NCBI GenBank assembly: GCA_025057975.1
Contig: JANWUV010000010.1
Coordinates: 1 to 64,000 of the forward strand
Origin: Chloracidobacterium sp.
GTDB taxonomy: Bacteria; Acidobacteriota; Blastocatellia; Chloracidobacteriales; Chloracidobacteriaceae
Direction of reading: 5' to 3'
DNA: 64,000 nt
Position 1 is the first letter of the stretch, and each line of letters starts with the position of its first letter. Below, in pieces: positions 1 to 64,000 of the stretch. Under the pieces are notes generated by a model, which was not told the DNA's origin, made no database searches, and worked only from the letters and a program-made list of their open reading frames with translations. A program made the translations under genes and the position numbers.

Positions 1-436
1 GCGGGTGAGTTGGTTGTGGGGCGGGCGTCGTCATTGGGTTGCTCCCGTGTACGAGATGGGATTGGCGGTGGGGCATGCGGGCGGCGGAGCAGCGCAGCCG
101 GAGTGTAGCGCACTTTTCGCGGCGGCACAGCACACGGCTAGTAAGGGAATGGACAGTGCCGCCGACCGGAAGCGCTGGAGCGGTTTTCGTAGAGCAGAGC
201 GATGCCCCAACTGAATCATGCCAACAGTTTGGCGTGCGGCAGCGTTGCATGCCGAACGGCTGTCAAGCTGGCGTTTGTGGCAAGAAACTGCCGCGCCTTT
301 GGCGTGGCGCATGGCGGAACGCCGCCGCACGCCAAAAGAGGAGTTGACTCGCTACGTGTCCTAGAATCTGGAAATTGCACTGGATTCAAGGGCGCGTTAG
401 GTTTCTAATAACGCGGTGCGTCAAGTGAGCGGCTTT
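1..436. other. Non-coding stretch with a repeat copy
   Basis: No convincing gene was found here. The short open frames on both strands have arginine/serine/alanine-rich translations, carry no recognisable domain and overlap each other, as expected from G+C-rich non-coding DNA. The stretch lies downstream of the M16-like gene, and its right half holds one copy of the hairpin repeat described at 235-336. Confidence 0.6.
235..336 (+). repeat. Dispersed hairpin repeat, copy A
   Basis: Three blocks occur in the same order here and at 8626-8760: a GCGGCAGCGTT block, an AACTGCC-CGCCTT block, and a final 24-base block (313-336 here, 8736-8759 there) that matches at 22 of 24 positions. The last block can fold as a GGCG/CGCC hairpin. 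The spacing between blocks two and three is about 22 bases shorter here than in copy B. A fragment of the middle block, CGCCTTGCGGCGCG, recurs as part of 3304-3323. Both full copies are intergenic, which suits a REP/MITE-like non-coding repeat. The family could not be identified. Confidence 0.5.
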
Positions 437-3175
437 TCACGGCATCCTCTTTGTTCGAGCGAGGCGTGCGCCGCGTACGACGCCGCGCCCGGCCGCTCCA
501 ATGCTGATTTCTTCCCAAAAGTCAGCCGAAGGCGCGGTCGTTTGCCGAATACTCATCGCCGCCGTATCCACCTCGGACGGAGCCACACCCAAGTACACTG
601 CCGTGGCGTAGCCGCGACTCCGGCTTTGTACGGCGTCGTTCGCCCGTACAGCCTCGGTCGCCGCCCGCCGCCCGGCGGCTCGCCATTCATCAGCGGATGG
701 CGGCCGCTTCTCCAACTCACGAACGGCACGCTCTACGGCTTCAACCAAGCGTGGCGCGTCATCCGGCCGACCTTCACCCACGACCAACAACTCGCCGCGT
801 TGCAAAGCCGGCGCAAACTGCACCGTAAAGTGCAAGGCTTCCGCTTCCAGCCGCCGCGCCAAGCAGGTTGCCAACACGGCCCAGCGGTGGTCGGCGTCAC
901 GTCCGCCGGGCGTGGCGAAGGCGAAAGCCACCACGTCGCGCGTCCCAGTTGTGCTCTCTTGAACCAGCGGCGACGCCGCCGGTTGCGCCACCCTCGCCTT
1001 AAGGGACGTATCGGTTTCGCGCCGGACAAAGCCTTCCGTGATGTCGCGCGTCACAAGCGTCGAACCCTGCGTCCCGCCGACGATGACGACAATTGGCAAC
1101 TGCCGCTGAATCGTGGCGGCGTACCACCGCTGGACGGCGGTTTCATCCAGCTTGCCGACGGTTCCGGCGACGCCAAGCGGTGGAAAACCATACGGATGCG
1201 AAGGAAACAGGCTGCGTCGCGCCAGCCAAGAGGCCAGTTCCACTGGGTTTGTCGCACGCGCCTTTTGCTCCGCCAGCAAGCGTTCACGTTCAGCCGACAC
1301 CACGCTTGCGTCAAAGTTCGGTCGCTCGACCAGCGTGACAAGACGACGCAGGGCAGGTTCGGCATGACGCGCTACGACGCACAGCTCAAAGCCGAAGAAA
1401 TCGCGTTCATTGACGATGTACAGCCGTCCACCGAGACGCTCCACCTCATCGAGCAGTCCGTCGGGCGCATACTTCACCGAACTGCGCAGCATGACACACA
1501 GCATGAGTTCCGTGATGCCGGCGTTTGTTTCGTCTTCGATGAAGCGTCCGCCTTGGAAGTACAGACCAATCGCTGTCAGCGGACGCGCCGGATCGGGACG
1601 AACCAGTACGCGCGGGCCGCGCAGCGTGGCATACTCGCGTACCGGTTCGGCCGGCGGCAGGACGACCAACCCGCCGTCTTTGGCGGCTTTGGGGCGCGGT
1701 TTCGTGGGAACAACGACCGTTTCCGGTGCGTCCGCCGTCTCGTTTGGGGCGATGTCGGCGACGAGCGTCTGCGGGACGAGCAAGCCGACTGTTTCAAAGA
1801 ACTTTTCGGGCGTGAAGGTGCGCAGCGGCGCCGTCGCCGCTTCGTACTCAAACACCACCAAGCGCGTCGCCGTCAGATGCTTGGCCGCGACGGCGCGCAC
1901 TTGTTCGGCGGTCAGGTTCTCCAGCCGGTCAAAATCATCGAGCCATTTGAGGACGCCGGGACCGAACTCGGCCGCCGCCAACTGTCGCGCCCATGCATCC
2001 ACACGGTCGCCGGCAGTTAGACGATCCAGTTCGAGTTGAGCTTTGGCGCGTTGGAGTTCGCCTTCGGAGAGTCGTTCACGGCGCAGGCGCTCAACGGCTT
2101 CGATGGTCAAAGCTTCCGCGCGGTCGAGGCGTTCGGGATGCACGCTCAGGCTGATGCACAGGGTGGTTTTTTGCGCGTCGGCGTCAACGCGCGCCGCTGC
2201 TTCAGATGCAATGCGGCGGTTTTCAACCAACGCTTCCGAAAGGCGCGCGCGGCGGCCGGAAGCAAGGGCGGCGCAGATGATTTCAAGAGCGACGCGCTCT
2301 TCGTCGCGCAGGGCGGGCAGCGCGTAGCCAATGTGCACCCATGTTTGTCCCTGCGGGCCGCGTTCGGCTTGGTAGCGGTCGCCGGTCGCCGCAGGCGTCG
2401 CCGCATCCTTTGCCTCCGGTTTCCAGTCGCCGGTCGCTTCGGCGACGGTTCGCAGCGTTTCGACGAGGTTGACATCGCCGGTGACAGCGACGACCGTCCG
2501 GCGCGGCGTCAGGTGGGCGGTGTGGAAAGCGCGGGCGGCGTCCAAGGTCACAGCTTTGAAATTTTCCTCGGAGAGCGACGCGCGCCGGCGGCCGGCTGCC
2601 AGCGCCGACCAAGCCGTACGGCTTACGTCCTCGGCGTGTGACTGGCAGCGGCTCCATGCGCGTGTCGCCTGCGCAACGCCGCCGCGCAGGCGCTCTTCGT
2701 CAAAGCCGGTACGCGCGACGGCGCGCAACAACAGACCGGCGACGCCGGCCGTCTGCGCCGTCGGAGCAACGACGGTCAAGGTCGTTGCGTGGGCGTCAAT
2801 CAGCGTATCCAGCGTAGCGCCGGTTGCAGCCAGTTCGGCGCGTTCGGCTTCGGAAAGGAGTCCGTAGGCGACGACCCATGCGACGCCGGGCGCGTCCAGC
2901 GGTTCGTCCGCTGCGCCGAAGCCGAGCCGGACGGCAACGGCCGTCAGTTCGGCGCTGTGCCGTTCGCCGCAAATGAGCCGCAGGCCGTTGCTGAAGCGGG
3001 TGACGGTGAGTTCGCCGCGCTGCGTTTGTTCCGCCAATCCACGGATGGGCGCGGCTTTGGGCGGCGTGACGGGCGGTGCGGGCGGGGGCGTCCGGCGGCG
3101 GGTTTGACCGGGCGACGGGACAGCAAGTAAAAGGAAGAGTAAAAACAGCAGGGAAAGATAACGAGCGTACGACAT
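437..3175 (-). CDS. Secreted M16 peptidase-like protein, zinc ligands lost
   Basis: This 912-residue protein starts with a signal peptide (a hydrophobic run at residues 7-22, then a Pro-rich linker). It contains two full M16 (pitrilysin/processing-peptidase) halves, roughly residues 55-470 and 510-900. In M16 enzymes the first half carries HxxEH, which binds zinc. Here the equivalent stretch reads GVAWVVAYGLL, so both histidines and the glutamate are gone. The second half (GITELMLCVML) lacks them as well. The protein should therefore fold as an M16 clam-shell but not cleave peptides by the usual mechanism. In two-chain M16 enzymes the inactive chain helps bind substrate, so a periplasmic binding or partner role is possible. 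It stands alone, divergent from hicB. The M16-like protein at 14175-15542 has lost its site too. Confidence 0.85.
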   Translation of the reverse strand: MSYARYLSLLFLLFLLLAVPSPGQTRRRTPPPAPPVTPPKAAPIRGLAEQTQRGELTVTRFSNGLRLICGERHSAELTAVAVRLGFGAADEPLDAPGVAWVVAYGLLSEAERAELAATGATLDTLIDAHATTLTVVAPTAQTAGVAGLLLRAVARTGFDEERLRGGVAQATRAWSRCQSHAEDVSRTAWSALAAGRRRASLSEENFKAVTLDAARAFHTAHLTPRRTVVAVTGDVNLVETLRTVAEATGDWKPEAKDAATPAATGDRYQAERGPQGQTWVHIGYALPALRDEERVALEIICAALASGRRARLSEALVENRRIASEAAARVDADAQKTTLCISLSVHPERLDRAEALTIEAVERLRRERLSEGELQRAKAQLELDRLTAGDRVDAWARQLAAAEFGPGVLKWLDDFDRLENLTAEQVRAVAAKHLTATRLVVFEYEAATAPLRTFTPEKFFETVGLLVPQTLVADIAPNETADAPETVVVPTKPRPKAAKDGGLVVLPPAEPVREYATLRGPRVLVRPDPARPLTAIGLYFQGGRFIEDETNAGITELMLCVMLRSSVKYAPDGLLDEVERLGGRLYIVNERDFFGFELCVVARHAEPALRRLVTLVERPNFDASVVSAERERLLAEQKARATNPVELASWLARRSLFPSHPYGFPPLGVAGTVGKLDETAVQRWYAATIQRQLPIVVIVGGTQGSTLVTRDITEGFVRRETDTSLKARVAQPAASPLVQESTTGTRDVVAFAFATPGGRDADHRWAVLATCLARRLEAEALHFTVQFAPALQRGELLVVGEGRPDDAPRLVEAVERAVRELEKRPPSADEWRAAGRRAATEAVRANDAVQSRSRGYATAVYLGVAPSEVDTAAMSIRQTTAPSADFWEEISIGAAGRGVVRGARLARTKRMP

Positions 3176-3437
3176 AGGCGTTTCCGGGCGCTCGCGCGGC
3201 GATACGCCGGGACAGACCGTAATCGTTTAGGCGTAGAGCGGCAAGCGCGCATTGTCGGGCGCGATGGTCAGGCGACGTTTGGAAAACGCCGGTTTTCAGT
3301 TGAGCCGCCTTGCGGCGCGCGGCACGGAAACTGTTTCTATTGATGAGTACTATCGGACTTGAGCGCCGGTTCAAACCTAACCGTCGTCGGCGCAAGCAAA
3401 GCGTGTCGCGGCTTAGAAATTGTTTGGGAGGTGAATC

Positions 3438-3647
3438 ATGAGGATTTTTCCGGCGGTGATTGAGAAATGTCATGACACGGGTTTGTATGTCGGCTACGTA
3501 CCGGGTTTCCCCGGCGCTCACACGCAAGCCGAAACGCTTGATGAGCTACAGAAAAATCTTCACGAAGTTATTGAGATGTTGCTTGAGGATGGCGAGCCAT
3601 CACTTGAAACTGAGTTTATCGGTACACAAATGGTGGTGATTGCCTGA
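3438..3647 (+). CDS. hicB: HicB-family antitoxin
   Basis: This 69-residue protein has the partial RNase H-like HicB fold: an N-terminal strand (IFPAVIEKC), a GLYVGYVPGFPGAHTQAETL core and a helix LDELQKNLHEVIEMLLED. HicB proteins bind and block the HicA mRNA interferase, and often repress their own promoter. This is the short form, without the C-terminal DNA-binding extension found in some HicBs. A strong Shine-Dalgarno, GGGAGGTGA, lies a few bases before the ATG. The toxin gene follows 2 bases after the stop, so the pair is surely co-transcribed. Antitoxin before toxin is one of the two orders known for this family. The DNA is richer in A+T than the flanking genes. Confidence 0.85.
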   Translation: MRIFPAVIEKCHDTGLYVGYVPGFPGAHTQAETLDELQKNLHEVIEMLLEDGEPSLETEFIGTQMVVIA

Positions 3648-3649
3648 CG

Positions 3650-3874
3650 ATGGGTAAGTATCCGGTCCTCAAGCCACAGGAAGTCGTAGTGATCTTGGAA
3701 AGACTTGGTTTTGTTGAAGTGCGCCAGAGAGGCTCACACAAACAGTATCGTCATCCAGATGGTCGGACGACAACCGTCCCTTTTCACAGAGGGCGCGATA
3801 TTTCACCGATTTTGCTACGGCAGATAGCCAAAGACCTTGGTCTCCCTATGGAAGAGTTGCTGAAGCACAGATGA
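3650..3874 (+). CDS. hicA: HicA-family mRNA interferase toxin
   Basis: This 74-residue protein is of typical HicA length. It has the double-stranded-RNA-binding-like fold: VLKPQEVVVILERLGF, then the signature RQRGSHKQYRHPDG with the histidine (GSH) that is catalytic in this family, then TTVPFHRGRDISPILLRQIAKDLG. HicA toxins cleave mRNA and tmRNA when not held by HicB. The gene is intact, starts 2 bases after hicB and is probably translated by coupling. It lies in the A+T-richer stretch with other toxin-antitoxin remains, which suits horizontal acquisition. Family assignment is firm; activity is inferred. Confidence 0.88.
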   Translation: MGKYPVLKPQEVVVILERLGFVEVRQRGSHKQYRHPDGRTTTVPFHRGRDISPILLRQIAKDLGLPMEELLKHR

Positions 3875-4122
3875 GCTACGTCGTCTTGATTTGGAATGCG
3901 CCTAGCATGCGCTTTCACCCGGCGTAGCGAGTTCGCGTCTTTGAGTGCAACAGTCACGCCGCTACAAGCCATGGACAACGTTGGCGGTGGCTCGCGCCGT
4001 GGGCGATGCTGGAACAGACCTGTGAGGAGGCGCTCATCAGGGGGCTTGGCAGGTTGAAGATTTTGACACTTAACAACTGTTGGGATGTTACGCTCAATAC
4101 CTTGGAAAGGAGTTTAGCGACG

Positions 4123-4539
4123 ATGCGCATCCAAAGTCCTGCGGCCTCAACTCTCGCCCTGCTTGTTCTCATCCTCCTGACCGGCGCTTTACTCGGCTGT
4201 CAAAGTCTCTTTCGGCTGACATCGGTTGACAAGCAAGAAAGTAAGAAGGTTCAGAGGTGGGAATACTGTCTCATGAGTCCCCCTTACCCCACACCGTACG
4301 GCTGGAAGGTGAACATCTACCTTGGCGGGAAAGATGAAACCATAGACAGTGACATGAGTAGCGTCGCCGCCCTCAACAAGCTCGGCGCTGACGGGTGGGA
4401 ACTGGTTGGGGTGAGCGACGAGGTCGTGAATCAGGGCAACCAAACTTTTACGAAGTTTCTGCTGAAACGCTCCATAGCCAGTGCGCTCCCTGACAAAAGC
4501 ACGCAGCAGGCTCACTTACAGGAGTTTTTTGAGCACTAG
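4123..4539 (+). CDS. Small lipoprotein, DUF4177-like
   Basis: The frame is open from 4006, but the ATG at 4123 is preferred. A GGAAAGGAG ribosome site lies 10 bases upstream, and the product then begins with a clean lipoprotein signal: MRIQ, a hydrophobic run, and lipobox LLTGALLGC. The mature part (about 115 residues) has VQRWEYCLM near the start and LNKLGADGWELVGV near the middle, the pattern of the small DUF4177 family of unknown function. It is expected to be lipid-anchored in the cell envelope. Its neighbours are toxin-antitoxin genes and remnants, so no role can be read from context. Composition matches the accessory island. Confidence 0.7.
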   Translation: MRIQSPAASTLALLVLILLTGALLGCQSLFRLTSVDKQESKKVQRWEYCLMSPPYPTPYGWKVNIYLGGKDETIDSDMSSVAALNKLGADGWELVGVSDEVVNQGNQTFTKFLLKRSIASALPDKSTQQAHLQEFFEH

Positions 4540-4617
4540 ACAGGTGCTCACTGCTGATGATGGGCATCAAGCCACTGCGAGCAAGGCCTAGCAGGGTACA
4601 GAGAAGGACTTAGGGCA

Positions 4618-4815
4618 ATGTCGTTTATTGGTCGGCAGCAAGTCGTAGAGCGTTGTACCAGCTTGAAGATAAACTCAGTGGCGATGTCAAACACCTTACG
4701 AAATCACTGACCAGAGTACAAGATGAGAGACGGTGACTGGCGAGCAATTTTTGAGATCATGGACGACGAGATTATCATGTACCGTATTTTCCACCGAAAG
4801 GAAGCCTATGAATGA
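4618..4815 (+). pseudogene. Broken RelE/ParE-like toxin gene
   Basis: Two fragments of a RelE-type toxin lie in different frames. From about 4623 one frame reads VYWSAASRRALYQLEDKL and then DVKHLTKSL, like the N-terminal half of RelE toxins. From about 4717 a second frame reads YKMRDGDWRAIFEI and ends IFHRKEAYE before TGA at 4813, matching the conserved RelE C-terminal half (YxxRxGDxRxxxxI ... HRxxxYx). A single-base frameshift near 4707-4716 separates them. The likely ATG at 4618 is in yet another frame relative to the first fragment, so there are probably two frameshifts. The toxin is almost certainly dead. Its stop overlaps the start of a decayed antitoxin. Confidence 0.65.
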
Positions 4816-4985
4816 TCATGAGTATTTATCCACAAGTCGTTGAGAAAGACAGGAGGAATTTGTTCAAGAGGTACTAGAGGGTTTAGATGATATTTGAATT
4901 TTGAGAGAAAGATAAGCTTCTGCCGTCTCTGAGCCGATTGGATCACTTGACGATATTCTTATCGAGCTAAGGATTGAGGCAAGTT
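4808..4985 (+). pseudogene. Decayed antitoxin partner of the RelE-like toxin
   Basis: An ATG at 4808 overlaps the toxin stop (ATGAATGA), the usual arrangement for a coupled toxin-antitoxin pair. Read in that one frame, the sequence gives NDHEYL, then EEFVQEVLEGLDDI, ILRER and VSEPIGSLDDILIEL, which resembles small acidic antitoxins. The frame is interrupted by three stops: TGA at 4841, TGA at 4895 and TAA at 4913. Each could come from one C-to-T change in a CGA or CAA codon. The 3' limit is uncertain, and the antitoxin family could not be settled. The remaining sequence up to 5159 shows nothing except two short copies of ACTATGCTTCG. Confidence 0.45.
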
Positions 4986-5159
4986 GGCTGAGCAAGGCAA
5001 TAAGCCTAAACTCAGCCGACTATGCTTCGCCATACCCTGAAGTAGCATCGAGCCAATACCCGCACTATGCTTCGGCTTCCTCCACCTATACTAGACACGG
5101 TGTAATCCGCCAGCTTAGCAGGTTCTCCTAACATCCACCCTAGACGACGGTTTAGATTT

Positions 5160-8100
5160 ATGGATCAGAAGGAATTCGGAAATAAACCAGAGGATATTCT
5201 TTCAGCTTGGATAGCATTGGAAGTTCTTTCGCCACTCACTTATAGATGCCCAGAAGACTTAGCTAATGGTATCCCTGAACGAGTGGCCGAGGTAAATCTG
5301 CAAGACTTAGCTAAGGATGACTCTGAACGAGTAACTGGGCATGAGAAACTCCCTTGGGAAAAAAATGAATCCCTTCGCAAAGGATACCGCCTTTATTATC
5401 AAATCATCCTTGGCTCAATCTGCATGGAAAAAGCAGTGAAGCGCCTTACTAGCAAGTACAGCGACACTCGTCCAGAGGAGCCAAGCGTGCGTGGCGAGGC
5501 GGCGCTTGCCATCGTTGTGGTTGATGATGAGGGACAACTTGCCGGACCATCAGCGGTTGTCATCTCCAGTTTTGGTTGGGGCTTGATGACCGCACTGGAA
5601 GGCAATCTAGAAGAACTTGCAAATTGGCCAGCTGTCGAACCAGAGTTAGTGAAACGAGTCAAAGATACGCTCCTCGGCATGGCGACAAAAGATAAAAACC
5701 AAGAGAAACCTGGAACTCTCTCGCTAACTGGAAAGGCGCTGCTGGCCGCTTATGAGGTGCTCGTCCGTGAACTTAAACTGCCGGAATATCTAGTCGAACC
5801 ACCAAAGTTTGCGATCCGTTCATATGTCAATCAAAAAGACCCAAACCCACCTGAGCCACTCTTGTGCAATAGTTTTTTCCTTGAGGATCTTGTGTTTGCT
5901 CGGTCGCTTTTCTCCTTTGGGAAGGCACCGAAGAATCTTCTGCGCTATCTTGGCGTCGAGCAGCCGCAGCAAAGAAAAGACTTGCTAAACGACAAAGACG
6001 CGCTGGAAGAGGCGGTGAGTCCCGGATGGACTCCGTTGGCTCGCTGGCCGGGGCCGGAACGCCACCCGCTTGTCTTACTTCAGCAGGCGGCGGTGAACTG
6101 TGCATTCCATGCAACAAGGATTGGTGGATTGTTGAGCGTCAATGGGCCGCCTGGAACCGGAAAGACAACATTACTTCGGGATATTGTCGCCGGGATTGTC
6201 ACGGCGAGGGCGGAAGCAATGATGCAGTTCGATAACCCAGAAGATGCATTTAAGTGCTCTGGTCAAAAGCTGCTGGTAGGCGGCAGTTGGATCGATCTTT
6301 ACCGATTGAACCAATCTCTGCGCGGCTTTGAGATGGTCGTTGCATCATCAAACAACAAAGCCGTCGAAAATGTGAGTGCGGAGCTTCCTTCGCTTGGCGC
6401 TATCGCGAAAGATGCATTGAACCTGCGCTACTTCAAAAAGTTGTCCGACAAGTTGTATCAACCCGAAACATGGGGGATGATTGCCGCCGTACTTGGCAAT
6501 ACGCAGAATCGCAGCCAATTCAAGGAAACTTTTTGGTGGGATGAAGACGAGGGGCTGCGAATATACCTACAGGCCGCCGTACGCTCGGTACAAGAAGTGG
6601 AAACAACTGACCCTCAAACAGGACAAGTCAAGAAACAGCGACCAGCCATTGTTGCAAGCGAAAACCCGCCACGTTCTCACGCTGAAGCCCTTTCTCGATG
6701 GAATAAGGCGCGAGAGCAGTTCCGCGAAGCAGTGAAGAAGAGTCACTGTTGGCATACGTGGTTGGAGAGTGTGCGTGCTGACCTGTTGACGCTGCCGAAA
6801 CTGGCTCAAGCGGAGGCTGCCGCTCAAGCTAGGCGTGACGACGCCGAGAAAGCAGTTCAAACCCTTGAGGAAGACTTGGCGACAGCGCGGGGAAAAGAGT
6901 ATGAATCGCTACGTCGGCTTCGCTACGCCGAACAGGAGCTTGAGGCCCATCGCTTGAAAAAGCCGGGACTTTGGGCGCGGTTATTCAGAACCCGCATCGC
7001 GCGAGAATGGTCGAATCAGTTGGCTGCTCTCCGTGCCGCTCACCATCGGGCGGAGTCCCGGCACAGAGAAACAGAGGCGGAGCGCCGGCGCGTTGAAAAT
7101 GAGCTTCAATGGGCAAGGCTTCAGCAGCAGAATGCCGAAAAGGACTTGGAAGACGCCCGCATACGGCATCAGCGAGTGCAGCAACGACTTACTGAGGCTG
7201 AACACCGCGAGGTTATCCTTGCCGATGACGATTTCTTCAAAGATGCTCACGACGCGCGCCATAAAAAGACGCCGTGGTTTCCTCGAGAAGCCCAGCGCCT
7301 GCGTGACGAGGTTTTTATCGCTGCAATGGCGGTGCACCGCGCCTTCATTGATGCGGCCGCCAGGCCCTTGCGTCACAACCTCGGCGCCTTGATGGATGTC
7401 TTCATGACGCAGACATTACTGGGTGCCGAGAAACAAAAGTTGCTGCCCGACCTGTGGGCTTCGCTTTTTCTCGTGGTACCGTTGGTATCGACAACTTTTG
7501 CCTCCTTCAACCGAATGTTGGGCAAGCTGCCTCTTGAAAGCCTTGGCTGGCTGATTGTAGACGAAGCCGGACAGTCGTTACCGCAGGCCGCCGTGGGTGC
7601 GCTCCTGCGAACTCGCCGCGCCGTCATCGTCGGCGACCCGATGCAGATTGAGCCGGTGGTTGTGTTGCCTGACACGTTGACAAACACCATATGTCATCGT
7701 TTTGATGTAGACCCTGACCGCTATGCCCCTCCACGGGCTTCGGTACAGACGCTTGCTGACGCTGCCTCTGAATACACCGGCACGTTCGAAGGTAAATACG
7801 GCAGTCGGCAGGTTGGCGTGCCGTTGCTGGTGCATCGGCGATGTTCCAATCCAATGTTCACAATCGCCAATAAAATAGCCTACGCCAACCAGATGGTGTT
7901 TGCGAAATCGCCAAGTCCTTCTTCAATCAAAAATGTACTTGGTGATTCTAAGTGGATTCACGTCGAAGGCAGCGGCGAAGACAAGTGGTGCCCAGCAGAA
8001 GGCGACGAGGTGCTGCGCTTGCTTGAGGAGCTAGCCCAAGCTGAGGCAAGCCACGACCTCTATATCATTACGCCGTTTGTCATCGTTGCAGAAAAACTTC

Positions 8101-8459
8101 GCCAAATGATACGTAAAAGCAAGGTTCTCGAAGGCTGGATTAATGACAATTGGATCAACAAACGAGTTGGTACCGTACACACAGCGCAAGGTCGTGAAGC
8201 GGGAGCGGTGATTCTCGTTTTGGGTGCGCCTCTCCAAGATCAAAAGGGCGCTCGTGATTGGGCCGGCAACCGTCCAAACTTGCTGAATGTGGCTGTTACC
8301 CGCGCAAAGGAAGTCATTTACGTCGTCGGTAATTGGGAGCTTTGGTGTGAGGCTGGTTGTTTCAAAGAGCTTGACAGTGCTTTGCCAAAACTTTGCCGTC
8401 TTTACGGCGCTTCGGCTTTAGAAACGGTGACAACCAGCGTAGTGAGCAACACAGCGTGA
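5160..8459 (+). CDS. Large superfamily 1 (Upf1/DNA2-like) helicase
   Basis: This 1099-residue protein is an ATP-driven SF1B helicase or translocase. Visible motifs are Walker A GPPGTGKT at 329-336, motif Ia VVASSNNKAVENV, Walker B DEAGQ at 801-805, motif III GDPMQIEP from 825, motif V GTVHTAQGREA from 1004, and motif VI NVAVTRAKE from 1043. Between Ia and II lies a long charged coiled coil (about 545-690), probably a stalk. The first 320 residues match no domain I can name. No nuclease motif is visible at the C-terminus. It is single, with no partner gene within 400 bases, and richer in A+T than the chromosome around it. Related stand-alone helicases occur in mobile and defence regions, but an anti-phage role is only inference; RNA or DNA repair is equally possible. 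Confidence 0.85.
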   Translation: MDQKEFGNKPEDILSAWIALEVLSPLTYRCPEDLANGIPERVAEVNLQDLAKDDSERVTGHEKLPWEKNESLRKGYRLYYQIILGSICMEKAVKRLTSKYSDTRPEEPSVRGEAALAIVVVDDEGQLAGPSAVVISSFGWGLMTALEGNLEELANWPAVEPELVKRVKDTLLGMATKDKNQEKPGTLSLTGKALLAAYEVLVRELKLPEYLVEPPKFAIRSYVNQKDPNPPEPLLCNSFFLEDLVFARSLFSFGKAPKNLLRYLGVEQPQQRKDLLNDKDALEEAVSPGWTPLARWPGPERHPLVLLQQAAVNCAFHATRIGGLLSVNGPPGTGKTTLLRDIVAGIVTARAEAMMQFDNPEDAFKCSGQKLLVGGSWIDLYRLNQSLRGFEMVVASSNNKAVENVSAELPSLGAIAKDALNLRYFKKLSDKLYQPETWGMIAAVLGNTQNRSQFKETFWWDEDEGLRIYLQAAVRSVQEVETTDPQTGQVKKQRPAIVASENPPRSHAEALSRWNKAREQFREAVKKSHCWHTWLESVRADLLTLPKLAQAEAAAQARRDDAEKAVQTLEEDLATARGKEYESLRRLRYAEQELEAHRLKKPGLWARLFRTRIAREWSNQLAALRAAHHRAESRHRETEAERRRVENELQWARLQQQNAEKDLEDARIRHQRVQQRLTEAEHREVILADDDFFKDAHDARHKKTPWFPREAQRLRDEVFIAAMAVHRAFIDAAARPLRHNLGALMDVFMTQTLLGAEKQKLLPDLWASLFLVVPLVSTTFASFNRMLGKLPLESLGWLIVDEAGQSLPQAAVGALLRTRRAVIVGDPMQIEPVVVLPDTLTNTICHRFDVDPDRYAPPRASVQTLADAASEYTGTFEGKYGSRQVGVPLLVHRRCSNPMFTIANKIAYANQMVFAKSPSPSSIKNVLGDSKWIHVEGSGEDKWCPAEGDEVLRLLEELAQAEASHDLYIITPFVIVAEKLRQMIRKSKVLEGWINDNWINKRVGTVHTAQGREAGAVILVLGAPLQDQKGARDWAGNRPNLLNVAVTRAKEVIYVVGNWELWCEAGCFKELDSALPKLCRLYGASALETVTTSVVSNTA

Positions 8460-8893
8460 GCGAACGACGTGTCGCTGTTCTACGCCGGGTTCCTATGGCT
8501 CGGCTGAAATCTTCCCACCCTGAGAGGTACAGGGCAGCGAAACTGATAATTTGGGTGTGGGCTTTCCGGCTCGACTGACTTTATTTAGCTTTCTGGGCCA
8601 GTGTAGCGGCAGCCCGCGATTTGACGCGCGGCAGCGTTCCGCGCCGGACACTTCCAAATTGCCTTTTACATTGCCCTGTTACGAGGAACTGCCACGCCTT
8701 GCGGCGCGTGGCGTCAAGCCGCAAGGCAGGAAAGCGGCGGAGCGCCGCCGCACTCCAAACTGCTGACACGATTCGACCGGGGCATTGCTACACTTACTCG
8801 GAAGCTGTTCTAGTCAGCGCGCCTTTGGAGAGTCGCCTTTCGCCGCGATCTAAACCTTAGCCGACGCCACGCCTTTACGGATACGGAAGCGGA
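8460..8893. other. Intergenic stretch holding repeat copy B
   Basis: No gene is supported between the helicase stop and the end of pstB. Short open frames here are Arg-rich and overlap on both strands. The middle holds the hairpin repeat at 8626-8760. The stretch marks the right edge of the A+T-richer island, with composition returning to G+C-rich within it. Confidence 0.6.
8626..8760 (+). repeat. Dispersed hairpin repeat, copy B
   Basis: This copy has the same three blocks in the same order as 235-336. It forms two strong hairpins: GCCACGCC-TTGCG-GGCGTGGC-type pairing around 8691-8712, and GCGGCG-GAG-CGCCGC at 8734-8748. Copies A and B bracket the first M16-like gene and the whole accessory island. 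A fragment at 3304-3323 sits between them at the left edge of the island. Confidence 0.5.
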
Positions 8894-9715
8894 CTAACCA
8901 AATCGGCCGGCGAGGTAGTCCTCCGTCCGTTTCTGGGACGGCGCATTGAACAACACTTCCGTCGGCCCAAACTCGACCAGTTCACCCAAGTACATAAACG
9001 CCGTGAACTCCGCTACGCGCGCCGCCTGCTGCAAGTTGTGCGTCACGATCAGCGCCGTCACCTGCGACTTGAGACGCCCCAGCAGCGCCTCAATACTCGC
9101 CGTCGCCAGCGGATCAAGCGCCGAAGTCGGTTCGTCAAACAGCAACAACTCCGGCTCCGTCGCCAGCGCCCGCGCAATACACAAACGCTGCTGCTGCCCG
9201 CCCGACAGCGCATAGGCCGAATCGTCCAGCCGATCCTTGACCTCATCCCATAGCGCAGCGTCCCGAAGTGCGCGTTCCACCCGTCCCTCCAGCTCGCTCC
9301 TGCTGCGGACGCCGCGCAAACGAAGCCCGTAGGCGACGTTCTCAAAGACCGACTTCGGGAATGGATTCGGCTTCTGAAAAACCATCCCAATCCGCATCCG
9401 TACCTCAATCGGGTCGGTCTCAGGGGCCAGCAGGTTGATGTCGTCGGGATAAAGTCGAATTTCGCCCGCATACCGATGGTTGGGGTACAGGTCATGCATG
9501 CGATTGAAGCAGCGCAGCAACGTACTCTTGCCGCACCCGGAAGGCCCGATGAGCGCCGTCGCACGATAGGCGTAAACCGGCAGGTTAACCTCATGCAGCG
9601 CCGCCTTCTCACCGTAGAAAAAACTCAAACCGCGCGCTTCCGCCTTGAGCGCCAACTGGTCGGTGACGCCATCTGGCTGACGCCCGTTGGAACCGGCGGC
9701 CATAGTCTTGGTCAT
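8894..9715 (-). CDS. pstB: Phosphate ABC transporter ATP-binding protein PstB
   Basis: PstB is the ATPase that powers phosphate import through PstC and PstA. The sequence shows Walker [10 protein letters not shown], a Q-loop in [18 protein letters not shown] (the PNPFPKS stretch is typical of PstB), signature LSGGQQQRL, Walker [14 protein letters not shown] and the H-loop histidine in VTHNLQQA. It is the last gene of pstS-pstC-pstA-pstB. A GTG at 9727 would overlap the pstA stop. The ATG at 9715 is chosen here because GGAG lies just before it, although the spacing is short. No phoU follows. Confidence 0.93.
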
Positions 9716-9720
9716 CGCTC

Positions 9721-10638
9721 CTACCACTGAAGCCGCCGCCGCAGCCGATAGCGCAGCCCGATGGCGACGGCGTTCATCACAACGGTCAAAAACGTCAGCG
9801 TCAACGCCGCCGCCGCCGCGTTGGCGCGAAAGTCGGCTCTGGGGCGCGAAGTCCAGTCAAACGTCACAATCGGCAGCGCCGTAAACGGCGACCACAGCCA
9901 GTCGAAGGACAAAAAAGGCGCTTCGGACGAAACCGGCGACGGCGGTAGAAAAGCAATAAACGTCACCGCTCCAATCGTCACCAATGGAGCGGTTTCCCCG
10001 ATCGCCCGCGACAAGCCGATAATGACCCCGGTGAGGACGCCCGGCAGCGCCGCCGGCAACACATGACGCCAAATGGTTTGCCAGCGCGTCGCCCCAACCG
10101 CGTACGAAGCTTCTCGAATTGCGTTGGGCACCGTCCGAATAGCTTCCCGCGTCGCCACGACGACAATCGGCAAAATCAGCAGTCCCAGCGTCAGTCCGGC
10201 GGTCAGGACGCTCGCCCCAAAACCCAACAGGCGAACAAACAGCCCCAACGCTAGCAGCCCATAAACAATCGAAGGCACGCCCGCCAAGTTGACAATGTTG
10301 GTCTCAATCAAGGCGGTCAGACGGTTGGGACGCGCGTACTCTTCAAGATACACCCCAGCCGCCACGCCCAGTGGGACGGCGACGGCGGCCGTGACGACCA
10401 TCACCACAAACGTCCCCACCCAAGCCGCCAGAATGCCCGCTCGTTCAGCCCGCCGTGAGGCAAACGTCAGAAAGAAATCCGGCTGCAACCGCTCCCAGCC
10501 GGTTTGCAGCGTTCCGGCGAAAAGGCCGACAAAGACCACCGCCAGTGCGCCCAACAACAGCCAAGCGACCAGCAGAAAGGCGCGCTCATACTGTTTGGCG
10601 CGCTGAATCCGCGCCGCAAGTCGCTCACGGTTTGTCAT
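9721..10638 (-). CDS. pstA: Phosphate ABC transporter permease PstA
   Basis: This 305-residue inner-membrane permease has about six hydrophobic segments. It carries the binding-protein-dependent transport loop that contacts the ATPase ([20 protein letters not shown], about residues 175-195) and the conserved [12 protein letters not shown] motif of PstA. It forms the phosphate channel with PstC. Its start overlaps the pstC stop by 4 bases (ATGA), a sign of translational coupling. The N-terminus is cytoplasmic and rich in basic residues. Confidence 0.92.
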
Positions 10639-11546
10639 GCCATGCGCCCCCGCAATCGTTGGCGACGGCGAATCCAGTCGGCCGCCAAATTGAAAACCAG
10701 CGTGAGCAGGAACAGCACCAGCGCCGCCGCGAAAATCGTCCGGTAGCTCAGACTGCCATGCGGCACGTCGCCCTTCGCCACTTGCACAATGTAGGTCGTG
10801 ACCGTCGCCGCCGGCTCAAAGGGATTGAAAGTCAAACGCGGCTGCTGCCCGGCGGCGACGGCGACAATCATCGTTTCGCCGACGGCGCGGGAGACGCCCA
10901 GCACGTACGACGCCGCCACCCCCGAAAACGCCGCCGGAAACACCACCTGCCAAGCCGTCTGCAAGCGGGTCGCGCCCAGCGCATACGCTCCCTCGCGCAA
11001 ACTCATCGGGACGGCACGCAGCGCGTCTTCACTCAACGATGCGACGTAGGGAATGATCATCACGCCCATCACCAGACCCGCCGAAAGCAGGTTGAAGCCG
11101 GGCAACGCCGGCCACACCTTCTGAAGCAACGGCGTCACGGTGTAGAGCGCAAAGTACCCGAAGACAACCGTCGGTACGCCGGCGAGCAGTTCCAAAACCG
11201 GCTTGACGCTTTCGCGTAGGCGGCCGGCGGCGAATTCCGACAGGTAAAGCGCCAGAATCGTGCCGCAGGGGACGGCGACAACTAGGGCCACTAGGGAACT
11301 CGTCACCGTACCCGCCAGCAACACGCCGATACCAAAGCGCGGCTCGGCGAACAGCGGCGTCCACTGGTTATCCGTCAGGAAGCGCCACACGGACACCGAC
11401 TTGAAAAAGGGCAGCGACTCGCCAATCAACACCGCTGCAATGCCGAGCGTCGTCAGGACGGCGACCAGCGCCGCTCCCGCCAGCGCCCACTCAATCACGG
11501 TTTCCCACCAACGCGCCCGACGCCGTGTTTTAGTCGTGGTTGCCAC
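10635..11546 (-). CDS. pstC: Phosphate ABC transporter permease PstC
   Basis: This 303-residue permease is a paralogue of PstA. It has six hydrophobic segments, the ATPase-contact loop REGAYALGATRLQTAWQVV and the motif GVSRAVGETMIVAVAAG. The periplasmic segment after the first membrane helix (SVWRFLTDNQWTPLF) is typical of PstC. It lies 25 bases after pstS and overlaps pstA by 4 bases, so the four genes are one operon. Confidence 0.92.
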   Translation of the reverse strand: MATTTKTRRRARWWETVIEWALAGAALVAVLTTLGIAAVLIGESLPFFKSVSVWRFLTDNQWTPLFAEPRFGIGVLLAGTVTSSLVALVVAVPCGTILALYLSEFAAGRLRESVKPVLELLAGVPTVVFGYFALYTVTPLLQKVWPALPGFNLLSAGLVMGVMIIPYVASLSEDALRAVPMSLREGAYALGATRLQTAWQVVFPAAFSGVAASYVLGVSRAVGETMIVAVAAGQQPRLTFNPFEPAATVTTYIVQVAKGDVPHGSLSYRTIFAAALVLFLLTLVFNLAADWIRRRQRLRGRMA

Positions 11547-11571
11547 GTGAGCACTCCGCGCCGGTCGCCGC

Positions 11572-12576
11572 CTACAGCGCGGCCGGCAAGGTCAACAAGT
11601 CGTGCAGAGAAACGGCGACGGCCGAGCGGCCGTTGAAAATGCTTCCAACGCGCCCACCATCCAGATGCCGCCGAATGGCGGCGTAGGCGTCCGGCGGAAG
11701 CGGCACGCAATGCACTTCATCGGCGAGGCTTCCGCCTCGCTCCAGCCAAAAGTGAACAAAGTCGCGTACTTCCGGGCGCGTCAGCGCCTGCGCGTTGACG
11801 TAAATCAACAACGGACGCGCCAGCGGCGCATACTCGCCGGAAAGAATCGTCGCCACCGTCGGCGTCACCGCCGGACGGTCGGCCGCGCGGGCAATCGGAA
11901 TGGCGCGCAGCTTGTCACGGTTTTCGTAGTAAATGTCAAAACCGAAGTAGCCCAGCGCGTTTGGGTCGCCGGCGATGCCCTGTACGAGGATGTTGTCATC
12001 CTCCGACGCCATATAGTCGCCCCGGCTGGCGCGCGCTTTTCCGTTGACGACCTCGGTGAAGTAGTCGAACGTCCCGGAGTCAGTTCCTGCGCCGTACAGG
12101 TTAAGCGGGCGGTCGCCCCACGCCGGATTGACCTGTGACCAGCGGCGGACAACGCCCTGTGCTTCCGGCGACCACATACGCCGTAACTCGTCAAGCGTCA
12201 TGGCGGTAACCTGCGTATTGCGCGGGTGCGTGACGACTACGATGGCGTCCATGGCGATGGGCAACTCGTAGTAGGACAGCCCCGCCTTGCGGCATGCCTC
12301 ACGCTCGGAGGCAGCGATGGGGCGCGACGCCGTGGCGATGTCAGTTTCGCCGCGACAGAACTTTTTCATTCCACCGCCTGTCCCGGAAACGCCGATGGTG
12401 ACGCGCACGCCCGGATGACGAAGTTGGAACTCCTCGGCGACGGCTTCCGCCAGCGGGTACACCGTACTCGAACCGTCCACCCGAATGACGGGGTAGCCGC
12501 GGCCGGCCGGGGCGCAGTAGGGCGCAAGCGCCGCAACCAGCGTCAGACCAATGACCAACGCGGTATGGAGCGACAT
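11572..12576 (-). CDS. pstS: Periplasmic phosphate-binding protein PstS
   Basis: This 334-residue protein has a signal peptide (ALVIGLTLVAALAPYCAPA) and belongs to the PstS family. The mature N-terminus has the phosphate-contact loops IRVDGSSTVYPLAEAVAEEF and GVSGTGGGMKKFCRGETDIA, and later GAGTDSGTFDYF. It delivers phosphate to PstC/PstA. A cysteine at the end of the signal (APYCAPA) could be lipidated, but the box is imperfect. As first gene of the operon it should carry the promoter. Upstream, CGTTAC (12622) and GTAACG (12645) form a small inverted repeat; no clear Pho box was found. Confidence 0.92.
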   Translation of the reverse strand: MSLHTALVIGLTLVAALAPYCAPAGRGYPVIRVDGSSTVYPLAEAVAEEFQLRHPGVRVTIGVSGTGGGMKKFCRGETDIATASRPIAASEREACRKAGLSYYELPIAMDAIVVVTHPRNTQVTAMTLDELRRMWSPEAQGVVRRWSQVNPAWGDRPLNLYGAGTDSGTFDYFTEVVNGKARASRGDYMASEDDNILVQGIAGDPNALGYFGFDIYYENRDKLRAIPIARAADRPAVTPTVATILSGEYAPLARPLLIYVNAQALTRPEVRDFVHFWLERGGSLADEVHCVPLPPDAYAAIRRHLDGGRVGSIFNGRSAVAVSLHDLLTLPAAL

Positions 12577-12772
12577 CGGCGCACCTCAAGCAATCAAGCT
12601 GCGCCATGTTAGTGCAGCGGGCGTTACCAAAGTTTTTCAACAATGTAACGTGCGCACGGATGACGCCGCGCCTGAAGTCGAAGCTGGTGTCGGTGGAACA
12701 GGGCGTTCAGCCGCGCCTTTGGTGCGAAGCGTCGCTGCATAACCAAAAGTCTTTGGTCAGTTGTTGCGAACG

Positions 12773-13918
12773 CTACCGGCAAATCGCCCGCGTGAGCGTT
12801 TCCAAGCCGGTACGGAGTTGGCTTGGCTCAATCAGGCAAGAAAGCATAATGCGAGCGACGCCCAGTTCGCCGCCGTAAAAATAGCCCGGATGTACAAGAA
12901 CGCCTTGTTCCAGTAAGTACAGCGCCAACGCCTCCTCATCATCCCAGCCGGTGACCTGCGGGAAGAGATAATAGCCGCCGTCTGGCGGCTGTACCGTGAC
13001 GTTCGGGGCGCGTTCAAGCAAGTCAATCGCCATGGTCAATGACGCCCTAAAACGCCGCTGCATGGCAGCGACAAACGCCTGCCCTCGCTCGAACAAGGTC
13101 GGTAGCATAAACTGTGTGAGGGCGTTGGCGCTAAGAAAGGCGTCATTGAGGATTTCCAGGCGTGCGCCAAAGGCTTCCGCCGCTGGCTTGTTCAAAGCAA
13201 TCCAGCCTAGTTTGAGATCGGGTAAGGCAAAACGTTTGGAAATGCCGTTTAGATGAAAAACCGGCAGTTCTGGGTGGAGCGTTCCCAGCGGCGGCGTCGC
13301 CGGCACGCGGTAAGTGAACGCAGCGAAAACCTCGTCGCAGATGATCGGCAAGCCAAGTCGGCGCAGCGCCGGTATTGGGCGCTGGATGATCATCCCCGTT
13401 GGATTGTGCGGCGAGATTATCAAGACAGCGCGCGTGCGGTCATTGGCGGCGGCGACAAGCGATGCTTCGTTGATGCGCCAGCCCTCCGGCGACGCCGCCA
13501 ACTCATACTTCCGCATATGGATGTGATGAGCCGCTGCCAAGTGTTCAAAGAGCGGGTAGGTAATGTTTGGCCCAAGGACATTATCGCCCGGCTCGGTTAG
13601 AAGCGTGAACAGCAAACTGTACGCCTCACTGGTACTTGCAGTGATGAAAATGTCGTCCGGTGACACCTCAAGGGCTGGCGTCCGGCGAGCGTAGTCGGCG
13701 GCAATAGCGCGGCGCGCAGCAAGCTGTCCGCGCGGGTCAGGTTCATAGCGTCGGCTGTCCCAGTAAGCCGCCGCCGCTTCGCGGAGGATGTCGGCAGGGA
13801 ACAGAAGTCCATGGTGGGTCGGGTTGCTGCTCGTCAAATCAATGTAGGCGGCGGCGCGTTGACGCGCACGTTCAAGCTGATTTGGCGTCAGATCAACGTC
13901 AGCGAGAAAACCGGGCAT
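12773..13918 (-). CDS. PLP-dependent aminotransferase, class I/II
   Basis: This 381-residue protein has the fold-type I aminotransferase pattern: ITASTSEAYSLLF (cofactor phosphate loop), ISPHNPTG, IICDEVFAAF, and the Schiff-base lysine in NGISKRFALPDLKLGW. It moves amino groups using pyridoxal phosphate in the cytoplasm. The substrate cannot be assigned. It is a single gene between pstS and an M16-like gene, with gaps of roughly 200-250 bases on both sides, so context gives no pathway. The upstream gap contains TATACT on the coding strand (13984-13979), a possible -10 box without a good -35 partner. Confidence 0.85.
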   Translation of the reverse strand: MPGFLADVDLTPNQLERARQRAAAYIDLTSSNPTHHGLLFPADILREAAAAYWDSRRYEPDPRGQLAARRAIAADYARRTPALEVSPDDIFITASTSEAYSLLFTLLTEPGDNVLGPNITYPLFEHLAAAHHIHMRKYELAASPEGWRINEASLVAAANDRTRAVLIISPHNPTGMIIQRPIPALRRLGLPIICDEVFAAFTYRVPATPPLGTLHPELPVFHLNGISKRFALPDLKLGWIALNKPAAEAFGARLEILNDAFLSANALTQFMLPTLFERGQAFVAAMQRRFRASLTMAIDLLERAPNVTVQPPDGGYYLFPQVTGWDDEEALALYLLEQGVLVHPGYFYGGELGVARIMLSCLIEPSQLRTGLETLTRAICR

Positions 13919-14174
13919 AGGGGGCCTGTCGAGTCAACCATGAAACGCTAGGAACCTGCCGGCGGCGGCTACATCGGAAGTATACTGAGCAGTTTCCGAG
14001 GCAATGTAGGGAGGTCGCTTCCTACCTAAGCGGCGGCGCGTCTTTGCAATAAGTGTGCGCCTGAAATCGAACAGCCGTTGTATTACGCTGGACTACCAAC
14101 ACAAGCCGCCAGAGCCGCTGGCGCTACAATGCTCCGACTCTTGGAAGGCGCGCCAGACGGATTAGCGAGATACG

Positions 14175-15542
14175 TCAATCACGCGGCGTGCCGTTGGTAA
14201 GCCGGCTTACCAAGGGACGCACGCGCTTCTCATCGCCCACAATAGCGAAACGTAAGTTGACCATGTATTTCCGTGCTGCGGCCCGCACTTGCTCCGGCGT
14301 GACGGTTTGCAGTCGGTCAAGCGCAACAAAGGCCTCTCGCCAGCCGCCGCCTACGAGCTCGTAAAGCGCTAGGGTCGCCATCTGGCTGCTGTTGGTTTCT
14401 TCAGCCAAGTAGTAGGTTGTCAAAAACTGAGCGACTGTGGCGCGCAACTCCGCCGGTTCGACCAGTTCGGTGCGCAGTCGTTCGATTTCGTCCAGCATGA
14501 CCGCTACAGCTTGGTGGGCATCCACCGACGAGACGTAAATCCCACCGACATTTGCGCCCTGCGCCGTCAGAAACGCCATCGGCGCATAGGACAGATTGCG
14601 CTTGACACGCACCTCTTCGAACACACGGTCGCGCAGGACAGCCGCCGCCAGCCGCAGCGCAGGGAAGTCGGGGGAAGTCAGAGCAGGCGCTGCATAGATG
14701 CCCTGCACATAGTCCGTCGGCAGCGGACGCGCCGTCAGAGTGACATCCGAAGCCGTCCAAAACAGCGACGGAACAGGCGGCGGCGGGGCGCCCATTGGTA
14801 GCCCAGCAAAGAGCGCCGCCGCCCGTTTGGCGACAAGGCCCGCGTCAAGATCTCCGACGACGACGAGCAGCAGCCGTTTTGTGGTCAGAAGTTGTGCGTA
14901 ATGCTTGCGTAGGTCGGCGGCCTCTAACCGCGCTAGGGTCTCCGGCGTCCCCTTGGGCGCGGCTGCATAGGGATGCCCGCCGTACACTACCTTGGCCTGC
15001 ATTTGCTGCAGGACGGTTTCCGGGTCATCCTCATCATCGCGCAGGGCGGCGATGAGTCGCTCGCGGACGAGGGCGACATCCTCCGCCTCAAAGCGGGGCT
15101 GCCGCACGACATCAGCGAAGAGCGTCCATCCCCGCTCGAATGTTTGGCGCGTGGTCGCTAGCGTCAGGGCCGAGTAGTCATATGTCACGATGTAACTTAG
15201 ATTTGCACCCAAACGCGCTGTTTCTCGGCGTAGCGCCTCGCGCGGGAAGCGACGGCTGGCTTCGGTCGCCGTCGCCAGCGTCAGGGCTTCAATACCAGCT
15301 TGCGCGGGATTGGCGTTGCCGGCCCCACCGGCGAAAAAGAGACCGACGGCGACGGTCTGACTACCGCGTCGCCGCTTGACGAGCGTTTTAACGCCCGCGA
15401 CAACTTGTTCAGTAACGGCGTCTTGCGGGCGGGGGGTGACAGCGGCGGTCGTCCGTTGGGCGTAGGTTGGGATCAATAGGACGCCGACCACCCCAACGGC
15501 GCACACCAAGCGCATTAGAAGCCGGCGGGAAAAACGGTGCAT
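14175..15542 (-). CDS. Secreted M16 peptidase-like protein, active site absent
   Basis: This 455-residue single M16 unit is exported: MHRFSRRLLMRL followed by a hydrophobic stretch ending PTYAQ. The ATG at 15542 gives a proper signal peptide; ATGs further upstream only add non-hydrophobic residues. Where HxxEH should be, the protein has GIEALTLATATEAS, so no zinc site. The C-terminal half is well kept (RNLSYAPMAFLTAQGANVGG, TYYLAEETNSSQMATLALYE). This is typical of the non-catalytic chain of two-chain M16 proteases, whose catalytic partner is usually adjacent. Here no active M16 gene is adjacent. A glycosyltransferase gene diverges from its 5' end. Confidence 0.85.
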   Translation of the reverse strand: MHRFSRRLLMRLVCAVGVVGVLLIPTYAQRTTAAVTPRPQDAVTEQVVAGVKTLVKRRRGSQTVAVGLFFAGGAGNANPAQAGIEALTLATATEASRRFPREALRRETARLGANLSYIVTYDYSALTLATTRQTFERGWTLFADVVRQPRFEAEDVALVRERLIAALRDDEDDPETVLQQMQAKVVYGGHPYAAAPKGTPETLARLEAADLRKHYAQLLTTKRLLLVVVGDLDAGLVAKRAAALFAGLPMGAPPPPVPSLFWTASDVTLTARPLPTDYVQGIYAAPALTSPDFPALRLAAAVLRDRVFEEVRVKRNLSYAPMAFLTAQGANVGGIYVSSVDAHQAVAVMLDEIERLRTELVEPAELRATVAQFLTTYYLAEETNSSQMATLALYELVGGGWREAFVALDRLQTVTPEQVRAAARKYMVNLRFAIVGDEKRVRPLVSRLTNGTPRD

Positions 15543-15635
15543 ACTGTTCAGGCTGCCTTCCATCATCGTGTCTGACGCCAAGCGTGTGTTGGAAAAGACC
15601 TAAACCCTACACGCAACGACGAAAGGACGCCAACC

Positions 15636-16688
15636 GTGAAGTCGCTGTCGTTTGATCGCCCTGTACTGTTCCGGCTGCGTTCGATTGGCGACACAGTGTT
15701 GATGACGCCGTTGCTGAGTGCGTTGAAGGCCTGGCGTCCTAACCTGCCGGTGGCTGTGGTATTGGAGCCGCTCGCCGCGCCGATTCTCGAACCGCATCCA
15801 CTTGTGGACGAACTGATTGTCATCCCGCGCGCCCGGCGAGGCGTAGCCGGTTTCACGGAGCGTCTGCGTGCAGTCCATCGGTTGCGCGCTGGAAACTTCG
15901 ACATGGCGTTCAACGTCCATGGTGGAACAACCGCTGCATGGCTGATGCGGCTGGCGGGTATACCGCAGCGAATCGGCTACCCTCTACCGAACACACGCCG
16001 GTTGCTGACGCACGTTGCGCCGCCGCCGACCGAGCTGTGGCGCAAGCCGACGATTCACTGTGTCGAGCAGCAGCTTGGGTTGCTAAAAGCGGTCGGCGTT
16101 CCTGTGCCGTCGCCGCCGCCGCGTACGAAACTTTATTGCGACCCCAAAGCGCGCGCTGTCGTGACGGCGAAGTTGCGACGGGCGGGTGTTCGGGGGCCGT
16201 ACGCCGTGGTACACCCGGCGGCGGCCTTTCCGAGTAAGCAGTGGGCGGCGGCGCATTTCGCCGAGGTCATTGTTGACTTGGCGCGGCGCGGCTTGCAGCC
16301 GGTTGTTGTCGTTGGGCCCGGCGAGGAAGCTGTCGCTGAAGCCGTCAGACGATCGCTTGCCGACCCTCACAAAGCAGTGTTTTTCACCGATTTGCCGTTG
16401 GCGGAAACCATGGCCGTGATTGCCGGAAGCGCATTTTTCATTGGCAATGATAGCGGGCCAGCGCACATTGCGGCGGCCTTTGGACGTCCACTCGTGGTGA
16501 TTTTCGGCTCGTCCAATGACAGAGTTTGGTCGCCTTGGACTCATGCGCCACATCGCGTTGTTCGCCACCAACTGCCGTGCGTCCCCTGCGCCGGGCCGGT
16601 CTGCCATGCTTTTCCCGAACCCGAATGCATTCGCCGTGTAACCGTTTCCGAAGTGATTGAAGCAATCACGGCCGTTCTCGGAAGCTAA
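15636..16688 (+). CDS. Glycosyltransferase family 9 (heptosyltransferase-like)
   Basis: This 350-residue GT-B enzyme has the family-9 pattern: FRLRSIGDTVLMTPLLSALK at the N-terminus, VVHPAAAFPSKQWAAAHFAEV at the start of the donor-binding domain, and FIGNDSGPAHIAAAFGRPLV near the C-terminus. Relatives transfer heptose from ADP-heptose to lipopolysaccharide core, so a role in outer-membrane glycan assembly is likely, but the exact sugar and acceptor are unknown. The C-terminal segment has clustered cysteines (CVPCAGPVC, C in PECIRR) as in many WaaF-type enzymes. No other lipopolysaccharide gene lies nearby. Confidence 0.85.
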   Translation: MKSLSFDRPVLFRLRSIGDTVLMTPLLSALKAWRPNLPVAVVLEPLAAPILEPHPLVDELIVIPRARRGVAGFTERLRAVHRLRAGNFDMAFNVHGGTTAAWLMRLAGIPQRIGYPLPNTRRLLTHVAPPPTELWRKPTIHCVEQQLGLLKAVGVPVPSPPPRTKLYCDPKARAVVTAKLRRAGVRGPYAVVHPAAAFPSKQWAAAHFAEVIVDLARRGLQPVVVVGPGEEAVAEAVRRSLADPHKAVFFTDLPLAETMAVIAGSAFFIGNDSGPAHIAAAFGRPLVVIFGSSNDRVWSPWTHAPHRVVRHQLPCVPCAGPVCHAFPEPECIRRVTVSEVIEAITAVLGS

Positions 16689-16767
16689 GATGTTTCTTGT
16701 GTAGGGTTTAGCTTTGATTAATCTCCGCCTGAGGAAAAGACGGCTTTGCGCTGCTCTTATTCCAAAG

Positions 16768-19101
16768 ATGCGACGCTCCCGCACGATGAGTGGTACGTTT
16801 GCCCGCCGCTTTGCTTGCTTCTCTGGCAGGCGCCGGATATTGGCGTGCTGGTTGGTGTTGTGCCTGATTAGCTCAAGCCTATCGGCGGCGGCGCAGGTGA
16901 CGCGCCCACGACGGGTCGCCGAACCGGCGTCGGCTGCGCCGCCGTCGCCTGTGACAAAAAACACGCCGCCGAAGCTGGAAACCGAGCCGGAAATTCGGAT
17001 CGCTCTGGCGACCAACGCCGACTTCGCTACGGTGACGTGCGACGGCACGATGTCCGTTCTGGACGCCGCAACAAGTGAGCCTCTGCCCATCAACGCACGG
17101 AAGGCGACCGTTCAGCTTGAATTTGCGCCGCCCAAAGGCGCTGAACGCTACCGGGTGGAAGTCGCCGCGTTCAAAACCCGTACAGCGGCGGAGGAAGCGA
17201 TGGCGCGGTTACGTGAGCGCGTCCCCGGCCCCGTCGTGACGCGCTACGACGCACGCGAGAAGAGCTACGTCGTAGTCGTCGGTGACTGCGCCGCGCCGGA
17301 AGACGCCGAAGCGCTGATGGTGAGCGTCGTCAACGCCGGTTTTCGTCGTCCGGTCGTGACGCGGGACGCGCCCTCATCTCCGGCCGGCTCGCCGACGCCG
17401 CGCCTTGGCGTGACGGCCGACGGCGGGGAATCACTGCTGCGCGGCGCGCAATCCTGCACCTTCGTCGCGCTCGATGAAGATCGCGCGCCGCTCAAGTTCG
17501 GCGGACAGTCCTACCGGGGACGGATTGAGGTTTTTCTCAACCGGCGCGGTCGCCTGACGGTCGTCAACGTCGTACCGGTGGAAGCCTACCTGCGGGGCGT
17601 CGTGCCGAATGAGCTGTCGCCGACGGTGTTTTCCAATCTGGAGGCGCTCAAGGCGCAGGCGATTGCGGCGCGCACCTACGCGCTGAAGAATCGCGGCAAG
17701 TACGCGGCGGAAGGCTACGACTTGTTGCCGACGGCGGCCTCGCAGGTGTATCGCGGGCAAGGGTCGGAGCATCCGCTCTCCGACCGCGCCGTACTGGAGA
17801 CGCGCGGCGTCGTCGCCACGTACCACGGCGAGCCGATTGACGCGCTCTACACCTCGACTTCCGGCGGGCGGACGGAAAGCTCGGAGTACGTCTTCGGCTC
17901 GCCGCAGCCGTACCTCAAAAGCGTCCTTGTCGCGCCGCAAACGCGGGCGTCGCGCTGGGTAACGTCAACCCGGTCGTGGGAGGGGCGGCGCAACTTGGAA
18001 CCGCGGCTTCCGGCGCGGGACTGGGCGCTGCTGACCGTCGCCGGATTTCCGCTGCCGGAGCGTCTGACGGCGGCGTACTGCGAAGCTCCGGCGACCGTCC
18101 GTGAAGTTACACTTTGGCTCAATACGGCGGCGCGGCTGGCGCAGACCGGCGCGGGAGAGCGGGCGACCGGCGATGTTTTGCGGCTCGGCGGTTTTGCGCA
18201 GGCGTTGGCGGCGGCGCTCTACGGCGCGGAATCGCCGACGCGCCTAGTGACGCCGGAAGACGCGCGCTACTGGCTGGGGACTGAAGCGGAGCGGTTTCGA
18301 CCTGAAGAACGACCGGCGCTGGCGTATTTCGTTCGGGAGCAGGCGTTGCGTCCGACGCTGTTGTTAGCGGGCGATCGTCCGTTGACGCGCGGCGCAGCGC
18401 TCGGCTGGCTGGCGCGCGCGCTGGCGGGACGCGGATTGCCGCCGTTGCAGAGCGGGAGAGCGCGTCCCTACGATGGGAAGACGCTGACGTTGCGGATGGG
18501 AAACGGCAAGGACGATCAAAGCTGGACGGTCGCGCCGGACGTGTTTTTGTTTCGGAATTTCGGCGGCGAGTGTCTGCCGGTTGAACGGTTGGAAATCATC
18601 GGCGGCGAACAGGTGCGGTTGTACGCCGACGCGGACAATCGTGTGCGGTATCTCGAAGTGACGCCGGTGATGAACGGCGCGACCAGCGACCGCTCGTCGC
18701 AGTTTTCGTGGTGGGATGTACGGCTGACGGCGGCGGAGTTACAGACGCAGTTGGCCAAAGCCGGCGTCAATGTCGGCGAAGTTCGGGAGCTGACGGCGCT
18801 TGCGCGCGGGGATTCGGGGCGCGTGGCGCGACTGCGCGTTGTGGGAACGCGCGGGACGAGTGAGTTGACGGGGCTGAAGATTCGGTCGGCGCTGGGACTG
18901 CGTGAAAACCTGTTCGTCGTCATCCGCGAATGGGACGCCGCCGGCCGGTTGGTCGGCGTCAGATTCATTGGGCGCGGCTGGGGGCATGGCGTCGGCATGT
19001 GTCAGGTCGGGGCGTACGGGCTGGCGGTCGAGGGCTACACGCACGAACGCATTCTGAAGCATTTCTACACGGGGATAACGCTGACGCGGCTGTATCCGTG
19101 A
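16768..19101 (+). CDS. Exported SpoIID/LytB-domain protein with SPOR-like part
   Basis: This is a protein of about 777 residues. The frame is open from a TTG at 16714; the ATG at 16768 is chosen because it gives a normal signal peptide (basic start, then ILACWLVLCLISSSLSAAAQ), although no clear ribosome site is visible. A SPOR-like repeat (about residues 125-200, YRVEVAAFKTRTAAEEAMAR) suggests peptidoglycan binding. The SpoIID domain follows at about 250-400 (VPVEAYLRGVVPNELSP, LKAQAIAARTYAL, STSGGRTESSEYVF). The closing motif GRGWGHGVGMCQVGAYGLA comes only at about 735-755. In sporulation SpoIID cuts stem-less glycan strands; LytB-type relatives modify amidase action. About 320 residues of unknown fold lie between the two conserved parts. 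Confidence 0.82.
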   Translation: MRRSRTMSGTFARRFACFSGRRRILACWLVLCLISSSLSAAAQVTRPRRVAEPASAAPPSPVTKNTPPKLETEPEIRIALATNADFATVTCDGTMSVLDAATSEPLPINARKATVQLEFAPPKGAERYRVEVAAFKTRTAAEEAMARLRERVPGPVVTRYDAREKSYVVVVGDCAAPEDAEALMVSVVNAGFRRPVVTRDAPSSPAGSPTPRLGVTADGGESLLRGAQSCTFVALDEDRAPLKFGGQSYRGRIEVFLNRRGRLTVVNVVPVEAYLRGVVPNELSPTVFSNLEALKAQAIAARTYALKNRGKYAAEGYDLLPTAASQVYRGQGSEHPLSDRAVLETRGVVATYHGEPIDALYTSTSGGRTESSEYVFGSPQPYLKSVLVAPQTRASRWVTSTRSWEGRRNLEPRLPARDWALLTVAGFPLPERLTAAYCEAPATVREVTLWLNTAARLAQTGAGERATGDVLRLGGFAQALAAALYGAESPTRLVTPEDARYWLGTEAERFRPEERPALAYFVREQALRPTLLLAGDRPLTRGAALGWLARALAGRGLPPLQSGRARPYDGKTLTLRMGNGKDDQSWTVAPDVFLFRNFGGECLPVERLEIIGGEQVRLYADADNRVRYLEVTPVMNGATSDRSSQFSWWDVRLTAAELQTQLAKAGVNVGEVRELTALARGDSGRVARLRVVGTRGTSELTGLKIRSALGLRENLFVVIREWDAAGRLVGVRFIGRGWGHGVGMCQVGAYGLAVEGYTHERILKHFYTGITLTRLYP

Positions 19102-19168
19102 CGCTTCCAGCGTCAAGGCGCGGCAATGCGGAGAAGCAAATTCGCTTGACGGTGAGGTAAGCGACCCC

Positions 19169-19900
19169 ATGGGCGCATGGTGGGATTGGCCTGCTTGGAA
19201 ACTGTTGGGTGTCGTCGTCTTGGGGGTCGGTCTGGCGCAACGCCGACCGACCGGCCCCGTCGTCCTCGTCGCCGGACTCGTCACGGCTGGACTCGCAGGT
19301 CTGCCGCTGGTCGGCGGCGGTGCGCGGCCCGGCATCCTCGACACGCTCGGCAAAGCCTTCGTTGAAAACCGCGTCATTACGCTCTACCTGCTCACCTTGC
19401 CCGCCATTGGTCTCGCCGAACGGATGGGGCTGCACACCGTCATGGCGCGGATGATGGGACGGCTGACCGGCGTTTCGCTGTCGTGGATTTTGGTCGGCTT
19501 CCAAGCAACGCGCGTCGCCATGGGCGCGTTGGGTCTGCGGTTGCAAGGCCACGTTGCCTTTGGTCGGCCAATTGTCGCGCCGATGGCGGCGGCGGCGCTG
19601 CCGCAACCATCCCCGGCGCACGAAGCCGACGCCAAGGCTGCAGTCGCGGCGGCTGAAAACTATGGCAACTTTTTCGGCCAGAACCTGTTCCCGGCTTCCG
19701 CCGGCTGCCTGCTTGTCGCAGGCGTCATGAAAGGCGCAGGCTATCCGGTGGATGTCGTGAAGCTGTCGCTCTGCGCCATCCCCATCGTGATGGTGTCGCT
19801 TGGGCTGGCGGCCGTACAGTTCATCCGGCTCGAACACCGACTCCGGCGCGCAAGCGCCCGGCCGACCGAGCAGCAGGCCGGAGATGTACGCCATGGCTGA
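19169..19900 (+). CDS. DUF969-family membrane protein
   Basis: This 243-residue inner-membrane protein has about six hydrophobic segments. It contains QNLFPASAGCLLVAGVMKGAG and an ENYGNFFGQ stretch, features of DUF969. DUF969 and DUF979 proteins are normally encoded side by side, as here, and are thought to form one two-part transporter. From memory, their genes are often found near pyroglutamyl-peptidase or 5-oxoprolinase genes, which points to 5-oxoproline or a similar acid as cargo; this is inference. The gene follows the SpoIID gene after 67 bases and overlaps the DUF979 gene by 8 bases. Confidence 0.75.
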   Translation: MGAWWDWPAWKLLGVVVLGVGLAQRRPTGPVVLVAGLVTAGLAGLPLVGGGARPGILDTLGKAFVENRVITLYLLTLPAIGLAERMGLHTVMARMMGRLTGVSLSWILVGFQATRVAMGALGLRLQGHVAFGRPIVAPMAAAALPQPSPAHEADAKAAVAAAENYGNFFGQNLFPASAGCLLVAGVMKGAGYPVDVVKLSLCAIPIVMVSLGLAAVQFIRLEHRLRRASARPTEQQAGDVRHG

Positions 19901-20855
19901 GGGGGCGTCGCTCGTCGCCCGCGTCGTCGCCCATCCGGCGACGCTGGAAGTCGCCTTTGTGTTGATTAGCGCGTTGCTGTGGGGGTACGCCGTTCAGGTC
20001 GTCCGTGACCGGCGGCGTGCAAGGCGTTGGTTGGCAGCAATGTACTGGTTTTTGCTCGGTCTGCTGTTCGGCTTCGGCGCTTGGCTGCCCCACTGGCTTG
20101 CCGGATTGTGCGTCGTGGCGTTGGTTGGGATTGAAGCGGCGGGCGGCGTCCGCATGCAGGCGACGCCCACGCCGTCCGGCGACCCGGCCGCGCCGGGCTT
20201 CCGTGCTCTGTGGCCTGTGCTGACCATTCCGGCCGTCACCTTCGCCGTCGCCGGTCTTGCGGCGCTCTCCGGCGGTGATGTCGGACGCGGCGCCGTCGTC
20301 GGGCTGGCGGTCGGCGGCGTTGTGGCGGCCGGCGTGGCGCTGGCGGCGGGCGACTTTTCAGGACAAACCGCCCTTGACGCCGGTCGCCGCCTGACCGAGG
20401 ACATCGGCCCGCTGCACCTGTTGCCCCAACTGCTGGCGTCGCTGGGTCTGCTGTTTACGGCCGCAGGCGTGGGCAACCTGCTTGCGGACGTTGTCGGAGG
20501 CGTTGTCCCACGCGGTAGCGCGCTGGGCGCCGCCGCCGCGTACTTCCTCAGCATGACGCTGTTTACGGCGCTCGTCGGCAATTCCTTCGCCGCCTTTTCC
20601 GTCATCACGACCGGCGTCGGCGTCCCGCTGGTTATTGCGCCCTTTGGGCTTGATCCCGCATTTGTCGCCATGTTGGGACTGACGGCTGGGAGTTGCGGAA
20701 CGCTCTGCACCCCAATGGCGGCCAACTTTAACTTGCTCCCGGTCGGGCTGTACGGCCTTGCCGACAACTACGCCGTCATTCGTTTACAGTGGCGATTGGC
20801 GGCCGTACTGTGGGCGGCGCACATCGTCGTTTTCAGTCTCTTTGTGTTGTCTTAG
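19893..20855 (+). CDS. DUF979-family membrane protein
   Basis: This is a 320-residue protein with about eight hydrophobic segments. The ATG at 19893 is chosen because GGAG lies 9 bases upstream, within the end of the DUF969 gene; the frame is open further up, but that part is Pro/Ser-rich and non-hydrophobic. Conserved-looking stretches are GNSFAAFSVITTGVGVPL and GSCGTLCTPMAANFNLLPVGL, as in DUF979. It should work with the DUF969 protein as a permease pair. Its 3' end overlaps, tail to tail, the last 23 bases of the PxpC-like gene on the other strand. Confidence 0.75.
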   Translation: MAEGASLVARVVAHPATLEVAFVLISALLWGYAVQVVRDRRRARRWLAAMYWFLLGLLFGFGAWLPHWLAGLCVVALVGIEAAGGVRMQATPTPSGDPAAPGFRALWPVLTIPAVTFAVAGLAALSGGDVGRGAVVGLAVGGVVAAGVALAAGDFSGQTALDAGRRLTEDIGPLHLLPQLLASLGLLFTAAGVGNLLADVVGGVVPRGSALGAAAAYFLSMTLFTALVGNSFAAFSVITTGVGVPLVIAPFGLDPAFVAMLGLTAGSCGTLCTPMAANFNLLPVGLYGLADNYAVIRLQWRLAAVLWAAHIVVFSLFVLS

Positions 20856-21807
20856 TAAGAGCTACGGCAGCGGTTAGTTTTGCGAGTCCTCGCCGGAGCG
20901 CCGTTGCGGCACGCTCGGCCTCCGCGATGGTTGTCGGTTGAAAGTGAACCGTCGCGCCAAGCGGACGCTGCACAAAATCCGGTAGGTCAGCGGCGATGAC
21001 AAAGGCTGCGCGCGGATAGCCGCCGACAGTGTGCGCGTCCGCCAACAGCACTGTCGGGCGACCGTCGGGCGGAAGCTGAATGACGCCGCAGGCGACAGCC
21101 GACGAGACAAGTTCCAGCGGTTCAGCTAAGCGCAGCCGCGCGCCTTCCAGTCGAGTCGCCATGCGGTTGGAAGCTGCGCCGACCGTGAATGCTTCCGTGA
21201 AAAAACGCGCTCGGTCGTCCGGCGCAAGACGGTTGAATTCCGGCCCCGGTACGACGCGAATCGGACGCACAACGCCCCGCGCGTACGCTGGCAACGCCGT
21301 TGGAGCCAACGCTGCATCGTCGGTCAGCGCCGGGAGGCAAGGCGGCAGCGGCAGCACATCGCCGGCCCGAAGCGGACGGCCAAGCAGGCCGTCCAGCCCG
21401 GCAAAGGGCGTCATAGCGGCGCTGCCGAACCAGCGTGGCGTCGCCAACCCACCGCCCGCAAAGGCCAGATACGCCCAACGACCATAGCGTGGTTTACCGA
21501 AGCTGAGTTGTTGCCCTGACCGCACACGATGCCGTCGCCAGTTGGCCAGTGGGCGTCCATCCAGCGTCGGGCTGAAATCCGCGCCGCCGAGGGCAATGAA
21601 CGTCTCTTGTGCGAACCGCAGACGCGGAGCAGGGAAATGGATTTCCAGCACTGGCGACTCCGGTGCGTTGCCCACCAGAAGGTTGGCGATGGCCGCCGCC
21701 GGGTAATCCAGAACGCCGCCCGGCGCGACACCCAAACGACGTAAGCCGGGGCGTCCGGCGTCCTGAACGGAGGCATATAATCCGGCTTCCAAAACGTAAA
21801 TCCCCAC
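20833..21807 (-). CDS. Biotin-dependent carboxylase family protein (PxpC/KipA-like)
   Basis: This 324-residue protein reads IYVLEAGLYASVQDAGRPG at the start, GVAPGGVLDYPAAAIANLLVGN, LEIHFPAPRLRF, and near the end QLPPDGRPTVLLADAHTVGGYP, all characteristic of the KipA/PxpC family. PxpC is one of three subunits (PxpA, B, C) of the bacterial ATP-dependent 5-oxoprolinase. The PxpA and PxpB genes are not in the window. The frame runs up to 21900, into the ispD 3' end, but homology begins only near the GTG at 21807. It follows ispD on the same strand and may be co-transcribed with it. The tail-to-tail DUF969/DUF979 pair supports an oxoproline link. Confidence 0.82.
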   Translation of the reverse strand: MGIYVLEAGLYASVQDAGRPGLRRLGVAPGGVLDYPAAAIANLLVGNAPESPVLEIHFPAPRLRFAQETFIALGGADFSPTLDGRPLANWRRHRVRSGQQLSFGKPRYGRWAYLAFAGGGLATPRWFGSAAMTPFAGLDGLLGRPLRAGDVLPLPPCLPALTDDAALAPTALPAYARGVVRPIRVVPGPEFNRLAPDDRARFFTEAFTVGAASNRMATRLEGARLRLAEPLELVSSAVACGVIQLPPDGRPTVLLADAHTVGGYPRAAFVIAADLPDFVQRPLGATVHFQPTTIAEAERAATALRRGLAKLTAAVALTKTTQRD

Positions 21808-21875
21808 AGAACTGACAGCGGAGCTGTTAAGTCTGCGCAATGCCCACACCGTTTTTGTTGGCGGCTGCGTCAACC

Positions 21876-22565
21876 TCAAGCTTGCCGCCGCTGCCGCCAA
21901 AGGAAGTCGGCCAGCGGCAGGTCGTCCGGGTGCGTAATTTTCAAGTTCCAGCGTGGTCCTGGCACAATCCGCACTGGTACGCCCAGCCGCTCAACCAGCA
22001 TCGCGTCATCGGTCGCTTGAAATCCCTCTGCTGCGGCGCGCGCATGGGCTTCCCGCAACAGTTCTGCCTCGAACGCCTGCGGCGTCTGGACAGCGTAGAG
22101 CGTCAGGCGCGGTGGAGTTTCATAAGCCAGCCCATCCCGAACGATTTTGATGGTATCAGTCGCCGGATATCCGACAACGGCGGCTCGGTCGGCGCGGGCG
22201 GCGGCAATGGTCGCCGTTACTAAAGCGGTCGTCGCAAAGGGGCGCACCGCGTCGTGGACAACAACAACCGTAGCAGTAGTTGATACAGCAGCCAGCGCCA
22301 GCCGAACCGAATCTTGCCGCTCCGCGCCGCCCGTCACCGCAGTGATTGGCTTTTCGACGGGGAATTGCATCAGAAGCGCGTCAAAATCGGCGCGCGCTGC
22401 ACCGGGCAACGCGACCACGATGTCGCTAATGTCGGGACATGCCGCCAACTGACGCAAGGTGTGAATAATGATGGGGCAGCCGGCGAGTTCAAGAAACTGT
22501 TTCGGCCGGTCAGCCCTAAAGCGCGTCCCGACGCCGCCGGCCGGAACAATCGCCACAGCCGTCAT
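21876..22565 (-). CDS. ispD: 2-C-methyl-D-erythritol 4-phosphate cytidylyltransferase
   Basis: IspD makes CDP-methylerythritol from CTP and methylerythritol phosphate, the third step of the non-mevalonate isoprenoid pathway. The 229 residues show the nucleotidyltransferase loop [36 protein letters not shown] and [11 protein letters not shown]. Length is normal. Its start codon overlaps the stop of the upstream cytochrome P450 gene (ATGA), so the two are translationally coupled. No other isoprenoid-pathway gene is in the window. Confidence 0.94.
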
Positions 22566-23908
22566 GCGCGGGCTTCAACAAGCATCGGCATTCCGTACTT
22601 GGGCCGCAGCGTAATGAGCGGCTCGGGTACGACACGCGCGCCCGGTACCAGCCGCAACCGCCACTTCTGCGCTATTGTCGCCAAAATCAGAACGCCTTCC
22701 ATCCATGCAAAACCCTCGCCAATACAGGCACGCGGGCCGCCGCCAAACGGGAAGTAGGCGAACTTCGGCCGTTTTTCCTTTTCCTCTGGCGTCCAGCGTT
22801 CGGGGATGAATCGCTCCGGCGCAGGATAAAAATCTGAGCGCCGGTGGACGACATACGGACTCATCAACACCAACGCCCGCGCCGGCAGCCGGTAGTTACC
22901 GATCGAGAACGCCTCCAGCGCGCGCCGTCCGAAGACCCACGCCGGTGGGTACAGGCGCATACTTTCAGCGAAAACCATTTCCGTGTACTTGAGCTTGCCG
23001 TAGTCGGCTGCGGTCGGCAGCCGGTCGCCGAGTACGGCGTCAACCTCCGCGTGCATTTTAGCTTCGGCTTCCGGGTGCTGCGACAGCAAGTACCATGTCC
23101 AGGTCAGGGCGTTGGCGGTGGTTTCGTGGCCGGCCAGAAAGATGGTCATTACTTCATCCCGAAGTTGCTCATCCGTCATCCCCGTGCCGTCGCCTTCTTC
23201 ATCCTGTGCAATGAGTAGCATCGAAAGTAAGTCGCCGCGATCCTCGTTTGAGCGGCGGCGCTCGGCGATGATGCGGTAAACCGTTTCATCCAGCCGCGCC
23301 CGCGCCGCACGGAAGCGATAGTTGAACGGCAGCGGCAGCTTCTCAATCAGCTCAAAGAACGGCAATGTCATTACAGCGGAAAACAACTCAATGGTCGTCG
23401 TCAGCGCTGCGCCGATTTCATCCGTTTCGCTTTTCACTTCGGCGTCGAAGAGCGTTTTGGCGACGACCCGCAGCGTCAGGCGCATCATTTCCTTGGCGAT
23501 GTCATGCTGTTCGCCAGGATGCCACTCATCGCGCATTTCAGCGGCGTACTGCGCCATGACGCGCGCGTACGTGGCGATGCGTTCGCGGTGAAAAGCCGGT
23601 TGCGACAACCGGCGCTGCCGTTTATGGAACTCACCCTCGCTGGTGAGCAGGCCGTTACCGAGAAACTTGCGCGCCCGCTGTAAGCCGCGTCCCTTGATGA
23701 AGTTCTTGTGATTGGTGACCAGAATTTCCCGAATGTAGTCGGGGTTGCTCACCATAAACACCCGCTCGCTGCCGAGGTGAAACTGAACGACATCGCCATA
23801 GCGACGGTACATCCCTTGCAGCAGGCGGAGGGCGTCGGTCCGAAAGCGATAGATGTTCGCGCCCGGCAGAGTGCGCGCTGCACGCGGAGCTTCAAGTTGG
23901 GCGATCAT
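22562..23908 (-). CDS. Cytochrome P450
   Basis: This 448-residue soluble heme monooxygenase has the I-helix oxygen-activation motif [12 protein letters not shown], the K-helix ExxR (AESMRLYPP), the PERF/PERW region (FIPERW) and the heme-binding loop [16 protein letters not shown] with Cys395 as axial ligand. No membrane anchor is seen. It resembles the bacterial group that includes fatty-acid and carotenoid hydroxylases; the substrate is not determinable by eye. It is coupled by a 4-base overlap to ispD, an isoprenoid-pathway gene, which makes an isoprenoid or carotenoid substrate worth considering. No dedicated reductase is adjacent; the 2Fe-2S protein gene at 42370 is 18 kb away. Confidence 0.92.
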
Positions 23909-24066
23909 GGCAGAGCGTCCTCAATCCATCGGGTTGAAGAAACAGTCAAACCTGGCGTCGCAATGGCGCGGCGGCACTTGCCGCGTAAGCCCGACGCCGT
24001 TGATTTTATCAGTGCAGTTTTAGCGCTTGGTGCGGCAGCGATGCAATCAAGAATGTGAACAGAAGT

Positions 24067-24885
24067 TCAGTTTTTGCCGGGTGGCGGCGTCCACCGCTTG
24101 CCCGTCCGGCGGACGATGAGCCGCGCCAGCTCAATGCCGCCGACGTAGCTGGTTGGCCTGAAGGTGACAGTCTGTCGCCGTCCAACCACGGTGTAGTCGG
24201 CGCGGCGACCATCCGCGCCCTGTAAGTTGACATATAGGTGCGTTACCTCCGACCACGGTAACGTCACTTGCCGCCACAAACCTTGATATTCCAAGTGAAG
24301 CGGCGTGATGGTGATATTAACGCGCGTCAGTCCCCAACCAAGTAGGAGCGCCAGCAGCCCAACTGGGATCAGCAGGACAGCGGCGACCACGCTGTCCAAC
24401 CACAGAGGTAGGAGTAGGCATAGGCCGCCAGCTGCGTAAGCCGGAAAACGCCACGCTGAACGCAGTGGAAACTCACAAACGCCTAGATAGTATGTCTCGC
24501 CCCCAACATTGCCGATCCATCGCTCAGTAGGGAGGTCAAAAGTCACGCGCAGGCGCGGGCCGCCAGGCCCAAACTCGATGTCGTCGCCGCTGGTGAGTGC
24601 CGCCCGCGTGATGGGACGGCCGTTGAGGCGCGTGCCGTTGGTGCTGCCTAAGTCTTCAATCCAGAAAGTTTGCCCGTCAAATACCAGTTGGGCGTGGCGA
24701 CCTGAGGCCTTTGTATCGTTGGGGTCTAGTTGAACCTCACACCGGTGGGAGCGCCCGATAAGGGCAGGGAAGCGGTGGATAAGCTGTCGCCGTCCAGCCA
24801 ACGCGCCGTGGAGATGCGTCACCGTTAGTGTGGCGGAAGCGGTTTCCGGAGCGGGAACGGGCGGTTCATTTGTCGTCGGCGTCAT
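24067..24885 (-). CDS. FHA-domain membrane protein
   Basis: This 272-residue protein has a forkhead-associated domain at about residues 20-115: ALIGRSHRCEVQL, DTKASGRHAQLVF, IEDLGSTNGTRLNG. Such domains bind phosphothreonine peptides. Two hydrophobic segments follow (FPAYAAGGLCLLLPLWL and VVAAVLLIPVGLLALLLGW), then a PH-like C-terminal part of strands. The FHA domain should face the cytoplasm and sense a Ser/Thr kinase product; no kinase is nearby. The ATG at 24885 lies inside the end of xseB, overlapping it by 20 bases. Confidence 0.8.
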   Translation of the reverse strand: MTPTTNEPPVPAPETASATLTVTHLHGALAGRRQLIHRFPALIGRSHRCEVQLDPNDTKASGRHAQLVFDGQTFWIEDLGSTNGTRLNGRPITRAALTSGDDIEFGPGGPRLRVTFDLPTERWIGNVGGETYYLGVCEFPLRSAWRFPAYAAGGLCLLLPLWLDSVVAAVLLIPVGLLALLLGWGLTRVNITITPLHLEYQGLWRQVTLPWSEVTHLYVNLQGADGRRADYTVVGRRQTVTFRPTSYVGGIELARLIVRRTGKRWTPPPGKN

Positions 24886-25129
24886 CGGCGGCGGGTGTGA
24901 AAGGGGCGATGACAAAGTCGCCGTCCGCTGATTTGAGGATGGTTTCAATCCGCTGCTCGGCGGCGGTCAGACGCTCTCGACATAATCGGGCCAGCATCAT
25001 ACCGCGCTCGAAGAGATCAAGCGAGGTCTCCAGTGGAAGTTGGCCGTCTTCCATCTGTTGGACAATCTGTTCAAGCTCTGCGAGCGCGGCTTCATAGCTG
25101 GGCGGTTCATTAGCTTTTTTAGCGGGCAT
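24866..25129 (-). CDS. xseB: Exodeoxyribonuclease VII small subunit
   Basis: This 87-residue protein has the XseB pattern: SYEAALAELEQIVQQMEDGQ, LPLETSLDLFERGMML and a helix ending AEQRIETIL. XseB binds several-fold to XseA to make exonuclease VII, which degrades single-stranded DNA in repair. The xseA gene is not in the window. The C-terminal tail is longer and more acidic (DDADDK) than usual. It starts 6 bases after the cytochrome c stop and overlaps the FHA gene. Confidence 0.88.
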   Translation of the reverse strand: MPAKKANEPPSYEAALAELEQIVQQMEDGQLPLETSLDLFERGMMLARLCRERLTAAEQRIETILKSADGDFVIAPFTPAADDADDK

Positions 25130-25135
25130 ACAGCG

Positions 25136-25483
25136 TCACAGCGTACGCAGGTAGGCAATCAAATCATTGAGTTCCTGAGTAGTGTATTTGCTCCCGAACC
25201 CCGGCATACCGCCGCCGCCTTTCTGAATCTGCGACCGAACGACAGCAACGGAAACCGGTCGGCCGGTGGCAGGCATTTTCTTCTCTCTAAAGAGACCTTT
25301 CAAACCGGGGCCGATGTTTTCAGCTTTGCTTGTAGCGCTGTGACAGGGGGCGCAGGTCTGGGCGAACAGTTCCCTACCTTTGGCGGCGTCACCGACGGTT
25401 TTGCCTTTTTGGGCAGCCGGCGCAACCCAACTTGCGGCCAGCGCGCCGACAAGCGTAGCAGTGAGTACGATGCGTTTGACCAT
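25136..25483 (-). CDS. Secreted class I c-type cytochrome
   Basis: This 115-residue protein has a signal peptide (IVLTATLVGALAASWVAPAAQ), the heme attachment site CAPCH, and a C-terminal methionine ligand in GGMPGF followed by the helix LNDLIAYLRTL. It is a small periplasmic electron carrier that would need the cytochrome c maturation system. The partner oxidase or reductase is unknown. It lies downstream of the Tat-type ferritin-like gene, with a terminator between, and 6 bases upstream of xseB. Confidence 0.9.
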   Translation of the reverse strand: MVKRIVLTATLVGALAASWVAPAAQKGKTVGDAAKGRELFAQTCAPCHSATSKAENIGPGLKGLFREKKMPATGRPVSVAVVRSQIQKGGGGMPGFGSKYTTQELNDLIAYLRTL

Positions 25484-25504
25484 GGCGGTGCGCTCCTAAT
25501 GAGG

Positions 25505-25537
25505 AAAAACCCCTGCCGCTCGCAGTGAGGACAGGGG
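25505..25537 (-). terminator. Rho-independent terminator after the ferritin-like gene
   Basis: Read on the minus strand, CCCCTG pairs with CAGGGG across a loop of about 16 bases and is followed directly by TTTTT. It lies 25 bases after the ferritin-like stop and 22 bases before the cytochrome c start, so it should separate the two transcripts or reduce read-through. Confidence 0.7.
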
Positions 25538-25561
25538 CTGAAGTTCAACACCAACAAGACT

Positions 25562-26179
25562 TTACTTGACAACCGGACCTTGAAGTAGTGGGTCCTTCTT
25601 GAGGACGAAGCGCAACAGAGCCGCATGCTGAGCTTCCGCCGCGCCAATGCCCGCTAGTACCGGAATGAGGTCTTTTTCCGAGAAGGAGGTCAAAACGCCA
25701 ATATAAGCACCGGCCGCCTGCTCCTCTAGCGTCAGCGCAAACTCAAGAATGTCGGTCGCCGACTTGATATTCGGCAAGGCCTTGGCAATAGCCTCATATT
25801 CTTTCGGGTCCTTCTTCGGCTCGACAGGCGTACCGCCAAACTTCTTGATAACGCTGATGAGAGAGTCGCGGTGCTGTTCATGATGACTGAGGAACAGCTT
25901 GGCTGCAGCTAGTGCTGTGCCATCCAACAAGCCAGTGCTAGCGCCAACGCCGTAAGCAGCAATAGCTTGATGTTCGAGGTTGAGGGCAACGTTGGCGATC
26001 TTAATGTCGCCGGCCTTGTCGGCGCCAAAAGCTGCGGAAGGCGTTAGCAGCGGGCCGCCCAACATTGTGAAGGCGCTCACGCTCAAGCCAACCACGCCGG
26101 CTCTGAGGGCTGCGCGGCGACCTCGTTGAATCAGTTCACCAACTTCAAGGTATTTGTTAGTCAGGTCGCGTTCCTTCAT
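25562..26179 (-). CDS. Exported ferritin-like domain protein
   Basis: This is a 205-residue protein. The ATG at 26179 has GGAGG 7 bases upstream; the longer open frame above it is not coding-like. The N-terminus has a twin-arginine pattern (GRRAALRAGVVGLSVSAFTML), suggesting export by the Tat route, and then a four-helix ferritin-like core. Possible metal ligands are spread as LEHQAIAAYG, SHHEQHRDSL, LTLEEQAAGAYIG and AAEAQHAALL. Ferritin-like proteins of this type are known as envelope or desiccation-related proteins; iron storage or oxidase activity is possible but unproven. It has its own terminator. Confidence 0.8.
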   Translation of the reverse strand: MKERDLTNKYLEVGELIQRGRRAALRAGVVGLSVSAFTMLGGPLLTPSAAFGADKAGDIKIANVALNLEHQAIAAYGVGASTGLLDGTALAAAKLFLSHHEQHRDSLISVIKKFGGTPVEPKKDPKEYEAIAKALPNIKSATDILEFALTLEEQAAGAYIGVLTSFSEKDLIPVLAGIGAAEAQHAALLRFVLKKDPLLQGPVVK

Positions 26180-26458
26180 TACATCCTCCAAATGTGAACA
26201 AAAACCGTCCTTGATAAGGGGGACAAACAGATGCCCACCGAACCTTGTTGTGCGGGGGCAGCAATCACCGTTGACTAAAACCACGCTCCAGACAGGCTGC
26301 TTCCACGTCTGAAAACGTTTGCCCGGAGCAAGCTAGTGCGGGGTTTATTGTATGGGGCGCTAAGATGCAAGGGGTTTTGAGTATGAAGGTTTTTTCATCT
26401 TATGGTGCAGGCAAGGGCAAACTTTTAGAAACACCGACGCTACCTAGACCGCGCGCCG

Positions 26459-27358
26459 TCAACCGAATACTTCCCGCGCAGCGCGGTAGGTGTTGCAGTG
26501 CGCCATAACCGTATCCTCGCGATCGCGCGCATAGCCGCCGGAAAGCGTAATGGTGACAGGAATACCGGCCTGACGGCAGGCGCGTAAGACAAACTCATCC
26601 CGCCGCATCAGCCCTTCTAATGAAAGCGCCAAGCGCCCAAAGCGGTCGTGAACGTACGGGTCAACCCCTGCCAGATAAAACACGAGGTCTGGGCGAAACT
26701 CTTTCAGCACGCGAGGGACGTACTCACGCAGCAGGTCGAGGTACGGGCCGTCGGTCATGCCGTCGGGAAGTTCAAGGTCGAGCGAACTCGGCGGCTTGCG
26801 CAGCGGATAGTTGTTTTTGCCGTGCATTGAAAACGTAAACACATCCGACTCGCCGGCGAAAATGACCGCGTTGGCGTTTCCCTGATGAACATCGCAGTCA
26901 ATCAGCGCCACGCGCCCAACATCACCGTCCCGCTGCAGAACCCGTACCGCCACGGCGATGTCGTTGAGGACGCAAAAACCCTCGCCGTGGTCGGGAAAGG
27001 CGTGATGCGTACCGCCCGCAAGGTTGCCGGCGACGCCATCCGCCAAAGCATGGCGCGCAGCGTTGAGCGTACCTTGCGTTGCTAGCCGCGACCGCAGTAC
27101 CAACGCTTCCGACCAGGGCAAGCCTAGCCGCCGGAGTTCGCGCGGCGTCAGGCGTCCGGTGACGAGGCGCGTCCAGTAATCACGGGTGTGCGCCAGCAAA
27201 ATGTCCTCGTCGCGCGCTGGCGTCGGCACCACTACGTCTTCCGGCGCAAGAACACGGTCGCCGATCAGTCGCTCATATACAAGTGGAAACTTGCGCATCG
27301 GGAACACATGCGCGTCGCCGATGTCCACAAAGTAGCCTGGTGCGTAGGAAACAAACAT
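26459..27358 (-). CDS. Histone-deacetylase-family hydrolase
   Basis: This 299-residue zinc hydrolase of the arginase/deacetylase fold has the charge-relay pair HH in GGTHHAFPDHGEGFCVLND, metal ligands in IDCDVHQGNAN and AGVDPYVHDRFG, and LSGGYARD near the C-terminus. Bacterial members deacetylate small molecules (polyamines) or lysines of enzymes such as acetyl-CoA synthetase; the target here is unknown. It starts at MFVSYAPGY, 32 bases after the fur stop, so it is probably the last gene of M48-fur-deacetylase. Confidence 0.88.
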   Translation of the reverse strand: MFVSYAPGYFVDIGDAHVFPMRKFPLVYERLIGDRVLAPEDVVVPTPARDEDILLAHTRDYWTRLVTGRLTPRELRRLGLPWSEALVLRSRLATQGTLNAARHALADGVAGNLAGGTHHAFPDHGEGFCVLNDIAVAVRVLQRDGDVGRVALIDCDVHQGNANAVIFAGESDVFTFSMHGKNNYPLRKPPSSLDLELPDGMTDGPYLDLLREYVPRVLKEFRPDLVFYLAGVDPYVHDRFGRLALSLEGLMRRDEFVLRACRQAGIPVTITLSGGYARDREDTVMAHCNTYRAAREVFG

Positions 27359-27390
27359 GCCGCGCGCCAATCCACCGCCGCAGCCTAACG

Positions 27391-27960
27391 CTACGGCCGG
27401 CCTGGTTCTCCTTCAGAAATCGCGCCGGGGCGCTTACGGCAATAGGGGGGATAGTCGTCGCTGTTGGTGTAGTAGGCCCGGCACATCCCAAACACTCGGT
27501 GACTGTGATCGGAAATCACAAAACCATACTGTTTGGCGATTTCCTCTTGAAGACGCTCAATTTCCGGGCTGAAAAACTCAATGAGCGCGTCGCATTCGGT
27601 GCAAATGAGATGATCGTGATGGTCGTGCTTGTACTCGTGTTCATACCGCGCACGCCCATCGTTGAAGTTGACTTCCCGAGCGAGCTTGGCTTCGACCAGC
27701 AGGCGCAGCGTACGGTAGACCGTCGTGAACCCTACGGTTTTATCGCGCTTTTTGACCAAGTCGTAAAGTTCTTCAACGCTGAGGTGCGCCTCGGTTTCAA
27801 GAAAGGTGCGCAGAATCAGGTCCCGCTGGGCCGTCCGCTTGAGACGGTGCTTGGCTAGGTGACGGTGGAAGACCTCAAACTCTTCACGAAAAGCGTCAGG
27901 CGGCGACGGCCCTTCCGACGCCGGGGGCAACGTCGCCAATGTCCGGTAATGCTCCGGCAT
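27391..27960 (-). CDS. fur: Ferric uptake regulator family repressor
   Basis: This 189-residue Fur protein has a winged-helix domain (about 35-110: [28 protein letters not shown]) and a metal-binding dimer domain ([38 protein letters not shown]). The HHDHLIC motif and the helix after it fit Fur rather than Zur or PerR, but by eye this is not certain. The N-terminal extension of about 30 residues and the C-terminal Arg/Gly tail are longer than usual. It sits 67 bases after the M48 protease gene. Iron-box sites were not identified. Confidence 0.9.
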
Positions 27961-28027
27961 ATCTCAAGACCTGCTTCCCTCCGAAGATACCCCAGAACCC
28001 AAGAGGGCGCGTCGTCGCTACAAGCTG

Positions 28028-29437
28028 CTACTGCACGCCAAGATAGCGGAAGCCGCGCCCAGTCCATTCCCAAACATACTGGTCATGGTGGCGACTGACC
28101 ACCACTGCTTGCGCCCGCCGCCCGCGCGCAACCGGGATAATGCCGACCGCCGACACATCGTCTGGGCGCAGCGGCAACACCGGCGTCAAACGTCCACGGT
28201 CTTCAAACTGAAGTTGGTAGACGCGACCGCTGATGTCCGCCACTGCGCCGACGCGCCCGTTCTGCTCATAAACAATCACCGTATCGTTGCCAGCCGTCCC
28301 GCCCAGCAGGTCACCGCGTATGGCGCGCAACGGCGTTGCGTTGTCCAATCGGGCGCGGGCGAAGATTTCCTCAGCGTCGTCATAAGTCACCTCGGTACCG
28401 CGCGGCGCCGTCGGGTCGGTCGCTGTATCGTCCGGCAGGTTGGCGGTTTCGTCATCCGCCGTCGGCGGCAACGCCCGACCCGTCACCCCCAGCCGGCGCT
28501 GAATGTTGACGAACTCCTGCGTTGTGCGCGTCCCACGGCGGTCAGAACCGGGCAGGTGCTGAAGAATCTCCCGCTGCGTGTTCTGCAGTCGCTCGGCCGG
28601 CGGCGGGTGCGAAGCGAAGATTTTATCGAAGACGCCGGGATTGCGCTGCATCAGCGATCCCAGCAGGCGGAACATGTTGCTCATTTCGTCGGTGTTGTAA
28701 CCGGCGTCGTACAGTTCATAGAGGCCTAGAAAATCGGCTTCCCGTTCCTGATCGCGCGACCGTTTGAACATCATCCCGTTGGCGACCAGAGCAACTCCCA
28801 GTTGGGCGAGCGATCCGGCCGTCCCGTTGCCCAAGATCGCTCCAGCAATGCCAATCAACAGTCCAGTCGTCTGCGCCCGGCGCAGGGTTGCGCTCAGGTG
28901 ATAACCGACGTTGTGGCCGACTTCATGCGCGAGGACGGCGGCGACTTGCCCCTCTGTGGTCGCCCGCTTGAGCAACCCCGTGTGAATGTAGATGCGTCCG
29001 CCGCCGGGCGTAAAGGCGTTGATCTGGTCGTTTTCGACGACATAGAACTGGTACGGCAGGTTGGGACGGCCGGAGACTTCGGCCACGCGCCGGCCAACCC
29101 GATTGACGTACTCCACAATCACCGGGTCACTGACGAAGCGGTATTGCTTGGCGATTTCGCGGTGTGCTAGCTCGACGAAGGCGAGCTCCTCTTCCAGCGG
29201 CAGTGCGCCGCGCGAGCGCGCGCGATCATCTAGCCGGCGAAACTTATCGTAGGGGTTTGGCCCTGACGGGCGTGTGCGGTCGTTGCCCCAGACCGGCGGG
29301 GCGACCGGACCAGTCGCTAGGAGGGCGGCTATCAAACCCGCCATGATGCCCGCTATGATGCGCGTCATCCGGGAGCGCCCGGCGCATGATGCGCGCTCCA
29401 GACTTGCGTGCTTCAGCTTCAAATCGCTTTGCTCCAT
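28028..29437 (-). CDS. M48-family metalloprotease, exported
   Basis: This is a zinc protease of about 469 residues. The active site HEVGHN (in VLAHEVGHNVGYHL) and the third ligand in DQEREADFLGLYELY are both present, so it should be active. A hydrophobic segment (GIMAGLIAALLATGP) follows the ATG at 29368; the ATG at 29437 is preferred because GAAGGG lies 11 bases upstream, which leaves 23 residues before the signal-like stretch. The C-terminal 150 residues after the protease domain are of unknown fold. Relatives (BepA-type) act in the periplasm on misfolded outer-membrane proteins. Confidence 0.85.
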   Translation of the reverse strand: MEQSDLKLKHASLERASCAGRSRMTRIIAGIMAGLIAALLATGPVAPPVWGNDRTRPSGPNPYDKFRRLDDRARSRGALPLEEELAFVELAHREIAKQYRFVSDPVIVEYVNRVGRRVAEVSGRPNLPYQFYVVENDQINAFTPGGGRIYIHTGLLKRATTEGQVAAVLAHEVGHNVGYHLSATLRRAQTTGLLIGIAGAILGNGTAGSLAQLGVALVANGMMFKRSRDQEREADFLGLYELYDAGYNTDEMSNMFRLLGSLMQRNPGVFDKIFASHPPPAERLQNTQREILQHLPGSDRRGTRTTQEFVNIQRRLGVTGRALPPTADDETANLPDDTATDPTAPRGTEVTYDDAEEIFARARLDNATPLRAIRGDLLGGTAGNDTVIVYEQNGRVGAVADISGRVYQLQFEDRGRLTPVLPLRPDDVSAVGIIPVARGRRAQAVVVSRHHDQYVWEWTGRGFRYLGVQ

Positions 29438-29651
29438 GCGTATGATTACCCTTCGGATGACTTGACCCAACCTACGCCAAGTCAGATGTCCCTGCCCCAA
29501 ACCTGCTTAGGGGCGTCACAAAGGTTACGGCGCTGACCTTTGTGATGAGTCATAACTCAACGCCGCTGCCTGTCCGTTCGCCGACGCGCTGCGCCGGAGC
29601 GGATGCAATTGTACTGCACTAACTTTGTCACGCAAGGAGAGGAACGCCGCT

Positions 29652-31277
29652 ATGCTACACGGTCTGATGATGGATTATCCGCTGACGATGACGCACTTTC
29701 TTGAACGCGCGCGGCGGTACCACCATGACGTTGAAATCGTCACCAAACAACCGGACGGCTCGCTGCACCGATACACCTACGGCGACGCCTACCGGCGTAT
29801 TTGTCGGCTGGCGAACGCGCTGACCAAGCTGGGCGTACAGCCGGGCGACCGCATTGGTTCGCTGGCGTGGAACCACTACCAACACTTGGAGCTGTACTTT
29901 GCCGTACCCTGCTACGGCGCGGTTATGCACACGCTCAACCTGCGGCTGTCGGCGGAACAGTTGGCTTATGTCATCAACCACGCCGAAGACCGCTTCATTT
30001 TTGTTGACGCCAGTCTAACGCCGCTGCTGGAAGCCATCCAGTCGCAGCTGAAGAGTGTTGAGCGCTACATCATCATCAACGCGCCATCGAATTTTCAGAC
30101 GGCGCTGCCGAACGTCCTGCACTACGAAGACCTCCTGCGGGATGAGCCGGAGACGTTCACCTTTCCGCGGCTTGACGAACGCGCGGCGGCGGGGTTGTGC
30201 TACACCAGCGGGACGACCGGCAATCCCAAGGGCGTGCTTTACAGCCATCGGTCGCAGTTCATCCATACGATTGCCGCCGGCGCTGGCGATGCGCTGTCGC
30301 TTTCCAGCACCGATACGGTCATCGCCGTCGTGCCGATGTTCCACGCCAACGCTTGGGCATTGCCGTACTTGAGCGCTTCGCTCGGTTTCAAGCTGGTTCT
30401 GCCGGGGCCGCACCTCAAGCCGGAGATGCTGGCGCAGCTGATTCAGGACGAGAAAGTGACCGTGGCGGCCGGCGTCCCAACGCTCTGGATTGGGATGTAC
30501 CAGGCCATCAAGGCACACGGGTTTGATGTTTCGAGCTTGCGGGCGTTAATTGTCGGCGGCGCGGCGTTTCCTAAAAACTGGATTGAAGCCTATGAGAAAG
30601 AATTCGGTATTCCGGTTGTCCACGCTTGGGGGATGACTGAAATGTCCCCGATGGGAACCTCGACCGGCACGCTTGTGGCACGGAAAGATCTCTCGCTTGA
30701 CGAACGCATCGCCATCAAAACACATCAGGGCTATGCGCCGCCCGGCGTCGAAATGCGCATTGTCGGTGACGACGGTCGTGAAATGCCTTGGGACGGCCAG
30801 TCGGTTGGCGAAATTCAGGTGCGTGGGCCGTGGGTCATTGGCGCGTACTACAAAGACGATTCCGCCGCCACACAGTTTACCCCCGACGGCTGGTTTCGCA
30901 CCGGCGATGTGGGGACGATTGATCCCAAGGGTCTGCTGACCATCACGGACCGCACGAAAGACCTCATCAAGAGCGGCGGCGAGTGGATTTCGAGTGTTAT
31001 GCTTGAAAACCTCATCATGGCGCATCCGAAGGTGTTGGAGGCGGCGGTCATCGCCGTGCCGAATGAAAAGTGGAGCGAACGCCCGCTGGCGCTGGTTGTC
31101 CCGCGCAACTCTGACGACCGTCCGACGCCGGAGGAACTGCGCGACTTGGTCGCGGCGCACTGTGCGAAGTTCTGGATTCCTGACGAATTCCGCTTCATCG
31201 AGAGCATTCCTAAAACTTCCGTCGGCAAGTTTGACAAGAAGGCGCTGCGTCAAATGTACGCCGAAGGCAAACTGTGA
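29652..31277 (+). CDS. Long-chain acyl-CoA ligase (AMP-forming)
   Basis: This 541-residue adenylate-forming enzyme activates a fatty acid with ATP and CoA. Motifs are the phosphate loop YTSGTTGNPKGV, the acyl-binding region AWGMTEMSP, the core DGWFRTGDVG, and the C-terminal hinge ITDRTKDLIKSGGEWIS with the catalytic lysine in TSVGKFDKKALRQ. An AAGGAG ribosome site precedes the ATG at 29652; an earlier in-frame start is less likely. A small exported protein gene overlaps its stop by 4 bases. Confidence 0.92.
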   Translation: MLHGLMMDYPLTMTHFLERARRYHHDVEIVTKQPDGSLHRYTYGDAYRRICRLANALTKLGVQPGDRIGSLAWNHYQHLELYFAVPCYGAVMHTLNLRLSAEQLAYVINHAEDRFIFVDASLTPLLEAIQSQLKSVERYIIINAPSNFQTALPNVLHYEDLLRDEPETFTFPRLDERAAAGLCYTSGTTGNPKGVLYSHRSQFIHTIAAGAGDALSLSSTDTVIAVVPMFHANAWALPYLSASLGFKLVLPGPHLKPEMLAQLIQDEKVTVAAGVPTLWIGMYQAIKAHGFDVSSLRALIVGGAAFPKNWIEAYEKEFGIPVVHAWGMTEMSPMGTSTGTLVARKDLSLDERIAIKTHQGYAPPGVEMRIVGDDGREMPWDGQSVGEIQVRGPWVIGAYYKDDSAATQFTPDGWFRTGDVGTIDPKGLLTITDRTKDLIKSGGEWISSVMLENLIMAHPKVLEAAVIAVPNEKWSERPLALVVPRNSDDRPTPEELRDLVAAHCAKFWIPDEFRFIESIPKTSVGKFDKKALRQMYAEGKL

Positions 31278-31930
31278 ACCTGCGACGGTATAGACAGCTT
31301 GTTGGGCTGGTTTTGAGTCTGCTGTTTGGATGTAGCCTGCGGCTCAGCGCGGCCGGCGCGCCGCAAGGGGAGTCTTTCCGTTATGAGTTTGAGCAACCGA
31401 ACTTTCTCGTCACGCGCATGACAGTTGTGCTGGATGCGGCGGGGCGCGGGACGCTGGAGTACGTCGAGAAGGACGCGCTGGAACCAACGCGCGCGCCAGT
31501 CGCCTTGCGCCCGGAGTCGCTAGCGCGGCTGCAACAACTTGCCGTCAAGGTTGCGGCGCTGCGCCCAGAGCCACCGTCGGAAAAACACGCCAACCTTGGT
31601 TTGAGTAAGTTGACACTGGTCGTTGACGGCAAGCCGGTTTCCGTGACCTTTACCTACACCCGGCAACCGGCCGTCCTCGAATTGGGTCGCTTTTTTCGCG
31701 GACTGGTTACACAGCACCAGCGGGTTAGTCAGATTGAAACGGCGCGGCGGTATCAACCGCTTGACATGCCAAAGTTGTTGAGCGCCTTAGAAGCCGACCT
31801 CAACGCACAACGCCTCGCTGAACCGGCGGCGCTATCCGACCTTTTGGCGAGCCTCGCCAACGACCTACGGCTGTCACTCATTGCACGCAATCAAGCGCGG
31901 CGGCTTTACGCGCGCGTCAATGGGAAGTGA
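31274..31930 (+). CDS. Exported protein of unknown function
   Basis: This 218-residue protein starts at a GTG overlapping the acyl-CoA ligase stop (GTGA), so it is translationally coupled. Its signal segment LVGLVLSLLFGCSLRLSAAG contains a cysteine that could be lipidated. The mature part has strands such as FLVTRMTVVLDAAGRGTLEY and LSKLTLVVDGKPVSVTFTY and a helical C-terminus. I do not recognise the family. Coupling to an acyl-CoA ligase is the only hint about its role. Confidence 0.7.
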   Translation: MNLRRYRQLVGLVLSLLFGCSLRLSAAGAPQGESFRYEFEQPNFLVTRMTVVLDAAGRGTLEYVEKDALEPTRAPVALRPESLARLQQLAVKVAALRPEPPSEKHANLGLSKLTLVVDGKPVSVTFTYTRQPAVLELGRFFRGLVTQHQRVSQIETARRYQPLDMPKLLSALEADLNAQRLAEPAALSDLLASLANDLRLSLIARNQARRLYARVNGK

Positions 31931-31969
31931 CCACTGATGTCCGAAGCTGTTGTTCAAGCCCGTGGGCGC

Positions 31970-32521
31970 TCAGGGCCGCCGCGCCTTGCCGTTGCGCCGG
32001 GCTTCCTCAAGCAACGTGAGGATTTCCTGCTTGACTTCGGCGAATGGCCGTGGCCGCCCTAGCGGCGCGTCAGGGCGACGCGGCTCAGCGGCCGCAGGAG
32101 GTGTCCCAGGGTCGCCGGTGCGGCCGCGCCAGTCCTCAACTGTATCGTTGGTCATCAGGAACTGGCCGTACTGCCAATTGACGGTGTGAAACAAGGTTTG
32201 GTCGCGCGCCAGAAAGACCAGCATTTCCTGCTGGGGCGTGTAGACATCGCGGGCGCAGTAGGTCGTACTCATCGCCCAGACGCGCACTTCCCGCCAGCGT
32301 GGGTCGCCGTAGATGACTTCAAGGATTTCAAGCACCGCAAGCTGGCCGTACATCGGGTTGCGGATGCTTTTGGTGGAACGAACTCGGACGCGCGCAATCA
32401 AATCCGCGCTCAAGGTCAGTTCACGCACGTCCATCACGCGCATGTTGCACTGAGCAAAGGTCGAACCAGCAAGCAGGGAAAAGAACAGGAAAAACGTAAG
32501 GCAATAACTTGGTGGGCGCAT
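31970..32521 (-). CDS. Exported protein of unknown function
   Basis: This is a 183-residue protein from the ATG at 32521. The N-terminus (MRPPSYCLTFFLFFSLLAGSTFAQ) is a clear signal peptide. The mature part begins CNMRVMDVRELTLSADLIARV, has several strands (LAVLEILEVIYGDPRWREVRVW) and two cysteines, and ends in a Pro-rich linker and a short basic helix. No family was recognised. It converges with the gene at 31274. Confidence 0.65.
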   Translation of the reverse strand: MRPPSYCLTFFLFFSLLAGSTFAQCNMRVMDVRELTLSADLIARVRVRSTKSIRNPMYGQLAVLEILEVIYGDPRWREVRVWAMSTTYCARDVYTPQQEMLVFLARDQTLFHTVNWQYGQFLMTNDTVEDWRGRTGDPGTPPAAAEPRRPDAPLGRPRPFAEVKQEILTLLEEARRNGKARRP

Positions 32522-34254
<1,733 letters not shown>

Positions 34255-34268
34255 CGTTCCGGCAGCCT

Positions 34269-34946
34269 ATGGCTAAGGAAGCCTATCCATACTTAGTGTG
34301 GTGCGCCGCCGCCGCCGCCTTGTTGGCGTACACGGCTGGATGGTTTCCACCGCTATGGTGGCTGGTTGGGTTGGTCGGCGTGGCGGCGGCGTTCATCGCG
34401 TACTTTTTCCGCGACCCGGAGCGCGTCATTCCGGCGGAGGAGGATGTTGTGGTTGCGCCGGCTGACGGGTTGATTACGCGGCTGGCCCCGGTGAACCCAG
34501 AAGACCCGGCGTCGCCGTGGTTGGTGAGCATTTTCCTGTCGCCGCTGGATGTCCATATCAATCGTGCCCCGATCGCCGGCGTCATCCGGGAAACGCTACA
34601 CCGTCCGGGAAGCTTCAAAAGCGCCCTGCGGGAAGATGCATCGCTCGTTAACGAGCAGTTGATTCTGACGCTGGAAGGCGAGCGCATTACGGTGACGCTC
34701 AAGCAGATCGCCGGTTTCATCGCCCGCCGGTGCGTCCTGTGGAAACGAGCCGGTGACCGCGTGGCGCGCGGCGAGCGAATCGGCCTCATCAAGTTCAGTT
34801 CGCGGACGGACTTGATTGTGCCGCCGGAAGTCGCTCTGTGCGTTCGGCAGGGTGAGCGCGTGGTTGGTGGGACGACCATTGTCGGCCGCATTCGACCGCC
34901 GGCTGAATGCATAAAGGTCCTGCGTTCAGATGAAGCCTACGTATGA
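34269..34946 (+). CDS. psd: Phosphatidylserine decarboxylase (short type)
   Basis: This 225-residue protein makes phosphatidylethanolamine from phosphatidylserine. Two hydrophobic segments sit at the N-terminus (about 9-46), then YFFRDPERVIP, VVVAPADGLI, FLSPLDVHINRAP and HRPGSFKSAL. These enzymes cut themselves before a serine to form a pyruvoyl cofactor; the short type usually has Gly-Ser (FGSR). Here the stretch is KFSSRTDLIVP with Ser177-Ser178, so the glycine is replaced. The cut before Ser178 may still occur. The stop overlaps the pssA start by 4 bases. Confidence 0.92.
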   Translation: MAKEAYPYLVWCAAAAALLAYTAGWFPPLWWLVGLVGVAAAFIAYFFRDPERVIPAEEDVVVAPADGLITRLAPVNPEDPASPWLVSIFLSPLDVHINRAPIAGVIRETLHRPGSFKSALREDASLVNEQLILTLEGERITVTLKQIAGFIARRCVLWKRAGDRVARGERIGLIKFSSRTDLIVPPEVALCVRQGERVVGGTTIVGRIRPPAECIKVLRSDEAYV

Positions 34947-35851
34947 ACCGTGAAGCCGAAGCCAAGCACCGTCTTGCGCGTCGCCGCCTGCGCAAGGGCG
35001 TGTATGTCCTGCCGAGCTTCATTACCTGCATCAACATCTACATGGGCTTTTACGCCATCGTTGAGAGCCTGAAGGGGTACAAGTCCATCGCGCTCAACGA
35101 ACCAGAAACCGCCGCCCGCCATTTTGACCTTGCGGCGCTGTGCATTGGTTGGTCGGTGTTGTGTGACTTTCTAGACGGCCGGATCGCGCGACTTGTGAAT
35201 GCAACCAGCGAGTTCGGCGTCCAGCTTGACAGCTTGGCTGACGTACTCAGTTTTGGCGTCGCCCCAGCCGTCTTGCTCTACACGTGGGGTTTTTCAGGCG
35301 TTCCGGCCTTCCAGAAGCTGGCTTGGGGAGCGGCGTTTATTCATCTCATCTGCTGTGCGTTGCGGCTGGCACGATTCAACGTTCAGGCGATGAAACCACT
35401 TCCAGGTGACGCCGGCTCTAAAGCCCCCAAGCGTTTTTTCGTTGGGTTGCCGACACCGGCGGCGGCTGGCTTGCTAGCGGCGATTGTCCACTTTACACCA
35501 CTGCCGGTGGTCTATCAGGAGACCTACTACCAAGTGTTTGGTTGGGAATTCGTCATGACGCCGGTTGGGTGGGCAATTGCCTTGTTTGCATTGGCGGTGA
35601 CATTGGCGCTCCTTATGGTCAGTACGCTGCGCTTCAACAGCTTCAAGGATTTGGGCCCTTACACGCGCCACCCACAGGTAGCGCTGTTGTCACTAGGGCT
35701 GCTCATTTTTCTTGTGTATAACTACTCTGAGTGGACGCTGTTGACCTTGGCGATCCTCTACGTTGGTCAGGGGCTGGCCGGCAAGCTGGCTAGCCTTTTC
35801 CGCCGCAAGGCGGCGGTGGCTTCGGCGGAGACGGCGGAAACCCTTAACTAG
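34943..35851 (+). CDS. pssA: CDP-diacylglycerol-serine O-phosphatidyltransferase
   Basis: This 302-residue membrane enzyme makes phosphatidylserine from CDP-diacylglycerol and serine, the substrate of the psd product just upstream. It has the CDP-alcohol phosphotransferase motif DFLDGRIARLV followed by GVQLDSLADVLSFGVAP, with its aspartates intact. About seven to eight hydrophobic segments run through the protein. Overlapping genes (ATGA) make psd-pssA a coupled pair covering two successive steps. Confidence 0.94.
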   Translation: MNREAEAKHRLARRRLRKGVYVLPSFITCINIYMGFYAIVESLKGYKSIALNEPETAARHFDLAALCIGWSVLCDFLDGRIARLVNATSEFGVQLDSLADVLSFGVAPAVLLYTWGFSGVPAFQKLAWGAAFIHLICCALRLARFNVQAMKPLPGDAGSKAPKRFFVGLPTPAAAGLLAAIVHFTPLPVVYQETYYQVFGWEFVMTPVGWAIALFALAVTLALLMVSTLRFNSFKDLGPYTRHPQVALLSLGLLIFLVYNYSEWTLLTLAILYVGQGLAGKLASLFRRKAAVASAETAETLN

Positions 35852-35865
35852 TTTGGGTGGTAGTG

Positions 35866-36594
35866 ATGACTGAAGAGCAACAGCGGCAGGCGCGGCGCTA
35901 CTTAGCGCAGGCGAAACGAGTAGTCGTGTTTACCGGCGCAGGGATTTCCGCCGAATCGGGCGTGCCGACCTTTCGCGGGAACAATGCCACGTGGAAAGGG
36001 ATGCCAGCGGCGGTAGCGTCCTCCATCGGCCTGTTGGAGCAAGACCTCACAACGGCGTGGGAATGGTTTGATTATCGGCGGACATTGCTGAAGTCCGTTA
36101 TGCCTAATGCGGCGCACATTGCCGTTGCACAGGCGGAGACGCGCTTTGCGGAGTTCCTTGTGGTGACACAGAACGTGGACGGACTGCACCAGAAAGCCGG
36201 CAGTACGCGCGTTATTGAGCTGCACGGCAACATCTGGCGCGGACGCGGGCTGCGAACGGGCAAACGGTATGAACTGCCTGAAGCGCCGTTGCCAGCGCTG
36301 CCGCCATACGGTGACGACGACGAACCCATCCGCCCGGATGTTGTCCTATTTGGCGAGATGCTGCCAGCTGGCGCGTTTGAAGCAGCGGAAGCGGCGGCGG
36401 CGCGCTGCGACGTGTGTCTGGTCATCGGTACGTCGGGCGTTGTTTATCCGGCGGCGCTGATTCCATTGGCAGCCCGTGACGCCGGCGCGGCCGTCATTGA
36501 AGTCAATCCCGAAGCGACTGACCTGACGCCGCACATGACGCTCTCGCTGCGGGGCAAAGCCGGTGACATTGTACCACTGTTGTTAGCGGCGTAA
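35866..36594 (+). CDS. Sirtuin-like NAD-dependent deacylase lacking zinc cysteines
   Basis: This 242-residue Sir2-fold protein has the NAD site VVFTGAGISAESGVPTFRG, TQNVDGLHQKAG, catalytic His120 in ELHGN, RPDVVLFGEMLP and VIGTSGVVYPAALIP. Ordinary sirtuins have a zinc finger of two Cys-x-x-Cys pairs between the HGN motif and RPDVV. Here that part reads IWRGRGLRTGKRYELP then PPYGDDDEP: its length is close to normal but no cysteine is left. Catalysis does not use the zinc directly, so activity may remain. The ATG at 35866 is used; a GTG at 35857 is possible. It follows pssA by 14 bases. Confidence 0.88.
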   Translation: MTEEQQRQARRYLAQAKRVVVFTGAGISAESGVPTFRGNNATWKGMPAAVASSIGLLEQDLTTAWEWFDYRRTLLKSVMPNAAHIAVAQAETRFAEFLVVTQNVDGLHQKAGSTRVIELHGNIWRGRGLRTGKRYELPEAPLPALPPYGDDDEPIRPDVVLFGEMLPAGAFEAAEAAAARCDVCLVIGTSGVVYPAALIPLAARDAGAAVIEVNPEATDLTPHMTLSLRGKAGDIVPLLLAA

Positions 36595-36881
36595 GACGCA
36601 ACGCTTGGAGCCGATAAATGCCCTTGAAAGCCTTTTTTCGCCTATGCTATGAAGCCGCTTGCTTCAGATCAGCTTCTCCGACGCGATTTGCACGCGCGGC
36701 GCGTCGGGGAATGGGTCGGGCTTGGCGACGCCAGCTCAGGTTCTTTGGAGCAACCGACGTGTGGGTGACTGAGGCAAAAGCATCGGCCACAGCTTGGGGC
36801 GGGAACGATAGCTGCTCGCGGGATTTGGGTATAGCCAAACGGGGCAGTGTGCGCTACCTTTCTCGGTGAGGACGGTAAGGC

Positions 36882-37379
36882 ATGTCGAACACCGCGCTGG
36901 TGCTCTACAACGAGGAGTACCAGCGAATCAAGAACATCATCGCCCGCTTGTGTGAAGACGCCAATGCCCGCATGGTCTTCCTGATCGATAAAAACGGTCA
37001 GAAGATCGCCGATTATGGGGACGTTGGCGCAATTGACACGACAAGCCTGGCGTCCTTGACGGCGGGCAATGTCGCCGCCACGGATGCGTTAGCGCGCCTA
37101 GTCGGTGAAAAGGAGTTCCCGGTTCTTTCCCACGAAGGCGAGCGTGATAACATTCACATCTCCATTGTCGCTCAGCGTGTCATTCTAGTTGTGATCTTTG
37201 ACGAGCGATCAAGCTTGGGTTTGGTTCGCTTGCGGGTGAAGCGCGCCGCGACGGATATGGCGGAAGTTCTTGAAGCCATCGCGCGCAAAGTCGAAGAAGA
37301 GAAAGCGCGCGGCGTGAATGTTGAATCTCCCTTTGCTGAAATCACCGAAGACGATATTGACAACTTGTTCGCCGATTGA
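36882..37379 (+). CDS. mglB: Roadblock/LC7 protein MglB (GTPase-activating partner)
   Basis: This 165-residue protein has a Roadblock/LC7 domain (about 10-130: YQRIKNIIARLCEDANARMVFLID, GQKIADYGD, ASLTAGNVAATDALARL). Its tail FAEITEDDIDNLFAD is the characteristic MglB C-terminus. In Myxococcus, MglB switches off the small GTPase MglA and sets front-rear polarity for gliding and type IV pili. A GGTAAGG ribosome site precedes the ATG. The mglA gene follows after 82 bases. Confidence 0.92.
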   Translation: MSNTALVLYNEEYQRIKNIIARLCEDANARMVFLIDKNGQKIADYGDVGAIDTTSLASLTAGNVAATDALARLVGEKEFPVLSHEGERDNIHISIVAQRVILVVIFDERSSLGLVRLRVKRAATDMAEVLEAIARKVEEEKARGVNVESPFAEITEDDIDNLFAD

Positions 37380-37461
37380 GAAGGTGTAACTGAAGCAACG
37401 CCCACACCAGGCGCTTTGGTACAGGTTCTGTTCCTTCCAGTAGTCCGAGGAGTAGCCGGCC

Positions 37462-38052
37462 TTGACGTTCATCAACTACGCTGCCCGTGAAATCAACTGC
37501 AAGCTCGTTTATTACGGCCCTGGTCTTGGCGGGAAAACGACGAACCTGCAGTACATTTATGACACCACGTCGCCGCAGGCGAAGGGCAAGTTGATCAGCC
37601 TTGCGACGGAGACTGACCGTACGCTGTTTTTTGACTTCTTACCACTAGAGCTTGGTACCGTACGCGGTTTCAAGACTCGTTTCCACCTTTACACGGTACC
37701 AGGGCAGGTTTTCTATGACGCCAGCCGTAAGCTGATCCTCAAAGGGGTGGACGGCGTGGTGTTTGTCGCCGACTCTCAGGAAGAGCGTATGGACGCCAAC
37801 ATCGAGTCACTCTGGAACCTTGAACAAAATCTCAAGGCGCACGGCTATGACTTGATGAAGATTCCCTACGTTCTCCAGCTTAACAAACGCGATCTGCCAA
37901 GCGCCCTGCCGGTTGAAGAACTAAAGAGGGAGTTGATGCGGAAAGGGGAGCCGGTCTTTGAGGCGGTCGCCTACAAAGGGACTGGCGTGTTTGACACCCT
38001 CAAAGCGGTCGCTAAGCAGGTGCTGGTGGAACTCAAGAAAGGTGGGGGGTAG
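37462..38052 (+). CDS. mglA: Ras-like GTPase MglA
   Basis: This 196-residue GTPase has the P-loop [10 protein letters not shown], the switch II region [17 protein letters not shown], and the base-recognition motif QLNKRDLP. Thr78 replaces the usual aspartate of Ras-type DxxGQ, the hallmark of MglA. It should set cell polarity together with MglB and direct pilus or gliding motors. The start is TTG at 37462 with GAGGAG about 10 bases upstream. A strong terminator follows the gene. Confidence 0.93.
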
Positions 38053-38094
38053 TTCTTGCCTAGCCTAGCGTGAGCTTTTGGCGATCTGCGAGGA

Positions 38095-38123
38095 AAGCTT
38101 CGGCGGCCGACCGAAGCTTTTTT
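38095..38123 (+). terminator. Rho-independent terminator after mglA
   Basis: AAGCTTCGG pairs perfectly with CCGAAGCTT across a 7-base loop and runs into TTTTT. It lies 43 bases after the mglA stop and before the fabI ribosome site, so it should end the mglBA transcript. Confidence 0.85.
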
Positions 38124-38190
38124 CATTGAAGGTAAGCTGGCCTTCAGTGCGGCGGCCTGTTGTCCACGGAAGAAGGAGGCTCGTAACGGT

Positions 38191-38976
38191 ATGTTGGCTG
38201 GGAAGAAAGGCGTGATTCTCGGCGTCGCCAACAAACGCAGCATTGCTTGGGGAATTGCTCAGGCGGCGGCCCGGGCGGGCGCGACGCTGGCTTTGAACTA
38301 TCAAAATGAACGCCTCGAAGCCAACGTCCGGGAACTAGCCGCCACACTCGACAACCCGCTTGTTGCGCCCTGCGACGTAACCAGCGACGCTGATATTGCG
38401 GCTTTTTTTGAGCAGGTTCAGGCGCGGTTCGGTACGCTCGACTTCCTTGTGCACGCCATTGCGTATGCGCCGCGCGAAGATTTAGAAGGTCAGTTTGTGG
38501 ACACATCGCGGGAGGGGTTTCGCATCGCGCATGACGTCAGCGCCTACTCACTGACGGCGACGGCACGGGCCGCGCTTCCGATGATGAAAGATCACGGCGG
38601 CAGTATCGTGACGCTGACCTACTTGGGGAGCGAGCGGGCGGTCGTCGGATACAACGTCATGGGTGTCGCTAAGGCGGCGCTGGAGGCAAGCGTCCGGTAT
38701 TTAGCGGCCGAGCTGGGTCCATACGGCATCCGCGTCAACGCCATCTCGGCCGGTCCAATTAATACGCTTGCCGCACGCGGCATTCAGGGCTTCACCAAAA
38801 TGCTCAAGCATCACGCCGCCACAGCGCCGCTCCGCCGGCCGACGGAAGTGGCGGAGGTCGCCGACACCGCGCTGTTTCTCATCTCGCACATGGGACGCGG
38901 TGTGACCGGCGAAGTCATTCACGTGGACGGCGGTTACCACTGCATCGGTCTTGTTCCCAGAGACGAACCCGCGTAG
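38191..38976 (+). CDS. fabI: Enoyl-[acyl-carrier-protein] reductase (NADH)
   Basis: FabI reduces enoyl-ACP in the last step of each fatty-acid elongation round. The 261 residues show the FabI-type nucleotide site ILGVANKRSIAWGIAQA, AIAYAPREDLEGQFVDTSREGF, LTYLGSERAVVGYNVMGVAKAALEA (the Tyr-x6-Lys pair) and AISAGPINTLAARGI. AAGGAGG precedes the ATG. The next gene begins directly after its stop codon (TAGATG). Confidence 0.95.
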   Translation: MLAGKKGVILGVANKRSIAWGIAQAAARAGATLALNYQNERLEANVRELAATLDNPLVAPCDVTSDADIAAFFEQVQARFGTLDFLVHAIAYAPREDLEGQFVDTSREGFRIAHDVSAYSLTATARAALPMMKDHGGSIVTLTYLGSERAVVGYNVMGVAKAALEASVRYLAAELGPYGIRVNAISAGPINTLAARGIQGFTKMLKHHAATAPLRRPTEVAEVADTALFLISHMGRGVTGEVIHVDGGYHCIGLVPRDEPA

Positions 38977-39615
38977 ATGGCGCTTCGGCGGTTGAGCGTG
39001 TGGCTGGCGAAAATGCGCACGCCGATTGATGAAAGCGAGCTTCCGGCGTGGGACGACCTGCTTCCGTCCGTCCGTGTGGCCTTTGTCAACGCCGGCGTGA
39101 TGCCGACGGATTTTGCTTGGTTCGGGCGGCGACGTGGTGACTTACTCAACTTTTACCAAGCGTTACAGCGTAAACAGTTGTGGCGGCACGTGACGTTCAA
39201 GCAGCCCAACCTTGAGGTCGGCTTCAACGGCCTGCGGTTCTATCCACGCTACGGAACAGACGCCCTCCTAAGCGATTTGCGTGCCGACGCGACGTTCACC
39301 GACCTGCGCCGAACCTGCCGCGGCCGTTTCAACAGCCGTTTGCATCCTGAGCGCTATAACTTCTCAGAAAACGACACGGCGACGGCGGCATTGCACTTCA
39401 ACTTTGACGACGAGACCGCCGTAGATGTGCATTTTGACTACTTCAACGCTTATGCGCCCGGTGGATGGCCATTGCTTGCCCATGCCTTCTGGGAATATCC
39501 CCTCAAGTTCTTTGTGGAATATTCTAACGCAGAAGACATCCGGCGCTGCCTACGCGCACGCGACGGCTGCGACCCGTGGCGGGCAACGCGAGGTTTCAAT
39601 CTACGGGAGGCGTGA
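38977..39615 (+). CDS. Protein of unknown function coupled to fabI
   Basis: This 212-residue protein has no signal peptide or membrane segment. It is rich in aromatic residues and has stretches such as LNFYQALQRKQLWRHVTFKQP, LHFNFDDETAVDVHFDYFNAY and HAFWEYPLKFFVEYSNAEDI. No family was recognised. Its ATG directly follows the fabI stop with no gap, so it is made by re-initiation after FabI. That suggests a matched amount of product, possibly with a lipid-related role. Confidence 0.7.
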   Translation: MALRRLSVWLAKMRTPIDESELPAWDDLLPSVRVAFVNAGVMPTDFAWFGRRRGDLLNFYQALQRKQLWRHVTFKQPNLEVGFNGLRFYPRYGTDALLSDLRADATFTDLRRTCRGRFNSRLHPERYNFSENDTATAALHFNFDDETAVDVHFDYFNAYAPGGWPLLAHAFWEYPLKFFVEYSNAEDIRRCLRARDGCDPWRATRGFNLREA

Positions 39616-39842
39616 TTATCGGCGGCGTACCAAAAGCCTTTTCGTCCGCCTTGTTGCACGGGGAATGTTCTGGGAGCGGCGCCGTAAGCAGTGTCCCACG
39701 TGAACGTGTCATATGGTTGGGCGCGACGACTTGACCCTGCACTCCAAAGAGCGGGCTAACAAGTTTGTTGTCTCGAGAAGCGCACTGGTGGACCGAGTGG
39801 GGCAAACGTCCGGCTGACCAGTTCATCCGCCGCGCAGCCACC

Positions 39843-40355
39843 ATGATTTACGTCATCAACCGCCAGCGTCATGAACGCATCAACCGCGCCGCTGTTGCGC
39901 AACTGGCGCAGGCGACGTTGGAGGCGGTGTTGCCTCCACGGCTTGCCGCCGCCATGGACGCCAACGTGGTTTTCGTCGGCGATGAGCCAATGCGTCGGCT
40001 CAATCGGACATACCGGAACAGCGACGCTCCAACCGACGTGTTGTCCTTTGTCCACTTGGCGCTCCCGTCGCCTTATGACTACACCCCGGCTCAGCGTGAA
40101 GCATGGTTTTTCAGCCGACCAACAACAGCCCTAGCGGGTGAACGGCCGCTCCTAGGTGAAGTGGTCATTGCCGCACCGACTGCACGGCGCTATGCTGAAC
40201 GCCATGCCTTGACATTCGCACAGGAAATCCAAAGACTCGTCATCCACGGCATCATCCACTTGTGTGGTTACGACCATGAAACGGACGCGGGGCAGATGGC
40301 GCGCCTTGAACGTCGGCTGCAGCGCCAACTGTTGGCGTCGCCGCTGGCGTGGTAG
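39843..40355 (+). CDS. ybeY: Endoribonuclease YbeY
   Basis: This 170-residue zinc protein acts in 16S rRNA maturation and ribosome quality control. The zinc motif HGIIHLCGYDHETD is complete, as is the preceding RLNRTYRNSDAPTDVLSF. Between the conserved strands an insert (YDYTPAQREAWFFSRPTTAL) makes it longer than most YbeYs. The start MIYVINRQ at 39843 lacks a good ribosome site; the open frame upstream is not YbeY-like. The CorC-like gene follows, a common pairing. Confidence 0.9.
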   Translation: MIYVINRQRHERINRAAVAQLAQATLEAVLPPRLAAAMDANVVFVGDEPMRRLNRTYRNSDAPTDVLSFVHLALPSPYDYTPAQREAWFFSRPTTALAGERPLLGEVVIAAPTARRYAERHALTFAQEIQRLVIHGIIHLCGYDHETDAGQMARLERRLQRQLLASPLAW

Positions 40356-40424
40356 TTGCTTGGCAAGAGGTTGGTTGAGCTTGTCGGATTCTTGGGTCGC
40401 TGTTCGAGCAATGCGCGTTGGTCT

Positions 40425-41708
40425 ATGGAATATGCGCTAGCCCTCGCGCTCGTGACCGCCAGTGGGGTGTTCTTTCTGGCTCTGGTTGAAAGCGCCCACG
40501 GCTCGATTTCCGAAGTTACGCTGCGGTCGCTGGCCGCCGAGATGCCAGATAAAGCCCCGCAGCGCGTCTTCTTGCGTCATTTGCTTAGCCATCGGTTGGA
40601 ATTCTGGCTAAGCCTATCGTTGGGGCTGCAAACTGGCACGCTTGTGATTACAGCCGTCGCCGTTTGGCTGGCGCAGCGTTTTTCATCGCCGCTGGCGATG
40701 CCGCTGGCGCTTGGCGCGGCGTTGTTTCTGGTGGTTCCGGCGCGACAAATCTTGCCGCGCATTCTTGTCCAAAACCAACCGGAAGCCTATCTGCTACGTT
40801 TGCTGCCTTGGTTTCGGCTGTATTTCAACGCCGTTCAACCGATTGTACGTCCAATGCGCCGTTTCATCAGCCGCTTCCGTGTCGAGCCGGAACGCAGTCT
40901 GATCCCTGATTCACTCCCGCCAACCGAAGGCGAAAGCATTCAGGCGCTTATTGACGTCGGTGAAGAAGCCGGCATCATCGAAGAAGAGGAAGGGGAACTC
41001 ATTCAGTCGGTCATCGAGTTTAGTGACACCGCCGTGCGCGAGATCATGACGCCGCGCCCTGACATTGTCTCCGTACGGGCGTCGGCCACCGTCCGGGAAG
41101 CCAGTGAAACCATGACGCGCGAACGGCACTCCCGGCTGCCGGTCTTTGAGCAAGACTCTGACGATATTGTAGGCATTGTGTTTATCCGCGACGTCTTGGA
41201 CTGCTTGCTCAACGGCCGTGAACACACGCCCGTCCGTGAGATTGTTCGACCGGCGTACTTTGTTCCCGAAAACAAGGGTATCGCTGATTTACTAGAGGAC
41301 ATGCGCAAGTCGGCGATGCAAATTGCGCTGGTCATTGATGAGTACGGCGATGTGGCGGGTCTGGTCACCGTCGAGGACATTCTGGAGGAAATCGTCGGCG
41401 AAATTGAAGACGAGGATCAATCGGGAGAGGATGAAGACGTCTTGCCGGAAACCGATGGTGCCTGGCTGGTGCGCGGCAGTACTGAGATTCGTAAGGTCGA
41501 GTTAGTCACTGAACAGGAACTATCCGGCGATGACTTCCAAACCGTCAATGGCTTTATCGTTTCTGAACTCGAACGTGTGCCGGCGACGGGCGAACACTTT
41601 GTCGTCCGTGGGCTAGAGGTCGAAGTGCTGGAGAGCGACGGACGGGCCATCCGCCGCGTCCGCCTGCGCAAGGCTGCGCCAAGTTCACAGACGGCTGAAA
41701 AAACTTAG
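40425..41708 (+). CDS. CorC/HlyC-type CBS-domain membrane protein
   Basis: This 427-residue protein has an N-terminal CNNM/DUF21-like membrane part (about 1-130, four hydrophobic segments), two CBS domains (VREIMTPRPDIVSVRASAT and LVIDEYGDVAGLVTVEDILE) and a C-terminal CorC/HlyC transporter-associated domain. Such proteins are linked to magnesium or cobalt export. The ATG at 40425 is preferred over an upstream TTG at 40356. Its last 24 bases overlap the rsmD 3' end on the other strand. Confidence 0.88.
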   Translation: MEYALALALVTASGVFFLALVESAHGSISEVTLRSLAAEMPDKAPQRVFLRHLLSHRLEFWLSLSLGLQTGTLVITAVAVWLAQRFSSPLAMPLALGAALFLVVPARQILPRILVQNQPEAYLLRLLPWFRLYFNAVQPIVRPMRRFISRFRVEPERSLIPDSLPPTEGESIQALIDVGEEAGIIEEEEGELIQSVIEFSDTAVREIMTPRPDIVSVRASATVREASETMTRERHSRLPVFEQDSDDIVGIVFIRDVLDCLLNGREHTPVREIVRPAYFVPENKGIADLLEDMRKSAMQIALVIDEYGDVAGLVTVEDILEEIVGEIEDEDQSGEDEDVLPETDGAWLVRGSTEIRKVELVTEQELSGDDFQTVNGFIVSELERVPATGEHFVVRGLEVEVLESDGRAIRRVRLRKAAPSSQTAEKT

Positions 41709-42236
41709 CGTCGATTCGCCTTGCCGAACCGCTCGAAAGCGGCGTAAATGACCAACCACTTCCGCGATTGGATACTTGACGTGGTGCTCAACAATGAGCT
41801 GGCCGTCGTCTTTCAGCACAGGCTGAGTCCCCAGCAATTCAAGCAGCGGCGTATAGATTGGCGAAGCGTACGGCGGGTCGCAAAAGATCAGATCAAAGCG
41901 GCGTCCGGTCTGGATAAACTGTTTGACGGCGCTAACGGCGTCCCGCTGGACGAGTTCGGCTTCATCGCCGATGCCGCACCGCGCCAGGTTCTCAACCAAC
42001 GCCGTTAGCGCTCGGCGTGAGTGTTCGACAAAGGTCGCCCGCGCCGCTCCCCGGCTGAGCGCTTCAATACCGACCGCACCGGAGCCGGCGCATAGGTCTA
42101 GAAAGTCCGCGCCGTCAATAAACGGAGCTAAGATGTTGAACAACGTTTCACGCAGCCGGTCAGAGGTTGGCCGGACACGCAGGCCTAGGTTGATCCGCAA
42201 CCGCTTGCCTTTGTGAATACCGGCGATCACGCGCAT
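41685..42236 (-). CDS. rsmD: 16S rRNA (guanine-N2-)-methyltransferase RsmD
   Basis: This 183-residue SAM-dependent methyltransferase shows MRVIAGIHKGKRL, RPTSDRLRETLFNIL, the SAM site FLDLCAGSGAVGIEALSRGA, and catalytic DPPYASP. It methylates G966 of 16S rRNA in E. coli. The start at MRVIAGI is chosen over upstream in-frame ATGs, because the extra 21 residues are not conserved-looking. No coaD gene follows, although the two are often paired. Confidence 0.92.
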   Translation of the reverse strand: MRVIAGIHKGKRLRINLGLRVRPTSDRLRETLFNILAPFIDGADFLDLCAGSGAVGIEALSRGAARATFVEHSRRALTALVENLARCGIGDEAELVQRDAVSAVKQFIQTGRRFDLIFCDPPYASPIYTPLLELLGTQPVLKDDGQLIVEHHVKYPIAEVVGHLRRFRAVRQGESTLSFFSRL

Positions 42237-42369
42237 GGGATGAAAAGCGATTTGCGACCTTACTCGGACAAACCAACTGTTGGCAACCCCATAACTCACG
42301 GCGTCGTCCCGCCGCTGGCTGGGGTGCTTCGGGGACTGGCGGCCGGCTCAAGCCCTGGGTAGGCCCGCT

Positions 42370-43383
42370 TCAGTGTGGCTGACCATTCCTATACTTGGCG
42401 GTCATCGTCGCTACTACGTCGTCGCTACGCGCCTGCCCGCGAAACGGCGGTTTCTCCCAGCTCGCCAACACACCGTTCCAAGGTGGGATAACCAACGAGA
42501 CCCGCCCTTCGCAGATGGACTTGCAACCAAGGCGAATGACCGGATGCGTTGTCCCATCGTACGGATAGCCGATCTTCGCCAGCCGTGTAACTTCAAAAGG
42601 CGTAATCGCGTTGAGGTTTTCAGCCCCGCCTAAAATCCCAATCCAGCACGTACCGCACGCGCCAGTCTGGCACTCAACTGGAATCGGCCCGCTCACGCAA
42701 CGCGAGTCTTTTTCCCTGAACGACGCCGCGTTCGGCATCTGCGCCGCCGCCATCGTCAACGTTTGACCGCGAATGGCCTTGAAGGTCGCCGCCGGGTCGT
42801 TTTCATCAAAACAAATCGTGTAGGTCTGGTTGATGTCACTCCGCAGCAGCATGTCCCACACGGAGCGTGGCTCAGAACGGCGACGCTCGGCGACCACCGC
42901 CCCCGGCTCCTGCGGTGGGACGGTGATTGGCGGCGGCGGCGTTCGAAAGGCTTCTACCCCAACCTGCTGAAGCGTGGCGTAGGCAACAGCCGTAATGCCC
43001 AGCGCTAACGTTGGGTCCACACCAGTACGCCGCGCCGCCTGACGGACGTGACTTTCAAGCGATGTGCGCGGCGGCGTTTTAAGGTCAGTCAGCACCGCTT
43101 TCTGCACCCTAGGCCAGAAGCGATGCCCATAAAAAAACCGATGCGACGTGTGAACGTGTTCGCTCAGCCGATAGCGCCCCTTGAGCAGGCAATCTCTCCG
43201 CGCGCGCGCTTCATCCTCCACCAACATTCGGAACAATTTGACCGGGTAAAAAGCAAACCACACGCGCAGTGCATTCCGGTCAACTTCGTGAACGTCGGGC
43301 AGTAAGTTGGCGACAATCTCGGCCCAAGCCTGATCATCATGACGGCGTAAAAACTCAACGAACTGATGCGCAGCGTCCGACAT
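42370..43383 (-). CDS. 2Fe-2S ferredoxin-domain protein
   Basis: This 337-residue protein ends with a plant-type [2Fe-2S] ferredoxin domain. The cluster cysteines are in ECQTGACGTCWIG and RLGCKSICEG. The first 200 residues are basic, probably helical, of no family I recognise, and include VRVWFAFYPVKLF- and RFFYGHRFWPRV-like stretches. The ATG at 43383 is preferred over an upstream frame extension. It may carry electrons to an unknown partner. The gene diverges from a zinc dehydrogenase gene with about 110 bases between starts. Confidence 0.75.
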   Translation of the reverse strand: MSDAAHQFVEFLRRHDDQAWAEIVANLLPDVHEVDRNALRVWFAFYPVKLFRMLVEDEARARRDCLLKGRYRLSEHVHTSHRFFYGHRFWPRVQKAVLTDLKTPPRTSLESHVRQAARRTGVDPTLALGITAVAYATLQQVGVEAFRTPPPPITVPPQEPGAVVAERRRSEPRSVWDMLLRSDINQTYTICFDENDPAATFKAIRGQTLTMAAAQMPNAASFREKDSRCVSGPIPVECQTGACGTCWIGILGGAENLNAITPFEVTRLAKIGYPYDGTTHPVIRLGCKSICEGRVSLVIPPWNGVLASWEKPPFRGQARSDDVVATMTAKYRNGQPH

Positions 43384-43495
43384 TAGCTTACGGTTGCCCC
43401 CACAAACTAAGGTGCGCTGTTGAAAGCGTATTCCGCGCGAAATCGTGTATCTTAGCCAGACCGTTGGAATGGTGTCCACTCACGGAGGTGATGGC

Positions 43496-44479
43496 GTGCA
43501 GGCGCTGCGGTTGGTCAGCAATCAACTCCAGATTGTTGACATTCCACGTCCGGCCGCTAAGGGGGAGGCGCTGGTTCGCGTTGAGTATGCCGGCATTTGC
43601 GCCACCGACGCCGCCATTGTTCGGGAAGGTTACGCTAGCTTTTCCGGGACGCTTGGCCATGAATTTGTTGGCGTCGTCGAGGCGTCGCCCGATCCAAGTT
43701 GGATCGGGCGGCGGGTCGTCGCCGACATCAACGTAGGATGCGGCCGCTGTCCCGACTGCACCGCCGGCGACGCGCGCCACTGTGCGCAGCGTACCGTCCT
43801 TGGCATTCGTGGGCGCGACGGCGCTTTCGCCGAGTATGTGGCGCTTCCACTGGCTAACCTGTACGCCGTGCCCAACACCGTTTCTCCACTTGAAGCCGTT
43901 TTCGCCGAGCCCCTGGCCGCCGCCTGTCGCATTCTGGAGCAGGTGACGGTACCGCCGGCGGCGACCATCGGTGTCCTCGGCGACGGGAAACTTGGTCAAC
44001 TGATCGCGCAGGTTTTCCATGCGCACCGGCTGTCGGTGACGCTCGTCGGTCGTCATCCCCGTAAGTTGCAGACAGCCGCGCGGCTTGGCCTACCTGTATG
44101 CTCCGCCAACGACCTCAACGCCGCCGCCCGCGTGTTCGACATCGTCGTTGAAGCGACTGGCCGGCCAGCGGGGTTTGCTGACGCGCTGCGGTTGGTGCGC
44201 CCGCGTGGAACAGTCGTTCTAAAGTCCACCTTCCACAGGGACTGCCCACTCCATCCCGCGTCAGTGGTCATCCCAGAAGTGACGATTGTCGGCTCACGGT
44301 GCGGTGATATGACCAAGGCGCTCGCGCTCTTGGCGGCGAAGGCCGTTCAACCAACGACTCTGATCGAAGCCGTTTACAACCTAGCCGACGGTCTTGAAGC
44401 GTTTCGACACGCGATGACGCCGGGCGCTTTGAAGGTATTGTTGCGGCCGGCGGAAGCGCCGGCCACAAACCTTGCCTAA
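43496..44479 (+). CDS. Zinc-dependent MDR alcohol dehydrogenase family protein
   Basis: This is a 327-residue medium-chain dehydrogenase. Catalytic zinc ligands are in GICATD and GHEFVG; the structural zinc site is CGRCPDCTAGDARHC, complete. The nucleotide-binding part starts at IGVLGDGKLGQLIAQ. The start is GTG at 43496 with a very strong GGAGGTG site 5 bases upstream; the frame above it is not conserved-looking. Relatives oxidise sugar alcohols, threonine or similar; the substrate is unknown. Confidence 0.88.
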   Translation: MQALRLVSNQLQIVDIPRPAAKGEALVRVEYAGICATDAAIVREGYASFSGTLGHEFVGVVEASPDPSWIGRRVVADINVGCGRCPDCTAGDARHCAQRTVLGIRGRDGAFAEYVALPLANLYAVPNTVSPLEAVFAEPLAAACRILEQVTVPPAATIGVLGDGKLGQLIAQVFHAHRLSVTLVGRHPRKLQTAARLGLPVCSANDLNAAARVFDIVVEATGRPAGFADALRLVRPRGTVVLKSTFHRDCPLHPASVVIPEVTIVGSRCGDMTKALALLAAKAVQPTTLIEAVYNLADGLEAFRHAMTPGALKVLLRPAEAPATNLA

Positions 44480-44675
44480 ACCGGACGAACACTGTACGCG
44501 CCGTCCGACTCAGCGGTGAAAGGACAAAGCCGGCGGTTGACGCGCCGGGCTGGTTTCTGGTAACTCGTACGTACGTTGCACATTATAAAGCGTTTTCCAG
44601 GTCGAGTTCCCTCGGTTCGCTTCGCCGCTGGCGATACGGCCGCAGCCGGGCCGAGATTTCCAAAAAGGTGACAAC

Positions 44676-45626
44676 ATGCTGCCTACTGCCCTTCGACCGG
44701 TTTTGGTTCGTTCGGTAACGGGATTGACACTCACTGCCGCCGTCACCGTCAGCGGGTTCGTCCGTGCGCAAAATCCGGCGGAAGCTCTTGTACCGCGTTC
44801 GGTGATTTCGGAAGCCATGCGCGTCTGTGCCGGCTACATCGGGCCGGCGGCGCCCGAAGACCTCCAGATTGTCGGCAGTGACAAGGAAGCCTACGTTCGC
44901 GAGTTTTCACAGGGCGATTTGGTTTACATCAACCGTGGCCGCGACGCCAACCTGCAAACCGGCGCGGAGTATCAGATTGTCCGCAACATCGGTCCCGTGC
45001 GTGATTTAGCTGACCGGGGGCGAGTGTTGGGAACGCTGGTGAAAGAACTCGGTGTGTTGCGCATTACAGAAGTGCGCGATACCTCCGCCACTGGGGAAAT
45101 CACGCTGATTTGTACCGGGACGGTCAACTTAGGCGATGTGTTAGTGCCTTACGAGCGGCGTCCGATTCCAACGGTTCGTCCCTACCGCCCGCTTTCTATC
45201 GTCGGGGCGCCCACTGGGCGGGCGACGGGACAAATTTTAGCTTCCCAGATGTCTCGCGAGCAGCTTGTGCGCAATGACATCGTGTACATCAACGTCGGGG
45301 CTGACAACGGCATCAAGGTGGGCGATTACATGACTGTGTATCGCCCGCTCGCCACGGATACCATCTCACGCTTCCGCGACGACAGGGTTGGACAGCGACG
45401 CAGCAATGGCTTTCCCAGCGACCGCTTCCGAACACGCGACAACGCCTCCATTACCTCTTCCCAGAAAAGCTATCCCCAAGTGGCCGAACGAACGCCCCGA
45501 AACGAACTGCCGCGCACGCTGGTTGGGGAAATCGTCATCATTCGCACGGAGGCCAATACGGCGGTCGGGGTGCTGACCCGTACGACCCGCGAAGCCGTCA
45601 TTGGGGATCGTGTCGAGTTGCAGTGA
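44676..45626 (+). CDS. Exported protein with two SH3-like repeats, function unknown
   Basis: This 316-residue protein has a signal peptide (TGLTLTAAVTVSGFVRAQ). Two related segments occur: GDLVYINRGRDANLQTGAEY at about 75-95 and NDIVYINVGADNGIKVGDYM at about 195-215, each followed by a strand with V/I-R residues. The central part has IPTVRPYRPL, and the C-terminus AVIGDRVELQ. A similar repeat is seen in some envelope proteins with LysM domains, but no LysM is visible here. The product is probably periplasmic or outer-membrane linked. The alanine racemase gene follows about 30 bases later. Confidence 0.7.
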   Translation: MLPTALRPVLVRSVTGLTLTAAVTVSGFVRAQNPAEALVPRSVISEAMRVCAGYIGPAAPEDLQIVGSDKEAYVREFSQGDLVYINRGRDANLQTGAEYQIVRNIGPVRDLADRGRVLGTLVKELGVLRITEVRDTSATGEITLICTGTVNLGDVLVPYERRPIPTVRPYRPLSIVGAPTGRATGQILASQMSREQLVRNDIVYINVGADNGIKVGDYMTVYRPLATDTISRFRDDRVGQRRSNGFPSDRFRTRDNASITSSQKSYPQVAERTPRNELPRTLVGEIVIIRTEANTAVGVLTRTTREAVIGDRVELQ

Positions 45627-45654
45627 CGCGCCACACGGCGACGACGGTGGGCGG

Positions 45655-46794
45655 TTGATTCCAGAGTCAGCCGCCCGTCTTTCCGTTTGGGCCGACATCA
45701 ATCTTCTCCATCTCAAGCACAACTACGAGTGGTTGCGGCGGCAGGCCGGCGTCCCCGTCATGGCGATGGTCAAAGCCAACGCCTATGGACATGGCCTCGT
45801 GCCGGTGGCGACCTACCTGCAAAACGCCGTCGGGGCGGATTGGTTCGGCGTGGCGACGCCTGAAGAAGGGGCGGCGCTGCGTCGCGCCGGGATTACACGT
45901 CCAATCTTGGTGCTGGGCGGTTTTTGGTTCGGGCAAGAACACGATGTTGTTCACTATGATTTGGCGACGACGCTGCCCGATCCAAGTTACGTCCCGGCTC
46001 TGGAACGTGCAGCGGCTTCCCGCGGCCGTGTCGCCGCCGTCCATCTCGAAGTGGACACTGGGATTGGTCGGCTGGGACTGGTGCCGGATCAGCTTGACGC
46101 TGTTCTGAAGGCGCTCAGAAGCTGCCGCCACATCCGACTGGAAGGGCTGATGACGCACTTTGCCGCCGCCGACGCGCCAGAGTATGCCGACTTCACCCGC
46201 GAGCAGATTAAACGCCATCAGGCAGCGTTAGAGTTGGTGCGGGCCTCTGGCTGGACGCCCCGCTACGTCCATTTCGCCAACAGCGCCGGACTCCATGCCT
46301 TTCTACCGGCGGCGGCCGGGAACATGGTTCGGATTGGTGGGCTGCTGTATGGCATCGCTGGTGACGCGCTTTCACCGGCGTTTCCACCGCCGCCGACTCG
46401 TCCGGTGCTGTCGCTGCATGCACGGATTCTGGGCCTAAAAACCGTCCCGGCTGGGACGCCGCTGGGCTACGGCTGCACTTTTGTTACGCGCCGTCCGACC
46501 CGCGTCGCCACCGTCCCACTTGGTTACGGTGACGGCCTGCACCGAACGCAGTCCAACCGGGGCTGCGCGCTGGTTCACGGGCGGAAAGCGCCTATTGTGG
46601 GGCGGGTCAGCATGGATGTCACAATGCTGGATGTCACCGACATACCGGAAGCGACGCTAGGTGATGTGGCGACATTCATCGGCGCACAGGGAGAAGCCGT
46701 CATTTCAGCGGAAGAATACGCCGCCGTGATGGACACGATCGCGTTGGAAGCCACCACGTCTCTGACGGCGCGGGTGACGCGACGCTACCTTTGA
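45655..46794 (+). CDS. alr: Alanine racemase
   Basis: Alr makes D-alanine for peptidoglycan. The 379 residues show the PLP lysine in MAMVKANAYGHG, the barrel motifs LEVDTGIGRLG and HFANSAGLHAF, MVRIGGLLYG, and the C-terminal GRVSMDVTMLDV. The frame begins upstream at 45601, inside the previous gene; the TTG at 45655, preceded by GGTGGG, gives a normal length. The start is not certain. Confidence 0.93.
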   Translation: MIPESAARLSVWADINLLHLKHNYEWLRRQAGVPVMAMVKANAYGHGLVPVATYLQNAVGADWFGVATPEEGAALRRAGITRPILVLGGFWFGQEHDVVHYDLATTLPDPSYVPALERAAASRGRVAAVHLEVDTGIGRLGLVPDQLDAVLKALRSCRHIRLEGLMTHFAAADAPEYADFTREQIKRHQAALELVRASGWTPRYVHFANSAGLHAFLPAAAGNMVRIGGLLYGIAGDALSPAFPPPPTRPVLSLHARILGLKTVPAGTPLGYGCTFVTRRPTRVATVPLGYGDGLHRTQSNRGCALVHGRKAPIVGRVSMDVTMLDVTDIPEATLGDVATFIGAQGEAVISAEEYAAVMDTIALEATTSLTARVTRRYL

Positions 46795-46833
46795 GTCTTT
46801 TTCGGACTGTGCGCCCGACCTTCCACCGTGAGG

Positions 46834-47493
46834 CTATTCGGCGCTGAACGACTTCGCCGCTTGACCTGAAGGCGCAGGCGGCGGTGGTTTGAGCAATGTA
46901 AACGACTCGAAAAAACGCTGAACGTCATCCCGGTCAAGCTCGATGGGAAAGGTCGTCACAACGACTAACTGGTAGAGGCGTGGCGACGCAAAGATGAAGT
47001 CCACGCGCCCAAAAACGGCCTTGTCGCCGCGCGTCCCGCCGAAGAAGACAGCGCGGGCTGGACAGCCCTGTACGATATAGCGATCCTCCTGCTCAATCAC
47101 CCCCTTGTAGGGACGTAGTAGCGCGTCCCGTGCAGCATCCATTACTTGGTCGGGTGTGGTATTGCCCAACTCGGGGCGCATAAACGTTCGTACCGCCACC
47201 TGACATACGGTTTCATTCGCCGATGCGCTTGTGAAAACCAGCACTGCCCCGTTGGAGCTATCCTGACGCTTGGGCTGCTCAAACCCGCGTGGCAAACGGA
47301 CGCGGAAACCGCCCTCTTCGGAAACCAACTCAAAGCCGGTACGGGGCCTGTCGTCCGGGCGCTCCCGCTGGCGGCCGCTCTGCGCCGGAGTCAGCGCCGC
47401 CATCGGCCAAGCCGGCCATCCTATCCACACCAGCAGGCTAAACACGGTGGCGGTCTGCGCCAACCACCAACGCGGATGCGAGTTGTTCACCAT
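46834..47493 (-). CDS. Exported protein of unknown function
   Basis: This is a 219-residue protein with a hydrophobic N-terminal segment (AQTATVFSLLVWIGWPAWPMAAL). The mature part contains GFELVSEEGGFRVRLPRGFE and then alternating strands and helices (VFGRVDFIFASPRLYQLVVV) with a C-terminal RFFESFTLL, like many exported proteins with a beta-sandwich or PsbP-like core. Family uncertain. Its start overlaps the comEC stop by 7 bases, so it is translated with comEC. Confidence 0.7.
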   Translation of the reverse strand: MVNNSHPRWWLAQTATVFSLLVWIGWPAWPMAALTPAQSGRQRERPDDRPRTGFELVSEEGGFRVRLPRGFEQPKRQDSSNGAVLVFTSASANETVCQVAVRTFMRPELGNTTPDQVMDAARDALLRPYKGVIEQEDRYIVQGCPARAVFFGGTRGDKAVFGRVDFIFASPRLYQLVVVTTFPIELDRDDVQRFFESFTLLKPPPPAPSGQAAKSFSAE

Positions 47494-50246
47494 GATGCCC
47501 TCTGCGACGCATAGCCGTAGACACGCAGCGTCTCACCGTCGGTTTCAAACGTTACCGCCCCATCCCGTCCGGTATGCCACTGCCCGGCGCGCGGGAGCAG
47601 GTCAGCGTAACGATTCACAATGTCAGGATGAGGATGTCCAAAGGGCGACTGGCGCGGCGCACTGAAGACGACATGAGCGGCCTGAGTCGCCTTGACAAAT
47701 TCGGCGGAACTGGAACTTCGGCTGCCGTGGTGCGGCGCTTTGACGACATCACACGCCAACGGCGCGCTGGCTGCAATCAGCGCCTGCTCGCTTTTGCCCT
47801 CGATGTCGCCTGTCAGTAAGAACGACCGCCGCCCATAGTCAATGCGTACCACCACCGAGTCGTCGTTTGTACCGGTCGGCGCAGTGTCGGCGGGAGGCCA
47901 CAGAAATGTCAGTTTGACATTGCCGACATGCGTTTGTAGTCCAGCATGCACGAATCGACGCGGGACGCCATAACGGCCAAGCGCCTGCACTAATCGCTGA
48001 AAGACGGCATCGTCGGCGCACGCTGGGCCGTGCCAGACCTGCCCAATCGGGATGTTGCCCGCCAGCGTCGTGAAGCCGCCGACGTGGTCGGCGTCGGGAT
48101 GAGTGGCGACGACGGCATTGAGCCGGTCAATCCCGCGCGCCCATAAGCACCGTGCGATGACGCGCTCGCCGATGTCGCCAATGTCTTCACGAAAATCATC
48201 CGGCGCGGAACGAATGTCGGCAGGTCGTCCGCCGGCGTCCACGAGCAGCGTTTCACCGGTCGGACATTCCACCAGGATGCAGTCGCCCTGCCCAACATCA
48301 AGGAAGGTGACACGCAACCGGTCGTCCGAGGGCGTACGCCAAGCGCGCGGTGGGGCGACAACCAACCAGCCGAAGAGGCTACACAACATGAAGCCCAGCG
48401 CCGGCGTCGCGTATCGCAGCGGCCGGGGCGTCGGCGGGTCAAGCGGACGCCATGCGTGGAGCGCTGTGCCCAACAACCAGCAACCAACCGCAAAACCGCC
48501 ATAGACGACAAGACCCCAGCCTTCCCAGTGGGCAATGCGCCAGTTCCCACACCAACCGCCCAGATCGGCCACCGCCGCCAGCCCCCAAACGCCACTCGTA
48601 GTCAACCACTTGAACAACACAGCCGCCGGCGGCAATAGCCCCAGCACGAGGAAATACCCCAGCGTACTCAGCAGCACGCCCGTCATCACCAGTTCAGCGA
48701 CCAGCGTCGTCACGCCACCGCCCGGCGTTAGACGGTTGAAATAGGCGATGTTAAGCGGCGACAGGACAACCTGAACGCAGACGCCGGCCAACAGTGCGCC
48801 GAACGTCCATCGCAGCAAGGTTTGGAGGTTCCAGTCTCCGTAACCGATCCGTTCAAGCCGCCCGGCCCATGGAGACTTGTCCAAACGATACCTGACTGGC
48901 TCGCGGCGCATTTGCTGACGAAACCGCCTCTCACGCCAGAACAGCGTCTCGGCGAAACGCCGTACAAACAGCGGCGCGGCCGGCGGGTAGGGCGTGGCAC
49001 GGGTGGGTCGCCACGCGCCGATAGCCCGCAGACGTGCGTAGAGCGGGGCGGCGACGCCCACCAACGCAAGCGCCGCTCCGAATGTCAACTGAAAACTTGG
49101 CGCAAACAGGTTCGATGGCTGTGCGATGAGTAAGACACAAGCGCACGCCCCAAGCACATTCAACCAGTGCGATTCACGGTAAAACAGGCGCGTCGCCTGC
49201 CAGACAGAGACGGCGATGGCGGCGCGCCAAACCGGTGGCTCTAATCCCACGAGTAGCGCGTAGCTCCAGACGGCTGTTAGGACGACAGTGGCTGTCGTCC
49301 AGCGGTTGTGCGTCGCCAACGTCAGCAGCCAAGCTGCGCCGCCAGCTAACAGCGCAAAATGTGAACCGGAAATCACCAGCAAGTGAAATGTTCCACTGCG
49401 CCGGAACTGCTCAGCCCACGTCGCATCCAAAAAGCGGTCGCTGCCAAAAACGACGCCGGCCAGCAGGCCGCTTGTCCGAGCGTCAAAGTCCCGTTGTAGA
49501 TAGTGGATTGCCCACAAACGAAGCTTCCGCAGCCATCTCCACAGGGTAAGCGACGAAGCCGCCTGCACTCGCGCCACCGCAATCACGTATCCCTGCGCGT
49601 CATAGCCGCGCCAATCAAGATACGCGCCAACGTCATAGTCGCCGGGGTTGGCGTAACGCCCCTGACGGCTCAGCGTCGCCGTCACCGTGAGCAGATCGCC
49701 GGGCGTCAACGCCAACCGTTCCCATTCAAGGACATGCTCAGGCTGCGTCAGCGGTAGGAACAGACGAACACGTCCCCGGACAGGTTGCGCCAGTGCCGAT
49801 GCCGGTAGGGCCAGCGTCACTACGTCAAGGTCGAGGGTAATACGCCCAACTGCTGGTTCCGGCCAGTCGGTGAGCCAGCCGGTCAAACGCAGCGGCGTCT
49901 CCGGTTCGATGCCACGCAGTCGAACCCGAATCCGGTCGTCCGCCGCCCCTGCTTGCCGCTCAATGGACGCCGCCCATGCGCCGCCTACCACCAAGCAGGC
50001 CGCCGCCAAGCGTAAGCCGGTCATCGGCTGAAAGGTGGTTCGGCGTCGTTGAACGGCCCAGAGCGTCCACAGTCCGGCAAACCCTAGCCCCCATAGGAGA
50101 GGCGGCGTAGACGACAGGAGGCGTTCCACCGCAATACCTGCCGCCAGCCAAAGTGACGCCAAAAAGAGCGGCAGACGGATGAGTTGGTTAGGCTTCCGTG
50201 GGAAGTCGTTGCTTGACACAGTTGCAATCATTCCCTTAGTTTCCAA
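47487..50246 (-). CDS. comEC: DNA internalisation channel ComEC/Rec2
   Basis: This 919-residue inner-membrane protein carries incoming single-stranded DNA in natural transformation. N-terminal membrane segments are followed by an OB-like part (about 100-230), then the competence domain with SGTFHLLVISGSHFALL and many helices, and last a metallo-beta-lactamase-like domain (VVATHPDADHVGGF, KAPHHGSRSSSS). Length is somewhat above the usual 750-800. It is divergent from pilBTC, with 101 bases between starts. Confidence 0.92.
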   Translation of the reverse strand: METKGMIATVSSNDFPRKPNQLIRLPLFLASLWLAAGIAVERLLSSTPPLLWGLGFAGLWTLWAVQRRRTTFQPMTGLRLAAACLVVGGAWAASIERQAGAADDRIRVRLRGIEPETPLRLTGWLTDWPEPAVGRITLDLDVVTLALPASALAQPVRGRVRLFLPLTQPEHVLEWERLALTPGDLLTVTATLSRQGRYANPGDYDVGAYLDWRGYDAQGYVIAVARVQAASSLTLWRWLRKLRLWAIHYLQRDFDARTSGLLAGVVFGSDRFLDATWAEQFRRSGTFHLLVISGSHFALLAGGAAWLLTLATHNRWTTATVVLTAVWSYALLVGLEPPVWRAAIAVSVWQATRLFYRESHWLNVLGACACVLLIAQPSNLFAPSFQLTFGAALALVGVAAPLYARLRAIGAWRPTRATPYPPAAPLFVRRFAETLFWRERRFRQQMRREPVRYRLDKSPWAGRLERIGYGDWNLQTLLRWTFGALLAGVCVQVVLSPLNIAYFNRLTPGGGVTTLVAELVMTGVLLSTLGYFLVLGLLPPAAVLFKWLTTSGVWGLAAVADLGGWCGNWRIAHWEGWGLVVYGGFAVGCWLLGTALHAWRPLDPPTPRPLRYATPALGFMLCSLFGWLVVAPPRAWRTPSDDRLRVTFLDVGQGDCILVECPTGETLLVDAGGRPADIRSAPDDFREDIGDIGERVIARCLWARGIDRLNAVVATHPDADHVGGFTTLAGNIPIGQVWHGPACADDAVFQRLVQALGRYGVPRRFVHAGLQTHVGNVKLTFLWPPADTAPTGTNDDSVVVRIDYGRRSFLLTGDIEGKSEQALIAASAPLACDVVKAPHHGSRSSSSAEFVKATQAAHVVFSAPRQSPFGHPHPDIVNRYADLLPRAGQWHTGRDGAVTFETDGETLRVYGYASQRASW

Positions 50247-50347
50247 CCAAAGCGATCCAAAAAGTCATCCCGTACGGCTTACGCAACGGTTCCGGCACTT
50301 GTCATCAGCCTTGGTCAGATCGGCCGTTCATCGCAGGGTACTCGCAC

Positions 50348-52195
50348 ATGTCAGCAAAGCTTGGTGAGATCCTTCTCAAGGAAGGGTTGATTACGCCTCA
50401 GCAGTTGAAGGATGCGCTCGACTATCAGCGGGCAAATGGCGGTCGGCTCGGCTCGATCCTTGTCACCCTTGGCATGGTGCAGGACGAGGTCATTACCTCT
50501 GTGCTGAGCCGCCAGTATGGGGTGCCCGCCGTCAATCTTGACCTCTTCGATGTAGACCCAAATGCCGTGCGGCTGCTGCCGGAGGAGACGGCTCGCAAGT
50601 ACATGGTCCTGCCGCTGGCGCGCAACGGCTCAACCCTAACGCTCGCGATGGTGGACCCGGCGAATGTCTTCGCCGTGGACGACATCAAGTTCATGACGGG
50701 CCTGAATATTGAACAGGTCGTCGTTTCAGAGGTGTCGCTGGAGCGCGCGCTGGCGCGTTACTACGCGCCGGAGAAGGGCCTCGTACTGGCTGAAAAAATG
50801 AACGAATTTTCAGCCGGACTCAATGATCAGTTCAACTTGGGCAATTTCAGCAACCTCGCTGCTGCGCCGGCCGCTGCGCCGATTAATCTGGAAGAGGCGA
50901 TGAGCGAAATCAGTGAGGCGCTGGGCGAAGGGGACCTCGAAGTCACGGAAGTGCCGACTGAAGAGGTGCTTGACCTCAGCGCTCCGTCCGCTGATGAAGC
51001 CCCGGTTGTCAAACTGGTCAACATGATTCTGGTGAGCTCGCTGGAGTATGGGGCGAGCGACATTCATATCGAGCCTTATGAGAAGGAATTTCGCGTTCGC
51101 TTCCGTGTGGACGGCCTGCTGCGGGAAGTCATGCGTCCGCCCCTAAAAATGCGGGCTGGGCTAACTTCGCGCATCAAAATCATGGCCAAGCTGGACATCG
51201 CTGAAACCCGTCTGCCTCAAGACGGTCGCATCAAAATCAAACTCAAACGCGAAACTGGCGTCCGCGATCTTGACTTTCGTGTTTCAACCTTGCCGACCCT
51301 CTGGGGTGAAAAAATCGTGCTTCGGCTGCTCGATAAAGAGAAGCTGATGCTCGATATGACGAAGCTGGGGTTTGAACCGGAAAGTTTGGAGAAGTTCAAA
51401 CGCCAGATTGCTAAGCCTTACGGCATGGTGTTGGTGACAGGACCGACAGGATCAGGCAAGACCAACACGCTGTACTCGGCGTTGGCCAGCCTCAACACGC
51501 CGGACACCAACATTATGACGGCCGAAGACCCAGTGGAGTTCAATCTGACCGGTATCAACCAAGTGCAGATGAAGGAACAAATTGGGCTGAACTTCGCCGC
51601 CGCCCTTCGTTCCTTCCTGCGGCAAGACCCAAATATTATTCTGGTCGGGGAAATCCGCGATTTCGAGACGGCGGAAATTGCGGTCAAGGCGTCGCTGACG
51701 GGTCACCTCGTCCTTTCAACGCTCCATACCAACGATGCGCCTTCTACTATCAGCCGCCTGATGAACATGGGTATTGAGCCGTTTCTGGTCGCCACCTCGG
51801 TTAACCTCATTCAGGCGCAACGACTCGTCCGACGTATTTGTACGGAGTGCAAAGCGCCCGCCAGAATTCAGCCGCCTGCCCAAACCCTCATCGAGCTTGG
51901 CTTTACCCCAGAAGAGGCGTCCAAGGTCGTCATCTATGAGGGAACAGGAAAGACCAAAGACGGCCGCGAGTGTCCGAATTGTAAAGGCTCTGGTTACAAG
52001 GGGCGCGTTGGCCTCTACGAAGTGATGGAAATGAATGATGAGCTGCGTGAGCTGATTCTGATTGGCGCGTCGGCGCTAGAGTTGCGCAAGAAGGCGATTG
52101 AGCACGGGATGATTACGCTACGGCGGAGCGGACTGCGGAAAATTATGGATGGTATTACGACAATTGAAGAGGTTGTGCGTGAAACCGTCCTCTAG
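50348..52195 (+). CDS. pilB: Type IV pilus assembly ATPase PilB
   Basis: This 615-residue GspE-type ATPase powers pilus extension. The N-terminus carries two adjacent MshEN-type motifs (LGEILLKEGLITPQQLKDAL and RLGSILVTLGMVQDEVITSV), which bind cyclic di-GMP in characterised members. Next come DIHIEPYEKEFRVRFRVDG, Walker A GPTGSGKT at 365-372, the Asp box EDPVEF, Walker B ILVGEIRDFETAEIA, and the zinc tetracysteine in CTECKAP and CPNCKGSGYKGR. It is first of the pilB-pilT-pilC group. Confidence 0.94.
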   Translation: MSAKLGEILLKEGLITPQQLKDALDYQRANGGRLGSILVTLGMVQDEVITSVLSRQYGVPAVNLDLFDVDPNAVRLLPEETARKYMVLPLARNGSTLTLAMVDPANVFAVDDIKFMTGLNIEQVVVSEVSLERALARYYAPEKGLVLAEKMNEFSAGLNDQFNLGNFSNLAAAPAAAPINLEEAMSEISEALGEGDLEVTEVPTEEVLDLSAPSADEAPVVKLVNMILVSSLEYGASDIHIEPYEKEFRVRFRVDGLLREVMRPPLKMRAGLTSRIKIMAKLDIAETRLPQDGRIKIKLKRETGVRDLDFRVSTLPTLWGEKIVLRLLDKEKLMLDMTKLGFEPESLEKFKRQIAKPYGMVLVTGPTGSGKTNTLYSALASLNTPDTNIMTAEDPVEFNLTGINQVQMKEQIGLNFAAALRSFLRQDPNIILVGEIRDFETAEIAVKASLTGHLVLSTLHTNDAPSTISRLMNMGIEPFLVATSVNLIQAQRLVRRICTECKAPARIQPPAQTLIELGFTPEEASKVVIYEGTGKTKDGRECPNCKGSGYKGRVGLYEVMEMNDELRELILIGASALELRKKAIEHGMITLRRSGLRKIMDGITTIEEVVRETVL

Positions 52196-52311
52196 CGCCG
52201 TTCCCATCAGGATGCAGTTTAGCAATGGTCAAAGCGTGCTGTCTTTACTTGCGCACCCACTCTGAGGGACTTCAATGACGACGGCTCAGGCCGCGCAAGG
52301 AGGTACTTGTT

Positions 52312-53487
52312 ATGTCCTCAAACCTTGTACTGAGCGACCTGCTTCGGAAAATGATCGAGCTGGGCGGCTCAGACTTGCATATCACGACAAATTCCCCACC
52401 GCAGGTGCGGGTGCACGGCCGTCTTCAGCCGCTGGATTACCCAGAGCTAACGCCGGCGGATACGAAGCAACTAGCGTATTCGGTCCTGACGGACGCGCAG
52501 AAGCACCGCTTTGAGGAAACGCTCGAACTGGACTTCTCCTTTGGCATTAAGGGGATGTCGCGCTTCCGAGCCAACCTCTTCAATCAGCGCGGCGCGGTCG
52601 GCGCCGTCTTTCGGGCGATTCCCTACGAGATTCGTACGTTCGAGGAGTTGGGCTTGCCGCCGGTTGTCAAAAAACTGTGCGAGAAACCGCGCGGCCTGAT
52701 TCTGGTGACCGGGCCGACCGGTTCTGGTAAGTCCACGACGCTCGCGGCGATGATCAACAAGATCAATGAAGACCGTCACGAGCACATCATCACGATCGAG
52801 GACCCGATTGAGTTTCTACACCCGCATAAGAACTGCATCGTCAACCAGCGCGAAGTTCACGCCGACACCCACAGCTTCGCCAATGCGCTACGCGCTGCTT
52901 TGCGCCAAGACCCAGACGTGGTGCTTATTGGCGAAATGCGCGACCTTGAAACCGTTGAGACTGCCCTGCGCATCGCCGAAACTGGTCACCTGACCTTTGC
53001 AACGTTGCACACCAACTCCGCCTACTCGACCATTAACCGGATCATTGACATCTTCCCGGCGCACCAGCAGGCACAGATTCGGACGCAATTGAGCCTTGTT
53101 TTAGAGGGTGTGCTGTGTCAGGCGCTACTACCAAAAGCCAACGGGCAGGGAAGATGTATGGCGCTTGAAATCCTTGTGCCGAACTCAGCGATTCGAAACC
53201 TCATCCGCGAGGACAAAATCCATCAGATTTACGGGATGATGCAAACTGGGCAAGACAAGTTCGGGATGCAAACCTTCAACCAATCGCTGCTAGGGCTGTA
53301 TCTCAGTCGCCAGATCACGTTGGAAGTGGCGATGGCGCGGTCGCACAACCCCGATGAGCTTCAGGACTTGATTAATCGCGCCACGAGCGGCGTTGGCGGA
53401 CCCGGAGGCCCTGTGCCCCCGGCTGGTCGTCCGATGCCGCCAGGTGCGCCCATGCGTCCCGGTACGCCGCCGCCGATTCGGCGTTAG
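52312..53487 (+). CDS. pilT: Type IV pilus retraction ATPase PilT
   Basis: This 391-residue ATPase disassembles the pilus for twitching and DNA pull-in. Visible are GGSDLHITTNSPPQVRVHG, Walker A GPTGSGKS at 134-141, EDPIEFLH, Walker B VVLIGEMRDLETVETAL, and the PilT-specific AIRNLIREDKIHQIYGMMQ. After NPDELQDLINR comes a Pro/Gly/Arg tail of about 30 residues not seen in most PilTs. AAGGAGG precedes the ATG. A hairpin follows the gene. Confidence 0.95.
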   Translation: MSSNLVLSDLLRKMIELGGSDLHITTNSPPQVRVHGRLQPLDYPELTPADTKQLAYSVLTDAQKHRFEETLELDFSFGIKGMSRFRANLFNQRGAVGAVFRAIPYEIRTFEELGLPPVVKKLCEKPRGLILVTGPTGSGKSTTLAAMINKINEDRHEHIITIEDPIEFLHPHKNCIVNQREVHADTHSFANALRAALRQDPDVVLIGEMRDLETVETALRIAETGHLTFATLHTNSAYSTINRIIDIFPAHQQAQIRTQLSLVLEGVLCQALLPKANGQGRCMALEILVPNSAIRNLIREDKIHQIYGMMQTGQDKFGMQTFNQSLLGLYLSRQITLEVAMARSHNPDELQDLINRATSGVGGPGGPVPPAGRPMPPGAPMRPGTPPPIRR

Positions 53488-53517
53488 TCGGGCGAAAATT
53501 GTTGGACGAACTGTGCA

Positions 53518-53545
53518 AAGTCACGGAGTTTTACCTCCGTGACTT
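53518..53545. terminator. Perfect hairpin between pilT and pilC
   Basis: An 11-base perfect inverted repeat (AAGTCACGGAG and CTCCGTGACTT) with a 6-base loop lies 31 bases after the pilT stop. No T-run follows, so it is not a textbook Rho-independent terminator. It may be an mRNA-stabilising, processing or attenuation element that sets the pilC level. The remaining 230 bases up to pilC show no gene. Confidence 0.6.
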
Positions 53546-53777
53546 GCGCATTCTGTGACGATTGGCCAAGAATACCCGCAAACTTTACGTCAAGGGAAAA
53601 AAGCACCGGTAGACCATGGCGCGGTCGCTCAAGTGTTGAACCCAACCGCCGTGGCGCGCCATGCCATCCGCCGGTATGCGCACCAGAGGAAGCGTTGGTG
53701 GAGTCGCCTGTACCAAGACGGCCCCGCCGACGCCACTGAAGGTCGCGAAGGCATCTGGGCAAGGAGAGGACTCGGTT

Positions 53778-55004
53778 ATGCCGACGTACGTTGTCGTAGG
53801 ACGCAACCAGCGCACTAACCAGCCGGTGCGCCAACAGCGCGACGCCGCCAATCGGGAAGAACTTGAAGCAATGCTCCGCCGTGAACAGATCACGGTCGTC
53901 AGCGTTCAGGAAAAGGGACGCGACATCGCGCTCCCGAAGCTTGTGGGCGGCAGCGTCAGCGCCAAGGAGTTGGCGGTCTTCACCCGCCAGTTCTCGGTGA
54001 TGATTGACGCCGGTTTGCCGCTGGTGCAGTGCCTTGAAATCCTGGCGTCTCAGCAGGAGAAGAACAAGTACTTCAAACAGGTGCTGACGCAGGTGCGCAC
54101 CGATGTCGAAAGCGGCTCAACTCTCTCGGATGCCATGGCCAAGCATCCCAAGGTGTTCGACAATCTGTACACGAACATGGTGGCGGCGGGTGAAACCGGC
54201 GGTATCCTTGACACCATTTTGCAGCGTCTGGCGACCTTCATTGAAAAAATCGTCAAGCTCCGCTCCGATGTGATTTCGGCGCTGATTTATCCGTCGGCAG
54301 TGATTGTGCTGGCGGTGGTTGTCATCGCCGTCATCATGGTGGTGGTCATCCCGGCGTTCCGAACCATCTTTGAAGGCTTGCTCGGGCCGGGTGAACGCCT
54401 CCCGCTCCCGACGGAAATTGTGATTGCCATCAGCAGCTTCATGGCCAGCTACTGGTGGCTCATTTTGATTATTCTCGGCCTCATCGCTTGGACGATTCGC
54501 TCCTACTACAAAACACCCGGCGGACGATATCAGATTGACCGCCTCCTGCTGAAGATTCCCGTGATCGGGGACATCCTGCTCAAAATCGCCGTTGCGCGTT
54601 TCTCAAGAACGCTGGCGACGTTGCTGTCGAGCGGCGTCCCGATTCTTGAGTCGCTTGACATTACGGCGCGCACCGCCGGCAACGTCATCGTCGCCAACGC
54701 CATCAACCGCGTCCGCGACTCGATTGAACAGGGGCAAACGATTGTCGAGCCGCTCAAAGCCAGCGGCGTTTTCCCCTCGATGGTTTGCCAGATGATCGGC
54801 GTCGGCGAGCAGACCGGTGCGCTTGACGCCATGCTGACCAAGATCGCTGACTTCTATGAACTCGAAGTGGATGCGGCGATCGCCAACCTGCTGACGTTGA
54901 TTGAGCCGATCATGATTGCTTTTCTGGGCGTGACCATCGGGAGCATCGTCATTGCAATGTATCTACCGCTCTTTACACTCGTCGGGAAGCTCGCCGGCCG
55001 CTAG
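53778..55004 (+). CDS. pilC: Type IV pilus inner-membrane platform protein PilC
   Basis: This 408-residue member of the GspF/PilC family links the pilus fibre to the motors PilB and PilT. It has two cytoplasmic T2SSF domains (about 70-195 and 275-395: FTRQFSVMIDAGLPLVQCLEIL; FSRTLATLLSSGVPILESLDI; MVCQMIGVGEQTGALDAML) and three hydrophobic segments. The ATG at 53778 has AAGGAGAGG about 8 bases upstream, so the open frame that extends upstream to 53661 is not used. No pilin gene follows in this window. Confidence 0.94.
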   Translation: MPTYVVVGRNQRTNQPVRQQRDAANREELEAMLRREQITVVSVQEKGRDIALPKLVGGSVSAKELAVFTRQFSVMIDAGLPLVQCLEILASQQEKNKYFKQVLTQVRTDVESGSTLSDAMAKHPKVFDNLYTNMVAAGETGGILDTILQRLATFIEKIVKLRSDVISALIYPSAVIVLAVVVIAVIMVVVIPAFRTIFEGLLGPGERLPLPTEIVIAISSFMASYWWLILIILGLIAWTIRSYYKTPGGRYQIDRLLLKIPVIGDILLKIAVARFSRTLATLLSSGVPILESLDITARTAGNVIVANAINRVRDSIEQGQTIVEPLKASGVFPSMVCQMIGVGEQTGALDAMLTKIADFYELEVDAAIANLLTLIEPIMIAFLGVTIGSIVIAMYLPLFTLVGKLAGR

Positions 55005-55040
55005 AAGCCGCCGCCGCGCCGTCTCCTGTAAGCTTGTTCC

Positions 55041-55089
55041 GCCCTGTGGCAAACCCTTCCATAGGCAAAACAATGACTTGCCACAGGGC
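55041..55089. terminator. Inverted repeat between convergent genes
   Basis: A 12-base perfect inverted repeat, GCCCTGTGGCAA (55041-55052) and TTGCCACAGGGC (55078-55089), lies between pilC and the convergent gene at 55103. The loop of 25 bases is long and there is no T-run. It could act as a weak terminator for both strands. Confidence 0.5.
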
Positions 55090-55102
55090 CGCCTTTAGGG
55101 CC

Positions 55103-55981
55103 TTAGTCACGCAAAGTCCGTCCGCTTGTCGCCCAAGGCGGCAGATTGAGCACGGGACGGTAGTTGCCTTCCTCAAAGCTGAACTTGAAGTAGCCGTCAA
55201 ACCGTGAAACGTCGGAGATACCTTCACCACGAGCCAGCGTTGGCATCCGAAAGCGGTCGTTGAACTGTGAATAGTCTACCGTCGCCGAAATGGAGCGGAT
55301 GTTCTTGAGGTTCTTGTCCAGCACCTCCAAGTTGTACATCCTGTCTATTGTCAGCGTCAGCATTTCGCCCTGCTCGTTTAGATAAATCACGCCGGACGCC
55401 AACGGAACGGCGCGCGACCGGGTGCGCGGTCGAAACCGAAAGGCCAACTCACCCTCGCGGGGCGAGGTCGTCGGTTCGAACTCGTAGTACACAACGCGCT
55501 CCGGCGTCAGTGGAAAGAAAATCAAATCAAAAAAACCCTGCGCCGAAAGGATGGTTAATGCCTTCGGATCAACTCGGCTCTTGGGGCGGCCGTTGTCGTC
55601 GGTGTCACTGACAATCCGTGTCAGCACTGGATACTGGCCAGTTTCATCCGGGCGCGTCGCCGGTTCAACAATGACTTCTGTTTCACGGTTCTGGCGGCGG
55701 CGTCCCGGTGGATCGCCGTTGCGACGCGGTTTCTCATAACGCTCAACCACTAGCCGCTGCCGGTAGGCGCAGCGGTCGCGCACAACGGCGGACTGAAACT
55801 GGTTGCAAACGGCTCGGCAAACCACCGGCGGGATGCCGCTACAGTCATAACTTGGGCTACCTGGGCACTCCGGGCTAGGCGGCTGCCCCAACCTACCGAA
55901 ACCGGTCATCGGCAGACCACCAAGACCAACCAGAATGACGGCCGCGGCCAGGACCAACCGAAACCTAACTTCGTATCTCAT
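55103..55981 (-). CDS. Exported protein of unknown function
   Basis: This is a 292-residue protein with a signal peptide (LVLAAAVILVGLGGLPMTGFG). A Cys-rich stretch follows (SPECPGSPSYDCSGIPPVVC, then CNQF and DRCAYRQR), then an Arg-rich linker, then strands reminiscent of LolA/LolB/RseB-fold domains (LTLTIDRMYNLEVLDKNLKNI and FDGYFKFSFEEGNYRPVLNLP). The family was not firmly recognised. The ATG at 55981 has GAGGTG about 12 bases upstream. Confidence 0.65.
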   Translation of the reverse strand: MRYEVRFRLVLAAAVILVGLGGLPMTGFGRLGQPPSPECPGSPSYDCSGIPPVVCRAVCNQFQSAVVRDRCAYRQRLVVERYEKPRRNGDPPGRRRQNRETEVIVEPATRPDETGQYPVLTRIVSDTDDNGRPKSRVDPKALTILSAQGFFDLIFFPLTPERVVYYEFEPTTSPREGELAFRFRPRTRSRAVPLASGVIYLNEQGEMLTLTIDRMYNLEVLDKNLKNIRSISATVDYSQFNDRFRMPTLARGEGISDVSRFDGYFKFSFEEGNYRPVLNLPPWATSGRTLRD

Positions 55982-56096
55982 GACGCTTTCTTTCACCTCA
56001 ACAACATTGCGTCACTCAGGCGACGCTTGACAAGCAAGTCCGGCGGTGGCGCATAAACTATGCCGAATGTATGCCACATCCAAGTCTGGAGTCGTC

Positions 56097-56750
56097 ATGC
56101 AGGATCGCACCTACCGTCTCCCATGCGGATTTCATCTTGCCACTTTGGCCAACGACATTCGCCATTTTTTCCTGATGCGCGACCACCGCGTCCAAGTTGT
56201 GCCGGTGGGCGAAACAATCATCATCCAAGCGGTGCGCGATTCAACCCTGACGACGCTGCTTGGCCAGTCCTCGGCCCTGACAGTGCGACTGCAACCAATA
56301 GGGGACCGTCTGCTAGTTGAGGTTGGGACAAGCAAGTGGTTGGAAAAAGCCGCGCTGGGTGTTGTCGGCTATGTTTTGTTAGGGCCGCTTGTCGTCCTCC
56401 CAATTGTTGGCGCGTTCAATCAACTCAAACTGGTCGAGGATCTGTGGGCGCATTTGGACGCCTACTTTGCTCAACAAGTCACTGACCGGTGGCAGCCGCC
56501 AGCGGCACCGCCGGAACCGTCTTACCGCAGTCCTACGCCGCCGCCACGTCAGAGTGACGAGCAACTTTGCATTGCCTGCCGCGCCCCAATGCCGCCCACC
56601 GCCGTCTTCTGTTCCCGCTGTGGGGCGCGAGCTTCTGTCGTGCCGTACCCTGCCGGGGTCGCAAGTACGCTGCCGACTTGCCCCCAGTGCGGCCTCGTCA
56701 ATCAGGTGGGGGCTCGTTTTTGTTCGGGGTGTGGCTACAGATTCCCGTAG
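56097..56750 (+). CDS. Zinc-ribbon membrane-associated protein
   Basis: This 217-residue protein has a basic N-terminal domain of strands (DSTLTTLLGQSSALTVRLQP), one hydrophobic segment (GVVGYVLLGPLVVLPIVGAF), a Pro-rich linker, and two zinc ribbons at the C-terminus (CIAC and CSRC, then CPQC and CSGC). GGAG precedes the ATG at 56097 by 5 bases. Zinc-ribbon proteins of this kind have no known general role. The last 53 bases overlap the kinase gene on the other strand. Confidence 0.65.
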   Translation: MQDRTYRLPCGFHLATLANDIRHFFLMRDHRVQVVPVGETIIIQAVRDSTLTTLLGQSSALTVRLQPIGDRLLVEVGTSKWLEKAALGVVGYVLLGPLVVLPIVGAFNQLKLVEDLWAHLDAYFAQQVTDRWQPPAAPPEPSYRSPTPPPRQSDEQLCIACRAPMPPTAVFCSRCGARASVVPYPAGVASTLPTCPQCGLVNQVGARFCSGCGYRFP

Positions 56751-59700
56751 GCGTCCGGCGCGCAACTTGCCCTGTCATCGCTGATAATGCAAACGCGCCG
56801 CTGGTCTCCGCGACGGGTATTATCACGGTAAAGGTGCTTCCGACGCCGACCTGACTGCGTACAGAAACCGTACCGCCATGGGCGGCCATAATGCGCCGCA
56901 CAATGGACAAGCCTAAGCCGACACCCAGCGAGCGCTGTTGTGTGTTCGACTGTCGATAGGGATCAAAAATGTATGGCAGTTCTTCGGCAGGAATCCCTGG
57001 CCCGGTGTCGGTGATGGAAACCTGGATGTAGCGTTTGCCGACCTCAACGCCGACGCCTTCAAACACTGCGGCTTCAACCGTGACCATGCCCTGCGCTGGC
57101 GTGAACTTAATCGCATTAGAGAGCAAGTTCATAAAAACACGCTCTAATTTCTTGCCGTCGGCGCGGATGAGCGGGAGGTTGGATGGTATGGCGGGTTGCA
57201 CTTCGATGTTTTTCTCCCGCGCCATAATTTGCGCGGCGGCGATGCACTGATGAAGCAGAGTGGTCACGTCAAGCTCATGAGGCGAAAGTTGAATGTCCTG
57301 CGCTTCGGCGCGAAAGACCTCCAGCAGTTCGGTGATGAGCGCCGTCATGTTGGCGACATTGGTTTTGGCGGCTTGGATCAGTTCAAGCGCATCGGCGTCG
57401 CCTTCATTTTGCATTTCAAGAAACTCCAGTGTGGCCAATACGACCGCCAGCGGCGATTTGAGGTCATGCACCAGCATGGCAGTAAAACCCTGCTTGATGC
57501 GATCCAGTTCCTGCAGGCGCTCGTTCGCCTCACGCAGTTGGGCGTTGGCGGCTTCAATCGTTTGCTTGGACGCTTCCAGTTGCGCGTTTGCCAGCGCTAG
57601 GGCTTCATTCTTGCTCCTGAGCAGCGCCTCCGACTCAGCGCGCTGCCGGTTTTCACGTGCGAGCAGGGTTGCCCTGAGTTCGGCTTCACGCAGAGCAGCC
57701 GCTAGGCCTAGGCGGTGTGCCTGAAAGCGGAACGCTAGTATCAGCGCAACCCCGCCGGCGCAAGTGTATAGGATGGACGCCCACCACGTCCGCCACCACG
57801 GGGCTTGCACCCGGATCAGCACACTTACCCCAGTTTCATTCCATACGCCGTCCGGATTGGCGGCTTTGACTCGAAAGACATACTCGCCGGGCGGCAAGTT
57901 CGTGTAGGTCGCTTGCAGCGCGCCCGCTGCCAGCCGCCAGTCCCGGTCAAAGCCGATCAGCCGATAGGCGTAGCGGTTCTCCTCCGGCGCGCTGAAATCC
58001 AACGCGACAAACTTCAGCGTCAGAGCGCGATCGTCAGGCTGCAGGGTCAGTCCCTGCGGCGTAATCGGTAAAGCACGGTCTAGGGTGCGCGCTTCGGTGA
58101 TCGCCACCGGCGGTCCGTCCGAGCTGCGTTTGATGTCACGTGGAAAGAACCAGTTGAGGCCGTTTGGTCCACCAAAGAGCAGCGCTCCAGAGGATAGCTT
58201 GAGTACGGCGGCGCGGTTGAATTCCAGTCCCTGCAAGCCGCTCCCCAACCCGAATATCTCAATGTGTTTCGTCACAGGGTTGTAGCAAACCAGCCCCCGG
58301 TCGGTTGAGATCCAGAGTCGGCTGTCGTCATCGGGCAGCACCCCATAAGCGTTGTCGTGCGGCAGTCCGTTAGCCGTCGTTAGGTGCTCCACAAAAGCGT
58401 CAGTTTGCGCGTCGTAGCGGTGTACACCGAGTCCCTTGGTGGACACCCATAGGTTGCCGGACTGATCCTCGTTGACATGCACAACATAGAAGCCATCGGC
58501 CCGCCGTCCGCCCAGTTCCCGGTGCGTATACACCCGGACCTCCTGCGTGACCGGATCTAGCCGTGAAACGGCGTTTTCATAACCAACCCAAATCCGTCCA
58601 GCGCGGTCTTCATACAGGCACTGAATGCCATCCGACACATCGGGCGGCATTTGAATAGCCGCCGGTTGGAATACTTGGAGTGTTCTTCGGTCGTCCGCTA
58701 GGCAGTAGAGTCCATCTGATCCGAAGCCAAACCACAAGTTGCGGCGGCGATCCTCAAAGATGGCGTGAACGCTGGCGCGGGGCATATTCGGTACGGGGAC
58801 AAACCGCCGCCATCGTGCATCAAGGCGATACACGCCGGTTTTGGTTCCAAGCCACACTTCGCCTCGATGATCCACACAGACGGCCCAAACCCATCCTACG
58901 GCGGGCAGCGCGCTGGTGTTGTCGGCGCGCGGCTCATACCGCACAACACGCCCGGTTTTCAGATCAACTTGGTTGACGCCGTCGTACTGGGTGGCGACCC
59001 ACACCGTTCCGTCCGGCGCTTCCGCCAAACCACGAATAAAGTTGCCGCTGAGTGAGTTCGGCTCAAATGGATCATGATGTAGCCAGTGAAACCGCTGGGT
59101 GGAGGGAGCGTAGAGGCTGATCCCATAGCCGCCGTCGCCGACCCACAGTGCGCCGGTTCGATCCACCAATAGCGACCGGACATCGTTGCCGCCTAGACTG
59201 GTTGCGTAGCGTGGATCCGATTGAATTTTCACAACCTCTCCGGTTTGCCGATGGTACCGCAGCAATCCGTCGCCCGTTCCTAACCAGAGCCATTGCTTGT
59301 CAAGGCTGGCTCGAATGACGTTGATATGCGCCCCAGCCAGCGCCCTTCGTCCAGGAATGTCCTCCAGTAAGCGCTCAGTGGCGGTGTCCACGACATACAG
59401 CCCTTGCCAGCCGCCGACGTAGAGCATGTCATCCACCAAACACAGACTGCGAACGCCTTGCTCCTGTACATTATTGGGGAAAGTGTGCCGCAAAACAGGG
59501 AGCATAGAGGGCGGCGATAGCCGCCATAAGCCCGCCATCCCGCCAAACCACAACCGTCCCCGTGTATCTTGGGCGATGGCGGTGACGCGCGGATACCGCG
59601 TTTCGCTTCCCAAGGTGTACGGTAAAATCCGTCTGCGGTCTGGCGTGAGCCGCCCAATGCCCGCCCATGAGCCAATCCAGAGCACGCCTTCGTTGTCTTC

Positions 59701-60138
59701 CAAGATGGCCTCGATGCGCGGATAGCGCCCTTGGTGGTCAACCGGCAGCCCTTCAGTGATGAAGGAGAAAGTTTCCGTCCAGCGGTCGAAACGGGCGAGA
59801 CCGCGTGCATTCGTCCCCACCCACAATACGCCGTCGCGCGACTCGTACAAGCTGCATACCGTAAAGGTTGGGGTTCGCCCATCCTCCTGGATGCGAAAGA
59901 TTTTGAACTCAACGCCGTCATAGCGGTTCAGCCCGTCTTCGGTAGCAATCCAGATGAACCCCTGCCGATCTTGAAGCAAAGCAAGAACACCATTGTTTGA
60001 CAGACCGTGAGCTTGGTTGAGCCGTCGAAAGGCTGGTTCTGGATGCGCGGCGGCCTGGCGCCACTCACCCAAAATGGACAGGATGAGGAAAACCACCCCG
60101 GCAAGCCACGCTGTCCAACGCCCTTTCATCAGGCTCAC
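56698..60138 (-). CDS. Two-component sensor kinase with beta-propeller sensor
   Basis: This 1146-residue sensor has a signal segment, then many propeller repeats of the WIATEDGLNRYDG or VWVGTNARGLARFD type (about 40-690), forming an external propeller as in hybrid regulators of Bacteroidetes. A Y_Y_Y domain (YRLIGFDRDW, NLPPGEYVFRVKA) comes next, then a membrane helix, a coiled coil (about 800-880), the kinase histidine His891 in VHDLKSPLAVV, and the ATPase boxes NLLSNAIKFTP, DTGPGIP and GVGLGLSIVRRI. There is no receiver or HTH domain. No response regulator is next to it, so it is an orphan here. Signal and target are unknown. Confidence 0.9.
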   Translation of the reverse strand: MSLMKGRWTAWLAGVVFLILSILGEWRQAAAHPEPAFRRLNQAHGLSNNGVLALLQDRQGFIWIATEDGLNRYDGVEFKIFRIQEDGRTPTFTVCSLYESRDGVLWVGTNARGLARFDRWTETFSFITEGLPVDHQGRYPRIEAILEDNEGVLWIGSWAGIGRLTPDRRRILPYTLGSETRYPRVTAIAQDTRGRLWFGGMAGLWRLSPPSMLPVLRHTFPNNVQEQGVRSLCLVDDMLYVGGWQGLYVVDTATERLLEDIPGRRALAGAHINVIRASLDKQWLWLGTGDGLLRYHRQTGEVVKIQSDPRYATSLGGNDVRSLLVDRTGALWVGDGGYGISLYAPSTQRFHWLHHDPFEPNSLSGNFIRGLAEAPDGTVWVATQYDGVNQVDLKTGRVVRYEPRADNTSALPAVGWVWAVCVDHRGEVWLGTKTGVYRLDARWRRFVPVPNMPRASVHAIFEDRRRNLWFGFGSDGLYCLADDRRTLQVFQPAAIQMPPDVSDGIQCLYEDRAGRIWVGYENAVSRLDPVTQEVRVYTHRELGGRRADGFYVVHVNEDQSGNLWVSTKGLGVHRYDAQTDAFVEHLTTANGLPHDNAYGVLPDDDSRLWISTDRGLVCYNPVTKHIEIFGLGSGLQGLEFNRAAVLKLSSGALLFGGPNGLNWFFPRDIKRSSDGPPVAITEARTLDRALPITPQGLTLQPDDRALTLKFVALDFSAPEENRYAYRLIGFDRDWRLAAGALQATYTNLPPGEYVFRVKAANPDGVWNETGVSVLIRVQAPWWRTWWASILYTCAGGVALILAFRFQAHRLGLAAALREAELRATLLARENRQRAESEALLRSKNEALALANAQLEASKQTIEAANAQLREANERLQELDRIKQGFTAMLVHDLKSPLAVVLATLEFLEMQNEGDADALELIQAAKTNVANMTALITELLEVFRAEAQDIQLSPHELDVTTLLHQCIAAAQIMAREKNIEVQPAIPSNLPLIRADGKKLERVFMNLLSNAIKFTPAQGMVTVEAAVFEGVGVEVGKRYIQVSITDTGPGIPAEELPYIFDPYRQSNTQQRSLGVGLGLSIVRRIMAAHGGTVSVRSQVGVGSTFTVIIPVAETSGAFALSAMTGQVARRTPTGICSHTPNKNEPPPD

Positions 60139-60170
60139 CCACCTCGCGCCTCAACCTTCGTCGTCATTTG

Positions 60171-60515
60171 TTACGAGGATGAGAAGTAAAGCCACAGGAA
60201 ACGAATCAAGCTTACCAGAAATGACACCGTTCCGATGCCGCCCAGTGCCAGCGCCCAGCGGGCGCGCCGCTGGAGAGCGGGTAGTCGGCGGCGCAAGTCA
60301 GATGGCAGTTCAGCGTCTTCTTCAAGGCGAAGGATGCCAGCCTGCGTCTGAATCGCTAGAAAGAGCGCGATGACGCCAATGGGGATGGTACACAGCCAAC
60401 CCGCCAGCGCCGACAATGCGCCTAGCGTCAACCCAAGGAAGGCGCGTCCTTCAAGCCATACAACATCATGGCGGGGTGATTTGGTGGGCTGAAAGTGTGC
60501 GCCTTGTTCCAACAC
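60171..60515 (-). CDS. Small membrane protein of unknown function
   Basis: This 114-residue protein has two N-terminal hydrophobic stretches in tandem (FLGLTLGALSALAGWLCTIPIGVIALFLAI) and one at the C-terminus (LALGGIGTVSFLVSLIRFLWLYF), with a basic loop between. This resembles DUF4190-type small membrane proteins, but the match is not firm. It is 32 bases upstream of the kinase start on the same strand, so it may be co-transcribed with the kinase. Confidence 0.55.
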   Translation of the reverse strand: MLEQGAHFQPTKSPRHDVVWLEGRAFLGLTLGALSALAGWLCTIPIGVIALFLAIQTQAGILRLEEDAELPSDLRRRLPALQRRARWALALGGIGTVSFLVSLIRFLWLYFSSS

Positions 60516-60743
60516 GCCGCCTCACAACGAGCTGCCCCAGCAGCTCTGCACATACGTTGCCGCAAACTCTTCGTCGCTTCTCGGCAAGTCCATCACGCCC
60601 TCAACAAGGGTGGTCGGTGCGACAGCTTAGTGAAGGGGCTGTGAAAGCTGCCCATAGAGAGCCGTGGAGCAGTGCTGGGTCTAGCGACTGAGCGATACGC
60701 ATACGATTCCCCCAGACAGCAGACGGCATGGGTTGTGACGAAC

Positions 60744-61283
60744 TTACTTTGAAATCAAGCTCACAACCAGCCACAGCACCCAAGCGGCGGTCGCCACACC
60801 ACCAAGAATAGCGCCAGCAAGCGCTATGCCCTGTCCGTCGTTGACGCCAAGGCGCTGCAGGCCATTTTTCGCCTGAATACCAATGCCTAGAGCAATCGGC
60901 CCTAAAAGACCGCAGCACAACAACCCCAGAAGACCAAGAATCAACGAATTCCGTGCCTGCGATTGTAGGCGTCCGACCTCTGGGAAGAAAGCTGGCGGTG
61001 GATACCCAACTTGCCCGTAGGCTGGAGGCGTGTAAGTCGCCGGCGGTGTGGGGTAGGGATAGGGTGGCGAGGTGTAGGTACTAGGTGTCGGCGGCGGATA
61101 CAACGGCGCTTGATAAGGCGATTGCAGTTGCGTCGGCGCTTCGAATGGAGTCGTCGTGCCAATGTCCGTGCCGCTGTCGGCCGAGCCCAACGGCGGCATA
61201 GTCGGATTTGGCGCCCCACAGTTGAAGCAAGCCGTTACGGTATCTTCATTGAGCGCGCCACAGTTCGGGCAGTAGTACGGCAT
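60744..61283 (-). CDS. Zinc-ribbon protein with DUF4190-like membrane part
   Basis: This 179-residue protein starts with a zinc ribbon (YYCPNCGALNEDTVTACFNCG), continues with a Pro/Tyr-rich linker of about 75 residues, and ends with two hydrophobic segments (LGLLGLLCCGLLGPIALGIGIQ and GAILGGVATAAWVLWLVVSLI). It is probably membrane-bound with the ribbon in the cytoplasm. The architecture is common among small proteins of unknown role. It ends about 230 bases before the gene at 60171. Confidence 0.65.
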   Translation of the reverse strand: MPYYCPNCGALNEDTVTACFNCGAPNPTMPPLGSADSGTDIGTTTPFEAPTQLQSPYQAPLYPPPTPSTYTSPPYPYPTPPATYTPPAYGQVGYPPPAFFPEVGRLQSQARNSLILGLLGLLCCGLLGPIALGIGIQAKNGLQRLGVNDGQGIALAGAILGGVATAAWVLWLVVSLISK

Positions 61284-61289
61284 AAAGCA

Positions 61290-62828
61290 CTAAGCGCCGC
61301 CAGCGGAGACAGGATCAGCTGCGCCGGTCATCAGCAAACCGAGCGCAGCTTGAGATGTGTGAGCCGGATCAACCTCACCGACGATGCGGCCATCATACAT
61401 AACCAGCAACCGGTCACTAAGCGACAGAACCTCTTCCAACTCAGCTGACACCAGTAGGACACCGACCCCGGTGTCGCGCAACGCCAGCAGTTTACGGTGA
61501 ATGAACTCAATGGCTCCAATGTCCACACCACGGGTCGGCTGAGCGACCAGCAACAGTTTCGGCGGCAGTTCAAACTCCCGCCCAACGACCAACTTTTGTT
61601 GGTTGCCGCCCGACAGCGACCGCGACAACGCTAGTGGATTCGGGGGGCGGACATCAAAGTCCCGTAGCAGCGCCTCCGTGCGCCGGTGGATGTAGGGACG
61701 GTCGAGGACGCCAAATCGCGCCGCCGGCGGATGATAATGATCGCCGAGGATGACGTTGTCCGAGAGATTGAAATCCAGCAGAAGCGCACGTTTGTGACGA
61801 TCTTCAGGGACGTGCGCCACGCCCAACGCTCGGATGGCGCGCGGTGACAGCCCAACGATGGACCTGCCGAGCAGCCGGGCGTCGCCCGCCGTTGGCTTTA
61901 GAAGCCCGGCCAGACACTCAATAAGCTCCGACTGACCGTTACCCTCGACGCCGGCGACACCAACAACTTCACCGGCCCGGACTTGAAAGGACACCCCTTG
62001 AAGCGCCCGTGCGCCATTCGGTTTGGTCAGCGTCAATCGGTCAACCTCAAGCAACACGTCTTTCGGGCGGGCCGGCGTTTTCTCAACCCGAAGGAGTACG
62101 TCCCGCCCGACCATGAGACGCGCAAGCTCCTCAGCCGAAGTCCGGTGGGTTTCCACCTCGCCGACGACCCTGCCGTCGCGCATGACGGTGACGCGGTCGG
62201 ATAGCGCCAGCACCTCATTGAGCTTGTGGGTGATGATGATGATGGTTTTACCTTGGGCGCGGAGGGCGCGAAGGACGGTGAAGAGTTCTTCAACTTCCGG
62301 CGGCGTCAGAACAGCTGTCGGTTCATCGAGGATCAGCACTTCCGCGCCACGGTATAGCGTCTTGAGAATCTCAACCCGCTGCTGTTCGCCGACGGAGAGT
62401 TCACTGATGAGCGCGTCCGGGTCAGCGCGCAGTTTGTACCGCGCACACAAATCAAGCAGCTTTTGTCGTGCGCCAGTGTAGTCCACCGTGAGTCCGGCGC
62501 ACGGCTCTGCACCGAGGATGACGTTTTCCAGAACGGTTAGCGTCGGCACGAGCATGAAGTGCTGGTGTACCATGCCCAGGCCGGCGGCGATGGCGTCGCG
62601 TGGGGAGGCAAAACGCACTGTCCGCCCGTGCAGGACGATTTCCCCGGCGTCCGGTGTATAGAGGCCGTAGAGGATGTTCATCGCCGTGGATTTACCGGCC
62701 CCGTTTTCACCAATGACGGCGTGAATGCTGCGCGGCGCAATCCTAAGCGTCACAGCGTCGTTGGCGACCAGCGCGCCGAAACGCTTAGTGACGCCGCGCA
62801 TTTCAATAGCCGGCGGGTGATGGTCCAT
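61290..62828 (-). CDS. ABC transporter ATPase, nucleoside/simple-sugar type
   Basis: This 512-residue protein has two ATPase halves in one chain. The first has [18 protein letters not shown], the signature [12 protein letters not shown] and [13 protein letters not shown]; the second has [33 protein letters not shown] and PTRGVDIGA. The double form and wording fit the YufO/NupO group that imports nucleosides or simple sugars. Permease and binding-protein genes are not in the window; downstream is a zinc-ribbon gene only 6 bases away. No permease lies upstream either, beyond a tRNA. Confidence 0.88.
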
Positions 62829-62885
62829 GACGCAAGAGGACGCAGGGGAATAACCTGCTCCGCATGAGAAGCAGCCTAAAGGAAG

Positions 62886-62962
<77 letters not shown>

Positions 62963-63024
62963 AACCAGCTAAAGCGGGAGACGAACGTAGCGTGTTTCCC
63001 AAAAAAAAGCAAGGTGGGGAAACT

Positions 63025-63525
63025 TCACGGCGCGGCGACTTCCTCTACACGGGCTGATTGAATCACTACTGGTTTGAGCGGCTGATCTTGGGCGTTGGTC
63101 GGCGTCTCAGCAATGGCGTCCACCACCTCCTGCCCAGACACGACGCGCCCAAAAATGGTGTAGTTCGGCGGCAGGGCGCACTTTTTGTGGATGATGAAGA
63201 ACTGGCTGCCGTTCGTGTTTGGCCCTCGATTCGCCATCGCAACGACGCCCGGCACATAACCCGTCTGGTACAGCGGCGAGTTGGGATTGATTTCATCGGC
63301 GAATTCGCCTCCAAAGGCGGACTCGCCGCCGGCACCCGTCCCCGTCGGATCGCCGCCCTGAATCATAAAGCCGCGAATGACGCGATGAAATGTGACGTTT
63401 GTGTAGTAGCCGCAATTGGCCAGCAGGGTAAAGTTTTCAACGGTTTTTGGGGCGTCTTCAGGCAGGAGCTCAAACCGAATCTCGCCGAAGTTTGTGACCA
63501 AGGTAGCGATGAGCTTGGCGGCCAT
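63025..63525 (-). CDS. Peptidyl-prolyl cis-trans isomerase, cyclophilin type
   Basis: This is a 166-residue cyclophilin that speeds proline isomerisation during folding. Visible are the active-site stretch [43 protein letters not shown] and [18 protein letters not shown]. No signal peptide is seen, so it is probably cytoplasmic. The ATG at 63525 (MAAKLIATLV) is preferred to an upstream ATG. A close homologue lies directly upstream on the same strand. Confidence 0.93.
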   Translation of the reverse strand: MAAKLIATLVTNFGEIRFELLPEDAPKTVENFTLLANCGYYTNVTFHRVIRGFMIQGGDPTGTGAGGESAFGGEFADEINPNSPLYQTGYVPGVVAMANRGPNTNGSQFFIIHKKCALPPNYTIFGRVVSGQEVVDAIAETPTNAQDQPLKPVVIQSARVEEVAAP

Positions 63526-63610
63526 GCTGGGTATCCTTTTCAAGATAAAGTCGCGCAAGCATAGCCCAGACGCGCTGGATCGTCACTGCGCTTGCTGATC
63601 ACGATTTACT

Positions 63611-64000
63611 TCATAGTTCACTGACCGTCGCCGAGATGATCCGCACTGGGGTAAGCGGTCGGTCGTTGGGGCCAGTCGGGGTCTCGGCGATGGCGTCCAC
63701 GACCTCCTGCCCTGCAATGACGCGCCCAAAAATGGTGTAGTTCGGCGGGAGTTGGTAATCGCGGTGCATAATGAAGAACTGACTGCCGTTGGTGTTTGGT
63801 CCGCGATTGGCCATCGCTACGATGCCGGCCTTGTAGCCGGCTAGATACAACGGCGACTTTGGGTCAATTTCGTCCGCAAACTCACCGCCGAAGGCCGATT
63901 CACCGCCGGTACCGTCGCCCCGTGGATCGCCAGTTTGGATCATGAAGCCCTTGATCACGCGGTGAAACGTCAGGCCGTTGTAGTATTTGCGTTCCGCCAG
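63611..64000 (-). CDS. Second cyclophilin, cut by the window edge
   Basis: This 5'-truncated frame reads in from base 64000 and runs 129 residues to the stop at 63611. It contains [47 protein letters not shown] and [20 protein letters not shown], nearly the same as the neighbour gene. The N-terminus lies outside the window. The two are a recent-looking tandem pair of cyclophilins separated by about 85 bases. Confidence 0.9.

Follow-up and report, generated by a model that had tools for sequence, protein, structure and literature searches.

In the 64,000-nucleotide stretch of Chloracidobacterium DNA analysed here (the window), we find, within a patch of foreign-looking sequence, a UPF1-like SF1 helicase that stands alone and is horizontally mobile. 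Its putative role, to which we give a probability of about 0.6, is protection of the host from phages or other invading nucleic acid. Helicases of the UPF1 type power RNA surveillance in eukaryotes. Published accounts, in the portions available, also place them in several bacterial defence systems, where they are paired with nucleases. Our best reading is that the window family is the stand-alone version of these UPF1-like defence helicases, not named before; a literature search of partial coverage returned no published description of such a stand-alone family. The genomic context of relatives makes a defence role probable. Because the family spreads among widely differing bacteria and its members are frequently found near known anti-virus genes, it is probably an uncharacterized, putative virus-defence factor. 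Features of the locus are collected in Table 1.

Table 1 Features of the helicase locus in the window
Feature	Position	Strand	Basis or remark
AT-rich accessory block, 5.7 kb	3176..8893	.	Between M16 peptidase gene and ABC-transporter ATPase gene (flanks by Pfam)
18-nt direct repeat, left copy	3306..3323	+	Suggestive only
HicB-like antitoxin	3438..3647	+	Pfam UPF0150 and HicB_lk_antitox
HicA toxin	3650..3874	+	Pfam HicA_toxin, E 1.2e-21
Small ORF, 177 aa, lipoprotein-like by eye	4006..4539	+	Weak DUF4177/Sp36 match, under both curated cut-offs
Out-of-frame remnants resembling RelE toxin and Phd-type antitoxin	4630..4990	+	Three-frame translation by eye; no tool match
UPF1-like SF1 helicase gene	5160..8459	+	1099 aa, ATG start; ORF, Pfam AAA_11/AAA_12, core fold versus UPF1
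N-terminal domain	5160..6059	+	Residues 1-300; no known fold found
Q motif and Walker A	6081..6170	+	Residues 308-337
Coiled-coil stalk, two helices	6678..7205	+	Residues 507-682, between Walker A and motif II; AF2
Motifs II to VI	7560..8309	+	Residues 801-1050; protein ends 49 residues further on
18-nt direct repeat, right copy	8695..8712	+	Suggestive only

The window protein is a UPF1-like SF1 helicase with an intact motor. All SF1 motifs, called intact in the original prediction, could be located from the Q motif (Q308) and Walker A (GPPGTGKT, 329-336) through motif II (DEAGQ, 801), motif III (GDPMQIEP, 825) and motif V (TVHTAQGRE, 1005) to motif VI (NVAVTRAK, 1043), and motifs II and III carry UPF1-type signatures. 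Aligning the window protein with 79 relatives showed that K335, D801, E802 and Q829 are identical in all 80 proteins. A confident AlphaFold2 (AF2) model of the helicase (pLDDT 92.1) contains the UPF1-type two-RecA fold, and its core aligns with structures of UPF1, IGHMBP2 and Sen1 over 432-478 residues (Z 20-21.6, rmsd 3.3-6.7). The coiled coil predicted between the motor motifs is real and slightly longer than the ~150 residues proposed, spanning 176 residues in the AF2 model as two helices (507-598 and 612-682). UPF1 has its small 1C insertion at the position of this stalk, as a far shorter hairpin.

The portion ahead of the motor matches nothing that we can name, in agreement with what had been claimed for the first ~320 residues. 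Modelled alone, residues 1-321 yielded a confident AF2 structure (pLDDT 89.7, pTM 0.85); its predicted strands, examined for a 1B beta-barrel before Walker A, fall at 76-83, 86-88, 113-115, 117-122, 133-135 and 217-224. Structure prediction and profile search, both suggested at the outset as checks, matched no housekeeping family. Residues 1-300 hit no Pfam family at E <= 1, and profile comparison of the domain with PDB sequences gave a single chance match, to a terpene synthase (E 0.49). Fold searches with residues 1-321 covered the PDB and viral libraries and returned nothing convincing (PDB: best E 0.54, best Z 3.6 over 34 residues; viral folds by Foldseek: best E 0.13). CnuH-type N-terminal domains were absent from the PDB fold matches listed for these residues, from which no exclusion follows. 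As the model is confident and no solved structure was found, a structure of this domain would be informative. Inspection by eye of positions 4500-5220 showed no upstream N-terminal extension in another frame. Within the domain, S238 is invariant across the 80-protein alignment, and E21, W66 and D243 are conserved. A strict pattern finds, in at least 40 of 50 close relatives, an optional module of ~50 aa at the very N-terminus that the window copy lacks. In one relative (L051), a 57-aa piece from the N-terminus matches the beginning of a plasmid protein that carries DUF4011 and AAA_11; the module, separate and optional, seems to be common to a DUF4011 helicase.

The absence of a nuclease motif was also borne out. 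Pfam, NCBIfam and PADLOC matched no nuclease domain in the window protein, and the HxKxxxxD (HKD) motif occurs in the tail after motif VI in 0/80 aligned proteins. All 80 end at most 58 residues past motif VI; together these features indicate that no PLD was recently lost.

The helicase gene lies in an A+T-richer island near toxin-antitoxin genes, as had been noted from the sequence. The block has a GC content of 53.0%; 494 overlapping stretches of equal length taken from the rest of the window are all higher (57.0% at the lowest). The larger genes between 437 and 9727 encode an M16 peptidase, HicB, HicA (both named by Pfam), the 177-aa ORF, the helicase and an ABC-transporter ATPase, which we take to be pstB; in two relatives from the genus (G123 and G165), the genes flanking the block are ~150 bp apart. 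PADLOC found nothing in three neighbours of the helicase, Rfam gave no match at gathering scores over 3000-9900, and only short ORFs occupy 8460-8893, 3' of the gene. No dedicated partner was found in the window, and the helicase stands alone with HicBA beside it. The 18-nt direct repeat is the only one of five two-copy repeat families to bracket the block. It matches twice in the window against 0.14 expected, and at <=1 mismatch the genome holds only its two copies, but a reversed control pattern has 4 matches; the repeat is suggestive only.

The family is horizontally mobile and patchy in distribution. Relatives are ~39-64% identical over near full length and occur in Nitrospirota, Pseudomonadota, Acidobacteriota and others, carried on chromosomes, plasmids and integrative elements. 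A first search of genome contigs with the single window protein found no match, and searching with the family alignment confirmed at least 442 relatives, the best 80 of which were kept. In the tree, three Nitrospira sequences are the nearest to the window protein (64% identity, support 100), followed by an acidobacterial one. Across seven genomes of the genus, a family-model search recovered, besides the window's own copy, two sequences in G123, one a long open relative and the other a broken copy, along with a marginal match (G397) to part of the coiled coil. Of 396 genomes from the phylum, 26 (counting the window's own) give any match, and two besides the window's own score above 700 bits. 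The gene is thus not core. Neither of the two results proposed as grounds for refutation was seen, the other being a clear match of the N-terminal part to a housekeeping RNA helicase family. At least 80% of the window protein is held in one place by 13 of 72,556 plasmid records. For a relative from Klebsiella (L027), related DNA occurs in 2 of 5426 E. coli genomes, a count that covers only the close L027 lineage because it comes from that query and megablast.

Surveying the gene neighbourhoods of homologues, as had been suggested, favoured defence for the relatives. Six loci (L035, L057, L064, L071, L078 and L131) carry Shango SngB (E <= 6.7e-154), three (L027, L098 and L107) carry Gabija GajA, and three plasmid loci (L023, L030 and L031) have an Mrr-type nuclease of 536-567 aa directly downstream. 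Some of these loci are not independent of each other, L071 and L131 being close kin, as are L030 and L031. In E. coli H6, the island that contains a relative has annotations for Hachiman HamA and recombinases as well. PADLOC families at E <= 1e-10 number 210 in 148 near neighbours versus 24 in 115 far neighbours from the same loci, a contrast that is overstated because the tally counts model families, of which PADLOC has many per protein. Defence genes are present among the far neighbours too; the 148 near neighbours include ordinary genes such as LysR regulators and SHMT, and Pfam Mrr_cat in three cases. Across the relatives' loci there is no constant neighbour or conserved operon partner. 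Defence-island location, mobility and accessory status are thus features of the family, and the window copy sits beside HicBA only.

How such a protein might act can be sketched by analogy with UPF1. The motor would move 5'-to-3' on single-stranded RNA or DNA, and the N-terminal domain and stalk may recognize either the invader's nucleic acid or a partner specific to infection. Translocation powered by ATP could then strip or remodel transcription, replication or R-loop intermediates of the invader. Any nuclease needed would act in trans, either as a host enzyme or as an optional neighbour of the Mrr type seen in the three plasmid loci. More tentatively, we envisage these helicases as a new immune family of single genes: a nuclease-free UPF1-like motor, acting alone, would stop invaders, a previously undescribed N-terminal fold and the stalk would serve as sensor, and the optional ~50-aa module may plug into different partners. 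If true, a widespread relative with neither a nuclease nor a constant partner would mean that motor and sensor can suffice, or that the effector is supplied in trans. The family lends itself to a clear single-gene experiment.

An alternative is that the helicase is an accessory of mobile elements, serving their replication, transfer or maintenance rather than defence. Some plasmid copies do lie amid replication or transfer genes (repABC with T4SS genes, tra genes, a relaxase), two of these being distant relatives, and conjugation is predicted for 615 of 736 matching plasmid records, most of these 615 holding distant relatives. We nevertheless consider this unlikely, given the many copies on genome contigs, among the matches listed, whose varied neighbours include defence genes of unrelated systems, and given the M16 peptidase, HicBA and ABC-transporter genes around the window copy. 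It is highly improbable that the gene brings its host no benefit and rides, as neutral or selfish cargo, in an AT-rich island that HicBA maintains. HicBA and toxin-antitoxin-like remnants do share its block, but at least 77 of the 80 proteins, which come from several phyla, retain the motif residues checked, all 80 retain S238, and such conservation requires selection.

Two known systems offer further explanations. MkoC of Mokosh type II is the best PADLOC match of the window protein (residues 301-1062 versus MkoC 246-947; E 3.7e-67, 225 bits), so the family could be misassigned to Mokosh type II. Both are single large proteins with a UPF1-like motor and a long segment separating Walker A from motif II (472 residues in the window protein, 403 in the MkoC-like protein L126), and a MkoC-like protein with no PLD by Pfam exists (L127). 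Even so, the window family is hardly credible as a degenerate or PLD-less member. Mokosh type II has a C-terminal PLD nuclease, whereas our alignment stops at position 947 of 1136; L125 and L126 match the MkoC profile end to end (1227 and 1466 bits), L126 with PLDc_2 by Pfam, and PLD-less L127 still scores four times as high as the window protein (932 bits over positions 5-967 of 1136). We therefore rejected membership on the absence of PLD from all 80 proteins and on 225 bits versus 932-1466, with L127 as a caveat to the former. For the window N-terminal domain as a part of MkoC, profile comparison by hhalign with four MkoC sequences detected no relation (E 0.48, 0.049 and 0.054). CnuH of CoCoNuT types II and III is described (PMC11090510) as a UPF1-like helicase whose coiled-coil insertion follows Walker A, a trait that the window helicase shares; a wHTH-nuclease gene typically lies downstream of CnuH, and the N-terminal domains described for it are of SmpB-like OB, RNase-toxin-like and wHTH type. 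The shared insertion, and the downstream Mrr nuclease of three relatives, would fit a CnuH-like subunit of a CoCoNuT-like multi-gene system whose nuclease (CnuE) and GTPase (CnuB/CnuC) were lost or outsourced. This is improbable: no partner recurs across relatives' loci, nothing of the CnuE kind lies downstream in the window, and the block holds no CnuB/CnuC genes and, with HicB, HicA, the 177-aa ORF and the helicase as its longer ORFs, has no room for an McrB-like GTPase gene.

We thus favour a mobile, stand-alone defence helicase, placed as follows among its known relatives. Eukaryotic UPF1, IGHMBP2 and Sen1 share its helicase core and gave no match to residues 1-321 alone. Hhe-type DUF4011 SF1 helicases belong to the same superfamily and match only weakly (E 0.0064 and E 0.00068); Hhe carries a Vsr nuclease and these helicases a DUF4011 domain, whereas in the window protein Pfam found neither DUF4011 nor a nuclease. 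The original suggestion of an undescribed system stands in that the family is unnamed and no known fold was found for its N-terminus, but it does not extend to the motor and coiled-coil insertion, which are those of Mokosh and CoCoNuT CnuH, so that the family is not wholly undescribed.

The open reading frame at 5160-8459 on the plus strand is a real gene that starts with ATG and encodes 1099 residues; this genome has no other match to its family. Pfam assigned helicase and P-loop families only, four of them above cut-off, and the SF1 motif set is complete, as the original prediction had described. Across 80 aligned proteins (the window helicase and 79 relatives), K335, D801, E802, Q829, R894 and Q308 are invariant, and T336, Q1010 and R1048 are identical in 77-79. 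The predicted lack of a nuclease also held: beyond the Pfam result, a PLD motif was found in 0/80 of the tails past motif VI, which span 0-58 residues (49 in the window helicase).

Positions of motifs and domains in the window helicase (residues) and of the repeat bracketing its block (nucleotides of the window)
Feature	Position	Remark
Q motif	Q308	
Walker A	329-336	
AAA_11	783-835	Pfam, above cut-off
DEAGQ	801	
GDPMQIEP	825	
AAA_12	940-1058	Pfam, above cut-off
TVHTAQGRE	1005	
NVAVTRAK	1043	
Viral_helicase1 and AAA_19		Pfam, above cut-off
18-nt direct repeat, left copy	3306-3323	brackets block
18-nt direct repeat, right copy	8695-8712	brackets block

A full-length AlphaFold2 model from 80 sequences (mean pLDDT 92.1, pTM 0.88) placed the expected coiled coil between Walker A and motif II as two helices, 507-598 and 612-682. 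UPF1 has a small hairpin, 1C, at the corresponding position. Comparison with 948 chains taken from a Foldseek ranking aligned the core with UPF1, IGHMBP2 and Sen1 (Z 20-21.6, rmsd 3.3-6.7, 432-478 residues). Residues 1-321, modelled separately from 78 sequences (pLDDT 89.7, pTM 0.85), had been singled out as matching no nameable domain, and our searches agree. Nothing convincing emerged from Foldseek against PDB folds (best E 0.54), VIA-align (best Z 3.6 over 34 residues), a viral structure library (best E 0.13) or sequence profiles against the PDB (best E 0.49). These comparisons covered the PDB and viral libraries and may have overlooked an already described fold. The domain is also present in a distant clade (hhalign between clades, E 2e-55) and is conserved among the 80 proteins: S238 in 80, D243 in 78, and E21 and W66 in 73, the exceptions being nearly all gaps.

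Many relatives, L037, L051 and L071 among them, begin with a conserved module of ~50 residues (RPYFxxSIxxLExLF...ELxHRxTxRAxxL) that is absent from the window copy. Counted strictly with this pattern, no fewer than 40 of 50 close relatives have it. The module also resembles the extreme N-terminus of a plasmid-encoded Sphingomonas protein with DUF4011 and AAA_11 domains (47% over 47 aa, E 5e-4), and is perhaps an adaptor common to defence helicases.

The gene is accessory, given its patchy spread: the family model matched 3/7 genomes of the genus, namely the window's own, G123 and, weakly and only to part of the coiled coil, G397, a distribution at odds with a fixed core gene. G123 carries one long open relative and, on another contig, a second, fragmented copy with one stop (G123:C2:875243-878078, minus strand). 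An alignment-based scan of genome contigs confirmed at least 442 relatives, the best 80 of which were retained, and viral contigs yielded 14 matches, including L125 and L126. In a quick 95-row tree with SH-aLRT support only, the window helicase groups with three Nitrospira sequences (100) and then one from Bryobacteraceae (99); the acidobacterial relatives L002 and L003, from a phylum search, fall elsewhere, among Pseudomonadota. Among plasmids, 736/72,556 records matched, 550 of them from Klebsiella, and 13 cover at least 80% of the query at a single site; the lower 21 of the 40 matches listed are Klebsiella helicases aligned to residues 224-1078 only. DNA related to that of the Klebsiella relative L027 was found in 2/5426 E. 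coli genomes, on the chromosome in both, a megablast count blind to more distant members.

The locus itself looks mobile. The A+T-richer island and toxin-antitoxin neighbours noted earlier are both real: the block has 53.0% GC versus 60.8% in the remainder of the window, lower than all 494 overlapping stretches compared, and third-position GC is 0.54 in the helicase gene versus 0.71-0.74 in the flanking genes. Besides the helicase, the block holds HicB, HicA, a small ORF and out-of-frame fragments at 4630-4990, which by eye resemble a RelE toxin and a Phd-type antitoxin and are apparently a decayed second pair. By Pfam, the block lies between the genes for an M16 peptidase and for an ABC-transporter ATPase (presumably pstB), the latter followed by a transport permease. 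The two flanking genes lie 5718 bp apart here, ~150 bp apart in G123 and G165, and ~1.9 kb apart in G096, a different species of the genus, where a 536-aa AAA ATPase (L142:2957-4567) takes the place of the helicase. Because G096 has a different gene there, the junction may be an insertion hotspot. In G396 they are separated by 31.6 kb whose genes appear ordinary on visual inspection; the pair is split between contigs in G397; and G398 gave no ATPase match above 39% identity among those listed. The bracketing 18-nt repeat, its copies 94% identical, is suggestive only; it recurs nowhere else in the genome at up to one mismatch, although the reversed control pattern gave 4 matches.

We found no constant neighbour gene across loci of relatives, and the recurrent neighbours are telling. 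Six loci of at least five lineages (L035, L057, L064, L071, L078, L131) have Shango close to the helicase; they come from Azospirillum, Pseudoxanthomonas, a Verrucomicrobiales genome, Citrobacter, Gluconacetobacter and E. coli, the last and the Citrobacter locus being closely related. Each was called by SngB (E ≤ 6.7e-154), with SngA and SngC examined in L057 only. Distances run from <150 bp (L035, L057, L078) to ~5 kb (L071), and the association may go beyond mere co-residence in islands. Clustering suggests Shango-like genes near L027 and L104 as well. Gabija GajA is near L027 (with GajB), L098 and L107, and an Mrr-type nuclease, labelled type IV by PADLOC, lies directly downstream in L023 and in the close kin L030 and L031. 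The E. coli H6 island carries Shango as well as annotated tyrosine recombinases and Hachiman HamA. Near neighbours (148, 48 loci) matched 210 PADLOC families at E ≤ 1e-10 versus 24 for far neighbours (115, at least 6 kb away, 44 of the same loci), counts of model families, many per protein, whose ratio is not one of proteins. The 25 near-set families listed include oligonucleotide cyclase and SAVED effectors, type I R-M, AbiE and Shango-type IetA/Sng; Pfam added five phage integrases, but LysR regulators and further ordinary genes too. Counting against a defence reading, only HicBA adjoins the window copy, and part of the plasmid copies are surrounded by replication or transfer genes.

We put the probability of a defence role with a sensing-translocation outline at about 0.6, and that of any single mechanistic step clearly lower. 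The computations show the intact motor, the stalk, the conserved domain lacking a fold match, the absence of a detected nuclease, mobility and the defence neighbourhoods of relatives. The N-terminal domain and stalk would sense an invader, ATP-driven translocation along single-stranded nucleic acid would disrupt phage transcription or replication intermediates, and any nuclease would act in trans. The helicase is interesting and easily testable.

The best PADLOC model is MkoC, the Mokosh type II helicase (E 3.7e-67), which matches the motor only (profile 246-947 of 1136), whereas the genuine Mokosh II proteins L125 and L126 from viral contigs match end to end (1227 and 1466 bits), L126 with a PLD domain. 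A table in PMC10952713 assigns a PLD-like domain to both Mokosh types, I and II, and we therefore treated PLD as defining, an imperfect criterion since L127 (2254-5274), MkoC-like and also from a viral contig, lacks PLD yet keeps the MkoC N-terminus (932 bits, positions 5-967). We rejected Mokosh II membership: the motor is shared, but the PLD nuclease is missing from all 80 aligned proteins, and profile comparison with four MkoC sequences detected no relatedness to the MkoC N-terminus. The part of PMC12839542 seen has no match for the term UPF1, and that of PMC12278908 models Hachiman as a sensor helicase plus nuclease. The features noted in the original prediction were seen correctly; we place the helicase among the UPF1-like defence helicases as a new, stand-alone variant whose N-terminal domain has no known-fold match and whose defence role is still unproven. 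According to PMC11090510, the CoCoNuT helicase CnuH carries a coiled-coil insertion following Walker A, and a nuclease gene typically lies downstream. Its partner genes are absent around the window helicase, but the insertion is common to both, and CnuH is the nearest published anatomy that we found.
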